From NCBI RefSeq assembly GCF_000016665.1, contig NC_009523.1:5207501-5271500 (forward strand): a stretch of 64,000 bases of DNA, in the 5' to 3' direction. This stretch comes from Roseiflexus sp. RS-1. GTDB taxonomy: Bacteria; Chloroflexota; Chloroflexia; Chloroflexales; Roseiflexaceae. The notes under the pieces were generated by a model. It saw nothing but the letters and a program-made list of their open reading frames with translations. It was not told where the DNA came from and ran no database searches. The first letter of the stretch is position 1, and every line of letters starts with the position of its first letter. Below, in pieces: positions 1 through 64,000 of the stretch. A program made the translations under genes and the position numbers.

Positions 1-541
1 AACTGCCGATCTGCAAGCAGCGCTTGCCAGGGTTGAGGCGCAGGCGCAGGAGCAGGCGCGGTTGCTCGAAGAAATCGCGCAGCAGCGCCAGGCGATTCGA
101 GAATTGAGCGTTCCGGTGCTGCCGGTGACCGATCAGGCGCTGGTGATGCCGCTGGTCGGCGCGATTGATACCGAGCGGCTGGCGGATATTCAGGATCGGG
201 CGCTGCACGCATTGCAGCGGTCGCACGCACGCTATCTGCTCGTCGATATCACCGGCGTGCCGGTGGTCGATAGTCAGGTTGCGCAAGGTTTGCTTGCGAT
301 CAACGCCATGTGTCGGTTGCTGGGCGCCGAAATGGTGTTGATCGGCATTCGCCCCGAAGTGGCGCAGACAATTGTGGGCCTGGGGATGAACCTGTCGTCG
401 CTGCGAACCGCCGCCGACCTGCAGACGATACTGGGTGAGATCACCCGCCGGGATCAGGGTCGTGCAACGCGCAATGGCGCCGCGAACGGCGGCATCGCAC
501 AGAACCATGCGTTCTTCGATCTGTTCAGCAGCCGCGATTGA
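1..541 (+). CDS. RsbR-like STAS-domain protein, C-terminal part
   Basis: The reading frame is open from the window edge, so the gene is cut at its 5' end; a TTG at 62 is an internal leucine codon and not a start. What remains is a coiled-coil-like Ala/Gln/Glu-rich linker followed by a STAS domain with the VDITGVPVVDSQVA motif, where the Ser/Thr after Asp is the usual phospho-acceptor of RsbR/RsbS-type stressosome proteins. The same linker and STAS module ends two other genes here, at 39770-41056 and 51955-53643, where PAS domains precede it, so this copy probably also has N-terminal sensory domains outside the window. The likely role is a cytoplasmic signalling scaffold. No RsbT kinase gene is visible in the window. 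Confidence 0.85.
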   Translation, partial: TADLQAALARVEAQAQEQARLLEEIAQQRQAIRELSVPVLPVTDQALVMPLVGAIDTERLADIQDRALHALQRSHARYLLVDITGVPVVDSQVAQGLLAINAMCRLLGAEMVLIGIRPEVAQTIVGLGMNLSSLRTAADLQTILGEITRRDQGRATRNGAANGGIAQNHAFFDLFSSRD

Positions 542-631
542 CAGTCCGTCATCGAGCAGGTACAATCCCCATCGGCGACATGCGCCGTCTGTGACGATTG
601 CCAGTATCGGGTCTCCTGCAAAAAGGTCATC

Positions 632-976
632 ATGACCATGCCGGCGAAAGGTTCACGTGCATCCGCTGCTCCCCGTGGCGCTATCGGGCGCATTCGCGGT
701 TCTGCCGGCGTCGCCGAAGAAGCCCTGCGTGGTCGCACCGAGCGGATAAAACGTCTGACTCCGCCACCCCCTCCGCCGTCTCCAACGTTTGAGCGTCTCC
801 TGACCATTGGAGGTCTGCCGTTCCTGCTCGTGCGCCTCTTCTGGTACAATCTGCGTGAGGTGCGCTTCTGGTGGCCCCTGGTTCTGCCGTTGCTGGCGTG
901 GACAGCGTGGCGCACCTATCACCGGGAGCGTGCAAAAAGCGTCCAGCACGACAGAACTGCGCAGAGTCGCGCTTGA
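632..976 (+). CDS. small hypothetical membrane protein
   Basis: The 114-residue protein has a basic, proline-rich first half with a run of prolines near residue 45-50. One hydrophobic, tryptophan-rich stretch follows (about residues 75-93, FWWPLVLPLLAWTAW), then a charged tail. A weak AAGG ribosome site lies about 8 bases before the ATG. No family is recognised. The hydrophobic segment argues for a real one-pass membrane protein rather than a chance frame, but codon evidence alone does not exclude a spurious ORF. Confidence 0.45.
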   Translation: MTMPAKGSRASAAPRGAIGRIRGSAGVAEEALRGRTERIKRLTPPPPPPSPTFERLLTIGGLPFLLVRLFWYNLREVRFWWPLVLPLLAWTAWRTYHRERAKSVQHDRTAQSRA

Positions 977-1000
977 CAACCCTTCTCCTCGATGTAAGAA
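973..1000 (+). promoter_or_regulatory. possible sigma-70-type promoter for the kinase/regulator pair
   Basis: A perfect TTGACA hexamer at 973-978 is followed after 16 bases by a poor -10 (TAAGAA, 995-1000). It lies about 100 bases upstream of the histidine kinase start and overlaps the stop of the preceding small ORF. The weak -10 keeps confidence low. Confidence 0.3.
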
Positions 1001-1096
1001 TAGTGTGATATATGGCGGGTTACGCCAAAATGTGCACGTGTCCTTTCGGCACTTTCGGGTTGGGTTGTTTGCTCTTCAGCGCAGGCGCAGTCATTT

Positions 1097-2647
1097 ATGG
1101 GCGCTTCTGTACAACTGGCGATCCAGAATAACTTGAACGCAAGCATTCGTGACATTGCGCTGAACCTGTGCGCAGCGACCGGTGCAAAAGCATGCTACCT
1201 GACGTTGCGTGAACGACCCGGCGCCTATCCCCGTTTTATCGGCGCTGCCGGTGTGCACGGCGATCCTCCCGATTGGAACGACATCGGCGGCGCCCACATC
1301 CTGCGGCAGATCGGGTATGGCGGGACGATGGTCATGCCGGATTGTATGACATCGGCAATGGCGCTGTCGCTTTCTTCCGGCGGGCGCGATGTCGGTGTCG
1401 CCATTCTGCTGTTCGATGGCGAACCGCCGTCGGTATCAGATACGATGGTCGCCGCAGCGCGCCTGGCAGCGCAGGCGATCGATGCGTCATGGCAACTCGC
1501 CATGCTGCACGATCAGGCGGAGCAGATCGCCGAGCGCACCCGCCTGCGCGAGATTCAGTTGAGCCGCAACCTGATCCGTGGGGTTATCGACAGTGTGCCG
1601 ATGGGACTGGTGCTGATCGATCCAACCGGGTATGTGCTGGCGGCAAACCGTGCGCTCGCAGGGCGTTTTGGGCTTGAGCCGGCGATGCTGGTCGGCAGGT
1701 TCTACGATGATGTGCTCGGAGCATGGAGTGAGTCGGCTGCATCACGCACCTTTGTTGAACGCCAACCGCAACGCCTGCGCCGCACGCTTCAGCGTCCCGG
1801 CAGCAGTGATGCGCTGATCGAGATTGCGAGTTTCCCGCTCTTCGACGCAGCCGGAGCAGTGTATCAGGTGGTCGAAGTATGGGAAGACATCACCGAGCGC
1901 GTGGCGCTGCAAACCCAACTCGTACGTGCCGAAAAACTGGCGGCGATCGGTCATCTCGCCGCCAGTATTGCGCACGAAGTCGGCAATCCGCTCCAGGCTA
2001 TTCAGGGATTTCTGGCGTTGTTCCTGGAACAGTGCGCTCCCGAAACGCCCAATCAGCACTTCCTGCGCCTCGCGGAAGAAGAGATCGAACGGATCGTGCG
2101 GGTGCTGGAACGGTTGCGCGACCTGTACCGTCCGCGCGCCGATGTTTTCACGAACGTCGATGTCAATGAGTTGATCGAGAGTGTTCTGTTGCTGACCGGT
2201 AAGCAACTCGAGCGTTCGCGCATCCGGGTGGTGCGCGAACTGACCCCCAACCTCCCCACGATCCAGGGTGTCGCCGATCAACTGAAGCAGGTGCTGCTCA
2301 ATCTGGTGCTGAACGCTGCAGAAGCCATGCCCAACGGCGGCATATTGCACGTGCAAACGCACCGCGCTCATCTGGCGTCGGGTCAGGAGGCAATCGCCAT
2401 TGCGATCACCGATACCGGGGTTGGCATTCCGCCGGAGCAGTTGACCCGCATTTTCGATGGGTTGCATACCACGAAAGAGCGTGGCATGGGATTGGGGTTG
2501 TATACCAGCAAGGCGATTGTGGAACGTCATCTGGGGAGTATCAGCGTGCAGAGCATTCCCGGCGAGGGAACAACCTTCGAGATTATGGTACCGATCAGGC
2601 ATAAGGAGAGCCGCCATGAAGCAACCGGCGAAAATCCTGGTCGTTGA
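1097..2647 (+). CDS. sensor histidine kinase (GAF-PAS-HisKA-HATPase)
   Basis: A cytoplasmic two-component sensor kinase of 516 residues without membrane segments. The order is a GAF-like domain (about 1-150), a PAS domain (about 160-270), the dimerisation/phospho-acceptor helix with SIAHEVGNP (His near 295), and an HATPase_c domain with the N box (NLVLNAAEAMP), G1 box (DTGVGIPPEQ) and G2 box (GMGLGLYTSK). It resembles NtrB/AtoS-type kinases in its HisKA motif. Its 3' end overlaps the response-regulator gene by 32 bp, so the two are translationally coupled and form a cognate pair. The sensed signal is unknown. Confidence 0.93.
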   Translation: MGASVQLAIQNNLNASIRDIALNLCAATGAKACYLTLRERPGAYPRFIGAAGVHGDPPDWNDIGGAHILRQIGYGGTMVMPDCMTSAMALSLSSGGRDVGVAILLFDGEPPSVSDTMVAAARLAAQAIDASWQLAMLHDQAEQIAERTRLREIQLSRNLIRGVIDSVPMGLVLIDPTGYVLAANRALAGRFGLEPAMLVGRFYDDVLGAWSESAASRTFVERQPQRLRRTLQRPGSSDALIEIASFPLFDAAGAVYQVVEVWEDITERVALQTQLVRAEKLAAIGHLAASIAHEVGNPLQAIQGFLALFLEQCAPETPNQHFLRLAEEEIERIVRVLERLRDLYRPRADVFTNVDVNELIESVLLLTGKQLERSRIRVVRELTPNLPTIQGVADQLKQVLLNLVLNAAEAMPNGGILHVQTHRAHLASGQEAIAIAITDTGVGIPPEQLTRIFDGLHTTKERGMGLGLYTSKAIVERHLGSISVQSIPGEGTTFEIMVPIRHKESRHEATGENPGR

Positions 2648-3431
2648 CGATGAACGTTCGGTGCGTATCATGCTCGAAACGGCGCTCCGCGCCCATGGAT
2701 ATCGGGTTGAGACGGCGGAGAACGGCGCTACTGCCCGCATGCGCCTTGGCGGAGAAGAGTTCGATCTGCTGTTGCTTGATCTGCAATTAGGCGATGTCGA
2801 TGGCATTGAGATCCTGCGTGAAGTGAAGGAACAGTCGCCTGCAACCGAGGTTATCCTTCTGACAGCGCATGGTTCGATCAATAGTGCGATAGCAGCACTA
2901 CGCTATGGCGCTTTTGATTATCTGCTCAAGCCGGCGCAGATCACGGAGATTCGTGAACGGGTTGAACGCGCGCTGCACCATCGTCGGGTCAATCTCCAGC
3001 GCACGGAACTGCTCCAGCGCATCAGTGAGAGCGCCCGCGCGCTCGGTTTGATCGAGGGCGGCGGCAATCCGGTTCCTGCGCCGACCGCTTCGAACGATTA
3101 TCTGACCGTGGGTCCGCTGGTGCTCGACTTGCGGCGTCACGCTGCGTATCTTGGCGAACATACGCTCACGCTCACCCGCACAGAGTTTGCATTGCTGACG
3201 GCGCTGGCGCAGAATCCCGATACGGCGCTCAGTTACACGACCCTCTCCGAGGCGGTGTATGGACGCGCACAGGCGGAAGAAGAGGCGCGTTCGCTGCTCC
3301 GCCCGCATATTGCACGGCTCCGGCAGAAACTCGATGCAACCAGAACGCCGGGCATTGCGCTGGTCAGCATTCGCAGCATGGGGTACATGCTGCAAACGGA
3401 GGATGCGCCAGCACCCGGATCGGCGCTCTGA
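2616..3431 (+). CDS. OmpR/PhoB-type response regulator
   Basis: The ATG at 2616 is chosen because AAGGAGAG lies directly upstream (2602-2609) and the protein then begins MKQPAKILVVDDE, a normal receiver start; the frame itself is open further upstream inside the kinase gene. The receiver domain (1-120) has the acidic pair VVDDE, the phospho-acceptor Asp in LLLLDLQLGD, the Thr of LLTAHG and the Lys of LLKP. After a linker of about 50 residues comes a winged-helix DNA-binding domain (about 165-260). The protein has 271 residues. It is the partner of the overlapping kinase upstream. Confidence 0.93.
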   Translation: MKQPAKILVVDDERSVRIMLETALRAHGYRVETAENGATARMRLGGEEFDLLLLDLQLGDVDGIEILREVKEQSPATEVILLTAHGSINSAIAALRYGAFDYLLKPAQITEIRERVERALHHRRVNLQRTELLQRISESARALGLIEGGGNPVPAPTASNDYLTVGPLVLDLRRHAAYLGEHTLTLTRTEFALLTALAQNPDTALSYTTLSEAVYGRAQAEEEARSLLRPHIARLRQKLDATRTPGIALVSIRSMGYMLQTEDAPAPGSAL

Positions 3432-3476
3432 ATGGGGAAAGGCGAGAGCCACACGCGCGGACACAAGGAGGTGACG

Positions 3477-4418
3477 ATGAACGCTCTTCCTCGCTTTCCC
3501 GATCATGTATCCATCCGCGAAGTCGGTCCGCGCGATGGCCTGCAAAATGAGGATGTCATCCTCACCACTACCCAGAAAGTTCAGTTGATCGACCGTCTCG
3601 CCGACACGGGGTTGACCCTGATCGAAGTCGGCGCATTTGTTCGTCCCGCCAACGTGCCGCAGATGGCGGATACGGCGGATGTCTTCGCGGCGATCTCCCG
3701 TCGTCCCGGCGTTGTTTACAGCGCTATCGTTCCCAATGCCATCGGTGCGCGACGGGCTGTTGCAGCGCAGGCGGATGCGCTCCAGGTCTTTCTCAGCGCC
3801 AGTGAAAGCCATAACCGCAGCAATGTCAATATGTCGATTGAGCAATCGCTGGCACAGGCTGCCGACATCGCGGCTATCGCCCGTGAAGCAGGCGTGTGTT
3901 TCGAGGCGGTAGTGTCGGTTGCATTCGGGTGCCCGTTCGAGGGGGATGTGCCGCTGGATCGAGTCATGGATCTGACAGCGCGCCTGTTTGATCTGGGCGC
4001 CGAACAGGTGACGTTCGGCGATACGACCGGCATGGGGCATCCGGCGCTGGTGCGCGATCTGGTTCTGGCGTTCTATGAGCGCTTCCCGCAGGCGCATCCT
4101 CGTCTGCATCTCCATAGCGCTCGCGGTGCAGGATTGGCAAATGTGCTCATGGCGCTGTCGCTTGGAGTAGACCGGTTCGATGCCAGTGTCGGCGGGATCG
4201 GCGGTTGCCCGTTTGCACCGGGCGCACCCGGCAATATCTGCACCGAAGACCTGGTGCACATGCTCCACGAGATGGGTATCTCGACCGGTATTCGCCTGCC
4301 AGCGCTGCTCGACGTTGCGCGTATGCTCGAAGGGATGCTGGGGCGCACGGTGCCGGGGCAGACGATCAAAGCTGGCATCTGCAAGCATTTGCCGCCGGAT
4401 GGCGCACCGCGTCGGTGA
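3477..4418 (+). CDS. hydroxymethylglutaryl-CoA lyase
   Basis: Cleaves HMG-CoA to acetyl-CoA and acetoacetate (leucine breakdown). The start at 3477 follows a strong AAGGAGGTG site. The 313-residue length fits the family. The DRE-TIM metallolyase signature VGPRDGLQNE lies near the N terminus. The C-terminal GGCPFAPGAPGNICTEDLV motif carries the catalytic loop cysteine, and HLHSARG is the metal-binding His-x-His. The gene follows the response regulator by 45 bp, so it may be co-transcribed with the two-component pair, although a functional link is not obvious. Related DRE-TIM lyases exist, but the glycine-cysteine loop favours HMG-CoA lyase. Confidence 0.9.
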   Translation: MNALPRFPDHVSIREVGPRDGLQNEDVILTTTQKVQLIDRLADTGLTLIEVGAFVRPANVPQMADTADVFAAISRRPGVVYSAIVPNAIGARRAVAAQADALQVFLSASESHNRSNVNMSIEQSLAQAADIAAIAREAGVCFEAVVSVAFGCPFEGDVPLDRVMDLTARLFDLGAEQVTFGDTTGMGHPALVRDLVLAFYERFPQAHPRLHLHSARGAGLANVLMALSLGVDRFDASVGGIGGCPFAPGAPGNICTEDLVHMLHEMGISTGIRLPALLDVARMLEGMLGRTVPGQTIKAGICKHLPPDGAPRR

Positions 4419-4479
4419 CTGCGTGCGGGGTATCCCGACGACCGGTTTGCCAGCATCCCGCTATCTTCTCCGCACTTTT

Positions 4480-4554
4480 GCCCCTCATCCCCCCTTGCTC
4501 CCTTCTCCCAAACTGGGAGAAGGGGGAGGTTGGGCGTCCTGATGCCTGAAACGG
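4480..4554. repeat. 75-bp dispersed direct repeat with CCCTTCTCCC hairpin, copy 1
   Basis: About 75 bp that recur almost unchanged at 4727-4801, sharing the tail TTGGGCGTCCTGATGCCTGA. At its centre is a perfect 10-bp hairpin, CCCTTCTCCC (4500-4509) pairing with GGGAGAAGGG (4515-4524) over the loop AAACT. It could act as a terminator for the HMG-CoA lyase gene. The same hairpin core occurs at 16323-16351 and 28348-28372. Confidence 0.85.
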
Positions 4555-4726
4555 GAGATGGTACGCTAGGGCTTGCCAACAAACCTGCCCCTGCAAGGGC
4601 GCGCGCACCTGAGGTTTGCGCCGGGTCGGGGGTGCGGGCGTCCCGCCCGCGTGCGCGCCGGAGGCGCGCGCACCTCTTAAGGGGAGCGTTCCTGGGAGAG
4701 ATGCGCGGGAATTCCCGTGCGCGTGC

Positions 4727-4801
4727 GCCCCTTCATCCCCCCGCCCCCCTTCTCCCAAACTGGGAGAAGGGGAAGGTTGGGCGTCCTGATGCCTGAAACG
4801 G
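4727..4801. repeat. 75-bp dispersed direct repeat with CCCTTCTCCC hairpin, copy 2
   Basis: Second copy of the repeat at 4480-4554. The stem here is 11 bp (4746-4756 with 4762-4772) and the loop AAACT is the same. Between the two copies (4583-4690) lies very GC-rich sequence with GCGCGCGCACCT-type motifs. No gene is visible between 4419 and 4921. Confidence 0.85.
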
Positions 4802-4921
4802 TCACGTCGCTCCACGAGAGACGCGCAAAGTGCAGCGCTTGTTGTGATCAACGTGTAAGATCACGCATTCCATGCCGGTGCTACGATAGGTGAAGAAAAC
4901 AGACATTGGGAGGAGGTGTGC

Positions 4922-6391
4922 ATGTTCAACCAACCACGCACCCGAACGACCGGCATCATCCGTCGGATCGCCAGACTGATCGGAATTGTCATCCTGGCGA
5001 TGGTCACAACTGCCAGTCTCTCGCCGTTGGCGGGATACGCCGAACAGGGCGACACCAGCGCAGGTACAACGATCTACCTTCCGCTGGTGGCCAAAGCGAG
5101 TTGCTCGGCGGATCTCCCGCGCATCAACGCGCCTCGATTCAGCGGCGCCATTCCTTTCGCGCAGACCGCTATCGCCTGGTTTGGCAAAGTTTCACCAACA
5201 CAGAACTACACCGACATCCGGGTAGGGTACAACGCGAATGAACTCTACGTGTACCTGGCAATTTTCGATCGCCACCTCTGGTACGACGATAATCCCACAC
5301 CACAGACTCTGACTCAGTGGGATGCAGTGACGCTGCTGCTGGACACCTCTGGCGGCGCTGTACTTTCACCTGCTTCCTGGAAGATCGTGGCGCAGTTGTA
5401 CGGCGATCCGAGTCCACAACGTCGCGCCGTCTATCGTGGCAGCGCAACAGGCTGGCAGGCGACCAGCATCTCCTTCAACGCCGTCCCAGGCTGGCGCGGC
5501 AATGCGCTGAACGATAACAGCGACACCGACCGGGGATGGGCAATGGGGTTCACCATTCCGTTCAGCAGTCTGGGGCTTTCATCCGCCCCACTTGATGGAA
5601 CGTCCTGGCGTATGGCAGTGATCGTTCATGACCGCGACACGCGCGCCGGTCCGCCAATTGGGGATCAGTTCTGGCCCCCGCAGGGTTCGCTCGACTCTCC
5701 CGGTTGCTGGGGCGTGTTGAACTTCGGGTTGCCCTCGTACCAGAGCAATGTAACGCCAACCGGATCGGTGACCATCCGGCGTCCCACCGAGCGCAGTCCG
5801 CTCGTCCCGGATGCCGATGTGGGCGGGGCGATCACCAATCAGTGCCCGGGTGACGAGAACCATATCTGGAATGAGTGGGGTAATCGCAATTATGGGCGCG
5901 CCCCCGATTTCAACATCCAGAACCAGTCTGACATAGCCGACTGGCCCTGTTTTGCGAAGTATTACGTCACCTTTCCCCTCGACAGCATACCGCCCGGCAA
6001 GGTGATCGTTTCAGCCACGCTGACGCTCCATCAGTTCGGGAACTCTGGCGGGATGGATGTTGCGAAACCTTCGTGGATTCAGGTGCTGACGGCTGCGGGA
6101 GACTGGAGCGAGGATACCATTACCTGGAACAACGCGCCAATTGCCTATGAGAATGTTGGCGGAAGTTGGGTCAATCCCACCACCCTGACCGGCTGGCCTG
6201 GCACTCCGCGTACCTGGGATGTGTCGTATGCCGTGGCGCGGGCATATGCGCGGGGTGAGCCGTTGCGTCTCATTCTCTACTCCGCCGACTCGGACTATCA
6301 CAGTGGAAAGTATTTCGTCTCTTCCGACACCGGCGACTGGAATATCGCAGGGCGACCGCGCCTTGACGTGCGGTGGGGCGAGGCGCGGTAG
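4922..6391 (+). CDS. secreted protein with CBM9-like and DNRLRE-like domains
   Basis: The ATG at 4922 follows GGGAGGAGG (4908-4916). A basic N terminus and hydrophobic helix (about residues 18-40, ending LAGYAEQ) form a signal peptide. Next comes the short motif TIYLPLVAKAS, then a domain resembling the carbohydrate-binding family 9-like domain of extracellular enzymes (about 65-280; VGYNANELYVYLAIFD, DAVTLLLDTSG). The C-terminal third (about 290-489) resembles the DNRLRE/cell-surface domain, with the telltale WSEDTITWNNAP. No catalytic domain is evident, so a cell-surface or matrix binding role is likely (inference). The gene stands alone, closed by a strong hairpin downstream. Confidence 0.85.
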   Translation: MFNQPRTRTTGIIRRIARLIGIVILAMVTTASLSPLAGYAEQGDTSAGTTIYLPLVAKASCSADLPRINAPRFSGAIPFAQTAIAWFGKVSPTQNYTDIRVGYNANELYVYLAIFDRHLWYDDNPTPQTLTQWDAVTLLLDTSGGAVLSPASWKIVAQLYGDPSPQRRAVYRGSATGWQATSISFNAVPGWRGNALNDNSDTDRGWAMGFTIPFSSLGLSSAPLDGTSWRMAVIVHDRDTRAGPPIGDQFWPPQGSLDSPGCWGVLNFGLPSYQSNVTPTGSVTIRRPTERSPLVPDADVGGAITNQCPGDENHIWNEWGNRNYGRAPDFNIQNQSDIADWPCFAKYYVTFPLDSIPPGKVIVSATLTLHQFGNSGGMDVAKPSWIQVLTAAGDWSEDTITWNNAPIAYENVGGSWVNPTTLTGWPGTPRTWDVSYAVARAYARGEPLRLILYSADSDYHSGKYFVSSDTGDWNIAGRPRLDVRWGEAR

Positions 6392-6461
6392 GGTTGTAGT
6401 TGGCAGCAAGCAGGTTCGCAGTGGCAGCGATGTCGCAGCGCAACGTCTCCACGACAACATT

Positions 6462-6496
6462 CGGGGCAGGTGAAGGTATTGCCTTCACCTGCCCCG
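6462..6496. terminator. bidirectional hairpin terminator
   Basis: A perfect 15-bp stem (6462-6476 with 6482-6496) over a 5-base loop lies between the convergent ends of the secreted-protein gene and aceA. There is no clear T-run on either side, so it may act through the hairpin alone or with Rho. Confidence 0.75.
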
Positions 6497-6520
6497 TTGC
6501 CTCAACCGAAAGCCAGTGCA

Positions 6521-7807
6521 TCAATGAAACTGCTCTTCTTCGGTCGAACCGGCGAGCGCCGTTGTTGAGGAGAGACCGCCAGAAATGATGGTGGACACCT
6601 CATCGAAATAGCCGGTTCCCACCTCGCGCTGATGGCGCGTTGCGGTATACCCATGCTGCTCAGCCGCAAACTCCGCCTGCTGCAATCGCACATACGCGGT
6701 CATTCCCTCGGCAGCATACGCTTTTGCAAGTTCGAAGGCGTAGTAGTTGATCATATGCCAGCCAGCCAGCGTGATGAACTGGAACTTGTACCCCATTGCT
6801 GCAAGTTCGCGCTGGAACGTTGCGATGGTCGCTTCATCCAGGTAGCGTTTCCAGTTGAACGACGGCGAGCAGTTATACGCCAGCATCTTGCCGGGGAATT
6901 TCGCGTGGATTCCCTCGGCGAACCGCCGTGCCTCGTCCAGATCGGGATGCGCCGTCTCACACCAGATCAGGTCGGCATAGGGCGCATACGCCAGACCACG
7001 GGCGATTGCCGCATCCAGCCCGCTCTTCACCCGGTAAAAGCCCTCCGGTGTGCGTTCACCGGTGATAAAGGGGCGGTCGTACTCATCGGCATCAGACAGG
7101 AGCAGCGTCGCTGCCTGCGCATCGGTGCGGGCGATCAGCACCGTCGGCACGTCCAGCACATCAGCCGCCAGGCGCGCCGCCGTGAGCGTGCGGATAAACT
7201 GCGATGTCGGCACCAGTACCTTCCCACCCAGGTGCCCACACTTCTTCTCCGACGCCAGTTGATCCTCGAAGTGAACTCCCGACGCGCCAGCCTCGATCAT
7301 CGCCTTCGTCAACTCGAACGCATGCAGCGGACCGCCAAACCCTGCCTCGGCATCAGCGACAATCGGCGCATACCAGTAAATATCGTTATGCCCTTCCGAT
7401 GCGTGGATCTGGTCGGCGCGCATGAGCGCGTTATTGATCCGACGCACCAGCGCCGGGACGCTGTTCGACGGATAGAGGCTCTGGTCGGGGTAGGTCTGTC
7501 CCGCCAGGTTCGCGTCGGCAGCCACCTGCCAGCCGCTCATATAGATCGCCTTGATCCCGGCGCGCACCATCTGGGTTGCCTGTGCGCCGGTCAGTGCGCC
7601 AAACGTCGCCACATACGGTTCGGTCTGCAACAGATCCCACAACCGCCGGGCGCCCACATTCGCCAGCGTGTACTCGATCTTGAGGGTGCCGCGCAACCGC
7701 ACCACATCGGCGGCGCTGTAGTCGCGTCGGATGCCCTGCCAGCGCGGGTCGGTCGCCCAGCGCCGTTCCAGCTCAGCGATCTCCTGGTCACGATTGACAG
7801 CGGACAT
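6521..7807 (-). CDS. aceA: isocitrate lyase
   Basis: Splits isocitrate into glyoxylate and succinate, the first step of the glyoxylate bypass. The 428-residue length is that of short bacterial AceA. The active-site motif KKCGHLGGK with its catalytic cysteine is intact, as are [21 protein letters not shown] and the NCSPSFNWK segment. Of two possible starts, the ATG at 7807 is preferred to a GTG at 7816 because AAGGGAG sits at the right distance. It is the second gene of an operon, 21 bp after aceB. Confidence 0.96.
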
Positions 7808-7828
7808 AACACACACTCCCTTGTGGTT

Positions 7829-9400
7829 TCAATCCAGACGACGGTAGCCGGGGATGGTCAGGAACTCGACAAAATCATGCGACAGTGTCAGTTCATCGAG
7901 GAGTTCGGCAGCCTGCGCGAAGTGATGATCGCCGGTGCGGGCAGTGACGAGTGCGTGCAATTCTTCATCACGGATCGTCTTGTACATGGTCTCATCGACC
8001 GTGCGACCATCGTTCAGTTTCGCGTTGTAGCGCACCCACTGCCAGATCTGCGAACGCGCAATCTCAGCAGTCGCCACATCTTCCATCAGATTGAAAATCG
8101 CAACCGCGCCGCGACCGCCAAGCCACGCCTCGAGGTATTGCAGCGCCACATTGATATTGTTGCGCAACCCGGCTTCGGTGATGGTTCCCTGCGGGATGGT
8201 CAGCAGATCGGCAGCGGTGACGTGCACCTCGGGCACATAGTGGATCTGATGATCACCCGGAAACGCCGTGTTGAAGACTTCGAGCACCGTCGGCACCAGG
8301 TCGGGATGCGCCACCCAGGCGCCATCGAACCCTTGCTTCGCCTCGCGCTCTTTATCGGCGCGCACCTGCGCCAGGGCGCGTTCGGTAATCTCCGGTTCGC
8401 GGCGGTTCGGAATGAACGCCGACATGCCGCCGAGCGCGTGGGCGCCGTGCTTGTGGCACGCATAGACCACGAGTTCCGCCGCTGAACGCAGGAAGTGGGT
8501 CGTCATCGTCACCTGTGCGCGATCGGGGAAGATCCAGTCGTCGCGGTGGCTGAACGTCTTGATGAAACTGTAGATATAATCCCAGCGACCCAGGTTCAAA
8601 CCGCTGCTGTGTTCGCGCAACTCGTACAGAATCTCTTCCATCTCGAACGCCGCCAGAATGTGCTCGATCAGTACGGTGGCGCGGATCGTACCGTGCGGGA
8701 TGCCGAGCCGATCCTGCGCAAAGTTGAACACGTCGTTCCAGAGCCGCGCTTCCAGGTGGCTCTGCATCTTCGGCAGGTAGAAATACGGACCGCTACCGCG
8801 TCGGATCAACTCGTGCGCATTGTGGAAAAAGTACAACCCGAAATCGAAGAAAGCGCCAGCCACTGGCTCATCATCAACGTGGACATGCTTCTCGACAAGG
8901 TGCCAGCCGCGCGGTCGCACCGCCAGGGTGGCGGTTGTGTCATTCAGGCGATACTCACGCCCCTCCGGGCTGACGAAGGTGATCGTCCGGCGAACGGCAT
9001 CACGCAGGTTGAGTTGCCCCTGAACGATGTTTTCCCAGGTTGGGGCGTTGGCATCCTCAAAATCCGCCATAAAGACCTGTGCGCCAGAGTTGAGCGCATT
9101 GATCACCATACGCCGATCAGTAGGACCGGTAATCTCAACCCGCCGATTGGAAAAGTCAGCGGGAATGGAAGCCACCCTCCAATCGCCGCCGCGAATGTCA
9201 ACCGTCTCAGGCAGGAAATCGGGCAGTGCGCCGGATTTGATGTCCGCCCATCGCTGATCACGTGCAGCCAGCAGCGCGCGCCGGCGATGCTCGAACTGAC
9301 GCGCCAGTGAGGCAACAAAATCGAGCGCTTCAGCCGTGAGGATCTCTGACCATTCCGGCCTGGTCGGACCAAGAAGTTCGACACGATACGGTGTGTCCAC
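7829..9400 (-). CDS. aceB: malate synthase (AceB type)
   Basis: Condenses glyoxylate with acetyl-CoA to malate. The 523 residues match the A-type enzyme. Family segments include [14 protein letters not shown], the [13 protein letters not shown] region, [20 protein letters not shown] and [12 protein letters not shown]. The start is GTG at 9400 with AAGGAGG six bases upstream on the minus strand. It forms an operon with aceA directly downstream. In this organism the same glyoxylate pool is also fed by malyl-CoA cleavage from the 3-HP bicycle genes at 16.4-24.7 kb. Confidence 0.96.
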
Positions 9401-9550
9401 TACTTTCCTCCTTGAAGTGAACAGGCAGTCCTTCTTATATTAGTGACGCCAGTTACAATCTTGCCGTGCATGTCCGGGACGCTGCTGTAACGACGCCGCT
9501 CCTCAAGGCGAGGGTTCCTTCAGTATACCCGATGTTCCCTTGCACCACGT

Positions 9551-9590
9551 GCACAACCTTCAACCTTCAACCTTCAACCTTCACCCCACA
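9551..9590. repeat. short heptamer array (TTCAACC units)
   Basis: Five to six 7-bp units of the form TTCAACC/TTCACCC lie in the gap between the divergent aceB and aminotransferase genes. This is the reverse complement of the GGTTGAA dialect found at 24.7, 36.7, 58.0 and 59.7 kb. Apart from this array nothing recognisable was seen between 9401 and 9710. Confidence 0.8.
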
Positions 9591-9710
9591 CTCCGAAATC
9601 CGCCATGCGGCGTATCCCGGCATAGCCGACAGGCAGACGCACACGGCTGTGCGTCGCGCTACACTCGCAGCAGCAGCGGCGAAAAGCGCCGCCAAAAGGA
9701 GGAGCATAGT

Positions 9711-10934
9711 ATGGCAATTCGTGTCCCGATGGCTTCCCCCGATATCAGCGATGCAGAAGTGCAGGCTGTCGTTGAGACGCTGCGCACCCCAACGTTGAGC
9801 ATCGGTCCGCGCCTCGAGGCGTTTGAACGCGCTGCCGCTGCTGTCGCTGGCGTTGAGTGGGGCATTGGCGTCAATTCCGGCACGAGCGGGCTGCACCTGT
9901 GCATCATCGCTGCGGGGGTTGGTGATGGCGATATGGTCATTACCACGCCGTTCTCGTTCATCGCCTCGGCGAACTGCATTCTGTATGAGCGCGGTGTGCC
10001 GGTGTTCGTGGACGTTGACCCGGCGACGGGGAATATCGACCCGCACCTGGTTTCATCTGCTGTTGCCGATCTGACACGCGGCGGTGTGAGCGCTGATCGC
10101 TGGTTGCCGCCCGCCCTGCGCGGCATCCGCCGACCCGCCGGACGGTTGCGCGCGTTGCTGCCGGTGCATGCCTTTGGTCAACCCGCCGATATGGATCCAT
10201 TGCTCGACACTGCCCGCAATGCCGATCTGGTGGTGATTGAAGATGCCTGTGAGGCGATTGGCGCGGCATACAAAGAGCGACCCGCCGGATCACTCGGCGA
10301 TGCAGCCGTCTTTGCCTTTTATCCGAACAAGCAGGTCACCACCGGCGAGGGAGGCATGGTCGTGACCAACCGCGAACCATGGGCGCATCTGTTGCGCAGT
10401 CTGCGCAATCAGGGGCGTGATGTCTTCGATGGCTGGCTCAACCATACGCGCCTGGGGTACAACTATCGCCTGGATGAACTGAGCGCCGCCCTTGGTCTGG
10501 TGCAGGTGAGTCGCCTGGAACAATTACTGGCGAAACGTGCGCGCGTCGCCGCCTGGTACAACGAACGACTGGCGAGCCTGGAGTTGATCGAGACGCCACG
10601 TAATGTGCCGACGACCACCCATATGTCGTGGTTTGTCTACGTGGTGCGCATTGTGCCGCCTGCCCGGCGCGATACAGTGGTGCACCTGCTTGCAGAGCGC
10701 GGCATTCCCAGCCGCCCGTATTTCACTCCCATTCACCTGCAACCGTTCTACCGCGAGCGGTTTGGCTATCGCGGCGGTGAGTTTCCGGTCACCGAGCATC
10801 TGGGTGCAGTGTCGCTCGCGCTGCCATTCTCGGGAGTGATGACCGAAACACAGGTCGATGAGGTGTGTGAGACGCTGCGCGATGCTGTCGAGCGCAGCAT
10901 CGCACTGCCAGCGACCAGAGGAGTGTCACGATGA
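9711..10934 (+). CDS. DegT/DnrJ/EryC1-family sugar aminotransferase
   Basis: PLP-dependent aminotransferase of nucleotide-sugar biosynthesis, 407 residues. The start at 9711 has AAAAGGAGGAGC upstream. The family's features are visible: NSGTSGLHLC (cofactor phosphate region), PFSFIASANC, EDACEAIGA (Asp binding the pyridine nitrogen) and FYPNKQVTTGEGGMV with the Schiff-base lysine. The next gene encodes a membrane 4,6-dehydratase, so the pair probably makes a 4-amino-4,6-dideoxy sugar. It overlaps that gene by 4 bp and opens a five-gene run ending with a sortase. Confidence 0.92.
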   Translation: MAIRVPMASPDISDAEVQAVVETLRTPTLSIGPRLEAFERAAAAVAGVEWGIGVNSGTSGLHLCIIAAGVGDGDMVITTPFSFIASANCILYERGVPVFVDVDPATGNIDPHLVSSAVADLTRGGVSADRWLPPALRGIRRPAGRLRALLPVHAFGQPADMDPLLDTARNADLVVIEDACEAIGAAYKERPAGSLGDAAVFAFYPNKQVTTGEGGMVVTNREPWAHLLRSLRNQGRDVFDGWLNHTRLGYNYRLDELSAALGLVQVSRLEQLLAKRARVAAWYNERLASLELIETPRNVPTTTHMSWFVYVVRIVPPARRDTVVHLLAERGIPSRPYFTPIHLQPFYRERFGYRGGEFPVTEHLGAVSLALPFSGVMTETQVDEVCETLRDAVERSIALPATRGVSR

Positions 10935-12877
10935 TGCAGCGACTTCAAAACCGGCATTTTCTCCTTTTCGATATCCTGCTCGTGCCGCTTGCGATCTACC
11001 TGAGTTTCGTCCTGCGGCTGGAAATGTTCAATCTCGGCAGTTACTGGCTGGTATGCATGCAGTTCTGCCTGACGGCGGTCGTGACCACCCCCCTGGTGTT
11101 TCGCGCGCTGGGGATCTACCGTCGCTACTGGCGCTACGCTTCGTTTGAAGAACTGCTGCTGCTCTGTAGTGCAACGTCGATTGCGCTGGCGCTTGCCACG
11201 CTTGTGTTTACTCTGATCGATGCGCTCTTGCCGGTGGTCGCAACGATGCCGCGCTCCATTCCTTTTATCGTTCCGCCCATCGCAGCCACGCTTATCAGTG
11301 TGCCACGGTTGCTGGTGCGCATCGGTGCAGCGCGCGAGCGTCGGCGTCGTGCAACTGACCGACCGGCGCCGGTGTTGATCATGGGCGCTGGCGATGCTGC
11401 GTCGATTATTGTGCGTGAGATTCAACGCAATCCAAAACTCGGCATGGAGGTTGTCGGGCTGCTGGACGACGATCCGGCGAAGCGTGGGCTGCGGTTGCAC
11501 GGCGTCGAAGTGATGGGTGACCGCCACGCTATTCCGACACTGGTAGCCCGCCACAAGGTGCGTCAGGTAATCATTGCGATGCCAGGCGCGCCTGGTAAGG
11601 CAGTACGCGAGATTATGCATATTTGCGAGTCTGTTGGTGTGACAGTGCGCATCATGCCCGGGGTTCACGAACTGATCGACGGAACGATCAGCGTCAGCAA
11701 ACTGCGCAACATCCAGATTGAGGACCTGCTGCGCCGTGCGCCGGTGCAAACCGATACCGCGGCAGTGCGCGCGCTGATCGCCAACCGACGGGTCCTGGTA
11801 ACCGGCGGCGGCGGTTCCATCGGCAGCGAACTGTGCCGCCAGTTGATCCGCTGCGGTCCATCGCACCTGATTGTGCTTGGTCACGGCGAAAACAGTGTGT
11901 TCGAGATCTGCAACGAACTTCAGCGTCTGGCAGAAGCGCACGCCGGTCAATCGCCGCACATTGTGCCGGTGATCGCCGATATTCGTGATCTGGAACGCCT
12001 GCGCGCGGTGTTCGAAATGCATGCGCCGGAACTCGTTTTTCACGCAGCCGCACACAAACATGTTCCACTGATGGAGGAACATCCGGTCGAAGCCATCAGC
12101 AACAATGTCATCGGCACGCGCAACCTGCTCGACGTATCGCTCGAAACCGGCGTCGAACGGTTTGTGATGATCTCATCGGATAAGGCGGTCAATCCGACGA
12201 GCGTGATGGGCGCAACCAAGCGCATTGCCGAGATGCTGGTGCTCAACGCTGCGCGGATCAGCGGACGACCCTACGTGGCGGTGCGTTTTGGGAATGTGCT
12301 GGGCAGTCGTGGCAGTGTCGTGCTGACCTTCAAACGGCAGATTGCCGCCGGTGGACCGGTAACGGTCACGCATCCGGAGATGCGTCGCTACTTCATGACC
12401 ATTCCAGAAGCGGTGCAACTGGTGCTCCAGGCGTCGGTACTGGGGCGCGCCGGCGAGATTTTTATGCTGGACATGGGGGAACCGGTGAAGGTGGTCGATC
12501 TGGCGCGCGACATGATCCGTCTGTCGGGATTGGAGGTCGGGCGTGATATTGATATCTGCTTCACCGGCATACGTCCGGGTGAGAAATTATTTGAAGAATT
12601 GTTCGCCCACGGTGAAGAATATCAGCCAACAGCGCACAGCAAAATCTTCATCGCCGCTGGCGCCAGCAACAATATTCCGCCCGACTTGCGCACGGATGTA
12701 GCGCTGCTCGAACAGGTTGCGCGCGCGAACGACGATGCCGCCGCACGACGCATGCTGCGCCACATCGTCCCGGAGTACTGCCCGCCGTTGCCTGCCCCGC
12801 CGATACCTGTCGCTGAAAATACGCCCTATCCTGTGCTGGTGCGTCCATTGCAACCGCTGATCGGGGGTGGACGATGA
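10931..12877 (+). CDS. membrane nucleotide-sugar 4,6-dehydratase (CapD/PglF/WbpM type)
   Basis: 648 residues. About four membrane helices (1-140) are followed by a Rossmann-like CoA-binding-type fold (about 150-270) and an extended SDR domain from about 285. The dinucleotide motif is TGGGGSIGSELC. The catalytic segment reads ISSDKAVNPTSVMGATKR, with Met where classical SDRs have Tyr, as is known for long dehydratases such as WbpM. It probably acts on UDP-GlcNAc or a relative at the inner face of the membrane and supplies the 4-keto sugar for the aminotransferase upstream. It overlaps both neighbours by 4 bp. Confidence 0.92.
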   Translation: MMQRLQNRHFLLFDILLVPLAIYLSFVLRLEMFNLGSYWLVCMQFCLTAVVTTPLVFRALGIYRRYWRYASFEELLLLCSATSIALALATLVFTLIDALLPVVATMPRSIPFIVPPIAATLISVPRLLVRIGAARERRRRATDRPAPVLIMGAGDAASIIVREIQRNPKLGMEVVGLLDDDPAKRGLRLHGVEVMGDRHAIPTLVARHKVRQVIIAMPGAPGKAVREIMHICESVGVTVRIMPGVHELIDGTISVSKLRNIQIEDLLRRAPVQTDTAAVRALIANRRVLVTGGGGSIGSELCRQLIRCGPSHLIVLGHGENSVFEICNELQRLAEAHAGQSPHIVPVIADIRDLERLRAVFEMHAPELVFHAAAHKHVPLMEEHPVEAISNNVIGTRNLLDVSLETGVERFVMISSDKAVNPTSVMGATKRIAEMLVLNAARISGRPYVAVRFGNVLGSRGSVVLTFKRQIAAGGPVTVTHPEMRRYFMTIPEAVQLVLQASVLGRAGEIFMLDMGEPVKVVDLARDMIRLSGLEVGRDIDICFTGIRPGEKLFEELFAHGEEYQPTAHSKIFIAAGASNNIPPDLRTDVALLEQVARANDDAAARRMLRHIVPEYCPPLPAPPIPVAENTPYPVLVRPLQPLIGGGR

Positions 12878-13854
12878 TGAGCGATATGATGGTCAATACA
12901 CCCGCGCCGGATAACGCCAGCGTCCATCTGATGCGCAGCGAATGTCTGCCCCAGGGTGCATCGCTGTCGATTGAATCGCTGCTGACGCTGGCTGCCGCGT
13001 CGCCGGCAGCAGCGGCGGAACTGGCGCAACAGTGTGTCAACGCGGTTGATGCCGTTCAACTGTCAGCCGATCCGGAGACTGCCATCGAACTTCTGATGCG
13101 GGTAACGGACGTGTGCGCCGGAACGCTGGGCGAAACCCATCCGGCGACGGGCGCGCTGCGCTGCCGGTTGGGTGATCTGTTGCTGGCGGAGCGACGCCTG
13201 GAACAGGCGCGGCAGCAGTACGAAATCGTTCTGGCAGCGCACCGTCCCAGTGTGTTTGGCGATAGCGACGCCATCGCCCGCGCTCTCAGCGGTCTGGGAG
13301 ATGTGCTGCGCACCGAACGCAAATACGTTACAGCGCTGATATGCCTGCAACGAGCGCTGCGGCGTCAATCCGAAGCGCACGGCGTCCACCCCGCAACCGC
13401 GCAGACGCACACCCGTCTCGGCGCGCTCTGGTTCGAGCAGCAACGCTACGCCACGGCGCGGTTTCACTTCCAGGAAGCGCTGGCAATCCGCGAAGCGACC
13501 CTGGGACCGCGCGATCCGGCAACTGCCCAGAGTCTGCATAACCTCGGCGTCACGCTGGCGGCGCTTGGTGATCTGCGGAGTGCGCGGGTATGCCTGGCGC
13601 AGGCGCTGGCGATCCGCGAGGATCGGTTGGGGCGCACCCATCTGGCGACGGCGCAAAGCCTGGAGGCGCTCAGTCGGGTGCTGGCGGATCTTGGTGACGA
13701 CGAGAGCGCACAGTACTGTCTCGAGCGCGCCGCCGCGCTCTATCGTGAACATTCAGGGGATCGCCGTCCGGTCAGCGCAACGGTTGCGGTGCAGGTGAAT
13801 CGTCGGCAGCGCGGCGGCGCGCGCTGGATGAATCTGTTGCGGAGGGAACCATGA
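12874..13854 (+). CDS. tetratricopeptide-repeat protein
   Basis: 326 residues with no signal peptide. An N-terminal stretch of about 70 residues is followed by four to five kinesin-light-chain-like TPR units of about 42 residues (about 90-300), each with HPATAQ or DPATAQ between helices and ending in ALAIRE. Such proteins act as docking platforms. It overlaps the dehydratase before it and the exported protein after it by 4 bp each, so it belongs to the glycan/sortase operon, but its partner is unknown. Confidence 0.85.
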   Translation: MMSDMMVNTPAPDNASVHLMRSECLPQGASLSIESLLTLAAASPAAAAELAQQCVNAVDAVQLSADPETAIELLMRVTDVCAGTLGETHPATGALRCRLGDLLLAERRLEQARQQYEIVLAAHRPSVFGDSDAIARALSGLGDVLRTERKYVTALICLQRALRRQSEAHGVHPATAQTHTRLGALWFEQQRYATARFHFQEALAIREATLGPRDPATAQSLHNLGVTLAALGDLRSARVCLAQALAIREDRLGRTHLATAQSLEALSRVLADLGDDESAQYCLERAAALYREHSGDRRPVSATVAVQVNRRQRGGARWMNLLRREP

Positions 13855-14399
13855 AACGCATCTCAGCGGTGCATGTCGGGCTGTTTCTGATACTCTGCCT
13901 GCTCTTCAGCAGCGCAATGGCGGAAGACCGCCCGACAACTGCGCCGCCGTCAACCGAACCGCTAACCGTACTGGCAGATGTCGAAGGGTTGGGTCATCGT
14001 ATAACCGGGGCTTATGTCATCCGCCGCGCAACCGATGGCAGCGGCAGGGTATTCTGGAGATTTCGCGGCATGCTCGACGGGGAGTTCGAAGAGGTCGATG
14101 GCGAAGCGTTCGAGCGCTGGTCGCTCGATGGCAGCGTGACGGTCGAGTTGACGCAGTTCAATTATCCTGATTTCACACTCGATCAACTGCCTGCGCGTCG
14201 CATAACTCTGATGCCGGGGTGGGATGGGTTGATCGTGATCGCCGGCGTGCCGCTGGCGGTCAAGGGTGAATTCAAAGCGCCGACAGCGGGCAGTTCGCCG
14301 GTGCTGGTGGTGACCAATGCCGGTCGCGGTGCACGCGTCATTACTGAATTGCCGAATACAGCGGGATCGCCCGATCGGGAAGGAGCACAGCAGCCATGA
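13851..14399 (+). CDS. exported hypothetical protein
   Basis: 182 residues with a clear signal peptide (hydrophobic 8-22, likely cleavage after SSAMA). The mature part is predicted mostly beta, with no family recognised. Near the C terminus is ELPNTAG, which resembles a sortase signal (LPxTG/LPxTA), and a sortase gene follows immediately with a 4-bp overlap. The hydrophobic segment and basic tail that normally follow such a signal are missing, so calling it a sortase substrate would be speculative. Confidence 0.75.
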   Translation: MKRISAVHVGLFLILCLLFSSAMAEDRPTTAPPSTEPLTVLADVEGLGHRITGAYVIRRATDGSGRVFWRFRGMLDGEFEEVDGEAFERWSLDGSVTVELTQFNYPDFTLDQLPARRITLMPGWDGLIVIAGVPLAVKGEFKAPTAGSSPVLVVTNAGRGARVITELPNTAGSPDREGAQQP

Positions 14400-15112
14400 A
14401 GAGTGGGAAAATTTCGACATTGTGGCATCACCCGTTCGTTATGGTTGGACTTGCAATCGCGCTGATTCTGCTTGGGATCGGTGCAGCGTACATGGTATGG
14501 TTGAATATGCTGCGCGATCAGGAACGGCTCAACCCTTCCACCGAACGCCTGCTGGAGGTCAGCGACGGTCAACGCATTCCTCTGGCGCAACCAGACCCCA
14601 CGCCGGTTCCAACTGCACAAGCCATTCCTGTTGCAGCAACCAACCCGGAGAGTACGCCAGCGCCATCCGCCACGCCGGAAGTGTTGCCGCCAGAGCGCCT
14701 GATCATTCCGCGTATTAATGTCGACTGGCCCATCACACCTGCGGATGTTGATCACCTGCCGAAGTTCCGCGGCGTTGGATGGATATTTGGCAGCGCTTTC
14801 CCCGGCATGCCCGGCAATATGGTGCTGACCGGGCATGCTGGCGGACCATACGCGACGCTGACGCGCCTCCACGAGGTGCAACCGGGCGATGACATTCTGG
14901 TGCAAACAGAGACAGCCACGCATCGCTACCGCGTCCAGACGATCTACGAAACAACCCCGGACGACGTTCTGGCGATGGCGCCCAGCGATAAGACGATTGC
15001 CACGCTCATCACCTGTAGCGGCGACTGGATTCCAGAACGCCAGACGAACGCGCGACGACTGATCGTTGTGGCGGCGTATGAGGGGATGGCACGCGAAGGC
15101 GCTGGGGGCTGA
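14396..15112 (+). CDS. sortase (class D/E-like transpeptidase)
   Basis: 238 residues. One N-terminal membrane helix (about 14-36) is followed by a Pro/Thr/Ala-rich linker (60-100) and the sortase barrel (100-230). The catalytic triad is visible: His147 in LTGHAG, Cys207 in LITCSG and Arg220 or 221 in NARRLIV. It would cleave and attach surface proteins or join pilin-like subunits outside the membrane. It ends the operon with the sugar and TPR genes. No convincing LPxTG substrate with a membrane anchor is encoded in this window. Confidence 0.9.
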   Translation: MKSGKISTLWHHPFVMVGLAIALILLGIGAAYMVWLNMLRDQERLNPSTERLLEVSDGQRIPLAQPDPTPVPTAQAIPVAATNPESTPAPSATPEVLPPERLIIPRINVDWPITPADVDHLPKFRGVGWIFGSAFPGMPGNMVLTGHAGGPYATLTRLHEVQPGDDILVQTETATHRYRVQTIYETTPDDVLAMAPSDKTIATLITCSGDWIPERQTNARRLIVVAAYEGMAREGAGG

Positions 15113-15254
15113 AACGTGCGAAGTGCGCCGGTTCCTTGCCTCTGCCTGATGGCGATGAGTTTCAAGAACTGAGACATTTCTCGGATACGTTGACTATCTT
15201 CGCGTCTGCCGTGTTGCGTGAGGCGCCCGCTTCCGGCGGCGTGTGCAGCCCCGT

Positions 15255-15392
15255 CCAACAGACCTTATGAGCACGGTGCTCCTTATCTCCGCGTCTCCGC
15301 GTGAGCCGGTTCAATGCATGCGGCCAACAGACCTTATGAGCATGGCGCTCCTTATCTCCGCGTCTCGGCGTGAGCCGGTTCGATGCATGCGG
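15255..15392. repeat. 69-bp tandem repeat, two copies
   Basis: Two adjacent 69-bp units (15255-15323 and 15324-15392), each running from CCAACAGACCTTATGAGCA to ATGCATGCGG and differing at about five positions. They fill most of the gene-free stretch 15113-15605 downstream of the sortase. GACCTTATGAGC and TCTCCGCGTC recur within them. No gene is seen there. Confidence 0.85.
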
Positions 15393-15605
15393 AGACGCGG
15401 AGCACACGGAGCGTAGACCGGAATGTATTTCGGTCACCGTGTGGGGTGCGTCATTCCCAGAAGTGTTGAACCTTGCCCGACAGGTTCAACCCTGGTGGGT
15501 CGGCAGCGCAGGAAACGCCTCAATCGCTCCCCAACCGACTACATCGTGATGTGGTCCGTTTTCGCCTGCCCGGAGATACACTGCGGGCAAACGAAAGGAG
15601 TTGCC

Positions 15606-16256
15606 ATGACCACCACAAACTCTCCGTCCCGCCGCCGTTTTCTCAAGGCTGCCGGACTGACGATTGCCGGCGCGACATTGACCTGCGCCGGTCTCGGTGT
15701 TGCCGCGACTCGTCCGCCTGCCGTCGAGTTGCCCGACAGAACGCTGGAAGGAGAACAAGCCGTGAACAACCGTATCCTCGTGACCTACGCCACCCGCGCC
15801 GGTTCAACCGCCGAGATCGCGACCGCCATCGCCGAGACCCTGGCAGCCCGTGGGTATTCTATCGATCTCAAACCGGTGAACGAGAAGCCCGACCTGAGCG
15901 GTTATGCCGCCGTGGTGCTCGGTAGTGCCATCCGTATGGGACGCTGGCTGCCCGAAGCGGTAGATTTTGTCAAAGCGCATCGGGACTCCCTCAACGCCGT
16001 GCCGGTTGCGCTGTTTACCGTCCATATGCTCAACACCGGCGATGATGAATCCAGTCGGACGGGACGCCTGGCATACCTGAACGACATTCGACCGCTGCTG
16101 CCCGGCGCGGGAGAGGTCTACTTCACAGGTGCGATGGATTTCAAGCGCCTGTCGTTCCTCGATCGCCTGATTGCGAAGATGGTCGGAGCGATCGAAGAAG
16201 ACCGGCGCGATTGGGGTGCGATCAAACAGTGGGCCCGCACCGTCGAGGTGGGATGA
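15606..16256 (+). CDS. Tat-exported flavodoxin-like protein (HemG/MioC-related)
   Basis: 216 residues. The N terminus carries a twin-arginine signal, SRRRFLKAAG, followed by a hydrophobic stretch. The remainder (from about 55) is a flavodoxin-like fold beginning VTYATRAGSTAEIA, with LGSAIRMGRW and FTVHMLNTGDD as in menaquinone-dependent protoporphyrinogen IX dehydrogenase (HemG). The start at 15606 follows AAAGGAG. A Tat signal on a flavodoxin is notable, because HemG proteins are normally cytoplasmic. The FMN would be loaded before export. The electron donor is unknown. Confidence 0.85.
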   Translation: MTTTNSPSRRRFLKAAGLTIAGATLTCAGLGVAATRPPAVELPDRTLEGEQAVNNRILVTYATRAGSTAEIATAIAETLAARGYSIDLKPVNEKPDLSGYAAVVLGSAIRMGRWLPEAVDFVKAHRDSLNAVPVALFTVHMLNTGDDESSRTGRLAYLNDIRPLLPGAGEVYFTGAMDFKRLSFLDRLIAKMVGAIEEDRRDWGAIKQWARTVEVG

Positions 16257-16322
16257 TGCACTCACCCGACCGGAGCGCCAGAGCATGGGCAATCTCATCT
16301 TGGGCTTCAGGACACCCACACT

Positions 16323-16351
16323 CCCCCTTCTCCCACAAGGGGAGAAGGGGG
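16323..16351. terminator. hairpin between convergent genes (CCCTTCTCCC family)
   Basis: A perfect 12-bp stem (16323-16334 with 16340-16351) over a 5-base loop, lying between the ends of the flavodoxin-like gene and mch. It belongs to the same hairpin family as 4500-4524, 4746-4772 and 28348-28372 and is followed by the shared GGTTGGGG tail. A terminator role is inferred from its position. Confidence 0.7.
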
Positions 16352-16387
16352 TTGGGGGGATGAGGGGACAATGCGCCTTCCCTCCGG

Positions 16388-17449
16388 CTACCCCATTCGC
16401 CGCGGCATCAGCACTGTGTAATCGAAGTCGAGCACCACCGACGGATCGTAGGCGCCGTCAGGATTCTGGTAGGGAAAATCGTGGCACGGGCGATCCTTGG
16501 CGGCGACGGTGCGCACCCGCAGCGCGCCAATATCGGTACGACCGGGAATTTCCATTTTCGCCAGAATTTCCGACCAGGCGTAGATCGTGTCGCCGGCGAA
16601 ACTCGGGTTGGTGTGACGACCACTGTTGATTGCAGCAATGCTCAGCGCATTTGCCAGTCCGTTGAACGAAAGCGCACGCGCCAGACTGATGATATGCCCG
16701 CCGTACACAATCCGCCGCCCGAACCGCCCTTCCTTCTCGACATGCTGGTTGAAATGCACCCGCGCCGTGTTCTGGTAGAGGCGCGTCGCCTGCATGTGCT
16801 CGGCTTCTTCGATAGTCACGCCATCAACGTGGTCGATCTTCTCGCCCACCTCATAATCGTCCCAAAGATAGGGACTTCCCGCATACGCCAGGTTGTATGC
16901 GCCCGGCTGCACCCGGTAGGGTGCAACCAGGTCCTCGACCGCGACCGATTCGGGGAGCGTTGGCACAACCGTCTCCGGCGCCGGCGCGTTCGGGTCTCGT
17001 TTGCGCACCATAACCCAGCGGGTGTACTCAAGCACCATCTCGTTGCGCTGATTGACCCCTACCGAATGCACATAGACCACGCCGGTCTTGCCGTCTTTGT
17101 TCTGCCGCAACCCGATGACGGTCGATGTTGTTGAAAGGGTGTCGCCGGGATAGACAATCGCCCCGAAACGTCCGCCCGCATAGCCAAGGTTGGCAATCGC
17201 ATTGAGTGAAATATCGGGCACCGTTTTGCCGAAGACGATATGGAACACGAGCAGACTGTCGAGCGGCGCGCGCTCCAGCCCCAGCGTTTGAGCAAAAGGA
17301 GTCGACGAGTTCAGCGCAAAGCGTGTGCCGTAGAGTGATGTGTACAGCGCCACATCACCCTCGGTGACGGTGCGCGGCGTGGCATGCACGATCTCCTGCC
17401 CCAAACGAAAATCCTCGAAGAAATTGCCGGGATTCGTCTTGACACTCAT
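16388..17449 (-). CDS. mch: mesaconyl-C1-CoA hydratase (beta-methylmalyl-CoA dehydratase)
   Basis: Interconverts beta-methylmalyl-CoA and mesaconyl-C1-CoA in the glyoxylate-assimilating part of the 3-HP bicycle. 353 residues forming two MaoC-like hot-dog halves: an N-terminal half with VALYTSLYG and SLLVFHIVFGKTVPDISLNAIANLGYA, and a C-terminal half with YQNTARVHFNQH and GRRIVYGGHIISLARALSF. The ATG at 17449 is preferred to one at 17464 because GGGAGG sits five bases before it. Its start lies about 15 bp after the mcl stop, so it ends the operon mct-mcl-mch. Identification rests on family features plus the conserved gene order. Confidence 0.93.
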   Translation of the reverse strand: MSVKTNPGNFFEDFRLGQEIVHATPRTVTEGDVALYTSLYGTRFALNSSTPFAQTLGLERAPLDSLLVFHIVFGKTVPDISLNAIANLGYAGGRFGAIVYPGDTLSTTSTVIGLRQNKDGKTGVVYVHSVGVNQRNEMVLEYTRWVMVRKRDPNAPAPETVVPTLPESVAVEDLVAPYRVQPGAYNLAYAGSPYLWDDYEVGEKIDHVDGVTIEEAEHMQATRLYQNTARVHFNQHVEKEGRFGRRIVYGGHIISLARALSFNGLANALSIAAINSGRHTNPSFAGDTIYAWSEILAKMEIPGRTDIGALRVRTVAAKDRPCHDFPYQNPDGAYDPSVVLDFDYTVLMPRRMG

Positions 17450-17464
17450 GCCTTCCTCCCGCAT

Positions 17465-18508
17465 TCAGAAGCCATACGCCTGCGCCAGGTCGGGGTCCTT
17501 CTTCGCAATCATGCGCGCCAGATCGACAATCACTTTCGCCTGCTTCCAGGTCGCGTCGTCCTGCATCTTCCCGTCGATCATAGCGACGCCGGAGCCGTCG
17601 GGCATGGCGTCGAGGATGCGTTTGGCGAACAATACCTCGTTGACATCGGGGCTGAAGACGCGCTTGGCAATCGGAATCTGGTTCGGCGCCAGCGACCACG
17701 CGCCGGTGCATCCCAGCAGGAACGCATTGCGGAACTGCGCTTCACACGCCGCTTCATCCTTCAGATCGCCGAACGGACCGTAGAAGGCGCGCAACCCGTG
17801 CGCCACGGCGACATCCACCATGCGCGCAATCGTGTAATGCCACAGGTCTTGCTGGTAGAACGGGCGATGCTCCTGACCTTCCTGCGGGTCGGCAAGCACG
17901 CCGTAGAACGGATGCCCGCCGCCGACGCGGGTGGTCTTCATCCCGCGCGACGCCGCCAGGTCCGCCGGTCCCAGGCTGAACCCGTGCATGCGCGGGCTGG
18001 CGCCGGCAATCGCCTCCAGATTCATCATACCCTGGGCAGTCTCCAGCAGGGCGTGGATCAGGATCGGCTTCTGAATCTGGTGTTTCGCCTCCAGCAGCGC
18101 CAGATACTGATCGACGAAGTGGATGTCCCATGGTCCTTCCACCTTCGGGATCATCATGACATCGAGTTTGTTGCCGACAGCCGCGACAATTTCGGCAATG
18201 TCGTCGAGCACCCAGGGGCTGTTGAGGGCGTTGACCCGCACCCACAGCGCGGTGTCGCCAAAATCGGTCGCGCGGGCGACCTCGATGAAACCGGCGCGCG
18301 CCGCTTCTTTGGCATCCATTGGAATGGCATCTTCCAGGTTGCCGCACAGAACATCGACCTGCTTTGCCACATCGGGAATGCGGGCACGAATTTTTTCGAC
18401 ATGCGGCGGAAAGAAATGGATCACCCGCTCAGGACGCACCGGCAGTTCGCGGATCGGTTGCGGTGCGCCAACCGCTAGCGGCTTGTAAAAGTGAATGGGG
18501 AGTTTCAT
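17465..18508 (-). CDS. mcl: malyl-CoA / beta-methylmalyl-CoA / citramalyl-CoA lyase
   Basis: CitE-like aldolase of 347 residues. In Chloroflexus the trifunctional enzyme cleaves malyl-CoA to acetyl-CoA and glyoxylate, condenses glyoxylate with propionyl-CoA to beta-methylmalyl-CoA, and cleaves citramalyl-CoA to acetyl-CoA and pyruvate. Key segments are [12 protein letters not shown] (acidic Mg-binding), [19 protein letters not shown] and [18 protein letters not shown] (second Mg-binding Glu). GGAGG precedes the ATG. It sits between mct (9 bp upstream) and mch (about 15 bp downstream). Confidence 0.96.
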
Positions 18509-18517
18509 TGGTCCTCC

Positions 18518-19744
18518 TTATGCTTCTTCAGGTCCGGCGACAATCCCTTCATCGTGCAGTTTCCCGACTTCGCCTTCGCTCAAGCCGAGCACCTCTAGCA
18601 GGATCTCGTCGGTGTGCGCGCCGAGGCGGGGCGCCGGTTGCGGCGGCAACCGCGGCACAGTGCTGAAATCGAGCGGCGAACCCGGCATCAGGTAGGCGCC
18701 GATGCCGGGTTGATCCACCAGCGCGAACATCGGGTTGTCCGTCGAACAATCAGGGTCATGGGCGATGGCTTCGCGCACGGTGCGGTAGGGTCCCCACGTC
18801 ACGCGATGCTGCTCGAAGATGCGCTGCACGTCGGCGAAGGTGCGTGCGTGGAACCACGGTTCCAGCAGTGCGGCGATCTCACGTCGCGCGCGGAAACGGT
18901 CTCCCTCATCGTCCATGTTGAGACCCAGACGCTCACCGAGCGCATTGAAGGCATCGGTCAGCCCCGTCGCCTTGCCCAGCGCCTTCCATTGCAGGTCGGT
19001 CAATCCCACCACCATCACCCGTTTGCCATCGAGGGTCTCGAAATCGCGCCCAAATGCGCCATACAGGTAATTTCCCTGTTTGGGGCGATCGGTGTCGTTG
19101 ACCATCACTTCGGCGATCATGCCGAGATTGCCGATCATCGCCAGCCCGACATCCTTCAACGCCAGTTTGACCAGTTGCCCCTCGCCGGTGAGCCGCCGGT
19201 GGCGTTCCGCCGCCAGCAAACCGAGTGCAATCATCTGACCGGTGACGATGTCCCATGCTGGCAACACGTGGTTGACCACTTCAGGCGATGAGAACGGACC
19301 GGTCATGAACGGGAGTCCCAACTGCGGATTGACGGTGTAATCGACTTCTGAGCCGCCATCCCGTCGCCCCAGCAGATTGACCATGATCAGGTCGGCGCGA
19401 TGCGCTTTCAGCGCGTCGTAACTGAGCCAGCCGCGCGCCGGGAAGTTCGTGATGAACAGCCCTGCATTGTCGCCGGGCGCGCAGATCAGGTGCGTCAGTA
19501 TCTCCTGCCCACGCGGGTGACGAATATCGACGGCGATTGATCGTTTCCCTTTGTTGAGACCAGCCCAGAACAGGCTATGCCTGCCGTCCAGCGTCACGGG
19601 CCAGCGCTTGTAGTCGAGTCCGCCGCCGATGGGATCGAAGCGAATGACATCGGCGCCAAGTTGCGCCAGGGTCATGCCGCCGAGCGGCGCCGCCACAAAC
19701 GCCGAACCTTCGACAACGCGCATTCCGCTGAGAATACCGTTCAT
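18518..19744 (-). CDS. mct: mesaconyl-CoA C1-C4 CoA transferase
   Basis: Class III (CaiB/Frc-type) CoA transferase moving CoA within mesaconate from C1 to C4. With the ATG at 19744 the protein has 408 residues and begins MNGILSGMRVVEGSAFVAAP, a normal family start. The frame stays open upstream only because a heptamer repeat array there lacks stops. The likely catalytic aspartate is about Asp165 in PAWDIVTGQM. The divergence from the two SmtA/SmtB paralogues in this cluster and the position beside mcl support Mct. The start lies 13 bp from the edge of the repeat array, and the SD is a modest GGAG. Confidence 0.93.
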   Translation of the reverse strand: MNGILSGMRVVEGSAFVAAPLGGMTLAQLGADVIRFDPIGGGLDYKRWPVTLDGRHSLFWAGLNKGKRSIAVDIRHPRGQEILTHLICAPGDNAGLFITNFPARGWLSYDALKAHRADLIMVNLLGRRDGGSEVDYTVNPQLGLPFMTGPFSSPEVVNHVLPAWDIVTGQMIALGLLAAERHRRLTGEGQLVKLALKDVGLAMIGNLGMIAEVMVNDTDRPKQGNYLYGAFGRDFETLDGKRVMVVGLTDLQWKALGKATGLTDAFNALGERLGLNMDDEGDRFRARREIAALLEPWFHARTFADVQRIFEQHRVTWGPYRTVREAIAHDPDCSTDNPMFALVDQPGIGAYLMPGSPLDFSTVPRLPPQPAPRLGAHTDEILLEVLGLSEGEVGKLHDEGIVAGPEEA

Positions 19745-19757
19745 TGTACGTTTCTCC

Positions 19758-19890
19758 GAGCCGAGAACCGAGAACCGGGAACCGAGAACTGAGAACCAGG
19801 AACCAGGAACCGAGAACTGAGAACCAGGAACCAGGAACCGAGAACTGAGAACCAGGAACCAGGAACCGAGAACTGAGAACCAGGAACCGG
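19758..19890. repeat. heptamer array, GAACCGA/GAACTGA/GAACCAG dialect, 19 units
   Basis: Nineteen uninterrupted 7-bp units (133 bp) of GAACCGA, GAACTGA, GAACCAG and GAACCGG. The four-unit group GAACCGA-GAACTGA-GAACCAG-GAACCAG repeats about four times as a 28-bp higher-order period. The array occupies the mct upstream region. The same dialect on the opposite strand recurs at 34400-34532, also with 19 units. Confidence 0.95.
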
Positions 19891-19960
19891 GTGAGGGGTC
19901 AGGGAACCTTCCCATGTTCAACGTTCTCAAAGAGTGAGACGTTCAACACCCTCCCACGTT

Positions 19961-20065
19961 CCACCTGCAACCTGCAACGCGCCACCTGCAACGCGCAACC
20001 AGCCACCTGCAACGCGCGACGTTCAACCTGCAACCTGCAACCTGCAACCCGCAACCCGCAACCCC
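19961..20065. repeat. heptamer array, CAACCTG/CAACGCG dialect, 15 units
   Basis: Fifteen 7-bp units, mainly CAACCTG, CAACGCG, CCACCTG and CAACCCG, ending 14 bp before the smtB stop codon. Less regular units extend it back to about 19919. With the array at 19758-19890 it fills the 334-bp gap between smtB and mct, so the two arrays in different dialects separate mct from the genes upstream in the operon. Confidence 0.92.
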
Positions 20066-20078
20066 ACGCCGGGTTCGG

Positions 20079-21299
20079 TCAGATCACCCGTCTGGCGCGC
20101 AGTTCGCCGATCTCGGCATCGCTCATACCGAGCAGATCCTTGAGCACCTCCTCGGTATGTTCGCCAAGCCGGGGTCCCAGGCTCTTGATCCGTCCAGGCG
20201 TTTCCGACAGTTTGGGCACAACGTTCGGCACGATGATCGTTTCGCCGGTATTGTCAACGTCGATGGCGACCAGGTTGCGGCGTGCATGGAACTGACGATC
20301 GCCGAAAATGTCGGCAATATCGTTGAGCGGCGCAGCCGGCGTCGCCGTTGCATAGCAGCGCTCCAGCACCTCGGCGCGGGTCAACGAACTGCACCAGTCG
20401 CGCACGATTTCGTTCACATCATTCGCGTGCTGGAGGCGCACCTTCTGATCGCCGTAAATGCTCGACGACGCCAGTTCGGGGCGTCCCATCGCCTTCGCCA
20501 GGCGCGCAAAGAGTTTGTCAGTCGCGCACGAGATGGCGACCCACTTGCCATCTTTCGTCTGAAAATGCCCGTGTGGGCAGGCAAAGTCGTTGTGGTGCGG
20601 ACCATGCCGTTCGCGCACTTTTTTGTACATGCCATACGCCGGCACCAGTTCGTCGCTGCAACGGAATACCGATTCGTAGAGCGCCGCATCGATATACTGC
20701 CCGCGCCCGGTCTTCTCGCGGTAGTGCAACGCGATCAGCACGCCGATGCACCCGTACAGCCCGGTCATATAGTCGCCCAGCGTCGTCGAACCCGGCGTCA
20801 CCGGCGTTCCCTTCGGCATGCCCGCCAGATACGAGATGCCGCCCACCGCGTGAGCGATGCGGGCGAATCCCGGTCGATCTTTGTACGGTCCCGTCTGACC
20901 ATAGCCGGTCACCCGCAGCATGATCAGCCGCGGATTGATCTGACTCAGGACATCCCACCCCAACCCCCACTTTTCCAGTGTGCCGGGGCGAAAGTTCTCG
21001 CACAGCACGTCAGATTTTGCAGCCAGTTCCTTGAAAATCCGCGCACCATCGGGATGCTGAAGGTTGAGGGTCACCGAGCGCTTATTGCGCGCCTCGCTGA
21101 GCCACGTCAGCGTATCGCCGTCGCGGAAGGTGGGAGTGCCGAAGCGACGCAGCGCGTCACCACCGAGCGGATGTTCGACCTTCAACACATCGGCGCCAAA
21201 CTCGCCCAGCAGCGTGGCGCAGAAGGGTGCAGCGACCACCGTCGCCGCATCGATCACGCGAATGCCTGCCAGCGGCAGGTTGCTTTCGTGTCCATCCAT
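20079..21299 (-). CDS. smtB: succinyl-CoA:(S)-malate CoA-transferase subunit B
   Basis: Class III CoA transferase of 406 residues. With SmtA it moves CoA from succinyl-CoA to (S)-malate, giving malyl-CoA for cleavage by Mcl. Begins [20 protein letters not shown]; the family catalytic Asp is about Asp176 in TTLGDYMTG. Other landmarks are [16 protein letters not shown] and [14 protein letters not shown]. It follows smtA by 36 bp and is about 50-60% similar to it by eye, indicating an old duplication. Subunit assignment follows the conserved order smtA-smtB and the length. Confidence 0.93.
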
Positions 21300-21335
21300 A
21301 CCAGATCACCTCATTCCACATCGCTCTGCGACGCA

Positions 21336-22811
21336 TCAGATAATCTTGCGACTGCGCAGGCGCTTGATCTCGTCGGCGGAAATGTTCAACAGTTCGCGAA
21401 AGACCTCATACGTGGCATTGCCGAGCGGCGGACCCAGATTGGTGATACGTCCCGGCGTTTCAGAGAGGGTGGGCACGACATTGGGCACCACCACCCCGCC
21501 GACCCCTTCCGCCTCGACGCAGGCAAGGTTGCCACGGGCGCGAAAGTGCTCATCTTCAAAAATATCGGCGATGCTGTTCAGCGGACCGACGGGCACCTCC
21601 TTTTCGAGACAGCGCCGCATGACTTCCTCGCGCGTCAACGAGCCGACCCACTCGATCGTGATCTGATTGACCGTATCGCGGGCTGCCAGACGCTTACGCT
21701 GATCGCCGTACAGTTCGGGAGAGGCGAGTTCAGGACGTTCCATCGCTTCCGCCAGACGCTCGAACATCTTATCGGTCGTACAGGCGATCGCCACCCACTT
21801 GTCGTCTTTGGTGCGGAAGTGCCCGTGGGGTACGGCGATAAAACTCCCGGAGCCTTCACGTTCGCGAATCTTGCCGAACAATCCGTAAGCGGGGGCAATT
21901 TCGTCGAGCAGACGAAACACCGCCTCGTAAATCCCCACATCGATCACCTGACCGCGCCCGGTTTTCTCTTTGTGGCGCAACGCCAGCAGAATGCCGATCG
22001 CCCCGAACAGACTCGCCATATAGTCACCAAGCGGCGCCGTGCCGGGCAACACCGGCGTTTCGCCGGGGAAGCCGGCCAGATACGACAAACCGCCAAATGC
22101 GTGCGCGATATGCGCAAAACCGGATCGACGGCGGTATGGACCGGTCTGCCCGTACCCCGACACACGCAGCATCACCAGACCCGGATTGGCTTTGCACAGC
22201 ACATCCCATCCCAGCCCCCACTCCTCCATCGTACCGGGGCGAAAGTTTTCGATCAGCACGTCCGACTTCGCCACCAGTTTGAGGAACAGTTCGACCCCTT
22301 CCCGCTGACGCAGATCGATGGTCACTGACTTGCGATTCCGTGCTTCGCTGAGCCACGCAAGCGTTGCGTCGTGACGTGTGGTGGGGGTGCCAAAACGCCG
22401 CATCGGGTCGCCGCCAATCGGGTGTTCGACTTTGAGCACCTCCGCGCCGAACTCCCCCAGGATCGACGCTGCATACGGACCGGCAAGAAAGTTGCCCACG
22501 TCGATAACCCGAATACCGCTTAGCGGCATGCGATCAGGATTCTCCAACGATCGTTCCGCGAATGGCGCTTCTGCAAACGACGCCGCCGGAAAGGGGGAGG
22601 ACTGTTCTTGTCCCATCTCGCCCATGCTGCTTGAATCCGCCGCTGGCGTCGGAGGCGTTTCGCCTGATCCTGAGGACTGTTCTTGCCCCATCTCGCCCAT
22701 GCTGCTTGAATCCGCCGCTGGCGTCGGAGGCGTTTCGCCTGATCCTTCTGTGTGATCCGTCTCAGGTTTGGTCTGATTCACCGGTTTTGCCGAACGTGTT
22801 CCTTTTGTCAT
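21336..22811 (-). CDS. smtA: succinyl-CoA:(S)-malate CoA-transferase subunit A
   Basis: Class III CoA transferase, 491 residues. The transferase domain begins at about residue 95 ([18 protein letters not shown]), with the likely catalytic Asp263 in PLGDYMASL. In front is a low-complexity extension (1-94) rich in Pro, Ser, Glu and Met that contains a perfect or near-perfect 25-residue tandem duplication (residues 23-47 and 48-72). The ATG has GGAGGGAGG upstream, so the extension is likely translated. SmtB lacks it. The gene leads the minus-strand 3-HP run and diverges from meh. Confidence 0.93.
22597..22746. repeat. 75-bp in-frame tandem duplication inside smtA
   Basis: Two consecutive 75-bp copies (22597-22671 and 22672-22746) that differ at one or two bases. 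The copy length is a multiple of three, so the duplication adds 25 residues to the SmtA N-terminal extension without shifting the frame. The near identity suggests a recent event. Confidence 0.9.
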
Positions 22812-23072
22812 GAGCCTCCCTCCGCATCATTACGAAATCTACGGCTTGCTGCAGGTATGCACTGATCGTCGTCGGACGGATAATGGTCTTTGAATAAATG
22901 ACTTCGCTGCAAAAACGCACCGCTGAGACGCCGAGCGCACAGAGAGTCAAAAAAACGAACCATGATAGATGTACGGCGCAGCATACGGGTGCGTGACTCG
23001 CTATGGAATCACCCCTGCGAACGCTGCGTCGCTGCGGTGACATCCCCTTTGTGCAGTGGACTCATAAATAAT
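22812..23072. other. gene-free stretch upstream of smtA
   Basis: No coding region is convincing here. The stretch must hold the smtA promoter on the minus strand, but no clear -35/-10 pair stood out. It is followed by the 68-bp and 48-bp repeats and then by about 360 bp of unassigned sequence before meh. Confidence 0.4.
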
Positions 23073-23256
23073 CCGGTAGAGCCCGCGCAGGCGGGCTTTG
23101 CCTTGTCTAGCCGAGGGCTTATGATCTTTAAGAATTAAGTCCGGTAGAGCCCGCGCAGGCGGGCTTTGCCTTGTCTAGCCGAGGGCTTATGGTCTTTGAG
23201 TAAATAATCCGCTACAGCCCGCGCAGGCGGGCTTCGCCTTGGCTAGCCGAGGGCTT
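23073..23256. repeat. 68-bp tandem repeat with GCCCGC/GCGGGC palindrome, about 2.7 copies
   Basis: Units start at 23073, 23141 and 23209 with a 68-bp period; the third is cut by the start of the 48-bp array. Each contains the hairpin AGCCCGCGCAGGCGGGCT (6-bp stem, GCAG loop) followed by TAGCCGAGGGCTT. The same unit occurs twice at 24891-25006, on the other side of meh. Confidence 0.92.
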
Positions 23257-23496
23257 CAGCCCCACGGCTAGCGCGGGATAGCGGAATAAATTCTCAATCT
23301 CCATCAGCCCGACGGCAAAGGGCGCATACCGGTTTATATTCTTCATCTCCATCAGCCCCACGTCTCGTTCGGTAGAGCGGATTATATTCTCAATCTCCAT
23401 CAGCCCCACGGCACAAGGCGTATACCGGATTAAGTGCTCAATCTCCATCAGCCCCACGGCACAAGGCGTATACCGGATTAAGTGCTCAATCTCCAT
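23257..23496. repeat. 48-bp tandem repeat, five copies
   Basis: Five 48-bp units start at 23257, 23305, 23353, 23401 and 23449, each running from CAGCCCCACGG to CTCAATCTCCAT. Units 4 and 5 are identical and the others diverge in the middle. Because 48 is a multiple of 3, the minus strand stays open and would spell a 16-residue repeat, but there is no start site or family support for a protein. Single units occur at 25007-25054 and 53828-53875. Confidence 0.93.
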
Positions 23497-23858
23497 CATC
23501 CATCCTGAAGCTCGCTGTCACGCAAAAAGAAGCGCATCTCTTCGTGCATACGATGTGCGCGATGCCCCATGGTATCGGGTATGCCTGGCGGACGTGCAGC
23601 GCTGTGCAGGAAAGTCGTGGGATCATGTTCGCAAGATACGAAGAATAGTGTACCATATGAGGAAAAGACGGGTAACATCAGGTATAGAATTGTTAACCAT
23701 CCCCCCGGCATTTCTGTACGATACTTTTCCACAAGCATGCTCGTTTTCATCACCAGGTGACAGCAACCGTGTGGCTCATGGATAGGGCGCTGCACCATGC
23801 GCGCAAATACACGCGCCAGGGTTGCATCAGCGTACATCAGAGCACGGAAGGAGGCGCT

Positions 23859-24707
23859 ATGACATCAGAAGACTGGACAGCCTGGATCGGTCGGACGGAG
23901 CAGGTTGAGGACGACATCAGCCCGGCGCAGGCGGCAGCGGCGGCGGCAACGCTTGAACCACCCCCGCCGTTACCAATGAAAGGCTCGGCGCTGCCACCGC
24001 TCTGGCACTGGTTCTACTTCCTGCCTCGTGCACCGCAGTCACAACTCGGCATAGACGGGCATCCGCAACGTGGCGGTTTCATCCCCCCTATCCCTTACCC
24101 GCGTCGCATGTTTGCCGGCGCGCGCATCCGCTTTCACCATCCGCTCATCATCGGGCAACCTGCCCGACGCGAGGGGGTTATCCGCAATGTCACCCTGAAA
24201 TCGGGACGCAGCGGTCCACTCGCATTCGTCACGGTCGGCTACGATATCTACCAGGAGAACACGCTGTGCATTGAAGAGGAACAGGATATTGTGTACCGCG
24301 AGCCGGGCGCTGCCGTGCCTGCGCCTGTGCCGATCGACCTGCCGCCGCCGCCGGAGGGTGCATGGGTCCGTACCGTTACGCCGGATACGCGCCTTCTTTT
24401 CCGCTTCTCGGCGCTGACGTTCAATGCCCATCGCATCCATTACGACCGACCCTACGCCCGCCATGAAGAAGGGTATCCGGGGTTGGTCGTCCACGGACCG
24501 TTGACCGCTGTCATGCTCATGGAACTGGTGCGCCACAACACCGCTCGCCCGATTGTCGGCTTCAGTTTTCGCAGCCAGGCGCCACTGTTCGACCTGGCGC
24601 CATTTCGGTTGATCGCCCGCCCCGATGGGGATCGCGTCGAACTGGAGGCGCAGGGACCCGACGGCGCAACGGCGCTCAGCGCTGTGGTGGAACTGGGGGA
24701 GAGTTGA
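23859..24707 (+). CDS. meh: mesaconyl-C4-CoA hydratase
   Basis: Hydrates mesaconyl-C4-CoA to (S)-citramalyl-CoA, the step before cleavage to pyruvate and acetyl-CoA in the 3-HP bicycle. 282 residues from the ATG at 23859, which has GGAAGGAGG upstream; the frame is open further back but without support. MaoC-like double hot-dog fold: N-terminal half with LPPLWHWFYFLP, C-terminal half with the hydratase motif LTFNAHRIHYDRPYA and GYPGLVVHGPLTA. Its stop codon TGA lies inside the first unit of a heptamer repeat array. Confidence 0.94.
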   Translation: MTSEDWTAWIGRTEQVEDDISPAQAAAAAATLEPPPPLPMKGSALPPLWHWFYFLPRAPQSQLGIDGHPQRGGFIPPIPYPRRMFAGARIRFHHPLIIGQPARREGVIRNVTLKSGRSGPLAFVTVGYDIYQENTLCIEEEQDIVYREPGAAVPAPVPIDLPPPPEGAWVRTVTPDTRLLFRFSALTFNAHRIHYDRPYARHEEGYPGLVVHGPLTAVMLMELVRHNTARPIVGFSFRSQAPLFDLAPFRLIARPDGDRVELEAQGPDGATALSAVVELGES

Positions 24708-24801
24708 GGGTTGTAAGGTTGAAGGTTGAGGGTTGAAGGTTGAAGGTTGAAGGTTGAAGGTTGAGGGTTGGACGTTGAATGTTGAACGTTGAACGTTCAA
24801 C
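24703..24801. repeat. heptamer array, GTTGAAG/GTTGAGG dialect, beginning on the meh stop
   Basis: About 14 units of GTTGAAG, GTTGAGG, GTTGAAC and similar, with one 8-bp unit. The first unit (24703-24709) contains the meh TGA. The array ends in GTTCAACGCTGTAGG. It and the following 68/48-bp repeats fill the gene-free 24708-25056. Confidence 0.92.
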
Positions 24802-24890
24802 GCTGTAGGAGCGAGGTAGTGAGGAGCAGGGTAAAGGAGAAGGCAAGCGATCAAACCCCTGACTCCTGCTATGGTTGTTGAGCAATTATT

Positions 24891-25054
24891 CCGCTATAGC
24901 CCGCGCAGGCGGGCTTCGCACTCTATAGCCGAGGGCTTATGGTCTTTGAAGAAATAATCCGCTACAGCCCGCGCAGGCGGGCTTCGCACTCTATAGCCGA
25001 GGGCTTTAGCCCCACGGCCAGTTCGGTATACCGGATTTAATTCTCAATCTTCAT
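24891..25054. repeat. composite repeat: 68-bp units followed by one 48-bp unit
   Basis: 68-bp units start at 24891 and 24959, each with the GCCCGC-GCAG-GCGGGC palindrome; the second is cut short and one 48-bp unit (25007-25054) follows. This is the same order as at 23073-23496. The 48-bp unit ends two bases before the start of a transposase-like ORF. Confidence 0.9.
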
Positions 25055-25056
25055 CT

Positions 25057-25545
25057 ATGGAACTCGATGACAAACTCAAAGCGGAGTTGATTGCAACCGC
25101 TCGATCACTGAAAGGCAGTGAGCGCCGGATGTTTATGGCGCGCACGGTCAAAATGCTCGGTCCTGGCGGGCAGCGCCTTGCCGAACGCGAACTCGGCTGG
25201 AACCGCGCCACCATTCGCAAAGGCATGCGCGAACTGGAGCGCGGGGTGACCTGTCTTGACGGAACTCGCCTTCGCGGGCGCAAACCGGTCGAGGCGCGCC
25301 TGCCCAATCTGCTCCACGATCTCCGCGACCTCATCGAAACCTGGCGCCGCGCCCATCCCGAATGTCGCAACGATGCCCGCGCACCCTGCATGAGCGCGGA
25401 AGATGTGCGGCGCGCGCTGATCGAACAGAAGGGGTACTCCGACAGTATTCTCCCCTCGCTGCAAACCATCGCCGCCCGCATGCGCGCACTCGGCTATCGC
25501 CCGCGTCGCTCGATCCGCTACCTGCGGCGCCGACGCGACCGGTAG
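25057..25545 (+). pseudogene. N-terminal remnant of an ISAzo13-like transposase
   Basis: 162 residues starting MELDDKLKAELIATARSLKG. The segments RMFMARTVKMLGPGGQRLAE, ELGWNRATIRKGMRELE and AEDVRRALIEQKGYSD match what I remember of the N-terminal helix-turn-helix region of ISAzo13-type transposases. The DDE catalytic domain that should follow is absent: the frame stops in a basic stretch and the next 350 bp show no transposase sequence. No terminal inverted repeats were found. It is therefore a truncated remnant, abutting the composite repeat on its 5' side. Confidence 0.65.
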
Positions 25546-25904
25546 TAGCGGCGTGGGATGCACAAAAAGTATAAACTTGATCACATCGCAATTTTCGGTA
25601 ACAATCTCTCCACGCATAAACAGCCGCTCATCTGCTACACTCTCAACCACAACAGCGGACCTCTTCTCTGCACAAGATCCCGGTCTACAAAAATCACGGA
25701 TCAATGACGAGGCGATTGCAGCGGCGACAGCTGCGATCACAGTTGGCGTTTCCGGCGGAAGTGACCGCTTCACGCTTCTCTGAACGTCACATTCAGTCGG
25801 AAGGAACATGTCGGTAGAGAGAAGGCTGCTGACCTGCATCCTTTCCAGGTTCCACGTACCCAACCCATCCGTCGCTATCCGAATGTTAGTGGAGGGAGAT
25901 CATC
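25546..25904. other. gene-free stretch before the redox pair
   Basis: About 360 bp, less GC-rich than the flanks, with no ORF, RNA or repeat that I can support. A minus-strand frame here has an Ala-rich stretch (VIAAVAAAIAS), but no start site or family match. It presumably carries the promoter for the following operon. Confidence 0.35.
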
Positions 25905-27452
25905 ATGGAAGCGGAAATGCGCGCCTTTGTCGACTCATTGCGCAAGAACATCACTGCCGAGGATGTCGTCAATCTCGAAGCGTGTCTGAACTGCAAGATG
26001 TGTGGTGAAGCATGCGCCTGGTATCTGGTCACCGGCGACGAAAAACTGCATCCAACCCACAAAACCGGTTTTATACGCCAGATTTACCAGCGCTACATGA
26101 CGGTCGAGGGACAGGTTGGAGGCGCGCTCGGACTGGTTCCCACACCCACGGTCGCCGATCTTCAGGAGAACATGCGCTATTTCTGGGCATGCACCGCCTG
26201 CGGACGCTGCACCCTCGCCTGTCCGACGGGCATCAGCATCCGCCGGATTGTGCGCCTGGCAAGGGCAGCCTACTCCGACTCCGGATTGAGCCATGCCAAC
26301 CCTACCATCCGATCGATTGTCGAAAACACCGAGCGCTACCGCCACAGTTTCGGCTTGACCGTCCCCCAGGTGATCGGGCGAGTCGGGCTTTTCCTGCGCA
26401 GCGAAGGAATCGAAGTACCGGTCGATGTGCACGGCGCCGAGATGCTCTTCGTCTGCCCGGCAGCCGGTAACACCAAAATCCCCGATTACGGCATCAAATT
26501 GATCAAGATCCTCAATGCTGCCGGGGTCAGTTACACGGTCTCACCGTATGTGATCGACACCGGCACCGAGATCGATCATATTGCCGTCCACCACAATCTT
26601 TCGCGGCAAATGCTGGAGGAGTGGGAACAGGAGGCGGATCGGTTGGGTGTCGAGAAGATCCTGCTGGTGGAATGTGGCTGCGATGCGCGCACGCTCTACG
26701 CCGAGGCGTCGGAGACGCTGGGACGTCCATTCCGCTACCCGATCATCAGTGTCGATACGTTGATGCTCGATCTGATCAAACAGGGGCGCCTGCCGGTAGA
26801 GAAGATCGACACCAAGATCACCCTGCACGACCCATGTTACGCCACCCGTCTCTCCGGTCTCGGCGACACCTTCCGCGAACTGTTGAACCTGGTCTCCAAC
26901 AATTTCATCGAAATGACCCCCAACCGCGAGCACAACTACTGCTGCAACGGCGGCGCAGGCGGCATGCGTCTGCCGGAAAACACCGAACTGCGCCGCAAGA
27001 TCTCGGTGCTGAAAGCCAATCAGATCCGTGCAACCGGCGCGGAGTATGTCACCTCGCCGTGCGTCGTCTGCACCCTCTCGCTGGAAGACACCTGCCACAC
27101 CTATGGACTGGCGCAACCCGGCGAACGCATGGCGCTGGTGCTGTTCGAGGTGGTCTACGATGCGATGGAACCGGCACTGGCGAAGCGCGGCGAACTGGAT
27201 CGTATGTATGTCCCGGCAGAACTGCGGAACCGTGACCACGACTTCTTCCTGGCGCACAGCATCGAAGGGCGGATGGCGGCGCTGATGCAATCACCGGAGT
27301 TCCCGGCGCTGCTCGACTGGCTGGAGCGTGATGAGATCGTCAAACGCTTCAGCACGACCCATCCGCAGGTGTATGAGCATTTGCGCTCACTGCGTGAAAT
27401 GACAACGCCGTCGATGCCGGCGATGCGTGCGCGTGCAGTGGCAGGTCAGTAG
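25905..27452 (+). CDS. HdrD/DsrK-like iron-sulfur oxidoreductase
   Basis: 515 residues. Two 4Fe-4S ferredoxin motifs lie near the N terminus (CLNCKMCGEAC at about 28-38 and CTACGRCTLACP at about 103-114). CCG-type cysteine motifs follow: VECGCDAR, HDPCYATR, NYCCNGGAGG and SPCVVC. This is the layout of the catalytic subunit of heterodisulfide reductase HdrD and of DsrK/TmcB. The gene is followed by a cytochrome-b-like membrane partner 30 bp downstream. The pair probably exchanges electrons between quinone and a thiol/disulfide or iron-sulfur donor at the membrane; the actual substrate cannot be read from the sequence. Confidence 0.87.
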   Translation: MEAEMRAFVDSLRKNITAEDVVNLEACLNCKMCGEACAWYLVTGDEKLHPTHKTGFIRQIYQRYMTVEGQVGGALGLVPTPTVADLQENMRYFWACTACGRCTLACPTGISIRRIVRLARAAYSDSGLSHANPTIRSIVENTERYRHSFGLTVPQVIGRVGLFLRSEGIEVPVDVHGAEMLFVCPAAGNTKIPDYGIKLIKILNAAGVSYTVSPYVIDTGTEIDHIAVHHNLSRQMLEEWEQEADRLGVEKILLVECGCDARTLYAEASETLGRPFRYPIISVDTLMLDLIKQGRLPVEKIDTKITLHDPCYATRLSGLGDTFRELLNLVSNNFIEMTPNREHNYCCNGGAGGMRLPENTELRRKISVLKANQIRATGAEYVTSPCVVCTLSLEDTCHTYGLAQPGERMALVLFEVVYDAMEPALAKRGELDRMYVPAELRNRDHDFFLAHSIEGRMAALMQSPEFPALLDWLERDEIVKRFSTTHPQVYEHLRSLREMTTPSMPAMRARAVAGQ

Positions 27453-27482
27453 CGCTTCGTGTGAAACAAAGGGAGGTGTGCC

Positions 27483-28307
27483 ATGATGATCATCGATGTG
27501 CTCAATATCGTTGCACCGGTTGCACTGGCGGTTTTTCTGATCGGCGTTGGCGTGCGCATGGGGCGCTTCGCGCTGGCGCTGGTGACGCGGCGTCGGTTTC
27601 GCGGCGTGACGCCGACATTCGAGCGTGCGCCACGCCGCCTGGGGTTCTTCGAGGCGCTCCACGCCGTGCTGTTCGGACCGTACCGTCATTTTTACAGGCG
27701 CGCCAACCCAACCTGGGGACGCGGCTATCTCTTCTACCACGTCGCTATCATTACCGAAGTGATCGGCTACACGCTCTCAGCGATCATCGTATTCGCGCAC
27801 ATCCTGTTCGGGCGACCGGTGCCGGATGTGGCGCATCACCTGGAGGGGAGTTTCAACTACACGCCGGCAAATCTGTTGGCGATCATCTTCGGCAATGGTG
27901 AGCCGCTTCAGGCGCACTTTCTCTTCGGCGACTTTGCTCCGTATTTCGTGGGCATCACCTGGATCGCCGTCGGATTTGCGGTTGTCGGCAACCTGCACCT
28001 GATGATCACCCTGCTGCGAAAGCGGAGCGGCGCGGTCGTAGCCGATATCGACCCGCCAGCGCACGGTTTGCGCACACCAGGACGCCTTCCGTGGGATAGG
28101 GTGCTGGTGCGCACAATCATTTTCTGCATCATCTGGACGGAACTGTTTGCGCGTCTGCACCTGTTTCCCGGCGTCGTCTACGTTCACGCACTGCTGGGGA
28201 TGACCCTCTTCACGCTGCTGCCGTTTACCTACCTGTTCCACATGGTCTACAATTTTCTTGCTGTCTACTATGCTGTGCAGCGACGTATGGCGCGCACGAT
28301 CGCCTGA
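27483..28307 (+). CDS. DsrM/HdrE/NarI-like membrane cytochrome b subunit
   Basis: 274 residues with five to six predicted membrane helices (about 5-25, 80-105, 140-165, 195-215 and 230-260). Histidines lie in helices (FYHVAIITEVIGY, GNLHLMITLL, YVHALLGMTLF, YLFHMVYNF), as expected for haem b ligands of the NarI/DsrM family. It starts after GGGAGGTG, 30 bp behind the HdrD-like gene, and is probably its quinone-reactive anchor. The operon ends with a hairpin at 28348-28372. Confidence 0.87.
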   Translation: MMIIDVLNIVAPVALAVFLIGVGVRMGRFALALVTRRRFRGVTPTFERAPRRLGFFEALHAVLFGPYRHFYRRANPTWGRGYLFYHVAIITEVIGYTLSAIIVFAHILFGRPVPDVAHHLEGSFNYTPANLLAIIFGNGEPLQAHFLFGDFAPYFVGITWIAVGFAVVGNLHLMITLLRKRSGAVVADIDPPAHGLRTPGRLPWDRVLVRTIIFCIIWTELFARLHLFPGVVYVHALLGMTLFTLLPFTYLFHMVYNFLAVYYAVQRRMARTIA

Positions 28308-28347
28308 ATATTGGAGCGGCATGTCGGGACTCTGGAATGGACAACCT

Positions 28348-28372
28348 CCCTTCTCCCGGCGTGGGAGAAGGG
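28348..28372. terminator. hairpin of the CCCTTCTCCC family
   Basis: A perfect 10-bp stem (28348-28357 with 28363-28372) over GGCGT, 40 bp after the membrane-subunit stop, followed by GGTTGGGAAAATGAG as in the other family members. Probably a terminator; there is no T-run. Confidence 0.65.
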
Positions 28373-28462
28373 GGTTGGGAAAATGAGAAAAGCAAGCGTC
28401 ATGCAGACAACCCACGCTGCATTCATGTGCAAAAAGCGTTATAATCTGGTTACAGCATTGAT

Positions 28463-28491
28463 TTGCATCTCTGAAAAGAAGCGTGTATAGT
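28463..28491 (+). promoter_or_regulatory. possible promoter of the phosphorylase gene
   Basis: TTGCAT (28463-28468), a 17-base spacer and TATAGT (28486-28491), about 100 bp before the gene. A second -10-like TATAAT lies at 28440-28445. The -35 is weak. Confidence 0.4.
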
Positions 28492-28588
28492 ACGCATAGC
28501 GCGCTGTGGCGCTATTCTCCGCCTGTACCCTTACCCATCTCCATGACGACGATGGTCACCGGCGATGGCTGAAGCAGAGGAGGCGTCC

Positions 28589-30724
28589 TTGAACATCAGA
28601 AGCGCCGATTTACTCTTTACACCGATTCCTGAGCGGATCGCCCGTCTCCGCGATCTGGCGTACAACCTGTGGTGGACCTGGCATCCAGAAGCCCAGGATC
28701 TCTACCGTCATATCGACGCTGATCTGTGGGAAGAGGACTACCACAATCCGGTCGACTTTTTGCGCGACGTGCGGCAGCGCAAACTGGAGGAAGCGGCAGC
28801 CAACCCGGAATATCTGGCTGAATACGACCGGGTCATGGCCGCGTTCGACCGGTACATGGCTGCTGAAGACACCTGGTATCGGCGCACGTTTGGCAACGCC
28901 AACGACGTGACGATTGCCTACTTCTCGGCAGAATTCGGTCTGCACGAGTCGCTGCCGATCTATTCGGGCGGTCTTGGCGTGCTGGCGGGTGACCACGTGA
29001 AAGAGGCGAGCGATCTGGGCTTGCCGTTTGTTGCGGTCGGCTTCATCTACCCGCAGGGGTATTTCCGGCAGCGTCTGGACCAGAGCGGCTGGCAGGAGGC
29101 GATCTATTCCAAGTTGAACTTCGCCGACATCGCAGCCACGCAGGCGTTGACTGCCGACGGGCGTGAGGTGGTCGTCGAGGTCGATCTGCCGGGTCGCACC
29201 ATCTACGCCAAGGTCTACCGCATTCAGGTGGGCCGGGTATCGCTGTTCCTGATGGATACGGACATTCATCCAAACAGTCCGCAGGATCGCGAGTTATCGG
29301 CGCGGTTGTACGGCGGCGACCAGGAGATGCGGATTGCGCAGGAGATCGTGCTGGGCATCGGCGGTGTGCGGGCGCTGCGTCAACTCGGCATTCACCCGAC
29401 GGTCTGGCATATGAACGAGGGGCATTCTGCGTTCCTGGTGCTCGAACTGGTGCGTGAGAAGGTTGCTCAGGGCATGCCGTTCGATGAAGCATGGCGCGAG
29501 GTGCGCGCGCAATCGGTCTTTACCACGCACACGCCGGTTCCCGCCGGCAACGACGCTTTCCCGCTCCACCTGATGGAGAAGTATTTCAACCATTTCTGGC
29601 CCCATCTCGGATTGACCCGCGAACAATTCTTCGACCTGGCGCTGCAACAGCAGAGTTGGGGACCGACCTTCGCCATGACGGTGCTGGCGCTGAAGGGGTC
29701 GCACGCGCACAATGGTGTCAGCAAACTGCACGGTCACGTGGCGCGTGGCATGTGGCACTGGCTCTACCCGAACGTGCCGCAGGACGAAGTGCCGATCACG
29801 TCGGTGACGAACGGTATTCACAGCAGCACATGGCTGGCGCCGGCCATGCGTCGCCTGTATGATGAAGTGCTTGGTCCTGATTGGGAAGAGGACCTTGACA
29901 ATGTTGCGCTCTGGGCGAAGGTGCGAGACATTCCCGACGAGCGGTTGTGGGAAGTGCGTCAGGCGCTCAAAGGTGATCTCGTGGCAATTGCGCGCGAGCG
30001 CGTTCGTCAGCGTCATTTGCGCCTGGGATCGCCACCGCAGGTCTGGCCCGTGCTTGAACCGGAGATTTTCACAATCGGCTTTGCACGCCGGTTCGCCACG
30101 TACAAGCGCGCAACGCTGCTGTTCCGCGAACCCGAACGGCTCAAGGCGCTGCTCAACCGTCGTGACCGTCCGGTGCAGATCATTTTTGCCGGTAAAGCCC
30201 ATCCGGCTGACGATCCGGGAAAATTGTTCATCCAGCAGGTTTACCAGATGTCGCAGCAACCGGGGTTCCTTGGGCGCATCCTGTTCCTCGAAGAGTACGA
30301 CATGGCGCTGGCGCGCGCACTGGTGCAGGGGGTTGATGTCTGGCTCAATACGCCGCGTCGTCCCTACGAAGCAAGCGGCACCAGCGGTCAGAAAGCGGCG
30401 CTGAACGGCGTTGTCAATGTCAGCGTCCTCGATGGCTGGTGGCCCGAAGCGTATAACGGCGCTAACGGCTGGGCTGTCGGCGAAGCGCGCGAGTACAGCA
30501 GTCAAGACGAGCAGGACTGGAACGACGCACAGCATCTGTACCGCATCCTGGAGCAGGAAGTGATCCCAACCTACTACGACCGCGGTTCCGACGGGATTCC
30601 ACACCGCTGGCTGGCGATCAGCAAAGAGTCCATCGCCACCATCGCACCGGTGTTCAGCACCCGCCGTATGGTCAAGGAGTATGTGACCCGGTTGTACCTG
30701 CCGGTGGCGGAAATGCAGGCATAG
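28589..30724 (+). CDS. glgP: alpha-glucan (glycogen/maltodextrin) phosphorylase
   Basis: Releases glucose-1-phosphate from glycogen-like glucan. About 711 residues of the shorter GT35 type with the DUF3417-like N terminus (ERIARLRDLAYNLWWTWHPEA). Landmarks are YFSAEFGLHESLPIYSGGLG, WHMNEGHSAF, FTTHTPVPAGND, VTNGIHSSTW, RFATYKRATLL and the PLP-lysine region GTSGQKAALNG. I prefer the TTG at 28589 because GAGGAGGC lies just before it and the protein then begins where homologues do; an in-frame ATG at 28565 would add eight residues. Confidence 0.95.
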   Translation: MNIRSADLLFTPIPERIARLRDLAYNLWWTWHPEAQDLYRHIDADLWEEDYHNPVDFLRDVRQRKLEEAAANPEYLAEYDRVMAAFDRYMAAEDTWYRRTFGNANDVTIAYFSAEFGLHESLPIYSGGLGVLAGDHVKEASDLGLPFVAVGFIYPQGYFRQRLDQSGWQEAIYSKLNFADIAATQALTADGREVVVEVDLPGRTIYAKVYRIQVGRVSLFLMDTDIHPNSPQDRELSARLYGGDQEMRIAQEIVLGIGGVRALRQLGIHPTVWHMNEGHSAFLVLELVREKVAQGMPFDEAWREVRAQSVFTTHTPVPAGNDAFPLHLMEKYFNHFWPHLGLTREQFFDLALQQQSWGPTFAMTVLALKGSHAHNGVSKLHGHVARGMWHWLYPNVPQDEVPITSVTNGIHSSTWLAPAMRRLYDEVLGPDWEEDLDNVALWAKVRDIPDERLWEVRQALKGDLVAIARERVRQRHLRLGSPPQVWPVLEPEIFTIGFARRFATYKRATLLFREPERLKALLNRRDRPVQIIFAGKAHPADDPGKLFIQQVYQMSQQPGFLGRILFLEEYDMALARALVQGVDVWLNTPRRPYEASGTSGQKAALNGVVNVSVLDGWWPEAYNGANGWAVGEAREYSSQDEQDWNDAQHLYRILEQEVIPTYYDRGSDGIPHRWLAISKESIATIAPVFSTRRMVKEYVTRLYLPVAEMQA

Positions 30725-30771
30725 TTGTTCACTGCCAGCAGGGGAATGTGCAGAGAAGATCTATGAAAAAT

Positions 30772-30810
30772 CGGGGGTAGAGACGTGGCAACGATCCACG
30801 TTCACCCCCG
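30772..30810. terminator. imperfect hairpin between convergent genes
   Basis: CGGGGGT...GACGTGG pairs with CCACGTT...ACCCCCG across a 7-base loop, between the phosphorylase and pspA-like stops. The two paired blocks are separated by a small internal loop. Confidence 0.55.
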
Positions 30811-30833
30811 ATTGCTTCAGGATCAGAAACCGC

Positions 30834-31496
30834 TCAACCCTGACCCAACCGTCGCTTCAACTCCTCAAATTCCGCGTCCACAGCAGTGTCGCGCTCCAGA
30901 TTGCGGAACTTGTTCTCCAGCGTATCCCCTTCGAGTTTCGTCATCGCCTCAGCCCGATCGAGGCGCTCATCGACGCGGCTCTCCAGTTGATCCAGTTTAT
31001 CCATCGCCGAGATACGCGTCGCCTGACGCACGGTGCGCTGAATGGCTTCGTGGGTCTGCGCACGGTTCTTCTTCGCAATGATCATATCGCGCTTGGCCTG
31101 CACTTCGGCGATGCGTGTCTGCAACTGCACCAGCGCCTGCTCCAGTTGTTCGACCTGCTTTTCCTGCGCATCCGACTGATCGCGGTACTGCTCGTAGAGT
31201 TTGCTGGCCTGCACTTTGCGCGCCAAAGCGGCTTTTGCCAGCGCTTCATCACCGGCGCGCAGCGCTGCCTCTGCTTTGCGGTCCCAACTTTCCGTCTCTG
31301 CCAGATATTGCGCCTCCATACGGTTCAGCCGCGCCAGGTCCGCCATTGCCGCCGCAACGCTGGTTTTCACCTCATATTCCTGGTTGGCCAGCTGGCGCAG
31401 ATACTCATTCGCCATTTTCTCCGGGTCCTCCGCATTGTCGAGCAGGGCGTTGATGTTGGCGCTCAGAATGTCTCGGATGCGAACGAAGATCGACAT
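30834..31496 (-). CDS. pspA: PspA/IM30/Vipp1-family membrane-stress protein
   Basis: 220 residues, almost entirely coiled-coil, beginning MSIFVRIRDILSANINALLD with the amphipathic N-terminal helix used for membrane binding. The long helical hairpin (about 30-190) has the family's EKMANEYLRQL and AQKR-like pattern. The start at 31496 follows GGGAGG on the minus strand. It probably assembles on the cytoplasmic face under membrane stress. PspF, PspB or PspC genes are not nearby. A frame open further upstream in the track of the same strand is not part of the gene. Confidence 0.9.
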   Translation of the reverse strand: MSIFVRIRDILSANINALLDNAEDPEKMANEYLRQLANQEYEVKTSVAAAMADLARLNRMEAQYLAETESWDRKAEAALRAGDEALAKAALARKVQASKLYEQYRDQSDAQEKQVEQLEQALVQLQTRIAEVQAKRDMIIAKKNRAQTHEAIQRTVRQATRISAMDKLDQLESRVDERLDRAEAMTKLEGDTLENKFRNLERDTAVDAEFEELKRRLGQG

Positions 31497-31631
31497 GTCT
31501 CCAACCTCCCTTGAACTTGTACGTTTTTGTTTTTCCTGAACAGGCGCGATGCTGCTGTCCAGCGGAGAGCGGACGTATCGCCTGTTCATTCTAGCACAGC
31601 AGATCGGTGCTGTACACCCTGTATGTACGTT

Positions 31632-31660
31632 ATTGTCGGGGTAATGTTGCACGGATATAA
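31632..31660 (+). promoter_or_regulatory. sigma-70-type promoter for the ComEC-like gene
   Basis: TTGTCG (31632-31637), a 17-base spacer and a perfect TATAAT (31655-31660), 47 bp upstream of the ATG at 31708. Confidence 0.6.
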
Positions 31661-31707
31661 TCATTACCGGCAGGCAGCCTGCGACCTGCGCGCCTACGGA
31701 GGGTCGT

Positions 31708-32523
31708 ATGGCTGCATCGTCTGCCGAACCATCGCTGTTGCGTCGTTTCGCTCCGCGCATCGGGTTGATGCTTGCCGCGCTTCTGACGCTTGCCTGGATA
31801 CAGCGTCCTGATGCCCGGCTCCACGTCTTCTTTCCTGCGTTGCGCGGCGATGCCGCGCTGGTGCAGACCCCAAACGGCTTGTATCTGCTGATCGACGGCG
31901 GCAACGACCCGGACGCGCTGGTGACGGCGCTGGGGCGTCGCATGCCGTTCTGGCGGCGCGACCTGGCGCTGGTGATCCTCACATCACCGGGAGATGCGGG
32001 GCAGGTCGCCGCACTGGAGCGTTACCGTGCGCATCGGGCGCTGGCGCTGCCCTCCAGCGCACCAAATGCGACGCGCGACACCTGGCGACGTTTGCTGGCG
32101 CGGGACGCAACGCCGGTGCGCGCACTTCGCGTCGGGCAGCGCCTGGAGATCGACGGAGTAACGATTCAGACGCTGGACTGCGACGATGCCGGGGCGTTAA
32201 TTCGCCTGGATTATGGCGCCACCAGCGTTGTTTTCGCGCACAATGTCACCCCCGCTATGCTCGAACATCGCTTTACCCGTCGCGCCTCGCTCCTGGTCTA
32301 CCCCTGGCAGTACGACCCGCATACTCCGCTGGTGGAGTCCCTCCATCCGACGGCAATCATCTTCAGCGACGGGCGCCAGTCCCGGCATCCGCCGCAGCAG
32401 ACCTACCACGAACGTGCAGTTGGCGGCGCACGCCTGTACCACGAACGGGTGGACGGCGACATCGAGTGGGTGAGTGACGGACGGCGCGCCCATATCATCA
32501 TATCGGAACGCGCCGGGCAATAG
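31708..32523 (+). CDS. ComEC/Rec2-like metallo-beta-lactamase-fold protein, metal site lost
   Basis: 271 residues. An N-terminal membrane helix (about 12-30) anchors a domain like the C-terminal beta-lactamase-like domain of ComEC: ALVQTPNGLYLLIDGGND, LALVILTSPGDAGQVAAL and a later FSDGRQSRHPP. The zinc-binding signature HxHxDH is replaced by SPGDAG, and the later HHG-type motif is missing, so a hydrolase function is doubtful. ComEC's channel region is absent. It could bind DNA or be a decayed paralogue. The GGAGGG site supports the start. Confidence 0.72.
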   Translation: MAASSAEPSLLRRFAPRIGLMLAALLTLAWIQRPDARLHVFFPALRGDAALVQTPNGLYLLIDGGNDPDALVTALGRRMPFWRRDLALVILTSPGDAGQVAALERYRAHRALALPSSAPNATRDTWRRLLARDATPVRALRVGQRLEIDGVTIQTLDCDDAGALIRLDYGATSVVFAHNVTPAMLEHRFTRRASLLVYPWQYDPHTPLVESLHPTAIIFSDGRQSRHPPQQTYHERAVGGARLYHERVDGDIEWVSDGRRAHIIISERAGQ

Positions 32524-32580
32524 ATACGTTTTGCGACCGCGCAGAAGCGGTAGTATACTCTCACTATCCAGAGATTACTA

Positions 32581-32589
32581 TGGTATAAT
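32581..32589 (+). promoter_or_regulatory. extended -10 promoter for the methyltransferase gene
   Basis: TGGTATAAT (32581-32589) is a perfect extended -10 element, 37 bp upstream of the methyltransferase ATG. No good -35 is present. Confidence 0.55.
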
Positions 32590-32625
32590 CGGAACATCAG
32601 TTCGCAATTTTGTTGGAGGCTATCG

Positions 32626-33678
32626 ATGAACCGTCACCATCCACCTATCCCTGTTGAAATCGAACGGCTTCCCAAACATTTACAACCGACATTTCTCAAA
32701 CTCTATAGCGCAGATCATCCAGAAAATGGCGGCATGTATTTCCTTGAGCCAGACAACATCTACTGTGGCGATGCCCGCCAACTTTTGCCCCAAATAGAGC
32801 CGAACAGCATTGCCTTGAGTGTATGGTCGCCGCCATACTTCGTCGGGAAAGAGTATGAAGAGCATCTTTCCTTCGATGAGTGGAAAGATCTTCTTCGTAC
32901 TGTGATACATTTACACTTTCCAATTATCAAGCCCGGTGGTTTTCTGGTCATCAACATTGCAGATATACTGGTGTTTAAGGATCCCCACATGCCTCGCATC
33001 CAGGCAGAGGCAGTCAACAGGAAGCGATCTCCCGTTACCAGGGAAGATATTCTGCGAGCAATTGAACAACACCCTGACTTTAATCGTTATCAGCTCGCAG
33101 AACTTTTAGGTTGCAGCGAGCAGACAATAGACAGACGACTCAACGGCAACAATATCCGCGGCGGTAAATATGACATCCAAACCCGGGTCAAGATCGTGGG
33201 GGGTCTTGTTGAAGAATGGGCGCTGGATGCAGGCTTTTTCACTTACGACCGGCGGATATGGGTCAAGGATGCCGCATGGGAAAACTCTCGCTGGGCAAGT
33301 CTTTCCTATCGCTCTGTTGACGAGTTTGAATATATTTTCTTTTTCTGGAAACCTGGTGTTACTAAGTTTGACCGGAGAAGATTATCTTCTGATGAATGGC
33401 GAGATTGGGGATCGAGAGGAGTATGGCGCATTCCCTCGGTCCGGTCAAACGATGATCACGAGGCAAAATTTCCGGTCGAATTGCCTTCCAGAGCCATCAA
33501 ACTTCTTACCGATCCGGGTGATATTGTGCTGGATTGTTTTATTGGAAGCGGTACAACAGCAATAGCAGCGATCCGTGCTGGTCGTCGGTATATAGGCATC
33601 GATATTCTCCAGAAGTATGTTGATCTGGCAAGAAATAATATCAGGAGGGAGTTACAGCAAATTAGTATGGAGATATAA
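32626..33678 (+). CDS. DNA methyltransferase, probably N4-cytosine (SfiI-like system)
   Basis: 350 residues. The catalytic motif SPPY (about residues 68-71, WSPPYFVGKEY) comes before the AdoMet-binding motif, VLDCFIGSGTTAIAA (about 300-315), so the order is that of the beta group; SPPY is typical of N4-cytosine enzymes. Between them is a helix-turn-helix-like segment (about 133-165, YQLAELLGCSEQTIDRRL). It starts after TTGGAGG. The endonuclease gene follows after 2 bp. The pair is visibly AT-richer than its neighbours, which suggests horizontal transfer. It should protect the host sites, presumably GGCC(N5)GGCC if the SfiI relation holds. Confidence 0.88.
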   Translation: MNRHHPPIPVEIERLPKHLQPTFLKLYSADHPENGGMYFLEPDNIYCGDARQLLPQIEPNSIALSVWSPPYFVGKEYEEHLSFDEWKDLLRTVIHLHFPIIKPGGFLVINIADILVFKDPHMPRIQAEAVNRKRSPVTREDILRAIEQHPDFNRYQLAELLGCSEQTIDRRLNGNNIRGGKYDIQTRVKIVGGLVEEWALDAGFFTYDRRIWVKDAAWENSRWASLSYRSVDEFEYIFFFWKPGVTKFDRRRLSSDEWRDWGSRGVWRIPSVRSNDDHEAKFPVELPSRAIKLLTDPGDIVLDCFIGSGTTAIAAIRAGRRYIGIDILQKYVDLARNNIRRELQQISMEI

Positions 33679-33680
33679 TT

Positions 33681-34391
33681 ATGTTTTTGGATGAGAAATA
33701 TCTGAAAGAAAACCCGGAAAAGGTAGAAGAGATTGAAAAATCAACCTTAAGGATGGTAGTTCAGGCCATTTACGACTATCGATCCAAAGCTCAAGAGATA
33801 TTCGAGAAGGAGGTTGACCTTGTATCTGATATTGGCGAAGACATAACCAGAGAAGCTCTAGAGCGTCTGGGTATGCACAGAATCGACCAAAGACTGTTCG
33901 GAAAAATCGACTATAAGTGTGCTTGTTATTTGTTTCATCCAGACTACGCGGTAAGGCAGGCTCTTTTTGTTGACTCAAAAGCAGAGGAAGGCGGTTCACA
34001 AACTGCGACTCTGCAAATGTCTCAAATTTCGATGCGAGTCAGGCAAAAACGTTCCGGCAAATCCATTGATATTTCAGGAGAAATAGAGCCGCTAATAAAA
34101 ATAAATGATAATCATTATCTGACAACGACCATATTCGTTAAGTACAATTATAGGGTCGTTCAGTCAAGGAAAGAGTTAACTAGCATCCTCGTTACGGCTG
34201 TTCCTAATGGAATTTTACAGGATACATATAATCCTGATGATAACGATACTATCTGGCTTGCCGGGCGGGATGCCCCCACACGAAAGGAGAAGTTCAGAGT
34301 TCGTTTGAGTTTCGATCGTCTCAAAAAAAAGGCTGCGTGGCGCGTTCAGGTTATTCCAATGCCTCCTGATGACTTTCATTGGAACGCATAG
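33681..34391 (+). CDS. SfiI-like type II restriction endonuclease, short C terminus
   Basis: 236 residues. From memory of R.SfiI (about 269 residues) several blocks match: IEKSTLRMVVQAI, GKIDYK, ALFVDSKAE, TTTIFVKYNYR, YNPDDNDT and VRLSFDRLKKKAAWR. D77 and D98-x-K100 correspond to the D79 and D100-x-K102 active-site residues reported for SfiI. The enzyme would cut GGCC(N5)GGCC as a tetramer. It lacks about 30 C-terminal residues present in SfiI and stops 9 bp before a heptamer repeat array. Whether it is still active is uncertain. It overlaps no other gene and follows its methyltransferase by 2 bp. Confidence 0.82.
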   Translation: MFLDEKYLKENPEKVEEIEKSTLRMVVQAIYDYRSKAQEIFEKEVDLVSDIGEDITREALERLGMHRIDQRLFGKIDYKCACYLFHPDYAVRQALFVDSKAEEGGSQTATLQMSQISMRVRQKRSGKSIDISGEIEPLIKINDNHYLTTTIFVKYNYRVVQSRKELTSILVTAVPNGILQDTYNPDDNDTIWLAGRDAPTRKEKFRVRLSFDRLKKKAAWRVQVIPMPPDDFHWNA

Positions 34392-34399
34392 TAAACCCT

Positions 34400-34532
34400 G
34401 GTTCCCAGTTCCCGGTTCCCGGTTCTCAGTTCTCAGTTCTTGGTTCCTGGTTCTCAGTTCCCGGTTCTCGGTTCTCAGTTCTCAGTTCTCAGTTCTCAGT
34501 TCTTGGTTCTCGGTTCTTGGTTCTCAGTTCTC
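34400..34532. repeat. heptamer array, GGTTCTC/AGTTCTC/GGTTCCC dialect, 19 units
   Basis: Nineteen uninterrupted 7-bp units, 133 bp. This is the reverse complement dialect of 19758-19890. It lies between the endonuclease stop (34391) and the transporter ATG (34540), leaving almost no other sequence in the gap. No ribosome site is visible within it. Confidence 0.95.
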
Positions 34533-34539
34533 ACACCTC

Positions 34540-36675
34540 ATGCTTGCTGCCTTGCAGAAATTCCCCGCAACAATCGCGCGTCCTGTAGAGGTCGTGCGCG
34601 GCTATTCTCTCGAGACTCTGCGCGCCGACCTGGTAGCAGGCATAACCGTCGGGCTTGTGCTGCTGCCACAGGCGCTGGCATTTTCGCTCCTGGCGGGTCT
34701 GCCGCCGGAAATGGGGTTGTACTCCGCTATCGTCGCTTCAATCGTTGGCGCGCTCTGGGGATCATCGAGCCATCTGCACACCGGTCCGACGAATACGGCA
34801 TCCCTGCTCACCCTCTCGGTCATCCTGCCGCTCGCCACGCCTGGCACGCCTGAGTTTATTGCCGCAGCTGGCATGCTTGCGATCCTCGCCGGTGCGCTGC
34901 GCCTTGCCTTCGGTCTGGCGCGCCTGGGACTGCTGGTCAACTTCGTTTCCGACTCGGTCGCCGTTGGGTTCACAGCAGGCGCCGGCATTCTCATTATGTC
35001 CAATCAAATTGCGCCGATCCTGCGAATCGATCTTCCGATGGGTGCAAGTCTGGTCGATACGTTTGTTCTGAGTGCAGCCTCTATCGAACGCACCCACCTG
35101 CCGAGTCTCATCCTGGGTGTCGCAACCATCGTTCTCATTGCGGCGCTTCAACGGGTTCAGCGTCGCCTGCCGACCTTGCTCATCGCGCTGATCATCGTGT
35201 CCCTGGTCGCCTGGATGCTGCGCCTGGAGGAAGCCGGTGTGCGCACCCTGGGGGCGCTGCCGCAGTCGCTCCCTCCGTTCGCCAATCTGCCGCTCTTCGA
35301 TCTGAATCTGATTGGCGCACTGGCAAATGGTGCGCTGGCGGTCGCCATCATCGGGTTGGTGGAAGCATCGGCAATTGCTCGCGCGATAGCGACCCACTCG
35401 CAACAACGCCTCGACAGTAATCAGGAGTTTATCGGACAGGGGCTGGCAAACATCTGTGCCGGTCTGTTTTCGGGATATCCGTGCTCCGGGTCGTTCAACC
35501 GGTCGGCGCTCAGTCTTCAGGCAGGTGCGCGCACCGGTATGGGCAATGCATTTTCCGGAATCTTCGTCCTCCTGGCAATATTCCCGCTCGCGCCGCTCGT
35601 AGCGCACTTGCCGCGTCCGGTGCTGGCAGGCGCGCTGGCAATCACCGCCTGGAGCATGGTCGATTACCGGGCAATTGCTCGCATCTGGCGCGCTGATCGC
35701 ACCGATGGGGCGATTTCGCTCATCACCCTGGCGGCGACCCTTCTCGTTCCACTCCAGTTTGCCATCATCAGCGGCGTCCTCATGTCGCTCGGCGCATATC
35801 TGTGGCGCACCAGCGCGCCGCGGGTGCAGAGCGTGCTGCCAGATGCCGACTTTCGCCACTGGGAGTATCAACCGCATCTGCCGATGTGCCCGCAACTGGC
35901 GGTTGTCGATGTGCTTGGCGATCTCTACTTCGGCGCCGTCAACCACGTCGAAGAGCAGATGAACGCATTGATGACCCAAAATCCGTCGCAGCGGTTTCTC
36001 CTGTTGCGGATGCACAGCGTCCAGCGTTGCGACATCAGCGGCATCAAAATGCTCCAGATGATTGTGCGCCAGTACCGTGACCGCGGCGGCGGCGTCTATT
36101 TTGTGCGTGTGCGCCCGCCGGTGCGTCAGATCATGGACGTCTCCGGTTTTACGCAGTACGTGGGGGAAGACCATTTTCTGGACGAAGACCATGCCATCGA
36201 CTATCTCTTCCATCGCGTGCTCGATCCGGCAGTCTGCATTTATGAGTGTGAAGTGAAGGCGTTCCGCGAATGTCAGAACCTGCCGAAGCGTCCGTTGCCC
36301 GCCGAAGCCATTCCGCTCCTGCCGACAAACGTCGCCCCGGCGCCGGGTTCAACCATTGAGCCGCGCGAATTGTGGCGTCAGATCCGCAGTGCATCCCCGC
36401 CGCGCGTCATCGATGTGCGCGAGCCGCGTGAGTACCGTCAGGGGCACATTCCAGGCGCGGAGTTGCTGCCGCTCTACGAACTGCTGACCAATCCCGATCA
36501 GGTAAGCCGTGACCGACCTGTCGTCCTGGTTTGCCGGAGTGGGCACCGAAGCGAACGCGCCGCAGCCGCGCTGCTGAGTCGCGGGTTTGGTCGAGTGACC
36601 ATTCTGAGCGGCGGTATGCTGGCGTGGGAAGCCAGTGATCTGCTGATGGCGGTGGAGTTTGGGGGGGAACGTTGA
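34540..36675 (+). CDS. SulP-family anion transporter fused to STAS and rhodanese domains
   Basis: About 711 residues. A SulP/SLC26 membrane domain (about 10-420) has the signatures VLLPQALAFSLLAGLPPEMGL, HTGPTNTASLL and LFSGYPCSGSFNRSAL. A STAS domain (about 440-560, VVDVLGDLYFGAV, RMHSVQRCDISGIKML) follows, then a C-terminal rhodanese domain (about 610-705) with VIDVREPREYRQGHIPGAE and an intact catalytic loop CRSGHRS. The rhodanese suggests sulfur handling linked to sulfate or thiosulfate import (inference). The frame is open through the upstream array; the ATG at 34540 is the first after it, but no SD is evident. The TGA stop lies in the first unit of the next array. Confidence 0.88.
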   Translation: MLAALQKFPATIARPVEVVRGYSLETLRADLVAGITVGLVLLPQALAFSLLAGLPPEMGLYSAIVASIVGALWGSSSHLHTGPTNTASLLTLSVILPLATPGTPEFIAAAGMLAILAGALRLAFGLARLGLLVNFVSDSVAVGFTAGAGILIMSNQIAPILRIDLPMGASLVDTFVLSAASIERTHLPSLILGVATIVLIAALQRVQRRLPTLLIALIIVSLVAWMLRLEEAGVRTLGALPQSLPPFANLPLFDLNLIGALANGALAVAIIGLVEASAIARAIATHSQQRLDSNQEFIGQGLANICAGLFSGYPCSGSFNRSALSLQAGARTGMGNAFSGIFVLLAIFPLAPLVAHLPRPVLAGALAITAWSMVDYRAIARIWRADRTDGAISLITLAATLLVPLQFAIISGVLMSLGAYLWRTSAPRVQSVLPDADFRHWEYQPHLPMCPQLAVVDVLGDLYFGAVNHVEEQMNALMTQNPSQRFLLLRMHSVQRCDISGIKMLQMIVRQYRDRGGGVYFVRVRPPVRQIMDVSGFTQYVGEDHFLDEDHAIDYLFHRVLDPAVCIYECEVKAFRECQNLPKRPLPAEAIPLLPTNVAPAPGSTIEPRELWRQIRSASPPRVIDVREPREYRQGHIPGAELLPLYELLTNPDQVSRDRPVVLVCRSGHRSERAAAALLSRGFGRVTILSGGMLAWEASDLLMAVEFGGER

Positions 36676-37090
36676 AGGTTGAAGGTTGAAGGTTGCAGGT
36701 TGAAGCGTTGAAGGTTGGGACGTTGAGCGTTGAACGTTGAACGTGGAAGGTTGGGACGTGGAACGTGGAACGTTGGGACGTTGAACGTTGAAGGTGGAAG
36801 GTTGAAGGTTGCAGGTTGCAGGTTGAAGCGTTGAAGGTTGGGACGTTGAGCGTTGAAGGTTGGAGCGTTGCAGGTTGAAGCGTTGAAGGTTGGGACGTTG
36901 AGCGTTGAACGTTGAACGTTGAACGTGGCAGGTTGGGACGTTGGAGCGTTGAACGTTGAACGTGGCAGGTTGCAGGTTGGGACGTTGAAGGTTGGAACGT
37001 TGAACGTTGCAGGTTGGGGCGTTGAGCGTTGAGGCGTTGAGCGTTGAACGGATTAGGATGTTGAACGTTGAATATTGAACGGTAGAACGT
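36671..37090. repeat. long heptamer/octamer array, GTTGAAC/GTTGAAG/GTTGGGAC dialect
   Basis: About 420 bp and more than 50 units of the form GTKGnnn with occasional 8-bp units (GTTGGGAC, GTTGAAGC, GTTGGAGC). Blocks such as GTTGAAGC-GTTGAAG-GTTGGGAC-GTTGAGC recur three times, showing higher-order duplication. It begins on the stop codon of the SulP gene and ends just before the SD of the GlpX-like gene, filling the whole gap. Confidence 0.95.
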
Positions 37091-37111
37091 CAGAAAAATG
37101 GAGGCGCGTCG

Positions 37112-38107
37112 ATGATCCTGAGCCGCAATACTGGACTCGACCTGGTCCGCGCAACGGAAGCCGCTGCCATCAGCGCCGGGCGATGGATGGGGCTTGGACG
37201 TCGTGATGAAGCAAACGACGCGGCTGAGCAGGCAATGGCGGCGACGCTCGATCTGCTCGACATCGACGGACACATCGTTATCGGTGAGGAAGCGCGCTCA
37301 AAGGCAAAATCCGGTCTGGTCAGCGGTCGGCGGGTGGGGCGTGGCGGTCCGCCAGTTGATGTCGTTGTCGATCCCGTCGATGGGTTGCGTCTCCTGGCGC
37401 AGGGACGCTCCGGCGCCATTTCGGTCGCAGCTGTGGCGCCGCGTGGCGCCCTCTGGTCGCCCGCACCGGCAGCATATATGGATAAACTGGTCGTCAGCCG
37501 TGAAACGGCGCACGCGCTGGTGCCGGAATGTCTTGGCGCGCCCGCCGGATGGACGCTGGCGCTGATTGCGCGCACCCTCGGCAAAGAAATCCGCGACCTG
37601 GTGGTTTTTGTGCTTGATCGACCACGCCACACCGACCTGGTGAATGAAATTCGCGCAGCCGGTGCGCGCGTGATGCTGGCGGACGATGGCGATATTGCGG
37701 GAGCGGTGCTCGCCGCAATGCCGGGCGGACCGGTCGATCTCCTGATGGGAATTGGCGGCGCCGCTGAAGGCATTATTGCCGCCTGTGCGGTGCGTTCGCT
37801 GGGAGGTGCGATGCTTGCCCGTCTTGCGCCCCAGAGCGCCGCCGAACGTGAAGCGGTCGAGCGGAGCGGTCTCGACATACGCCGGGTGCTGACCTGCGAA
37901 GATATGGTAGCCACCAACGAAGTCTTCTTCGTCGCCACCGGCATCACCGACGGATTATTGTTGCACGGCGTGCGCTATCAGCGCGACCGCGCCGAGACGA
38001 ATTCGCTTATTCTCCGCTGTGAAACGCGCACACGCCGTATCATTCATGCTGAACACCTGCTTCATGATGTGCATGCCGTTGTAGGAAAGGAGCGAGAACC
38101 GCGATGA
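37112..38107 (+). CDS. GlpX-like (class II fructose-1,6-bisphosphatase family) protein with altered active site
   Basis: 331 residues with the GlpX fold pattern: NDAAEQAM, HIVIGEEARSK, VVVDPVDGLRLLAQGRSGAISV, GIGGAAEGIIAACAV and VFFVATGITDG. In active GlpX enzymes the loops read roughly KNAADGAAV, IGEGExDEAPML and DPxEGTNL; here they are DEANDAAE, IGEEARSKAKSG and DPVDGLRL. Several metal and phosphate ligands therefore differ, so it may use another sugar phosphate or be inactive. ATG follows GGAGG. It overlaps the next gene by 4 bp (ATGA). Confidence 0.8.
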   Translation: MILSRNTGLDLVRATEAAAISAGRWMGLGRRDEANDAAEQAMAATLDLLDIDGHIVIGEEARSKAKSGLVSGRRVGRGGPPVDVVVDPVDGLRLLAQGRSGAISVAAVAPRGALWSPAPAAYMDKLVVSRETAHALVPECLGAPAGWTLALIARTLGKEIRDLVVFVLDRPRHTDLVNEIRAAGARVMLADDGDIAGAVLAAMPGGPVDLLMGIGGAAEGIIAACAVRSLGGAMLARLAPQSAAEREAVERSGLDIRRVLTCEDMVATNEVFFVATGITDGLLLHGVRYQRDRAETNSLILRCETRTRRIIHAEHLLHDVHAVVGKEREPR

Positions 38108-39510
38108 CCACCCAGGCGAATCAACCAGACACGATGATCGCATCGATGCAAACGTGGCGTTCTTACCCCTATCGTCTCGTGCCCGACGATCCGCAACTGC
38201 ATTTCCCGCAGGCGGAAGGGTATCAGGATATGGCGAGCGACACCTACTACGCCTCCGGCGTCGTGCATGGCGAACGCACCGGCAAAGGGTATGCGTTCTT
38301 CGTCATCTTCGCCCGACTCTCCGGTTTTTCGAGCGCCCTCGGCATCGATATGCATCTGGGAGCGATCTTCGATCTGGCGAGCGGCGGATATACCACATTT
38401 GCATCTTATGACCTGCCGCCGCAGCGCTGGGTGCGCAAGCGCCTGACCATCACCCGCGGTGCACTCGGCGTCGCCTGGGATTCGCCGAACTGGAAGAGTC
38501 GTTTCTGGGCGCGCTATGATGCCGCTGGCGCGCCCATCCCCTTCGGCTACACACTCGATGTGTACGGGCGCGACAGTCGGGGCGATCCACTGGCGCTCGA
38601 TCTGATCGTAGACGCCGCCAAACCGCCGCAACCGGTCGGCGGTCCGGTTCACCGGGGCGCAATCACGGTTATGGGGCAACCGCAGACCCGATCCTACTTC
38701 CAGAGCCTGCGCTATCGCGGAATACTGCGCTGGCGCGGAGTGGAAGAACCGGTTCACGGCGAGATTGGATGGCTCGACCGGCAATGGTTCCCGGAGTATG
38801 TCGGCGCATACTCCGGCATACTCGCCGACCGTTACAGTCATCAATGGGCGCAGATGTCGCTCGACAACGAATGGGAACTCAGCCTGTGGCGGCACTTTGC
38901 GCGTCACGAACGCAACCGTGAGATTCCGTTCAGCGGCTTGACCATCACCGATCCGGCGGGGCAGACGCTGTTTACCGATGAGTACCATATCGAACCGCTC
39001 AGTTACTGTCGCGACGAAGGGTATGTCACGCCGCTCTACGCACCGATTCAGCGCGCCTTCGGCGTGCGTGGCGACGTGCGCTATTTTCTCGACGCCTACC
39101 GATTGCACGTTCCAATACTCAACCTGGTTGTTGTCAGCACTCCCCTGGCGCCTGCGCCAGCCCATCGTATGCCGGTTGATTACCTCACCGGACCAACCCT
39201 CCTGGAAGGAACGATGGAGGGCAAAAGGATAACCGGCTATGGGTTCAACGAACGCACCCTGGGACTGTGGCGACCGTGGGAGTTGTGCCAGGCGCTCGAC
39301 GACTCGCTGCGCCCGCTGATCAACGAAGGTGCAGCGCCGTCCAACCTGACGCAGGTGATGGAAACCGTGCGCATCGCCATCGATGCACAGCACACCGGCG
39401 AAGCGCGGCAGATTCTGGAGCGGCAAATGCGCCCGGCGCTCGACCCGCTCGCCGAACCGCAGCGCCAGAGGCTCATTCGTCTCTGCAACGATCTGATGGC
39501 GATCCTGTAG
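38104..39510 (+). CDS. AttH/CrtC-like (lipocalin-like) protein, possible carotenoid 1,2-hydratase relative
   Basis: 468 residues without a signal peptide. The two-lobed beta-rich AttH/CrtC pattern is visible: YASGVVHGERTGKGYAFFV near the start, then GYTLDVYGR, a central HGEIGWLDRQWFPEY, and WAQMSLDNEWELSLWRHF. CrtC hydrates the 1,2 double bond of acyclic carotenoids, and Roseiflexus-type organisms make 1-methoxylated carotenoids, so a pigment role is possible but unproven; many AttH proteins have other functions. The C-terminal 80 residues are helical and not part of the core. Coupled by ATGA overlap to the GlpX-like gene. Confidence 0.68.
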   Translation: MTTQANQPDTMIASMQTWRSYPYRLVPDDPQLHFPQAEGYQDMASDTYYASGVVHGERTGKGYAFFVIFARLSGFSSALGIDMHLGAIFDLASGGYTTFASYDLPPQRWVRKRLTITRGALGVAWDSPNWKSRFWARYDAAGAPIPFGYTLDVYGRDSRGDPLALDLIVDAAKPPQPVGGPVHRGAITVMGQPQTRSYFQSLRYRGILRWRGVEEPVHGEIGWLDRQWFPEYVGAYSGILADRYSHQWAQMSLDNEWELSLWRHFARHERNREIPFSGLTITDPAGQTLFTDEYHIEPLSYCRDEGYVTPLYAPIQRAFGVRGDVRYFLDAYRLHVPILNLVVVSTPLAPAPAHRMPVDYLTGPTLLEGTMEGKRITGYGFNERTLGLWRPWELCQALDDSLRPLINEGAAPSNLTQVMETVRIAIDAQHTGEARQILERQMRPALDPLAEPQRQRLIRLCNDLMAIL

Positions 39511-39769
39511 AGATGATCGCAGGGCGCTCGCACCTCACCTTCAACCTGCGCCCTTCCACCTGCCCGGTAATGATCTGGTACACCCCTGTGTGTATCATTC
39601 AAATAAACGTATTTCAGTGCACTGTCATTGCCATATCAGCACGAACCGGCGCCACGCCAGCGCACTGCGGAGCCGACCATCCTTATCACTCCGAATGGAT
39701 GGGAGAGCAACAGGCATCTGAGAGATACCAGATCATCAACACACAACGACATGCAAGGAGTAGACCGCA

Positions 39770-41056
39770 ATGACCATGACAAACGGGAAAATCGCCGCGA
39801 TTGAAGCCGAAAACGCCATGCTGCGTCAGCGCATCAGCGAGTTGGAAGCCCAACTGACCTCCCGCAACGACCATATCGCCCCGTCCAACCATCAAGAGAT
39901 CGAGGAATTTCGCGGTTTTCGCACGCTCATCGAAACGGCGCCGCAAGCCATCGGCATCATCACCCTCGATGGCGTCATCACCTATGCGAATGCTGCATTC
40001 TGCTCACTGATCGGCTACGACACGCTGATTGGCGCACATATGACGATGTTGCACTTCGAGGAAGATCTGCCAGTATTGCAGGCAAGTCTGCAGGACGTGA
40101 TGCACCACGGCGTCTGGCGCGGCGTCGCGCGCCTGCGCCGACGCGACGGCAGCGCCATTCCGGTGCGGATCAACGCCTTCGTCATCCGCGACGACGATGG
40201 GCAGCCAATGGCAATGACCGGCATGTTCGAAGACCTCACCGAAGAACTCCGGCGCGAGGAGCGGCTCCGCCTGTTCGAGGCGCTGGTCGAAAACGCCCCC
40301 GATGCCATCGGTGTCGCCGATTTCAAGGGCAACATCATCTACGCCAACGCTGCGTATCAGGCGTTGACCGGCTACGGCGAGCAACTGATCGGAATGAATG
40401 GCTTCGACTATATTGTTGAAGAGGATCATCGTTCAGCGCAGATCGCACTGGCACGCCTCGCCGAGGGGAAAGCAGCGTTTCTCGAGACGCACATCCGGCG
40501 CAAAGATGGCAGCATTGTGCCGGTGGCATCGACGATGTATGCGCAACCCGCGCCGGGCGGCGAGCTGCGGATCATTGGCTTCCTGCGCGACATCAGTGAC
40601 CAGAAGCGCGCCGAGGCGGAACGCTTCGCGCTCCAGCAGCAGGTAATCGAGGCGCAGCGCGCCGCCATCCGCGAACTCTCCACCCCGCTCATTCCGATCA
40701 GCGAGACGGCGGTGATTATGCCGCTGGTCGGCGCCATCGACAGCGCGCGGGCGCAGCAGATCATCGACACCCTGCTCGAAGGGGTCGCCGCTCATCGCGC
40801 GGAGATGGCGATTGTTGACATCACCGGGGTGCAGGTGGTCGATACGCAGGTCGCCAATGCGCTGGTGCGCGCCGCGCAGGCGGTGCGGCTGCTGGGGGCG
40901 CAGGTGATCCTGACCGGCATCAAGCCGCAGGTGGCGCAGACGCTGGTGCAGCTGGGGGTCAGCCTGGAAGGCATCCGCACCACCGGGTCACTCCAGACCG
41001 GCGTGCGCCTGGCGTTGACCGGGGATGCGACGAAACACCGGAATGGCAAACCATAG
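39770..41056 (+). CDS. PAS-PAS-STAS signalling protein (RsbR-like)
   Basis: 428 residues. A coiled coil (about 5-35) precedes two PAS domains (about 48-165 and 170-285, the second ending in the PAC-like IGFLRDISDQKRAE), a linker helix and a C-terminal STAS domain (about 300-415) with VDITGVQVVDTQVANALV, whose Thr is the expected phospho-acceptor. There is no kinase domain. It resembles the partial gene at the window start and the protein at 51955-53643. AAGGAG precedes the ATG. A hairpin terminator follows at 41091-41114. Confidence 0.92.
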   Translation: MTMTNGKIAAIEAENAMLRQRISELEAQLTSRNDHIAPSNHQEIEEFRGFRTLIETAPQAIGIITLDGVITYANAAFCSLIGYDTLIGAHMTMLHFEEDLPVLQASLQDVMHHGVWRGVARLRRRDGSAIPVRINAFVIRDDDGQPMAMTGMFEDLTEELRREERLRLFEALVENAPDAIGVADFKGNIIYANAAYQALTGYGEQLIGMNGFDYIVEEDHRSAQIALARLAEGKAAFLETHIRRKDGSIVPVASTMYAQPAPGGELRIIGFLRDISDQKRAEAERFALQQQVIEAQRAAIRELSTPLIPISETAVIMPLVGAIDSARAQQIIDTLLEGVAAHRAEMAIVDITGVQVVDTQVANALVRAAQAVRLLGAQVILTGIKPQVAQTLVQLGVSLEGIRTTGSLQTGVRLALTGDATKHRNGKP

Positions 41057-41090
41057 ACGCATGCCGGAAGGCAGCGTATTTCGTGACGGT

Positions 41091-41114
41091 CGAGGCGCGG
41101 CAAGCCGCGCCTCG
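41091..41114 (+). terminator. rho-independent-like terminator
   Basis: CGAGGCGCGGC (41091-41101) pairs perfectly with GCCGCGCCTCG (41104-41114), and ATTGGTTTTG follows. It lies 35 bp after the PAS-PAS-STAS stop codon. Confidence 0.65.
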
Positions 41115-41285
41115 ATTGGTTTTGCGAACAATGACTTCCTCTCATGTGGTGAGCGCCGTATGCCGGTTTGGGTGACAACCCTTTCCAATGACAACGCTCG
41201 CTTCACTTCTGCGGAACGCAGGGTTGGCGTGATTGTTCTGGCAATGATAGCGCTCTGGTTAAGCGAACCGCTGCACGGCATTCAC

Positions 41286-41521
41286 AGTTCACTCTGCGGT
41301 GAGCGGGGCGTGGCGCGCGTTTTCGGACCGCAAAAGGGAGCGACTCCGGAACAGGTGGCGATGCTGGAGCAGGGGTTGGAACACTACGCCAGCGTCATCC
41401 AGCGCGACATTGGACTGGATGTGCGTCTCAGTCCGGGCAGCGGCGCTTCGGGCGGTTTAGGCGCCGGTCTGCATGCCTTGCTCGGCGCAACGCTGCACAA
41501 TCGCTACGCTATTGTCATGCA
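41286..41521 (+). pseudogene. glycerate kinase fragment, part upstream of the IS66 insertion
   Basis: The frame reads SLCGERGVARVFGPQKGATPEQ onward to SGASGGLGAGLHALLGA, characteristic of the middle of GlxK-type glycerate 2-kinases, then IVMQ up to the insertion point. About 200 N-terminal residues of the family are absent; sequence further upstream in the same frame is unrelated. The gene was therefore already truncated, or its 5' end was replaced by the PAS-STAS region. It continues at 43258-43647 if the insertion and one copy of the 8-bp duplication are removed. Confidence 0.8.
41514..41521. repeat. 8-bp target-site duplication, left copy (GTCATGCA)
   Basis: GTCATGCA directly before the left end of the IS66-type element, repeated at 43258-43265 directly after the right end. 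Eight base pairs is the usual duplication length for IS66. Confidence 0.92.
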
Positions 41522-43257
41522 GTATCCTCTCCAAAACTGCTGGGCAGCGGGTGACGGCGGAGCCAAGATCTGGTAGACTACCAACATATGCAGATACCTG
41601 ACCTCAACCCCGACAGCATTGCCGATCTGGCAACCCGCCAGATCGTGATCCAGTTGCTGAACGTCATCGAGACGCTGGCGGCTGAGAACGCCGCCCTGCG
41701 GGTTGAAAACCAGAATCTGCGGGATGAGGTGGCACGGCTGAAGGGACGCTCGGGTAAGCCCGACATCAAACCACCCACGCCGCCGCCCAGCCCGCCGCCT
41801 GCGGATCATTCCTCGGAGGCCGAGCGCCGCACGCGCACGCCACGGGGCAAGCCGAAAAAGAACGCGACCCTGATTGTCACGCACGAGGAGCGCTGCGGGG
41901 TGGATCCGGCGACCCTGCCCCCCGATGCGGTGCGCCATGGGACAACCGATTCCATCGTGCAGCGCCTGCGCATCGACGTGGAGGTGGTCCGCTTCGTGCG
42001 GGAGCGGTGGTACGTCCCCAGCACCAACACGCTCATCACCGCACCGTTGCCGCCCGGCTACCGGGGTGGGTTTTGCCCCACGACCCATACCATCGTTCCC
42101 GCACTCGGTCACGGGGCAAACGTCAGTCAGCCCGCGCTGCTGCGCTTTCTGCGGGATGTCGGTCTGAAGATTGGCACGGGCACGGTGGCGCGCATGCTGC
42201 TGGATCCGAAGGGACGCTGGGCGGACGAAGCCGCCGCGATTCATCAAACCGGCCTCGCCACCGGGTCGTGGGTCGCCACCGACCAGACCAGTACCCGCGT
42301 GGATGGGCAGAACGAGGTCTGCCACGTTGTGGGCAATGCCTGGTTCACGAGCTATCATACCCGTCCCGGCGGCACGCGCCAGGATGTCCTGGCGGTCATC
42401 TGGGGCCAGGAACTCCGCTATCGCCTCAATGACGAGTCGCTGGCGTGGCTGCAGGCTCGCAGCCTGCCGCACACCCTGCTCCGCCGGCTGCGGGAGGCCC
42501 TGCCCCGCGGCACGGACATGACGGCGGCGGAACTCCAGCAGCACCTGACCAACGCCGGGATCACGCTCACCCCGCAGCAGGTACAGCCGGTCGGCGATGC
42601 GCTGGCGCTTGCCGCCTATCACGCCCAAACCCAGGCGCCCGTCCTGCGCTGGTTGCTGAGCGATGATGCCCCCGTGTATGACCACCTCACGACCACCCAC
42701 GCCCTGTGTTGGGTGCATGATTGGCGGCATTACGCCAAGCTTGCCCCACGGGCGCCCCATCATCAGGCCGAACTCGCCGCGTTTGGGGAACGCTATTGGA
42801 CGTTCTATCGCGACCTGCTGGCCTATCAACAGGCGCCCACTGCGGCGGAACGCGCACGGTTGGCGGATGCGTTTGACGCCTTGGTGGAAAAAGAGACCGG
42901 CTATGCGGCGTTGGATGACCGGATCAGCAAAACCGCCGACAAACGGACCCAGTTGTTGGCGGTGCTGAAACATCCCGACATTCCCCTGCACAATAATGAT
43001 ATGGAACTGGCGGCGCGACGCCGCGTGCGCAAACGCGATATCAGTTTCGGCCCTCAATCCCGAGACGGGGCACGGGCGTGGGATACCTTCCAAACCCTGG
43101 CCGCCACCGCCGCCAAACTCGGCGTGGGGTTCTTTCACTATCTCCGCGACCGCATCGTCACGCCGGAGACCACCCTCACCTTAGCCGAACGGGTAGCGCA
43201 ACGGGCGGGTATCGCTGTGCCTTCATCGGCCTGATCCAGCGCTTTTGGAGAGGATAC
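41522..43257 (+). mobile_element. complete IS66-family insertion sequence (single-ORF type)
   Basis: 1736 bp. The ends are inverted repeats of about 21 bp: left GTATCCTCTCCAAAACTGCT and right, read inward, GTATCCTCTCCAAAAGCGCT, with 19 of 21 positions matching. It contains one transposase gene and no TnpA/TnpB accessory genes, as in the ISBst12-like subgroup. Flanked by the 8-bp duplication GTCATGCA, it interrupts a glycerate kinase remnant. Intact ends and gene suggest a recent and possibly still active element. Confidence 0.93.
41588..43234 (+). CDS. tnpC: IS66-family transposase (TnpC)
   Basis: 548 residues. An N-terminal coiled coil (about 20-55, ENAALRVENQNLRDEVARLKG) is followed by a Pro-rich hinge, a basic segment with RGKPKKN, and the DDE domain. 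The likely catalytic residues are Asp in WVATDQTSTRVDG, Asp in LLSDDAPVYDH and Glu in NNDMELAARRRVRKRD. The C-terminal helper region is present and the frame is uninterrupted. It fills the element at 41522-43257. Confidence 0.94.
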   Translation: MQIPDLNPDSIADLATRQIVIQLLNVIETLAAENAALRVENQNLRDEVARLKGRSGKPDIKPPTPPPSPPPADHSSEAERRTRTPRGKPKKNATLIVTHEERCGVDPATLPPDAVRHGTTDSIVQRLRIDVEVVRFVRERWYVPSTNTLITAPLPPGYRGGFCPTTHTIVPALGHGANVSQPALLRFLRDVGLKIGTGTVARMLLDPKGRWADEAAAIHQTGLATGSWVATDQTSTRVDGQNEVCHVVGNAWFTSYHTRPGGTRQDVLAVIWGQELRYRLNDESLAWLQARSLPHTLLRRLREALPRGTDMTAAELQQHLTNAGITLTPQQVQPVGDALALAAYHAQTQAPVLRWLLSDDAPVYDHLTTTHALCWVHDWRHYAKLAPRAPHHQAELAAFGERYWTFYRDLLAYQQAPTAAERARLADAFDALVEKETGYAALDDRISKTADKRTQLLAVLKHPDIPLHNNDMELAARRRVRKRDISFGPQSRDGARAWDTFQTLAATAAKLGVGFFHYLRDRIVTPETTLTLAERVAQRAGIAVPSSA

Positions 43258-43265
43258 GTCATGCA
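43258..43265. repeat. 8-bp target-site duplication, right copy (GTCATGCA)
   Basis: Second copy of GTCATGCA, matching 41514-41521 and directly following the right inverted repeat of the IS66-type element. Confidence 0.92.
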
Positions 43266-43647
43266 GTATCTTGATCTGGATCGCCAGCTTGCATCCGCCG
43301 ATCTGGTCATCACTGCCGAGGGAACTATCGATGGTCAGACGCCATACGGCAAAATACCGGCTGCAATGACGCGTCGCGATCAACGCTATGGAATACCGGT
43401 TGTCGTACTGGCGGGCGCAATTGGCGCCGACGCGGATGCGAACTATCAATACGGGATCACGGCTTTCCAGAGCATTGTGCGAGGCCCGTGCCCAATCGAA
43501 GATGCGATCCGCGATGCCGATGCGCTTACCGCAGCATGCGCAGAGGGGATCATGCACCTGATCCAGATCGGGCAAAAACTGGCGAACCGCCAGTATCTGC
43601 CTGGTCAGCGAAAGCGTGAGCGCATGCAAACAACGCTTGTGCTCTGA
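43258..43647 (+). pseudogene. glycerate kinase fragment, part downstream of the IS66 insertion
   Basis: Continues the kinase frame after the element: MQYLDLDRQLASADLVITAEG, then DGQTPYGKIPAAM, VVVLAGAIGAD, YGITAFQSI and a C terminus rich in Ala and Leu. ADLVITxEGxxDxQTxxGK is the C-terminal signature of GlxK-type glycerate kinases. A short ORF with ATG at 43261 exists but would encode only this C-terminal third, without the substrate- and ATP-binding parts, so a functional product is unlikely. Confidence 0.82.
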
Positions 43648-43829
43648 TGTTCGCATGCTCAGGACAGCCGATTCAATCGCAGGCGCCTCTGCTTCCTGCA
43701 GGCAGTTTTCTGCATTCCCGCGCGCTTTTGCCCCTCATCCCCCGACCTCTCAAGTATTGATATTGGAGCAACTGCGCGACGAGTTGCTCAACAGGTCAAC
43801 ACTCGTTGTGCAATTCGATCGGCGTTATG

Positions 43830-43838
43830 TGGTATCAT
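43830..43838 (+). promoter_or_regulatory. extended -10 promoter for the SirB1-like gene
   Basis: TGGTATCAT (43830-43838), an extended -10 with five of six consensus bases, 48 bp upstream of the ATG at 43886. No convincing -35. Confidence 0.4.
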
Positions 43839-43885
43839 CGGGGAGGACCCGATTGCTTACACCTGCGTACCGCATACGGTGACCC

Positions 43886-44722
43886 ATGACGTCGCCTGCA
43901 CGCCGTCGTTTCCGCGCCATAGCCCAACTGCCTGACGACCAGATCAATCTGGCGGAGGCGGCGCTCTGTATTGCCTGGGAAGATCAGGGTGAGGGCAATC
44001 CGTCTGCTTCGTTGCGACGCATTGATGCGCTGGCGGCAACTGCGCAGGAGCGTATCGCAGGAAGGCGTGGTTCGCGCGCAATTGTGGCAGCACTGAATGT
44101 CTACCTGTTCGATGAACTTGGCTTTCGCGGCAACTTCTGGGATTACAGTGATCCCGGCAACAGTTTCCTCGATCAGGTGATCGCGCGACGTGTCGGTCTG
44201 CCTATTCTGCTGTCGGTGCTCTATCTGGAGATCGGCTGGCGGTTGCATCTGCCGGTAGTGGGTCTGGCACTGCCGGGACATTTTCTGGTGCGTTATGTTG
44301 ATCAGCAGAACGGCGACCTCTACATCGATCCTTTCAATCGCGGAAGATTGTGGTCACTGGCGGAATGTGAGCGACAGATCGCCTCGTTTGCGGGCACAAT
44401 CAATCCAGCCCTGGTGCAGCAGATCATGGCGCCGCCGTCGCCGCGCTCAATTCTGCTGCGCATATTGCGTAATCTGAAAGGCGCCTATATTCAGCGCGAG
44501 CAGTTCGAACGCGCGCTGGCGGCGGTTGATCGGATGCTGCTGCTCTCGTTCGATGCCGCCGAATTGCGCGACCGCGGGTTGCTACGCGCGCGCCTGGGGC
44601 ACTGGTCAGGCGCGCTGGCGGACCTTGAACGGTATGCGCATATGGCGCCACAGGCGAGCGATCTGGAGACCATCCGCCGTCAGGTGCGGGCGCTGGCAGA
44701 AGCAATGATACCGCTGAACTAG
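43886..44722 (+). CDS. SirB1-family protein (transglutaminase-like plus TPR)
   Basis: 278 residues. The N-terminal two-thirds is the SirB1/transglutaminase-like core: NVYLFDELGFRGNFWDY, NSFLDQVIARRVGLPILLSV, GLALPGHFLVRY and DLYIDPFNRG, a conserved pattern in DUF1598/SirB1 proteins. The C-terminal third (about 195-275) forms tetratricopeptide-like helices. The classical catalytic Cys of transglutaminases is not evident, as usual for this family. The biochemical role is unknown. Confidence 0.85.
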   Translation: MTSPARRRFRAIAQLPDDQINLAEAALCIAWEDQGEGNPSASLRRIDALAATAQERIAGRRGSRAIVAALNVYLFDELGFRGNFWDYSDPGNSFLDQVIARRVGLPILLSVLYLEIGWRLHLPVVGLALPGHFLVRYVDQQNGDLYIDPFNRGRLWSLAECERQIASFAGTINPALVQQIMAPPSPRSILLRILRNLKGAYIQREQFERALAAVDRMLLLSFDAAELRDRGLLRARLGHWSGALADLERYAHMAPQASDLETIRRQVRALAEAMIPLN

Positions 44723-44743
44723 CGGCTGTTCTGCAGCGGATGA

Positions 44744-46207
44744 CTATATTCCCTCGTCCTGCAATCTGCCGCGCTCTGCGCCGTACTCGATGTAAACCGC
44801 ACTCGTTTCCGTGAAGAAGTCAAGCAGTGTGTTGTGGTGAACCGGCAGATGTGGCTCATTGCCGGTCGTCGGCGCATTAATGTGGATCGACCGGGCGCGA
44901 ATGTCGTCGGTGAACCGCAGCATACGTGCGCCGTCGCGGGTGTAGAGGCTCGCCGCAACGAGTTGCTGCGGTTGATGGACAAGCGTTAGCGCCTCTGCAA
45001 AACTCTCGACGCGGGTGACCGCCAGCACCGGTCCTGGCGCCGCTTCCTGGGCAATGCGCATATCTGGACGCACCCGATCAACAATCGTCGGGCGGAGAAA
45101 GAAACCGTGCGCCAGTTCTCCGTCGTGGGCGCGCACGCCGCCACACAGCACCTCAGCGCCTTCCGCCCGCGCCTGCTCGATCAGGTCGAGCGCCTGCTGA
45201 ATCTGCGCCTCGTCGGTGCATGGTCCCAGCGAAACCTGCTCGTTAAGACCGTTGCCCAGGCGCATCGCACAGACGCGCGCAACCAGCGCTTCCAGAAACG
45301 CATCGGCGACGGGATGCACCAGCACGACCCGTTTGGTGGCAGTGTGCGTCTGACCGGCGTTGCCAAACGCGCCAGCGATGACACCCGATAGCGCCAGATC
45401 GAGGTCGGCGTCCTCCAGGACGATGACCGGATTGACATCACGGTGTTCGCCCATGAAGCGAATGTCGCGCATATCCGCCTGACGACGCACGCCAGCAATA
45501 TCGGCATGCGGACCACCGATCCATACGGCGCGAACTGCTGGATGATCGATCAGGGTTGCGCCGGTTTCGTCGCTGGCGCCGTGAACCAGGTTCACCACGC
45601 CGGAGGGTGCGCCAGCATCGGCGAAGCAGCGAACCAGCCACTCTGCGGTTTCCGGCGTTGCCAGGGCTGGTTTCACAACAACAGTATTGCCGGTGATGAG
45701 CGCCTGCGCCAGGCGTTCGAGCGGCAACGCCAGCGGCGACCAGTCCGGTGTCAGCAGTGCAACCACTCCCAGCGGACGACGGCGCGTGTAGCCGAAGCGT
45801 CCGGCGCTGGACAACGGCACGGTTGCGCCTTCGGGCATGGCAGCGGCAGCGCCACAGAACTCTGCATAGGCGATGGCGTGCCGCACTTCCGCGCGCGCCT
45901 CAGCAAGCGTCTTCCCCTGCTCACGAACGATCGCGCGCGCGATCGGTTCCGCCCGTTCCGCCAGCAGCTGCGCGGCGCGAAGCACCAGCGCACCCCGTGC
46001 CGGTGCAGGAGTGCGACGCCAGGAACGGAGGGCGTGCGCGGCGACTTCGGCGGCGGCGATGGCTTCATCGTTAATCGAGAGCGGCACGTCACCGATGTAG
46101 TCTTCAGCATTGGCTGGATTGATATTTGGTGCGTGGCGACGCGCCAGCGATGCTAACCATGCACCCCCGATATAGTTGCGGTAGATTCGGGCGCTGCTTT
46201 CAGACAT
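44744..46207 (-). CDS. aldehyde dehydrogenase-superfamily protein, probable pseudoenzyme
   Basis: 487 residues with the whole ALDH fold pattern: YIGGAW, REQGKTLAEARAEV, ITGNTVVVKPA, NPVIVLEDADLDLAL, FGNAGQ and a C-terminal FFLRPTIVDRV. Key catalytic motifs are changed. The family's GQxCxA reads GQTHTA, with His288 in place of the nucleophilic Cys; the PWNFP motif with its catalytic Asn reads PDWSP; the ELGGK block reads EHRDV. Activity as a dehydrogenase is therefore unlikely. The ATG at 46207 fits the family start; the SD is weak. The origin may be a proline/1-pyrroline-5-carboxylate dehydrogenase-like enzyme. Confidence 0.85.
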   Translation of the reverse strand: MSESSARIYRNYIGGAWLASLARRHAPNINPANAEDYIGDVPLSINDEAIAAAEVAAHALRSWRRTPAPARGALVLRAAQLLAERAEPIARAIVREQGKTLAEARAEVRHAIAYAEFCGAAAAMPEGATVPLSSAGRFGYTRRRPLGVVALLTPDWSPLALPLERLAQALITGNTVVVKPALATPETAEWLVRCFADAGAPSGVVNLVHGASDETGATLIDHPAVRAVWIGGPHADIAGVRRQADMRDIRFMGEHRDVNPVIVLEDADLDLALSGVIAGAFGNAGQTHTATKRVVLVHPVADAFLEALVARVCAMRLGNGLNEQVSLGPCTDEAQIQQALDLIEQARAEGAEVLCGGVRAHDGELAHGFFLRPTIVDRVRPDMRIAQEAAPGPVLAVTRVESFAEALTLVHQPQQLVAASLYTRDGARMLRFTDDIRARSIHINAPTTGNEPHLPVHHNTLLDFFTETSAVYIEYGAERGRLQDEGI

Positions 46208-46395
46208 AGATACTCTGGTGAATACGTGAGCAGCATATTCACGATGATGCAATAGCTGCTCCGTCGTTAATTCAGGTCGTAGCGCTGTTCCTCAGGGATG
46301 ATACCACGACAGGCGCTGTTTTACCAATCGTTGCGCCGGGCTAAGCGCGAACGTGAAGGCGGACCGCGATGATCGGCGCGCTATCGTTCAGGAGA

Positions 46396-46941
46396 TCATG
46401 TTTCAATGGAGGTCAACCCGATCGTCTGCGCTGCCTGCTCGTATGCGCGGTACGTTTCCTCGTCGAAAAGCACGAATCGCACCAGCGCGACGCCGGGGTG
46501 ATTCAGCAGCACATCACGGCAGGTCGCCAGGGCAATCGGCGCTGCCTGATCGAGCGGGTAACCGTAGATGCCGGTGCTGATCGATGGAAAGGCAATGCTC
46601 TGCAAGCCGTGGCTGGCTGCCAGCATCAGCGCCGAGCGGTAGGCTGACGCGAGCAATTCCGCGTCACGCGGGTTGCCGCTGTAGCGCGGTCCCACAGCGT
46701 GAATGACGTGGCGCGCCTTGAGACGGTAGCCCGCAGTGATGCGCGCCTCTCCCGTGGGGCAACCGCCGATACGTGCGCATTCGTCTGCCAGTTCTGGTCC
46801 AGCCGCGCGATGGATCGCCCCTGACACGCCGCCGCCGGGCGCCAGTGTTTCGTTTGCGGCATTGACGATGGCGTCAACGTCCTGTTCGACGATATTGCCG
46901 CGGATCAGTTCCAGTACAGCATTGCCGATAGCAAAGCGCAT
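46396..46941 (-). CDS. macro-domain protein (ADP-ribose binding/deacetylase type)
   Basis: 181 residues, a single macro domain beginning MRFAIGNAVLELIRGNI. It shows the conserved IVNAANETLAPGGGVSGAI (ADP-ribose phosphate loop), KARHVIHAVGP and SISTGIYGYPLDQAA motifs. Such proteins remove acetyl or ADP-ribosyl groups (for example O-acetyl-ADP-ribose). The start at 46941 has AAAGGAG upstream; an ATG 30 bases further upstream is less likely. Diverges from the tRNA gene. Confidence 0.92.
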   Translation of the reverse strand: MRFAIGNAVLELIRGNIVEQDVDAIVNAANETLAPGGGVSGAIHRAAGPELADECARIGGCPTGEARITAGYRLKARHVIHAVGPRYSGNPRDAELLASAYRSALMLAASHGLQSIAFPSISTGIYGYPLDQAAPIALATCRDVLLNHPGVALVRFVLFDEETYRAYEQAAQTIGLTSIET

Positions 46942-46961
46942 TGTTCTCACTCCTTTGACGC

Positions 46962-46990
46962 TTGTCGCCATATCGGACGTGTGCTATAGT
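46962..46990 (+). promoter_or_regulatory. tRNA-Arg promoter
   Basis: TTGTCG (46962-46967), exactly 17 bases, then TATAGT (46985-46990), ten bases before the tRNA. The position and spacing fit a sigma-70-type promoter. Confidence 0.72.
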
Positions 46991-46999
46991 GATAGTGAT

Positions 47000-47075
47000 G
47001 CGGGCGTAGCTCAGTGGATAGAGCAGCGGTCTTCTAAACCGTTGGTCGGGCGTTCGAGTCGCCCCGCCCGCGCCA
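47000..47075 (+). tRNA. tRNA-Arg (anticodon TCT)
   Basis: A complete cloverleaf. The acceptor GCGGGCG (47000-47006) pairs with CGCCCGC (47065-47071). There is a D arm with AGCTCAGTGGATAGAGC, an anticodon stem GCGGT/ACCGT around the loop CTTCTAA with anticodon TCT, and a T arm with GTTCGAGTC. The discriminator G is at 47072 and the CCA end is encoded (47073-47075). It reads AGA/AGG arginine codons. Confidence 0.95.
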
Positions 47076-47085
47076 GATTGCGGTA

Positions 47086-47215
47086 GTTGCCTTCCATCTT
47101 TCCGGTCGCAACATTATGCCCCGCTGCGGATGTTCACCGCCAGAGTGCGGAGAACGCAGCGGGGTTGCCTTTTGTCTTTCCGGTTGTGACGTGCATCGCG
47201 CCCCGCAGCGGGTGT
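47086..47215. repeat. imperfect direct repeat downstream of the tRNA
   Basis: Two loosely matching blocks start at 47086 and 47164 (period 78), sharing GTTGCCTT, TCTTTCCGGT and GCCCCGC. No gene was seen between the tRNA and 47296. Confidence 0.45.
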
Positions 47216-47295
47216 GCATTACAGAGGCGCCGGGGGCGGAACGGATATCACGGCGCACTGCCGTTCATCTCTCTCCCGCCCCACAACCTCACCGA

Positions 47296-48012
47296 TCAGA
47301 TCGCCTTCAATCCTCTCACCAGGTGCGCAAGCTCGGCGGGGCGCTCTTCAGCATACTCGAAACCCGGGAAGCCGCCCCAACGGAAGCAGGTGCGCAGATA
47401 GTTGACAAACGTGGTCTGGTGTGGTTCATCGCGCACCGGTGCATCGGCTGCCGGGTTCGGCAACACAATGCGATACACGACAACTGCGCGATGGGGGGCG
47501 CTGGCGATGTCCGTTTTGTGGTAGTAATCTGGTGCAAGCGGTGCCTGGTACGGTCCCATCGCCTCGCTACCGTATTTCCGGCATTCCTCGCGCCATATGC
47601 TGTACTCTTCGAGCGCCATATCGATCGGATCAACGACCAGCGGATCGCTGTACGCGCTGTTGTTCCACTTTGGATGATAGCCGATGAAGTTGACCGACCC
47701 GACAATTTCGTACCAGGCGCGCAGCGCAAGTGGCATTGGTCCGACGCGACGCTCGAGTTCTTCGATGCAATGCTGAACATCCGGTCGCGGCGGTTGAACT
47801 GCCTCATCGGGATAAGCAAACCGGTATCCGATGCGTTCCAGACGAGCGTGCAGCACTGCGATGTTCTCTCTGGCGCGACTCATCGTTTCACGCGCAACTG
47901 CCAGTGCGTCAGAGAAGAGCGGCTCATAGCGAATATGCTCGCCTGCAGCCATCATCTCCGCCCATACCCGTTCGTGCTCGCCTCTGCGGTATCGTTCGAG
48001 CCAGGTTGCCAT
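47296..48012 (-). CDS. conserved hypothetical protein
   Basis: 238 residues, soluble, starting after AAGGAGGTGG. The middle contains LERRVGPMPLALRAWYEIVG followed by NFIGYHP and DPLVVDPIDMALEEY, reminiscent of SMI1/KNR4 (SUKH)-like proteins, where an acidic helix precedes a short conserved GxVxxxG stretch. The C-terminal TTFVNYLRTCFRWGGFPGFE is striking and well conserved in proteins I vaguely recall from actinobacteria and Chloroflexota. No function can be assigned with confidence. Confidence 0.7.
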   Translation of the reverse strand: MATWLERYRRGEHERVWAEMMAAGEHIRYEPLFSDALAVARETMSRARENIAVLHARLERIGYRFAYPDEAVQPPRPDVQHCIEELERRVGPMPLALRAWYEIVGSVNFIGYHPKWNNSAYSDPLVVDPIDMALEEYSIWREECRKYGSEAMGPYQAPLAPDYYHKTDIASAPHRAVVVYRIVLPNPAADAPVRDEPHQTTFVNYLRTCFRWGGFPGFEYAEERPAELAHLVRGLKAI

Positions 48013-48282
48013 AGATCGCCACCTCCTTCGAGGCAGACCGCAACTGCGGCAATCGTGCTCAGGGTGGTGTATCCGGGTGGTGCAGCAAAACCGTGCGGGC
48101 TGGAACGATGGGGACCTGCCGGGTACGCCACAATGTGGAGGAATGTCCTGCGCCGTTGCAGTCCTCCCTGCGTGTTATGTCCCCCTATTATACCTCGATC
48201 AGGTCGCCGTGTGCGGGAAGAACTCCTCGCTCAATGTGATGGTTTCTTGCCAGAGTCTGGTCACACGTCAATCATAACCTGC

Positions 48283-48543
48283 TCAGGTGTGCGGAAAATT
48301 GTCGCAGGGACTGCTGAGACTCTGATAGTTCAGCCAGATCACGGCGCCGGGCAGAATAGCGGTCATCGTGATCGGCCCCGCCCATCCCAAGCCGAAGATG
48401 CTCACCAGAGGATTTGTCTCCCGGCTCAGATCGGGCGTGATGGCATAGGTGATCAACCCATCCAGCACTCGTGTCATGATGAGGAGGCTGGCGAGCGTGA
48501 TGAATTCACGCCGCCAGTCCTGATTATTGGAGGTGTGCTTCAC
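48283..48543 (-). CDS. small two-helix membrane protein
   Basis: 86 residues from a GTG at 48543 that starts one base after the TGA of the peptidase gene upstream on this strand, implying translational coupling. Two hydrophobic segments (about 13-35 and 46-72) flank a polar loop ending in ETNPLVS; the pattern D..T...E.NP resembles DUF5658-like small membrane proteins. An ATG further upstream would add residues that overlap the peptidase gene. Confidence 0.6.
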   Translation of the reverse strand: MKHTSNNQDWRREFITLASLLIMTRVLDGLITYAITPDLSRETNPLVSIFGLGWAGPITMTAILPGAVIWLNYQSLSSPCDNFPHT

Positions 48544-48544
48544 A

Positions 48545-50794
48545 TCATGGCTTCTGTTCCCGTAACCGCTGTTTGACCGCTGCATCGAGGTCGGCAATGG
48601 TCACTCCGTAGACGCTCGCGAGCGCTTCAGGCGTCACTTTCCGGCTGAGGTTGCCAAACCGCGAGCCGAAGCCAACCGAAAAAAGCGGCATCTCTTCGAT
48701 CACTTTTTCCAGCGGTACGCGACTGAAAGACCGGTAGAACTCCCGGAACGAATCGGCGCCATAGGTGTCGATCAGGTAGCGCACCGTTTCGCCTGAGAAG
48801 ATATATTCGTACCCGACGCTCTGACCGAGCATGTCGTAAGCGCCAAGGCTCTCGGCGCCGGTGAGTCGCTCCAGGCTCAGGGAGTCCAGTCTTCCATCTG
48901 CAACCAGGCGACGCCGGAACTCGGGCGGGAGTTGCCCGGCGTAGTACATTGCCGCACCCTCGACGAGCCAGATCGGTGTGAATGGTCGACTCTCGCGCGC
49001 CAGCGCCAGGTGCACCAGTTCGTGCCTGATCGTCGCCAGTCGTCCGAGGGGTCCGCCGTCATCGGGTTGATCCTTGAACGCCTCGCCGTTGATGTAGAAT
49101 GCCCGTCCCAGCGTCTGTATCTCCTCGCTGGCAAGTTCGTACAGCGACAGGGCAGCGCCGAGGGTGCGCGATCCCATGCCGGTCTGCGCCGTGAAATCCT
49201 CCTGGGTGGTCGTGAGGTAGGCAACAAACCGCTCCTCCGGTTCAAGCCCGGCAGCCTGAATGTCGCGGTACGCCTGTTCGCATTCCTGCGCCACTTTCGT
49301 CAACATATCGCCAGCATCCGGTCGCGTGATGATCAGGAAGTGCGGCGTTTCCTGCACAACAATATCGCCAGACCACCAGAACGGCGGCGGTTTTTCCGGT
49401 TCATATGCGCTGACCATCCATTCTGCGTTCTGTCGCTCGAAGGTAGCGCGCACCGTATGCTCGAATGGGTTGTCCTCCGGAGCGCCACGCAACCGATACC
49501 GTATGAGGACGGCGATGTTGCTGACACGTCCTCGTTCCAGATCGGAAAGCACCAGCACCGCTGAGGGCGAGACGCTCAGTTGATAGTCGCTCAACGGCAG
49601 CATGCGACTGCGCTCGAAGATCGTCTGCTGTTCCTGACGCAACCCTTCCGCGAATGTTGCCAGGTATGCGGTCAGGTCGCCGGTTACCAGCGCCTTCGCC
49701 TGCCGTTCCAGCAGGTTCTCCAGTTCACGCAGCGCTGCCTGTTCCGCCGTCGGCGTCGCGGTTGGCGGCGGCGCACCGCCGGTTGCCGAGGTGACCTCAG
49801 CGCTCGCAAGCCCGGTCGCATTGAAGCGCAGCGTGGCAGCGGCATACTCAGGGAAGAAGAACCGCACCTCTTCCATACGTTCCGGTCGAGGGAATGTCAC
49901 CTCCCCAACATACGCCTGTCCTGGCAGCCATCCTTTCGGCGGCGCAATGTTCTCCGCCAGGGTATCGCTCACCCTGATCGGCTCATACGCCGCAAACTCG
50001 GCATCGAGCAGGCGCGCATCGCTTCCTTTCAGACCCTTGCCCAGATCGTACCCCCGACGCAGGGTGTTCACAAAAGCGACTTGAACGATCACCTCCTGCT
50101 GCGTCACCGTGATGGAATCCAGGCGTAGACGGATCGGCACGAGCGCGCTCCGTCCGCTGTACAGTTCGACAGCAAGCGGATATGTTCCCTCAGGAACCGA
50201 TTGTGTCGCCGATGGCGCCGGTTGGTCGAGTTGAAACGCGATCGGATTATGGGTCGGGAAGCGGAGTTCGTAAGGCGCGGGTCCTGTCGGCACAGGAAAT
50301 ACGACATCGCCGACATTCGCCTGACCGGGCAGGAAATCACCCGGCGGATTGATGCGTTTCAGATTCTCGCTGAATGTGACCGGCTCATACTCATTGCCAG
50401 CGGCATCGACCAGGCGCAGATCGCTGACGTCCACTGCCGCCGTCAGGTAGAAGCTTTTGTCGCTGACGTTGTGGAATCCCACACGCAGGATCAGGCGATC
50501 ACCGCTCAGCGTCGCACGGTAGAGCACCAGATTGATTTCCTCAAATGCGCTACGAGTACTCGTGGCGCGTCGGTTGATGAGATAGACCCCCTCCGCTGCA
50601 ACTGGCGCGACCGTCGGCTGCGCTCTGGTGGGAATGACGGTCGGCGGCGTGGCAGGAGACGGCAATGGCGATGGCTGGAGTGCTGCAACAGGCGGTGTGG
50701 CAGTTTGAGCGTCAGGGGAAGAGAGACTGGTACAGGCAGTGGTCACAAGCAACAGGAGAACCATCACAAAGGAAGTGAACCGTTTCAGGTTCAT
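48545..50794 (-). CDS. lipoprotein with MA-type gluzincin metallopeptidase domain
   Basis: 749 residues. A lipoprotein signal with lipobox LVTTAC puts Cys about residue 21 at the membrane surface. A Pro/Thr-rich linker (25-65) and two related beta-sandwich-like segments (about 68-190 and 200-330; both contain FLPGQ or WLPGQ followed by VGxVxFP) follow. An NTF2-like region (about 355-475) leads to a peptidase MA-like domain with HELVH (about 590) and the downstream Glu in WLVEGAAMYYAG, so the zinc site is intact. It probably acts on extracellular proteins or peptides. GAGGAGG precedes the start. Confidence 0.87.
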   Translation of the reverse strand: MNLKRFTSFVMVLLLLVTTACTSLSSPDAQTATPPVAALQPSPLPSPATPPTVIPTRAQPTVAPVAAEGVYLINRRATSTRSAFEEINLVLYRATLSGDRLILRVGFHNVSDKSFYLTAAVDVSDLRLVDAAGNEYEPVTFSENLKRINPPGDFLPGQANVGDVVFPVPTGPAPYELRFPTHNPIAFQLDQPAPSATQSVPEGTYPLAVELYSGRSALVPIRLRLDSITVTQQEVIVQVAFVNTLRRGYDLGKGLKGSDARLLDAEFAAYEPIRVSDTLAENIAPPKGWLPGQAYVGEVTFPRPERMEEVRFFFPEYAAATLRFNATGLASAEVTSATGGAPPPTATPTAEQAALRELENLLERQAKALVTGDLTAYLATFAEGLRQEQQTIFERSRMLPLSDYQLSVSPSAVLVLSDLERGRVSNIAVLIRYRLRGAPEDNPFEHTVRATFERQNAEWMVSAYEPEKPPPFWWSGDIVVQETPHFLIITRPDAGDMLTKVAQECEQAYRDIQAAGLEPEERFVAYLTTTQEDFTAQTGMGSRTLGAALSLYELASEEIQTLGRAFYINGEAFKDQPDDGGPLGRLATIRHELVHLALARESRPFTPIWLVEGAAMYYAGQLPPEFRRRLVADGRLDSLSLERLTGAESLGAYDMLGQSVGYEYIFSGETVRYLIDTYGADSFREFYRSFSRVPLEKVIEEMPLFSVGFGSRFGNLSRKVTPEALASVYGVTIADLDAAVKQRLREQKP

Positions 50795-51219
50795 GCATCT
50801 ACCTCCTCAAACGTGAGTCATTCGCCTGGGTGGAGGTCGAGATGGGTGCATGCAGCGCACAGAGGGGCGGCGAAGCAGCGAATGACGTTGCAGGAATGCA
50901 GCATATACTGTCAGTTCGATTGTCGATTATCTGCAACTTCGTCCACTCCCAAAGGGAACGCAGGGGTTGCAGGTGATGCGCAGCGGGATGTTCTTCTGCA
51001 ATGCGTTGAGACTCTATCACACTTCGCTGGATGGGATCAAGCCCTTGATGGTTGAGTATTGTTCACCTCGGAAGAGGATGACTGTCGTCTCTTGCAAAAG
51101 GTCATCCTTCCGCCTCTGCCAAAAGTCGGAACCAACGCTGGCGATTCGATAGATGTGCTGTATGCCGCTTTGTGCTATGGTAGCCATGGCAAAGAAAATC
51201 ACGCGAAAAGGAGTGCGCA
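50795..51219. other. gene-free divergent intergenic region
   Basis: 425 bp between the divergent peptidase and LiaF-like membrane genes. It must contain both promoters, but no confident -35/-10 pair was identified. A loose inverted repeat (AGGATGAC near 51074 with GTCATCCTT near 51101) is the only structure seen. Confidence 0.35.
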
Positions 51220-51870
51220 ATGGAAACGCGATCTTCAAAGAATGCGATGATTATCGGCATTCTTCTGGTGCTTTTTGGTGTGCTGAGCCTGCTGCAGAAC
51301 CTGGGTATGGCCGGTTTCGTGGGAGAGTTGGTGTGGGGAGCGGCATTCGGCGCTGGCGGCGCTGTCTTCCTCTACTTCTTCCTGAAGCGCGACGCATACT
51401 GGTGGGCTTCCATTCCTGCGGGTGCGCTGCTGGGCATCGCAATGACGATTGGAGCAGAGAAACTCCTGCCGTGGCTCCCGGACGGCATCGTCGGGTCGAT
51501 CTTCCTCGCTATGCTGGGTCTGGGATTCCTGGCAATCGTCCTGATGAATCGGTCGCGCTGGTGGGCGATCATTCCCGGCGGTGCGCTGCTGAGTGTTGCT
51601 GCAACCGCAGCGCTCGCCGATGTATTACCCGAAGCAACAGTCGGCAGTGTATTGTTCCTCGGTCTGGCGGCGACCTTTGCGATCCTGGCAATCCTGCGTG
51701 AGACCCCCGCCCTGCGCTGGATGTTCGTTCCAGCAGCAGTGCTTGGCGTGATGGGCGTGTTGCTGATGACCCCGGCGCCACACCTGATCGGCTTCCTCGG
51801 TCCACTGGCGCTGATCATCATCGGCATCGCACTGCTGTACGGCAGTCGCCATCGAGAGGTCTATCGCTAG
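51220..51870 (+). CDS. polytopic membrane protein (DUF5668/LiaF-like N-terminal region)
   Basis: 216 residues with seven to eight predicted membrane helices. The first, IIGILLVLFGVLSLLQNLG, resembles the DUF5668/LiaI-LiaF motif. The remaining helices form an internal repeat: WWASIPAGALLGIAMT, WWAIIPGGALLSVAAT and RWMFVPAAVLGVMGV recur at about 60-residue spacing. AAAAGGAG precedes the start. A role in envelope stress is possible by analogy only. Confidence 0.78.
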   Translation: METRSSKNAMIIGILLVLFGVLSLLQNLGMAGFVGELVWGAAFGAGGAVFLYFFLKRDAYWWASIPAGALLGIAMTIGAEKLLPWLPDGIVGSIFLAMLGLGFLAIVLMNRSRWWAIIPGGALLSVAATAALADVLPEATVGSVLFLGLAATFAILAILRETPALRWMFVPAAVLGVMGVLLMTPAPHLIGFLGPLALIIIGIALLYGSRHREVYR

Positions 51871-51954
51871 CGCTTGAATGTGGACGAATTGGCGGCAATC
51901 GGTGTCGCCTGAAGACACCTCACCGCTGTACAGTCGGGTTGACGGAACAATTGA

Positions 51955-53643
51955 TCATCCTGCATCCTGGACGGGCGAAGGTCGCACCTTCGTCCGTCCT
52001 TGCGCTTCTGACGAGTTCATCTTCTGGCACGCAAACGCCTGCACGGGCGCTGCTGCATGGCGGAGGGTGAACCACTTACTGGCGCTCATGATTCGGTTCC
52101 CGACCGTCATGGCATAGCGAATTCCCTCCTGGAGGGTCGCCTTTGTTTTAACGTCACGGATCTCGGCGCCGATATGCACCAGTGTCTGGGCGATCTCCGG
52201 GCTGATACCGGTCAAAACCACCTGTGCGCCCAGCATGCGGACTGCCTGAGCAGCGCGCAGGAGCACTCCGGCGACCTGGGTGTCAACGACTTTCACGCCA
52301 GTGATGTCTATCAGAGCGACGTGCGCCTTATACTCGGACACGCCGTTCAGCAAACTCTCCATAATCTGTTGCGCACGAGCCGAGTCGATCACCCCAATCA
52401 ATGGCATCACCACCACCCCGTCGGCGATTGGCATCAACGGCGTGCTCAGTTCGCGGAGGGCGGCCTGCTGAGCTTGAATAATCTGCTCCTGCATCGCCAC
52501 CCGTTCGCGCTCGGCGCGACGATGAGCCGTGACGTCGCGAGCCAGCACAAGGGCGCTATCCTGGAGCGGTACCATCCGCGCTTCGTACTCTTCGATCTGT
52601 CCCATAAACTCAATTTGATACTCATACACCTGCATTTCGCCGGTGCGTTTGAGACACTCGAGATGGGAAAGCGCCTGGGCTGCAAGCGGCGGTGGAAGCA
52701 CCTCATTGACGTGGCGGTTGAGAAACGCCTCTGGCGGCAAGAGCAGCTTATCAGCCTTGTAATCAAGAAAGATGCCATCAGCGCTCAGCACGAACATCAG
52801 ATCGGGTATTGCCGCCAGCAGAGCGCGATTCCGTTGCTCGCTCCGGCGCAATTCTGTTTCGGCTTGCAATTGGGAAGTCATATCACGGTTGACCAGAGCA
52901 TAGGCGATGAGGTTGCCCTGGTGATCGCACAACCCGATTATTCCCGTATGGACTGTTATCAACGTTCCGTCACTGCGCACGTAGCGAACAATGTCCCATG
53001 CCGCCTGACCACGCTCTGCTGTTCTGGCGGCTGTTACCAGCGTCGCGTGATCGTCTGCGCACACCAGTTCGACAACCGACCGCCCGACCAGCGACGGCTC
53101 GTCGAGCATGGCATTGAATGCATGATTGGTATACGTCAGTCGAAGATTCTGGTCGACGATCGCAAAGCCGTCAGGCGAGTTCTCAATGAACAGCCGAAAA
53201 GCGCGCTGCGTCTCTTCCTGCCGTTTCATTTCAGTGATGTCGTGCGTGATGACAGTTATCGATTGGAGGCGTCCTGTATCATCCCTGTGGAATGTCATTC
53301 TCCAGAGCATATGGAAGAGAGCGCCGTGACGATGAACGACTCGAATCTCCTCCGAAAGATGTCGCTGTTGGTTCGCGCTCCGTTCCGAAAACCATTGCCG
53401 CACTTTTTCATGATCATCAGGATGGACGAACGCTGTCACCGGTTGACCAGGACACGCGGCTGGCGCCACCCCAAAGTAGGTGGAGGCTGCCTGATTCACG
53501 CAGGTAAAGCGACCGCCAGGATCAACTTCGAACATAAGTTGATTACTGGTCTCCACAATACGCTGCAAACGTTCCATCTGCGCCAGGCAGTCGGTGAGAG
53601 CAACAGGGTTAGCCGGATCGGGGACGCTATCGGCGATGTTCAT
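51955..53643 (-). CDS. PAS-PAS-PAS-STAS signalling protein (RsbR-like)
   Basis: 562 residues. Three PAS-like domains (about 25-150, 155-275 and 285-390; each preceded by a helix and ending in PAC-like segments such as VITHDITEMKRQE and ARDVTAHRRAERE). A linker helix and a STAS domain (about 405-515) follow, with DITGVKVVDTQVAGVLLRAA. A 45-residue tail extends past the STAS domain, unlike the paralogues. No kinase or output domain. AGGAGAGG precedes the start. Probably a cytoplasmic stressosome-type sensor. Confidence 0.9.
   Translation of the reverse strand: MNIADSVPDPANPVALTDCLAQMERLQRIVETSNQLMFEVDPGGRFTCVNQAASTYFGVAPAACPGQPVTAFVHPDDHEKVRQWFSERSANQQRHLSEEIRVVHRHGALFHMLWRMTFHRDDTGRLQSITVITHDITEMKRQEETQRAFRLFIENSPDGFAIVDQNLRLTYTNHAFNAMLDEPSLVGRSVVELVCADDHATLVTAARTAERGQAAWDIVRYVRSDGTLITVHTGIIGLCDHQGNLIAYALVNRDMTSQLQAETELRRSEQRNRALLAAIPDLMFVLSADGIFLDYKADKLLLPPEAFLNRHVNEVLPPPLAAQALSHLECLKRTGEMQVYEYQIEFMGQIEEYEARMVPLQDSALVLARDVTAHRRAERERVAMQEQIIQAQQAALRELSTPLMPIADGVVVMPLIGVIDSARAQQIMESLLNGVSEYKAHVALIDITGVKVVDTQVAGVLLRAAQAVRMLGAQVVLTGISPEIAQTLVHIGAEIRDVKTKATLQEGIRYAMTVGNRIMSASKWFTLRHAAAPVQAFACQKMNSSEAQGRTKVRPSPVQDAG
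51969..51999 (+). terminator. possible hairpin terminator for the membrane-protein gene
   Basis: GGACGG-CGAAGGT pairs with ACCTTCG-CCGTCC with one mismatch, loop CGC. It lies about 100 bp after the LiaF-like stop and inside the 3' end of the convergent PAS-STAS gene, so it may terminate transcripts arriving from the left. Confidence 0.4.
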
Positions 53644-53982
53644 TCCTTAACCTCTCCTCTCAGACGTCACAGGGTCATACTTCGGCGCATACGCCAGAAA
53701 GAACATTCACGGCATTATTATAGAATCGATTTTAGAAAGTTTCGCAAGCATGCTGCCGCTGCACACGAGAGACTATCGTGATGTGTGTTCTCGCTTGTGA
53801 GAACCGCTATAAACGCTCAATCTTCATGAGCCCCACGGCACGCGGCGTATATCGGATGAAACGCTCAATCTTCATCAGCCCGCAGTCTCTGCATGCGGGC
53901 GGGGACGCCCGCGCACCCAGGATGCACGTGGTGCGATCATTCTGCAGATCGCTATAAGATATGGAAAGTCAGGCGACAAAGG
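53644..53982. other. intergenic region with one 48-bp repeat unit
   Basis: One 48-bp unit (53828-53875, starting GAGCCCCACGGCACGCGGCG) of the family at 23257-23496, preceded and followed by partial units (CGCTCAATCTTCAT, CAGCCCGCAG). Then comes GC-rich sequence with an inverted GCGGGCGGGGACGCCCGC (53897-53914). No gene. Confidence 0.75.
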
Positions 53983-54582
53983 TCACCTGATCGCGCGCAA
54001 CCGCGCGGTCAGGTCTTTCTGCATCGCCACGGTCGTGCGCTGCATAGCGGGCAGGTCGCGTGTGAAGACCGGCGCCGGTTGCCCGACCGTGCGGTAGAAT
54101 GCCGTCACCATCGGTTCGATCTGCGCGACGCTGGTTGTCCAGATTGCCTGGAACCGGCGTGAGACGCGATGCGGCGCACACTGTTCCTCATCGTATGCCA
54201 CCAGCGCGGCGGCGCATGTCGGTCCCCAGGCGATCACGATCCACTCGTGCACCAGGGGCCACTCTGCTTCCAGCGCAACCGGGGTGACATTGGGCAATTC
54301 AGGAGGTGTTTCATCCGGGAAGCCCAGCACAAACGCCTGCGCCAGGCGCGGCGCTATGTTCCGGTAGCGTCGGATCTGGCGGCGATAGTTCGAGAAACGC
54401 TGGAATGCCGCGATCAGGTGCGTCCCTGGGGATTGAGCGGCGTAATCTTCGATCAGGAAACTCAACGCCAGCATCATGCTGCGGCTGTGGAGCGTCTTCC
54501 GCTGTTCCTCGACGAACGATGCGAAACTGAAGCGGTCAAGGGCGTCGGAGCGTGGCCGATCTGATAGAGCGAGAGGTTGCAT
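53983..54582 (-). CDS. DICT-domain protein
   Basis: 199 residues. The pattern of a DICT sensory domain is visible: MQPLALSDRPRSDALDRFSF, RKTLHSRSMMLALSFLIEDYA, FQRFSNYRRQIRRYRNIA, FVLGFPDE, WPLVHEWIVIAWGP and RRFQAIWTTSVAQIEPM. DICT domains normally sit next to GGDEF, kinase or MerR domains; here the domain stands alone with a helical C-terminal tail. The ATG at 54582 is preferred (AGGAG upstream); the frame continues upstream without support. Ligand unknown. Confidence 0.75.
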   Translation of the reverse strand: MQPLALSDRPRSDALDRFSFASFVEEQRKTLHSRSMMLALSFLIEDYAAQSPGTHLIAAFQRFSNYRRQIRRYRNIAPRLAQAFVLGFPDETPPELPNVTPVALEAEWPLVHEWIVIAWGPTCAAALVAYDEEQCAPHRVSRRFQAIWTTSVAQIEPMVTAFYRTVGQPAPVFTRDLPAMQRTTVAMQKDLTARLRAIR

Positions 54583-54794
54583 TGAGGCGTCTCCTATCGG
54601 GTAGATGTCGGTCGTGGACGTGCAGATGTTCCGGGCAGCGTCAGGGCTTGCCGGGACGTCCATCGTTGTGCATTGACTTCGCTGGCTATTGATCTGCATA
54701 TCTATTATACCCATGTGGGGCGCCGGAGCATTACCAAAAACATTATGCCTGGATGAGAAACGACCGCGTGTCGTGCAGCGCTGCGGTTCCCCTC

Positions 54795-54803
54795 TGGTAT
54801 AAT
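54795..54803 (+). promoter_or_regulatory. extended -10 promoter for dcd
   Basis: TGGTATAAT (54795-54803), a perfect TATAAT with TGn extension, 54 bp upstream of the dcd start. The -35 region is poor, as is common with extended -10 promoters. Confidence 0.55.
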
Positions 54804-54856
54804 GCCCCATCCATCAGCAGAATATGGCTGTGGACTGCTGGACACGGGAGGTGTCT

Positions 54857-55411
54857 GTGACGATTAAATCCGACCGCTGGATACAGGCGATGGCGCGTGA
54901 GCGCGGCATGATCGAACCATTTGTTGCCGAACAGGTGCGCGGCGGCATCATTTCATATGGGCTGTCCTCCTATGGCTATGATATGCGCGTCGCCGATGAG
55001 TTCAAAGTGTTCACCAATGTCTTCAACACGCTGGTAGACCCGAAGCATTTCGATCCGCGTTCATTCGTCGATGTGCGCGGTGATTATTGCGATATTCCGC
55101 CCAATTCGTTCGCTCTGGCGCGTTCGGTCGAATATTTTCGCATTCCGCGCAATGTGCTCTGCATCGTGCTCGGAAAGAGCACCATCGCCCGCTGCGGCAT
55201 TATTGTGAATGTGACGCCGCTGGAGCCGGAGTGGTGCGGGTATGTGACCATCGAGATCTCGAACACAACGCCGTTGCCGGCGCGGATCTACGCCAATGAG
55301 GGGATCGCTCAGGTGCTGTTTCTAGAGAGCGACGAGCCGCCGCTCGTGTCGTATGCCGACAAAGCGGGCAAATACCAGAACCAGACGGGGGTTGTGCCGC
55401 CGCGGTTGTAG
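54857..55411 (+). CDS. dcd: dCTP deaminase
   Basis: Converts dCTP to dUTP for thymidylate synthesis. 184 residues from the GTG at 54857, which has CGGGAGG five bases before it; an in-frame ATG at 54824 would add an unlikely 11 residues. Family motifs include [17 protein letters not shown], the catalytic block [21 protein letters not shown] and [10 protein letters not shown]. Whether the product also has dUTPase activity cannot be judged. The next gene, a Nudix hydrolase, is convergent. Confidence 0.95.
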
Positions 55412-55420
55412 CAACTTTCC

Positions 55421-55858
55421 TTATGAGCAGGATGATGACTGCGATGGGATCAATGCAACGGCGCGCGCGATGATGTGACGGATTTGCTCATAACCGACGC
55501 GCTCTTCCGCCTCGTGGGGCGGAAACCATCCCACGGCTGTGATCCCCTCGGCGGCTTCGGGGACGGCGTCGCTGCCATCGGCGTGCAGGAGAAAGAAATC
55601 GACGCGCTTCAGGTACGACGCCCCCTTCTTCTGCACCGGGTAGGTGATCGTACCGACAAATGCGCCTGACTTGCCACCCATTCCGGTCTCTTCGCGCACC
55701 TCGCGCACTGCCGCTGCTTCGGCGCTCTCGCCTGCTTCCAGGTGACCCTTGGGCAACGTCCATTTGCCATACTGGTCGTGGATCAGCAGAATGAGCAGTT
55801 GACCGTGCTCATCGTAGCGATAGACGACGCACCCTGCCGCGTCGGGATGATTGTTCAT
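55421..55858 (-). CDS. Nudix hydrolase
   Basis: 145 residues, a single Nudix domain with a complete Nudix box starting [21 protein letters not shown]-terminal [19 protein letters not shown] and a PKGH core resemble diadenosine polyphosphate (Ap4A)-type or bis(5'-nucleosyl) hydrolases. The substrate is uncertain. AAGGAA is upstream of the ATG; the gene is 24 bp after the ccdA-like gene on the same strand. Confidence 0.92.
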
Positions 55859-55882
55859 GCGTTGTTCCTTCTGCGAGATTGT

Positions 55883-56800
55883 CTACTGCCCAAAGAAGAT
55901 GCGTTGCACCCACTGCTCCAGGCTGAGCGCCCACTGCGCCAGCGGGGTGCGCTGGGTCCATTCGCTCAGCGCCGTCAGTTGCCCGGTTGCCAGCAGTAAC
56001 CCCATGAGAACGAGCAGCGCCCCGCTGATCAGGCTGGTGGTGTGCAGGTGGAGGGTGTACCCGCCGATGCTCAGGGTGAATCCGCGCCCGCGCAGCGCTT
56101 TCCAGACAGGCGAGCCAGTCCCCAGGCGACTGAAGAAGGTCGCTACGATGATCAATGGCGATCCCAGCCCCAGCGCATAGATGAACGACAGCACCGCACC
56201 CTGGAGGATGGCGATCCCCTGTGTTGCCAGCAGGGTGAGCAGCGCTCCCAGGATCGGACCGACGCACGCGGTCCATCCCAGTGCAAAGGTTGCGCCGTAC
56301 AGATACGATCCGGCGATGCTCGCCGATGGACGCGACAGGATCTGAACGCCGCTGAACCCTTTGCCCAGCATGCTGAGGACTCCGAAGATGATGATGATCA
56401 CCCCGCCGATGAAGGTCAATGTCTCCAGGTTGCGAAACAGCAACTGACTGAGCGCCGTCGCCGTCGCGCCCAGCAGCACCATTGTCGTCGCCAGCCCCAG
56501 AAAGAAGGCGACGGTCATCATCACAATGCGCTCGCGTTGCGCCTGAAACGTGAACGCGAAATAGGCGGGCAGTATCGGCAGCGTGCAGGGCGAAAGAAAA
56601 CTGAACACGCCCGCCAGGAATGCAGCCGGCGCCAGAATGAGCATGCTGGCGCCACGCGGCGCAACCGGGTTGCTGCTCCCCTGGCTCAACAGCGCAATCG
56701 CTGCCAGCGCCAGCGCAATGCCGAGACCGATCAACAATGCGCGCCACGGGAAACGCGCTTCTGAAGATGTGGTTGCCGGGTTTGTGTTGTGAACAGACAT
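55883..56800 (-). CDS. ccdA: CcdA/DsbD-like cytochrome c biogenesis membrane protein
   Basis: 305 residues with seven to eight membrane helices. The two redox cysteines lie in FLSPCTLPILPAY (about 70) and LGWTACVGPILGALL (about 176), as in CcdA, which carries electrons from cytoplasmic thioredoxin to extracytoplasmic thiols for cytochrome c maturation. An extra N-terminal helix is followed by a long segment before the first Cys. A thioredoxin-like lipoprotein about 2 kb away (58730-59671) could be its partner, but lacks a CxxC. Confidence 0.92.
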   Translation of the reverse strand: MSVHNTNPATTSSEARFPWRALLIGLGIALALAAIALLSQGSSNPVAPRGASMLILAPAAFLAGVFSFLSPCTLPILPAYFAFTFQAQRERIVMMTVAFFLGLATTMVLLGATATALSQLLFRNLETLTFIGGVIIIIFGVLSMLGKGFSGVQILSRPSASIAGSYLYGATFALGWTACVGPILGALLTLLATQGIAILQGAVLSFIYALGLGSPLIIVATFFSRLGTGSPVWKALRGRGFTLSIGGYTLHLHTTSLISGALLVLMGLLLATGQLTALSEWTQRTPLAQWALSLEQWVQRIFFGQ

Positions 56801-56820
56801 CTCTCTACCTTTACATTATG

Positions 56821-57861
56821 TCATCGGAGCCAATTGGCAATTGTGTCGGCGACCTCCTGCCCACTCCTGATCGCCAGGTGAATGCGTCCAAGCCCAACAG
56901 TATAGTCGCCAGCAAAGAATAGCCCGGTTTGGGTCGTGTTCAACACCGCCGGGTTAGCCATTCCATCCGGCAGGGCGTAGCGCCATCCCTGACGATCATA
57001 CCACAGCGGCTGGCGCAGATCCTCCCCAAGCGCCATACTGACGATCTCGATCACCGCCGACGCCAGTTCCTCAGCAGGCGCATCCCACTGCTGCATGCTG
57101 AAGGGTCCTGCCATTTGCGCGATCAGCAGACTGTGACCGGGTGGACAGCGCTCTGATCCTTTCGTGTGCTCAAGCGCCAGCCAGGCCATGGGATGCTGCC
57201 GATCAACATTGACCAGGGCGTAAAACGGCCGCTCGATCGGTCGATTGTACGCCAGGGTCATTGTCAGGCAGCGTCGATACGGCACGTGAATCAGTTCGCG
57301 CACCAGCATATCGCGCAGCGGCGGGTCAAAATCGCTCATCGCCAGGATTTCTGCGGTCTGCGGCGCCGGCGGTGTCAACAACACTGCATCAGCGGTTCCG
57401 ACGTGCGCACCCTGCGCGTCGAACAGCATCCAACGCGCGCTTCCCGCTTCCCGACGCAGCGCAGTAACACGCGTGTCCAGGCGCACGTCGAGGTCGGCAG
57501 CGAGTAACTTTCCCAACCGGTTGAGACCACTGGCATAAAACCAGGATGGTTCGGCATTGAGTGTCAGGTCGCCCTCAGCGATTGTCCCATCGGTGTGGAA
57601 GACATAGACCGGGCGATCCATGCGTCGCAACTCTTCGATGGGAAGTTCGGCGGTCAACAGATGTTCCATACTGGCATCCGGTGCCTTGATGACCTGTGCA
57701 CCGTGGTCAAAGACAAACCCATCGCGACGCCGTGTGGCAACGCGCCCGCCGAAGCCGCGGCTCTTCTCATAGATGGTGATCATCAGATCGGGTCGTCGCC
57801 GACGCATCTCACGCGCTGCGCTGAGACCGGCCATCCCGGCGCCAACGATTGCCAGGTGCAT
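56821..57861 (-). CDS. renalase-like FAD-dependent amine oxidase-family protein
   Basis: 346 residues. The N-terminal Rossmann motif IVGAGMAGLSAAREM, then YEKSRGFGGRVATRR and FDHGAQ, and the C-terminal FAD contact GLFFAGDYTVGLGRIHLAIRSG. Small size and motifs match renalase-type NAD(P)/FAD oxidoreductases, which oxidise altered dihydropyridine nucleotides. Substrate not shown here. AGAGGAGAAG precedes the ATG. Upstream on this strand lies the heptamer array at 57975-58050. Confidence 0.88.
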   Translation of the reverse strand: MHLAIVGAGMAGLSAAREMRRRRPDLMITIYEKSRGFGGRVATRRRDGFVFDHGAQVIKAPDASMEHLLTAELPIEELRRMDRPVYVFHTDGTIAEGDLTLNAEPSWFYASGLNRLGKLLAADLDVRLDTRVTALRREAGSARWMLFDAQGAHVGTADAVLLTPPAPQTAEILAMSDFDPPLRDMLVRELIHVPYRRCLTMTLAYNRPIERPFYALVNVDRQHPMAWLALEHTKGSERCPPGHSLLIAQMAGPFSMQQWDAPAEELASAVIEIVSMALGEDLRQPLWYDRQGWRYALPDGMANPAVLNTTQTGLFFAGDYTVGLGRIHLAIRSGQEVADTIANWLR

Positions 57862-57974
57862 GATCTTCTCCTCTTATAACCGGATATCCGAGGGTTATCG
57901 ATCTGGCGGGTGATGTCCGAAAAGCGTGATATGCTCTCTGAGAATCCTACCACAAGAATGTTTGCTGTGCAGAC

Positions 57975-58050
57975 GTTGAACGTTGAAGGTTGAAGGTTGG
58001 AACGTTGAAGGTTGGAAGGTTGAACGTTGAAGGTTGGAAGGTTGAACGTT
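57975..58050. repeat. heptamer array, GTTGAAG/GTTGGAAG dialect
   Basis: About ten 7-8-bp units (GTTGAAC, GTTGAAG, GTTGGAAC, GTTGGAAG), with a block GTTGAAC-GTTGAAG-GTTGGAAG repeated twice. It lies between the divergent FAD-oxidoreductase and Uma2 genes, about 50 bp before the Uma2 start. Confidence 0.92.
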
Positions 58051-58101
58051 AAGGTGGTACTATACTGATGCAGGAATCCGGTCGGTATGTGAGGAAGGCG
58101 C

Positions 58102-58716
58102 ATGACGGTCGAAGCGCACGCCAATTCATTGAAAATCACGCGCAGCGACGGGCTGGAAGTCGATCTGGTGCCGCTTCAGGGACTCTGGACCGAGCAGCAG
58201 TACCTGCGATTGACCGAACAGACCAACCATCTGATCGAGTTTACCGACGGCGCCATCGAGGTGCTGCCGATGCCGACCAGTCGCCATCAGACGATTCTGT
58301 TGCTGCTGTACGAACGTTTCAAGACGGCAGTGCAGCCGACAGGCGGGAAAGTGCTGGTGGCGCCGCTGCGTCTGCGGCTGCGTCCAGGCAAGTTCCGCGA
58401 ACCCGACATTCTCTTGTTGCGCTCTGCCGGTGATCCCCGGTATCAGGACGCCTTCTGGCTCGGCGCCGATCTCGTCATTGAGGTTGTCAGCCCTGACCGA
58501 CCGGAGCGCGATACTGAGGAAAAGGTGCGCGACTACGCCGAAGCAGGCATTCCCGAATACTGGATCGTCAATCCGCTCGATGAGACGGTAACGGTTCTTA
58601 CGCTAGAAGACCAGGCGTATGCGCTGCATGGCATCTTTCACCGGGGTCAGCGCGCAATCTCAAAACTGCTCGACGGATTCGGCATCGAGGTTGATGAGAT
58701 TTTCGATGCACAATAG
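58102..58716 (+). CDS. Uma2-family (DUF820) PD-(D/E)xK nuclease-like protein
   Basis: 204 residues. Uma2 fold: IEFTDGAIEVLPMPT near the N terminus, RHQTILLLLYERF, then the nuclease core FREPDILLLRS and LVIEVVSPDRPERDTEEKV with the E-x-V-S-P catalytic strand, and GIPEYWIVNP. Such proteins are abundant in cyanobacteria and Chloroflexota; their role (often linked to mobile or defence DNA) is not known. Adjacent to the heptamer array upstream and followed by the thioredoxin-like lipoprotein gene 13 bp on. Confidence 0.88.
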   Translation: MTVEAHANSLKITRSDGLEVDLVPLQGLWTEQQYLRLTEQTNHLIEFTDGAIEVLPMPTSRHQTILLLLYERFKTAVQPTGGKVLVAPLRLRLRPGKFREPDILLLRSAGDPRYQDAFWLGADLVIEVVSPDRPERDTEEKVRDYAEAGIPEYWIVNPLDETVTVLTLEDQAYALHGIFHRGQRAISKLLDGFGIEVDEIFDAQ

Positions 58717-58729
58717 CAAGGATATGTCT

Positions 58730-59671
58730 ATGCGTTTCAGATTGCTGATATTTCTTCTGCTGGCGCTACTCCTCGTCGCATGCGCGCAGCAGCCGACACG
58801 TTCCGGTCAGGTGACGCCGGTCTTTGCCTTCACCGAAGCGGTTGTGGGTCCGAACCGCATTGCGCTGGGTCTGATTCGCGATGGTTCGCCGGTCAATGAT
58901 CCGGGTGCGAAGATTCACCTGCGCTTCTTCGATCTGAACGATACCAGTTCACCGGTCAGATTCGAGACCGATGCGATCTACTACGGTCAGGGGCTTCCCG
59001 CAGCCATCTACGTCGCCTATCCGACGTTCGACCGGGCGGGGAGTTGGGGGATCGAGGTGCAAACAACCCTCAGCGGTCAATCAGAACCGACGGTCGCACG
59101 CCTGCGTCTCGAAGTCAAAGAACGTTCGGATGTACCGAATGTCGGCGATAAGGCGATACCTGTCAAAACGTTGACTGTGCGTGATGTGCCCGATCCGTCA
59201 TATCTTTCGTCTGGTCGGGTCGACGATCTTTCGATGTACCAGATCAGCCTGGATGCAGCGTTGCAGAACGGCAAGCCGACGGCGCTGCTGTTTGCGACGC
59301 CAGCGTTCTGTCGCACGGCAGTGTGCGCTCCCAGCCTGGGTGTGATGCAGGAGTTGCAGAAAACCTACGGCGATCGCATCAACTTCATCCATGTCGAGGT
59401 TTTCCGCCATCCGTTCCGTGAGTCGTTCGAGGCGCAATCCGCAGTCTTCCAGAAACTGGCGCAGGAAGGGCGCGCCCCCACACTCGAAGAGCGCAACGTA
59501 GGGCTTTCCGATCCAATGATCGCCTGGGGATTGCAATCGGAACCGTGGTTGTTCCTGATCGACGCGAATGGCACGATTGTCGCCCGGTATGAGGGGGGCA
59601 TCACCCGTGAGGAAATGACCCCAGCACTGGAGAACCTGATCGCTGGCAGACCGCCGCGGGGCGGGAGTTAA
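58730..59671 (+). CDS. lipoprotein with C-terminal thioredoxin-like domain
   Basis: 313 residues from the ATG at 58730 (AAGGA seven bases upstream). The lipobox LLLVAC gives an anchor Cys at about 19. The N-terminal half (25-150) is a beta-sandwich-like domain of the YtkA/IgG-like type. The C-terminal half has a thioredoxin-like fold with PAFCRTAVC, where the two cysteines are separated by four residues instead of two, so a disulfide reductase role is uncertain. It may bind copper or act as a chaperone (inference). Its TAA stop overlaps that of the convergent gene on TTAA and a heptamer array starts there. Confidence 0.83.
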   Translation: MRFRLLIFLLLALLLVACAQQPTRSGQVTPVFAFTEAVVGPNRIALGLIRDGSPVNDPGAKIHLRFFDLNDTSSPVRFETDAIYYGQGLPAAIYVAYPTFDRAGSWGIEVQTTLSGQSEPTVARLRLEVKERSDVPNVGDKAIPVKTLTVRDVPDPSYLSSGRVDDLSMYQISLDAALQNGKPTALLFATPAFCRTAVCAPSLGVMQELQKTYGDRINFIHVEVFRHPFRESFEAQSAVFQKLAQEGRAPTLEERNVGLSDPMIAWGLQSEPWLFLIDANGTIVARYEGGITREEMTPALENLIAGRPPRGGS

Positions 59672-60564
59672 AGGTTGTAAGGTTGTAAGGTTGAAGGTTG
59701 TAAGGTTGAAGGTTGTAAGGTTGAAGGTTGAAAGTTGGAACGTTGAAGGTTGAGGGTTGAAGGTAGGAACGTTGAACGTTGAAGGTTGAACGTTGAACGT
59801 TCAACGTTCACCCCCCCCGCTGCCTGCACAAATGCCTGGAACACCCGCGACCAGCGTGGATCGGCGCCGTTCCATAGCATCTCCGGGTGGCATTGCACGC
59901 CTACGACCCATGCCGATGATCCTGCTTCGACCGCTTCGATGACGCCATCCGGAGCGCGAGCAGTGACGCGCAACGCTGACGCGACGTCGCGCAGCGCCTG
60001 GTGGTGCAGCGTATTGACCATCGCTTCGGTTGCACCGAGCAGATCCGCCAGCCGTGAGTCGGAATCGATAAGGACCGGATGCGCCAGGTATCGCATGTCC
60101 TGCCGGTCGGTCGACTCATTATGGTTCAGAGCGCCTGGAATTTCTGAAGGGATGTCCTGGTATAACGTGCCGCCACACGCGACATTCAGGAGTTGAATAC
60201 CGCGACAGATCGCCAGGATCGGCTTCCCATCCTGGAGCGCACGTCGGGTCAGTTTGATCTCGACATCGTCCTGCAACGGATCGGGGTTGCCCAGTCGCGG
60301 ATGGCGCGGGGCGCCGTAGGATGCGGGATCGATATCTTCACCGCCAGCCAGGAGCAATCCGTCGATCTGCTGGTAGAGCGTGTTCAGCACATCATCATTT
60401 GTGGTGAGATGGATGAGCATCGGGGCGCCTCCGGCTGCTTCGACTGCCTGGAGATAATCAATAACGTTCCCGTAGATTTTGGGAAACCAGGCGTCGTCTC
60501 GGGCAAAGTGGGCGATACCAACCAGGCATGGAACGCCGATGATCGGGCGGTGCGCGTGAGACAC
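59668..60564 (-). CDS. class I glutamine amidotransferase-like peptidase C26 with repeat-encoded tail
   Basis: 298 residues from the GTG at 60564 (AAGGAG upstream). Peptidase C26/PuuD-type: IIGVPCLV, LLLAGGEDIDP, the nucleophile elbow ILAICRGIQLLNVACGG, and GVQCHPEM for the His-Glu part. Probably hydrolyses a gamma-glutamyl compound. The enzyme domain ends near residue 252 (QAFVQAAGG). The last 46 or so residues are read from the heptamer array and spell repeats such as STFNLQR and STLQP, so the original stop has been lost or the array entered the gene end. An upstream open frame to 60918 lacks a start. Confidence 0.88.
   Translation of the reverse strand: MSHAHRPIIGVPCLVGIAHFARDDAWFPKIYGNVIDYLQAVEAAGGAPMLIHLTTNDDVLNTLYQQIDGLLLAGGEDIDPASYGAPRHPRLGNPDPLQDDVEIKLTRRALQDGKPILAICRGIQLLNVACGGTLYQDIPSEIPGALNHNESTDRQDMRYLAHPVLIDSDSRLADLLGATEAMVNTLHHQALRDVASALRVTARAPDGVIEAVEAGSSAWVVGVQCHPEMLWNGADPRWSRVFQAFVQAAGGVNVERSTFNLQRSTFLPSTLNLQRSNFQPSTLQPSTLQPSTLQPYNL
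59673..59810. repeat. heptamer array, GGTTGAA/GGTTGTA dialect
   Basis: About 19 units of GGTTGTA, AGGTTGA and GTTGAAC type beginning directly after the stop of the lipoprotein gene. It lies within the 3' end of the convergent amidotransferase gene, so it is both intergenic repeat and coding sequence. It ends with AACGTTGAACGTTCAACGTT, a near-palindromic stretch. Confidence 0.92.
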
Positions 60565-60597
60565 GTGAAACTCCTTGAGCAGTTTTTTATTAGATAT

Positions 60598-60606
60598 ATT
60601 GTACCA
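60598..60606 (-). promoter_or_regulatory. possible extended -10 promoter for the amidotransferase
   Basis: On the minus strand TGGTACAAT (TG extension and TACAAT, five of six consensus bases), about 35 bp before the GTG at 60564. No -35 seen. Confidence 0.4.
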
Positions 60607-60625
60607 TCTCGTTCTGCATTCGGAT

Positions 60626-60654
60626 TTGACACCCGTGCCAGCAGCGACTATGAT
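60626..60654 (+). promoter_or_regulatory. sigma-70-type promoter for the FAH-family gene
   Basis: A perfect TTGACA (60626-60631), exactly 17 bases, then TATGAT (60649-60654), 30 bp upstream of the ATG at 60685. The best-looking promoter in the window. Confidence 0.8.
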
Positions 60655-60684
60655 CCGCGCGCAGTGCACCCGAAGGAGTGAGCC

Positions 60685-61686
60685 ATGCGTCTGGTCACCT
60701 TTCAGTTCGTTGATCGTCAGCCGCGGGTTGGCGTGCTGCTCGGCAGTGCCGTTATCGATCTGGCGGCAGCGGCGCCGCTCGTCTTTGAAGATCCGCCCCA
60801 GCCGCCCTGGAGTCTGCTCGATGTGCTGGGTGGCGTGCCGGACGGTATGGGGCTCGATGGCGCGGCGGAGATCGTAGCGGCGGTGATCGATCAGATCGGC
60901 GGTGTGGATGATGAGCATCTCGTTCTACAGTCCGGTTCTCTGATGATCGGCGGCGTCGAGATGCTTATCCCGCTCGACGAGGCGCGCCTGTTGCCGCCAT
61001 TGCCGCGCCCTTCCAGCCTGCGCTGCTTTGAATCCAGCGAACAGCACATGGCGGCGCTTGCCCGTCTGCACGGCGGCGGGATCCCCTATTTCTGGTATGA
61101 ACGACCACTCTTTGCCTTTGGCAATCACGCAGCCATGTATGGTTCCGAAGCATATGTGCCACTCCCACGCACCGTCGCTTTCGATTATGAACTCGAGGTG
61201 GCGTGCGTTATCGGTCGCAGCGGACGCGACATTTCCCCTGAAGAGGCGGGCGATTACATTGCCGGGTATCTGCTGCTCAACGACTGGACGGCGCGTGACG
61301 TCCAGCGCGAGGAACTGATCGCCGGGTTCGCCTTCAGCAAGAGTAAAGATGCAGCGACCTCCATCGGTCCCTGGCTTGCCACGCCGGACGAACTCCAGGA
61401 ATATGCCCTCGACGATGGTCAGTTCAATCTGACCCTGATCGCTCGCGTCAACGGCGTCGAACAGTCGCGTGGCAACCTTCGCGATCTGACGTACTCTTTT
61501 GCCCAAATGATTGCGATTGCTTCCGAAGGGTGCACCCTGTTCCCCGGCGACATGATCGCCTGCGGCGCGATTGGCGGTTCACTGCTCGAGGCGACCAATG
61601 GACAGGGACCCTGGCTCGAACCTGATGATCTGGTCGAGCTTGAGGCTGGCGGGCTGGGTATTCTCCGCAACCGCATTGTCGCCTGA
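60685..61686 (+). CDS. fumarylacetoacetate hydrolase-family enzyme
   Basis: 333 residues. The FAH catalytic domain (about 110-330) has the metal ligands in FDYELEVACVIG, the block LLLNDWTARDVQ, SKSKDAATSIGPWL, and the C-terminal GCTLFPGDMIACG. The N-terminal domain (1-100) is smaller. Such enzymes cleave acylpyruvates or decarboxylate oxo-acids in aromatic breakdown; the exact substrate cannot be told. GAAGGAG precedes the ATG. The next gene starts about 10 bp after its stop. Confidence 0.9.
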   Translation: MRLVTFQFVDRQPRVGVLLGSAVIDLAAAAPLVFEDPPQPPWSLLDVLGGVPDGMGLDGAAEIVAAVIDQIGGVDDEHLVLQSGSLMIGGVEMLIPLDEARLLPPLPRPSSLRCFESSEQHMAALARLHGGGIPYFWYERPLFAFGNHAAMYGSEAYVPLPRTVAFDYELEVACVIGRSGRDISPEEAGDYIAGYLLLNDWTARDVQREELIAGFAFSKSKDAATSIGPWLATPDELQEYALDDGQFNLTLIARVNGVEQSRGNLRDLTYSFAQMIAIASEGCTLFPGDMIACGAIGGSLLEATNGQGPWLEPDDLVELEAGGLGILRNRIVA

Positions 61687-61696
61687 GATCCCCCTT

Positions 61697-63763
61697 GTGA
61701 ACAACGTGCAGCGATACGTCTGGTTCCATGGCATTACGCTGATCCTGGCGGCGCTGCTGACGGCTACCGTCGCAACCGCCATCACCCATCCGCCAATGTG
61801 CGACGTCGGCGCTGGCGAGGATGTCGGGTGCGCCCGTGGCTTCGAGACGCGCGAGCGCGACGGGTACGGTTCGTTTCGCTGGACAGACGGCGATGCACGT
61901 GTGACGTTGATCGCTTCTGGTTATGGTGCGCCGGGCATCGTCGAGATCGTCATGGCAGCGCCTCGTCCTCCTGAAACGCCGTCCCCATCGATTACGCTGT
62001 CGGTGGCCACAACATCGGTCGCGGTTACGCCGTCGGATGCCCCTCGCCGTTACCTGCTGCTGCTTCGCCCTGATCCGCTCGCGGGTGAGGCCTTCCACAT
62101 CACGATTCGGAGTGATACATGGAAACCGCCCAACGACCGCCGCAATCTCGGCGTGCTTGTCTATCATGCTGGCGTGGCATCTTCCCGGTCGCTGGCGCTT
62201 CCATCGGTGCAGCATATCCTCGCATTGCTGGCGATCGGTCTGAGCGTCAGTCTGGTTGGGCGCAATGCCATAAGCCTGATAGGGCGAACCACGGTTGCGC
62301 TGACAGTCATTGGGGGGTGTGGCGTGCTATGGGTCTGGCTGCCGGCGCGCACCGTTCCGTTTTTCCCGTTCTATGCGGTGCTGTTGGGGAGTGTGGCGCT
62401 CCTGTTTGCCTGGCTGGAACGTCGGGAACCGCGCCATGTGCCGACGGCGGATCTTCGACCTGCGCTCCTGGCAGCGTCCGGCGGCGTGGCGCTCGATGCG
62501 CTCCTGGTGGCAGGCGTTGCGCGGGGGGAGTGGAGCGTGCCAGTGATTGCAGCGCAGGCGGCGTGCGTCGTGTGGGGCATGTGGCACAGTATCGGACGAA
62601 CCCTGACGCTTTCCGGGGTGCTGCGGATCGCACTGGTCGTTCGTCTGACGGCGCTGACAACGCGGTTGCTCAGTGGGGAGATCGGCAGCGATCCGGATGT
62701 TGAACTTTTCTACAACTACGGACGCGCGACACTGGAGTTGGGACTGCCGGTGGTCGAGTACCCTTCCGGCGCGTTGATCCCCTGGGCGATTCTGGCGCTG
62801 CCCGCGAGCCGTGAACTGTTTGCCCTGGCACTGCCGCTCTGCAACACAATCGCCGACCTGGTTATCGTCTTGGCGATCTGGAGCATGAGTGAGCGGCGTT
62901 CTTCAGCCAGCGGGAATACCGGGCTGGCATGTTTCTATGCGCTCTCGCCGCTGTTGCTCCCCTTCTGGCACGGCAAATATGATCCGTTGCCAACGGCGTT
63001 TCTGGCACTTGGGCTGATGGCATACACGTATGGTCGCATGGTGTGGAGCGGTGCGGCGCTCGGTATCGGCGGCGCGCTGAAGTGGACGCCCTGGCTGGCG
63101 GCGGCAACGCTGGCGCTGGGGATGCTCCGCTCGCGTTCTTCGCGCGCTCCTGCATCGTTGTGGGCATTTGCAGCGGGCGGTATGATGGCAGTGGCAGCGA
63201 CCTCGATCCCATTTGCGCTGATCGACTGGGATCGCTTTCTGGCGCCATACACCCTGCAAGGCGGGCGCGCCATTACCGGTGAAAGCGTATGGTTTCTGGC
63301 AGTGTTGATAACTGCACCAGATCATTGGGCGCGTCTTCCGGCGCCGTGGGGATCGGTGGAAACCGGCGGGACGATGATGGGGATCGCCATTGGCGTGCAG
63401 GGTATTGTCCTTGCGAGCCTGACCCTGAGCGCACTGCGTTTTCCATCATTGGCATGGCGTCCGGCAGCATTGGCGGCGCTGACACCAGCGGCATTCCTGC
63501 TGCTGAACCGGGTATTCAGTCCGCAATACATGGTGACCATCACGGCGGCGCTGCTGATCGCCTGTACCATCGTTGGTCAATCGCCACGCCACACGCGCGG
63601 AATTGTTGTGCTGTTGACCATTGCCCAGGCAGCCAATCTGCTGATCTGGCCCAACACGGTTCCGTGGTGGCCCCTGCCGTCGGCGGTGCTGTTTGCGGTT
63701 GCTCTGGCGGCGCTGGCGTGGCTTACGGTCATGACGGTGCGAAAGGGACGCGCCGCCGATTGA
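61697..63763 (+). CDS. polytopic membrane glycosyltransferase-like protein (GT-C/GT87 type)
   Basis: 688 residues from the GTG at 61697, just after the preceding stop; no strong SD, so coupling is likely and the start is uncertain. One N-terminal helix and an extracytoplasmic beta-rich domain (about 35-165) are followed by about 13 membrane helices. The acidic motif SDPDVELFYNYG after a helix and a later YPSGALIPW, HGKYDPLPTAFLALG and LKWTPWLAA resemble GT87-type polyprenyl-phosphate mannosyltransferases of the envelope. The acceptor is unknown. A strong hairpin overlaps the stop. Confidence 0.78.
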   Translation: MNNVQRYVWFHGITLILAALLTATVATAITHPPMCDVGAGEDVGCARGFETRERDGYGSFRWTDGDARVTLIASGYGAPGIVEIVMAAPRPPETPSPSITLSVATTSVAVTPSDAPRRYLLLLRPDPLAGEAFHITIRSDTWKPPNDRRNLGVLVYHAGVASSRSLALPSVQHILALLAIGLSVSLVGRNAISLIGRTTVALTVIGGCGVLWVWLPARTVPFFPFYAVLLGSVALLFAWLERREPRHVPTADLRPALLAASGGVALDALLVAGVARGEWSVPVIAAQAACVVWGMWHSIGRTLTLSGVLRIALVVRLTALTTRLLSGEIGSDPDVELFYNYGRATLELGLPVVEYPSGALIPWAILALPASRELFALALPLCNTIADLVIVLAIWSMSERRSSASGNTGLACFYALSPLLLPFWHGKYDPLPTAFLALGLMAYTYGRMVWSGAALGIGGALKWTPWLAAATLALGMLRSRSSRAPASLWAFAAGGMMAVAATSIPFALIDWDRFLAPYTLQGGRAITGESVWFLAVLITAPDHWARLPAPWGSVETGGTMMGIAIGVQGIVLASLTLSALRFPSLAWRPAALAALTPAAFLLLNRVFSPQYMVTITAALLIACTIVGQSPRHTRGIVVLLTIAQAANLLIWPNTVPWWPLPSAVLFAVALAALAWLTVMTVRKGRAAD

Positions 63764-63775
63764 AGCGGCGGCGCG
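63749..63775 (+). terminator. hairpin overlapping the stop codon
   Basis: A perfect 10-bp GC-only stem, CGCGCCGCCG (63749-63758) with CGGCGGCGCG (63766-63775), around a 7-base loop that contains the stop codon TGA of the glycosyltransferase. No T-run follows. Confidence 0.6.
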
Positions 63776-63805
63776 CCGGGCAATAGAAAGGGAAGAACGA
63801 AAGCT

Positions 63806-63855
63806 GCCTTCCACCTGTCACCTTCCACCGACCACCTTCAGCGTCCAACCTCCAG
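63806..63855. repeat. degenerate short heptamer array
   Basis: Loose 7-bp periodicity (TTCCACC, TGTCACC, TTCCACC, GACCACC, then TTCAGCG and TCCAACC) that overlaps the stop codon of the ester cyclase gene on the minus strand. The weakest of the arrays. Confidence 0.6.
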
Positions 63856-64000
63856 CGCCATCGGAAATGCCCCAATCTGCAACATCATCGCCGAGCCATC
63901 GTAACTCCACCAGGCCTCGGCAATCTTGCCATTGGCAAATCGCTCAATCGTGATACCGTGCAGGGTGACGGCATTGTAGCTGGGAGGGATCGACCCGAAG
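63838..64000 (-). CDS. SnoaL-like ester cyclase, C-terminal part
   Basis: 53 residues of the minus strand before a TGA at 63838-63840; the gene continues beyond the window. The frame reads GSIPPSYNAVTLHGITIERF, then NGKIAEAWWSYDGSAMMLQIG, matching the conserved C terminus of SnoaL-like polyketide/ester cyclases (GIxPTxxxVxxxGxxIxRxxxGKIxExWxxxD). It is too short for the ORF listing. Its last residues overlap the degenerate heptamer array. Confidence 0.75.
   Translation of the reverse strand, partial: FGSIPPSYNAVTLHGITIERFANGKIAEAWWSYDGSAMMLQIGAFPMALEVGR

Follow-up and report, generated by a model that had tools for sequence, protein, structure and literature searches.

Overlap between heptamer repeats and the stop codons of genes is already published in kind (PMC4679880, PMC4692102). 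According to MacGregor 2015 (PMC4679880), the forward TAACTGA repeats of marine Beggiatoaceae overlap coding ends by up to 18 nt because all frames are stopped, and reverse repeats are found inside ORFs. The G-rich heptamers of Xanthomonas and Nostoc, GGGAATC and GGGGA(C/T)T, lie within 50 bp of a stop with a preference for the coding strand, and also up to 50 bp upstream of ORFs, there on the non-coding strand; some of them overlap the stop (PMC4692102). The cyanobacterial STRR, e.g., those of Calothrix PCC 7601, are likewise dispersed tandem heptamers with different units, as far as they are covered by their citation in PMC4692102.

The GTTGAnn arrays that we describe here share several traits with the TAACTGA repeats of PMC4679880: a seven-base unit, one strand that stops all three frames, overlap with the stop of the upstream gene (for TAACTGA, from a single partial repeat up to two full ones), and the use of the stop-free strand within ORFs. 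There are also differences. The TAACTGA repeats have another unit, occur in two to six copies, and lie mostly upstream of start codons; their stop overlap amounts to 13 listed cases, whereas it is the dominant position of the GTTGAnn arrays. A homologue test of gene-end drift was done for the GTTGAnn arrays, and the sections of PMC4679880 consulted contain none for TAACTGA. The Xanthomonas and Nostoc repeats of PMC4692102 resemble the GTTGAnn arrays in being heptamers on the coding strand near the stop, with some stop overlap. Unlike these repeats, which form G-quadruplexes with their GGG or GGGG, the fixed part of GTTGAnn has no such run, and the strand split involves two separate families of units. 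For lack of GGG in the GTTGAnn unit, G-quadruplex formation was dropped from consideration. A literature search, from which subscription papers were mostly out of reach, returned no earlier description of these heptamer units or of heptamer repeats in Roseiflexus. The additions made here are the tightness of the association, the drifting protein tails, and the existence of a mirror family near start codons.

The window is the whole stretch of DNA that was analysed, 64,000 nucleotides corresponding to bases 5,207,501-5,271,500 of the single 5,801,598-base chromosome of RS-1, our label for the source genome of an organism that is probably Roseiflexus. The sample comprises 118 stretches including the window, in total 2.375 Mb or 41% of the genome. 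It consists of 20-kb pieces around arrays located by pattern and of a contiguous 1.055 Mb picked regardless of arrays, which is the unselected control. The pattern that chose the targeted stretches slightly favours sharp array starts; the unselected megabase gives an agreeing share of arrays at codirectional gene ends (19 of 34), matching that of the whole sample. Genes of the RS-1 sample were called with a home-made procedure based on a codon-pair score, and arrays were defined by at least three exact GTTGA units at heptamer spacing. The relatives used for comparison belong to the same genus (G001 and G005) or to the same family (G006 and G009), with G009 representing another genus. Homologues were searched with the last 64 residues of 30 array-ended RS-1 genes only, against G001, G005, and G006.

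A period of 7 characterises 209 of the 235 tandem-repeat calls in the 2.375 Mb, and three-unit matches across the whole genome number 244 + 290. The unit of the sampled arrays is GTTGAnn, mainly GTTGAAG or GTTGAAC, and not TAACTGA; as in the long heptanucleotide SSRs of prokaryotes, it is a tandem seven-base unit with many copies per genome. The 2.375 Mb contain 143 such arrays (family I). They are mainly intergenic, 135 of them lying outside called genes. In phase-variation SSRs (contingency loci), a change in copy number switches the expression of the gene that bears the repeat; the arrays here are found mostly after reading frames rather than within them. The window has five GTTGA arrays, of which two (57975-58052 and about 9553-9585) touch no same-strand gene end. 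The other three begin at gene ends, as the initial annotation had noticed, and direct reading places all three stops in the first unit of the array. The same annotation took each of these stops to be a TGA within GTTGAnn; this holds for two of them, and the third is a TAA in the variant unit GTTAAAG. The features of the window are as follows:

9553-9585, minus strand: short GTTGAnn array away from stops, in a divergent gap
19761-19889, minus strand: family II array (GAGAACC on the plus strand), separated by about 17 nt from the start of the downstream gene at 18518-19744 (minus strand)
23859-24704, plus strand: sense codons of the dehydratase-like gene meh, 282 aa (PF13452, FAS1_DH_region, a FAS1/MaoC-like dehydratase region, E 7e-05)
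24703-24797, plus strand: GTTGAnn array, family I, whose unit 1 contains the stop of the upstream dehydratase-like gene
24705-24707, plus strand: TGA stop of meh, inside GTTGAGG (24703-24709), array unit 1
34401-34533, plus strand: family II array (GTTCYYR), ending 6 nt short of the start codon (ATG, 34540) of the SulP gene
34540-36672, plus strand: sense codons of the SulP transporter gene (Pfam Sulfate_transp + STAS + Rhodanese, E 7.7e-86)
36671-37086, plus strand: GTTGAnn array, family I, 3' of the SulP gene
36673-36675, plus strand: TGA stop of the SulP gene, inside the GTTGAAG starting at 36671, array unit 1
57975-58052, plus strand: GTTGAnn array away from stops, 49 nt before a codirectional start and beside the start of a divergent gene
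58730-59668, plus strand: sense codons of the thioredoxin-like gene (PF13098, Thioredoxin_2, E 1.3e-07)
59667-59810, plus strand: GTTGAnn array, family I, with variant unit 1 GTTAAAG
59669-59671, plus strand: TAA, the stop codon of the thioredoxin-like gene, in array unit 1 (GTTAAAG)

The ends of these three genes vary among relatives. The dehydratase-like protein terminates identically in RS-1 and G001 (GES-stop) and as ...GTLNVEG-stop in G005. The SulP homologue of G005 is without an array at this place and stops 5 residues earlier than that of RS-1 (LLMAIG-stop). The TAA of the thioredoxin-like gene (genome 5267167) corresponds to TAT in G001, where the protein is 3 residues longer.

The initial annotation had left open whether, genome-wide, arrays begin at stops more often than random intergenic placement would produce. 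In the 2.375 Mb, such placement predicts that 2.0 of the 135 non-genic arrays have their start in the interval from -40 to +7 nt around a codirectional stop. We found 75, so the starts are not random and chance placement was rejected. Keeping each array in its own gap raises the expectation to 22.7 (sd 2.7). The possibility of a short-gap artefact was rejected with the 40 arrays that have 200 nt or more of free downstream sequence: 24 of these start in the same interval around the stop (0.84 expected), and 28 start within 21 nt of it. The strand is equally constrained. In gaps between same-direction genes, GTTGA lies on the coding strand in 90 arrays and on the other strand in 16 (p = 1e-13). 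Beside 3' ends, codirectional and opposed arrays stand at 62:3 when they overlap the stop and at 29:3 when they start 0-21 nt past it. Arrays lying farther away show no codirectional bias (2:5 and 9:17), and the strand bias is therefore confined to stop-adjacent arrays. The second genus, G009, has 18 arrays, and 13 of these extend over a codirectional stop, mostly in unit 3, a class that is favoured by detection with three exact units.

The in-frame stop can be assigned to a unit of the array in 51 exact cases, and falls in units 1, 2, and 3 in 24, 16, and 11 of them, an unevenness that is not significant (p = 0.08). Because stops are found in any of the three units, the array provides a stop in whichever frame it is entered. 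As in the TAACTGA type of repeat, one strand carries stops in all frames and the ends of ORFs are overlapped by the first units only. The array-encoded tails, shared by unrelated proteins, are correspondingly few in kind: none or a single residue (GT-stop), VEG or VER followed by the stop, and LKVEG or LNVER followed by the stop. VEG is the commonest C-terminal tripeptide, with 28 of 1500 genes of the array-enriched sample against 2.7 expected; SAP comes second in this sample (14 of 1500 genes). Stops located before arrays (20 TGA, 6 TAG, 3 TAA) are near the genomic composition (842, 384, and 315, respectively), and the starts of exact units peak at +2 nt (9 cases), where the stop is in register with the array. 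The last 9 nt before arrays contain 50% G, against 36% for all genes; by eye, and judging from array-free homologues, these G-rich codons look like degenerate array units and not like a target site. Altogether, 91 of the 1541 sampled genes have arrays at their ends (approximately 6%, in an array-enriched sample), and their functions are mixed.

Of the homologues, 24 of 29 from G001 and 12 of 27 from G005 carry at least two GTTGA units at the corresponding gene end. The gene end has no GTTGA unit in 11 of the 27 G005 homologues and in all 15 from G006. These array-free homologues mostly stop only a few residues away from the RS-1 end, usually slightly earlier: the RS-1 protein is the longer one in 7 of 11 comparisons with G005 and in 12 of 15 with G006, usually by a few residues. 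Since they end near the same place and are usually slightly shorter, the RS-1 genes have been capped or extended, not truncated. The reading of array-ended genes as truncated was rejected on the same lengths, which show no bad truncation. The suggestion of the initial annotation that arrays replaced the 3' ends of genes, which it tied to an alignment of C termini, thus survives in a mild form: ends have moved into the array, which encodes the stop and the 0-6 codons before it. The stops of the array-free homologues are 7 TGA, 3 TAG, and 1 TAA in G005, and 14 TAG and 1 TAA in G006; the preference for TAG in G006 (14 of 15) is unusually strong. The loss of a native stop can be followed in the gene with an array at 5082825, where G005 has a TAG beside the array. 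This codon is TCA in RS-1 and TCG in G001, and both proteins end at the array TGA five codons later. Relative to G005, a changed C-terminal length was found in 19 of 27 array-ended genes versus 7 of 28 controls (p = 0.001). The comparison with the closer relative G001 gives 9 of 30 versus 5 of 39 controls, which is not significant (p = 0.13).

Within genes, all six arrays made of real units, distributed over four genes, are in the stop-free orientation and are translated as heptapeptide repeats of the QPSTFNL type; two called intragenic matches in the opposite orientation are not array-coded. The intragenic arrays lie at genome positions 522321, 1561084-1563375, 4222806, and 5572939, and some are interior to glycosyltransferase-like proteins. 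A second family of arrays, family II (GTTCYYR), is the mirror of family I at start codons. Its 3' edge falls between -10 and +14 nt of a codirectional start in 24 of 67 arrays (2.0 expected), and 11 arrays abut opposed stops (1.8 expected). A few ATG start codons use the last A of the array, and a Shine-Dalgarno sequence was not visible by eye in many of the starts preceded by family II. With family I in sense near stops and the purine-rich strand of family II in antisense near starts, RS-1 follows the strand rule reported for unrelated phyla in PMC4692102.

Strand, position, frames, tails, and the comparison of homologues are direct observations. We propose, as the best-supported explanation and with a probability of roughly 0.68, that arrays adjoining gene ends make the native stops dispensable and that gene ends drift into the array. 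The dispersed seven-base tandem repeats lie directly at gene 3' ends, with GTTGA on the coding strand. As 7 is not a multiple of three and there is a TGA in every unit, such an array acts as an all-frame stop, and any frame entering an intact array meets a stop within three units (19 nt). A native stop beside it would become dispensable and could be lost by point mutation or overwritten. The gene end would then move into unit 1, 2, or 3, gaining a short tail, and changing units could let it drift later. We infer the order of these events, in which the array comes to lie beside the stop first and the native stop is lost afterwards. On the evidence of the aligned sequences, the arrays seem to sit at ancestral gene ends and to have taken over the stop, for which a TGA seed is not needed. 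We count against drift that it leaves unaccounted for the 29:3 codirectional bias of arrays lying wholly past the stop (0-21 nt). The excess of unit 1 and the peak at +2 nt, the length-change excess relative to G001 that falls short of significance, and the home-made gene calls also weigh against it.

The initial annotation had offered growth from natural TGA stops as one explanation. Slippage from a (T)TGA seed accords with the 24 of 51 exact cases in which the stop is in unit 1 and with the nine arrays at +2 nt, whose stop is in register with the following units; this excess and this peak indicate that some arrays may be TGA-seeded. As a general route, slippage is largely refuted and seems to us very unlikely: 27 of 51 stops lie in the second or third unit, array-free homologues often end in TAG or TAA (4 of 11 in G005, 15 of 15 in G006), stops before arrays have close to the genomic mix, and the units of different arrays are too similar for independent seeds. 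Pure survivorship would have arrays land anywhere and selection keep the harmless ones, i.e., intragenic arrays in the stop-free orientation and sense arrays confined to the final codons. It fits the orientation of the six intragenic arrays and the lack of bad truncation among array-ended proteins, but it predicts many arrays farther out and in both orientations, yet 28 of the 40 large-gap arrays are within 21 nt of the stop and the ratio just past the stop is 29:3. This explanation is disfavoured, and we regard it as unlikely. Selection against broken proteins explains the orientation of overlapping and intragenic arrays and explains neither the 29:3 bias nor, in large gaps, the closeness of arrays to stops; candidates therefore still include a directional origin and a retained function.

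Array formation could be actively directed to gene ends and polarised, with the G- or purine-rich strand laid outward from the gene. It would leave GTTGAAG after stops and GAGAACC in antisense before starts, e.g., by an end-extension or template-switch linked to transcription or replication. We see this as possible, at clearly less than even odds. The bias and the hugging hold for arrays that lie wholly beyond the ORF, with 29:3 at 0-21 nt, but are absent farther out, family II mirrors them at starts (24 of 67 versus 2.0) and reads outward from opposed stops (11 versus 1.8), and the G-rich heptamers of Xanthomonas and Nostoc obey the same strand rule (PMC4692102). Against it, no enzyme or intermediate was identified, nothing at the DNA level recognises the stop codon as such, and most arrays are old and common to G001 (24 of 29), so that present positions are not insertion positions. 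The broader proposal is more doubtful still: that a directional process lays heptamers outward from both gene ends, whose boundaries guide or seed the repeats (GTTGAnn past stops, antisense GAGAACY past starts), and that the repeats then become the stop and occasionally contribute a base to the start codon. Maintenance of the arrays as functional 3' elements, acting as a translation safety stop or in RNA stability or termination, is in turn improbable. Conservation at 24 of 29 G001 sites argues for it, and all-frame stops would limit readthrough, but only about 6% of the sampled genes (91 of 1541, in an array-enriched sample) have such ends and their functions are mixed, 11 of 27 G005 homologues have no GTTGA unit there, and tails and lengths drift. 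Of the three readings in the initial annotation (targeting, seeding, and replacement of 3' ends), taken jointly, a part is thus upheld, and targeting to gene ends retains the 29:3 bias that selection against broken proteins leaves unexplained.

The drift of gene ends into arrays would show a non-coding repeat assuming the role of a basic coding signal, with native stops lost and repeat-supplied stops in their place. Many unrelated proteins would be given the same short tail, and gene ends would be made mobile. In the contiguous 1.055 Mb, 23 of 34 arrays lie no more than 21 nt from a stop; scaled up to the genome, this suggests considerably more than a hundred such gene ends. The findings also make testable the old question of why heptamer repeats in bacteria follow gene boundaries and strand.

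A shared interspersed sequence (CCGTTCGCTCATTTTT.TGACG.ATGGCTTCCTGATGCGAT) lies directly 3' of the arrays at genome positions 363246, 1818990, 2526270, 4182071, and 5168013. The distal ends of two arrays of the window (24771-24805 and 59767-59803) contain the palindrome GTTGAACGTTCAAC, a potential hairpin. At 23065-23498 of the window, units of 68 and 48 bases containing CCCGCGCAGGCGGGC are arranged in tandem, and they recur near 24890-25010.
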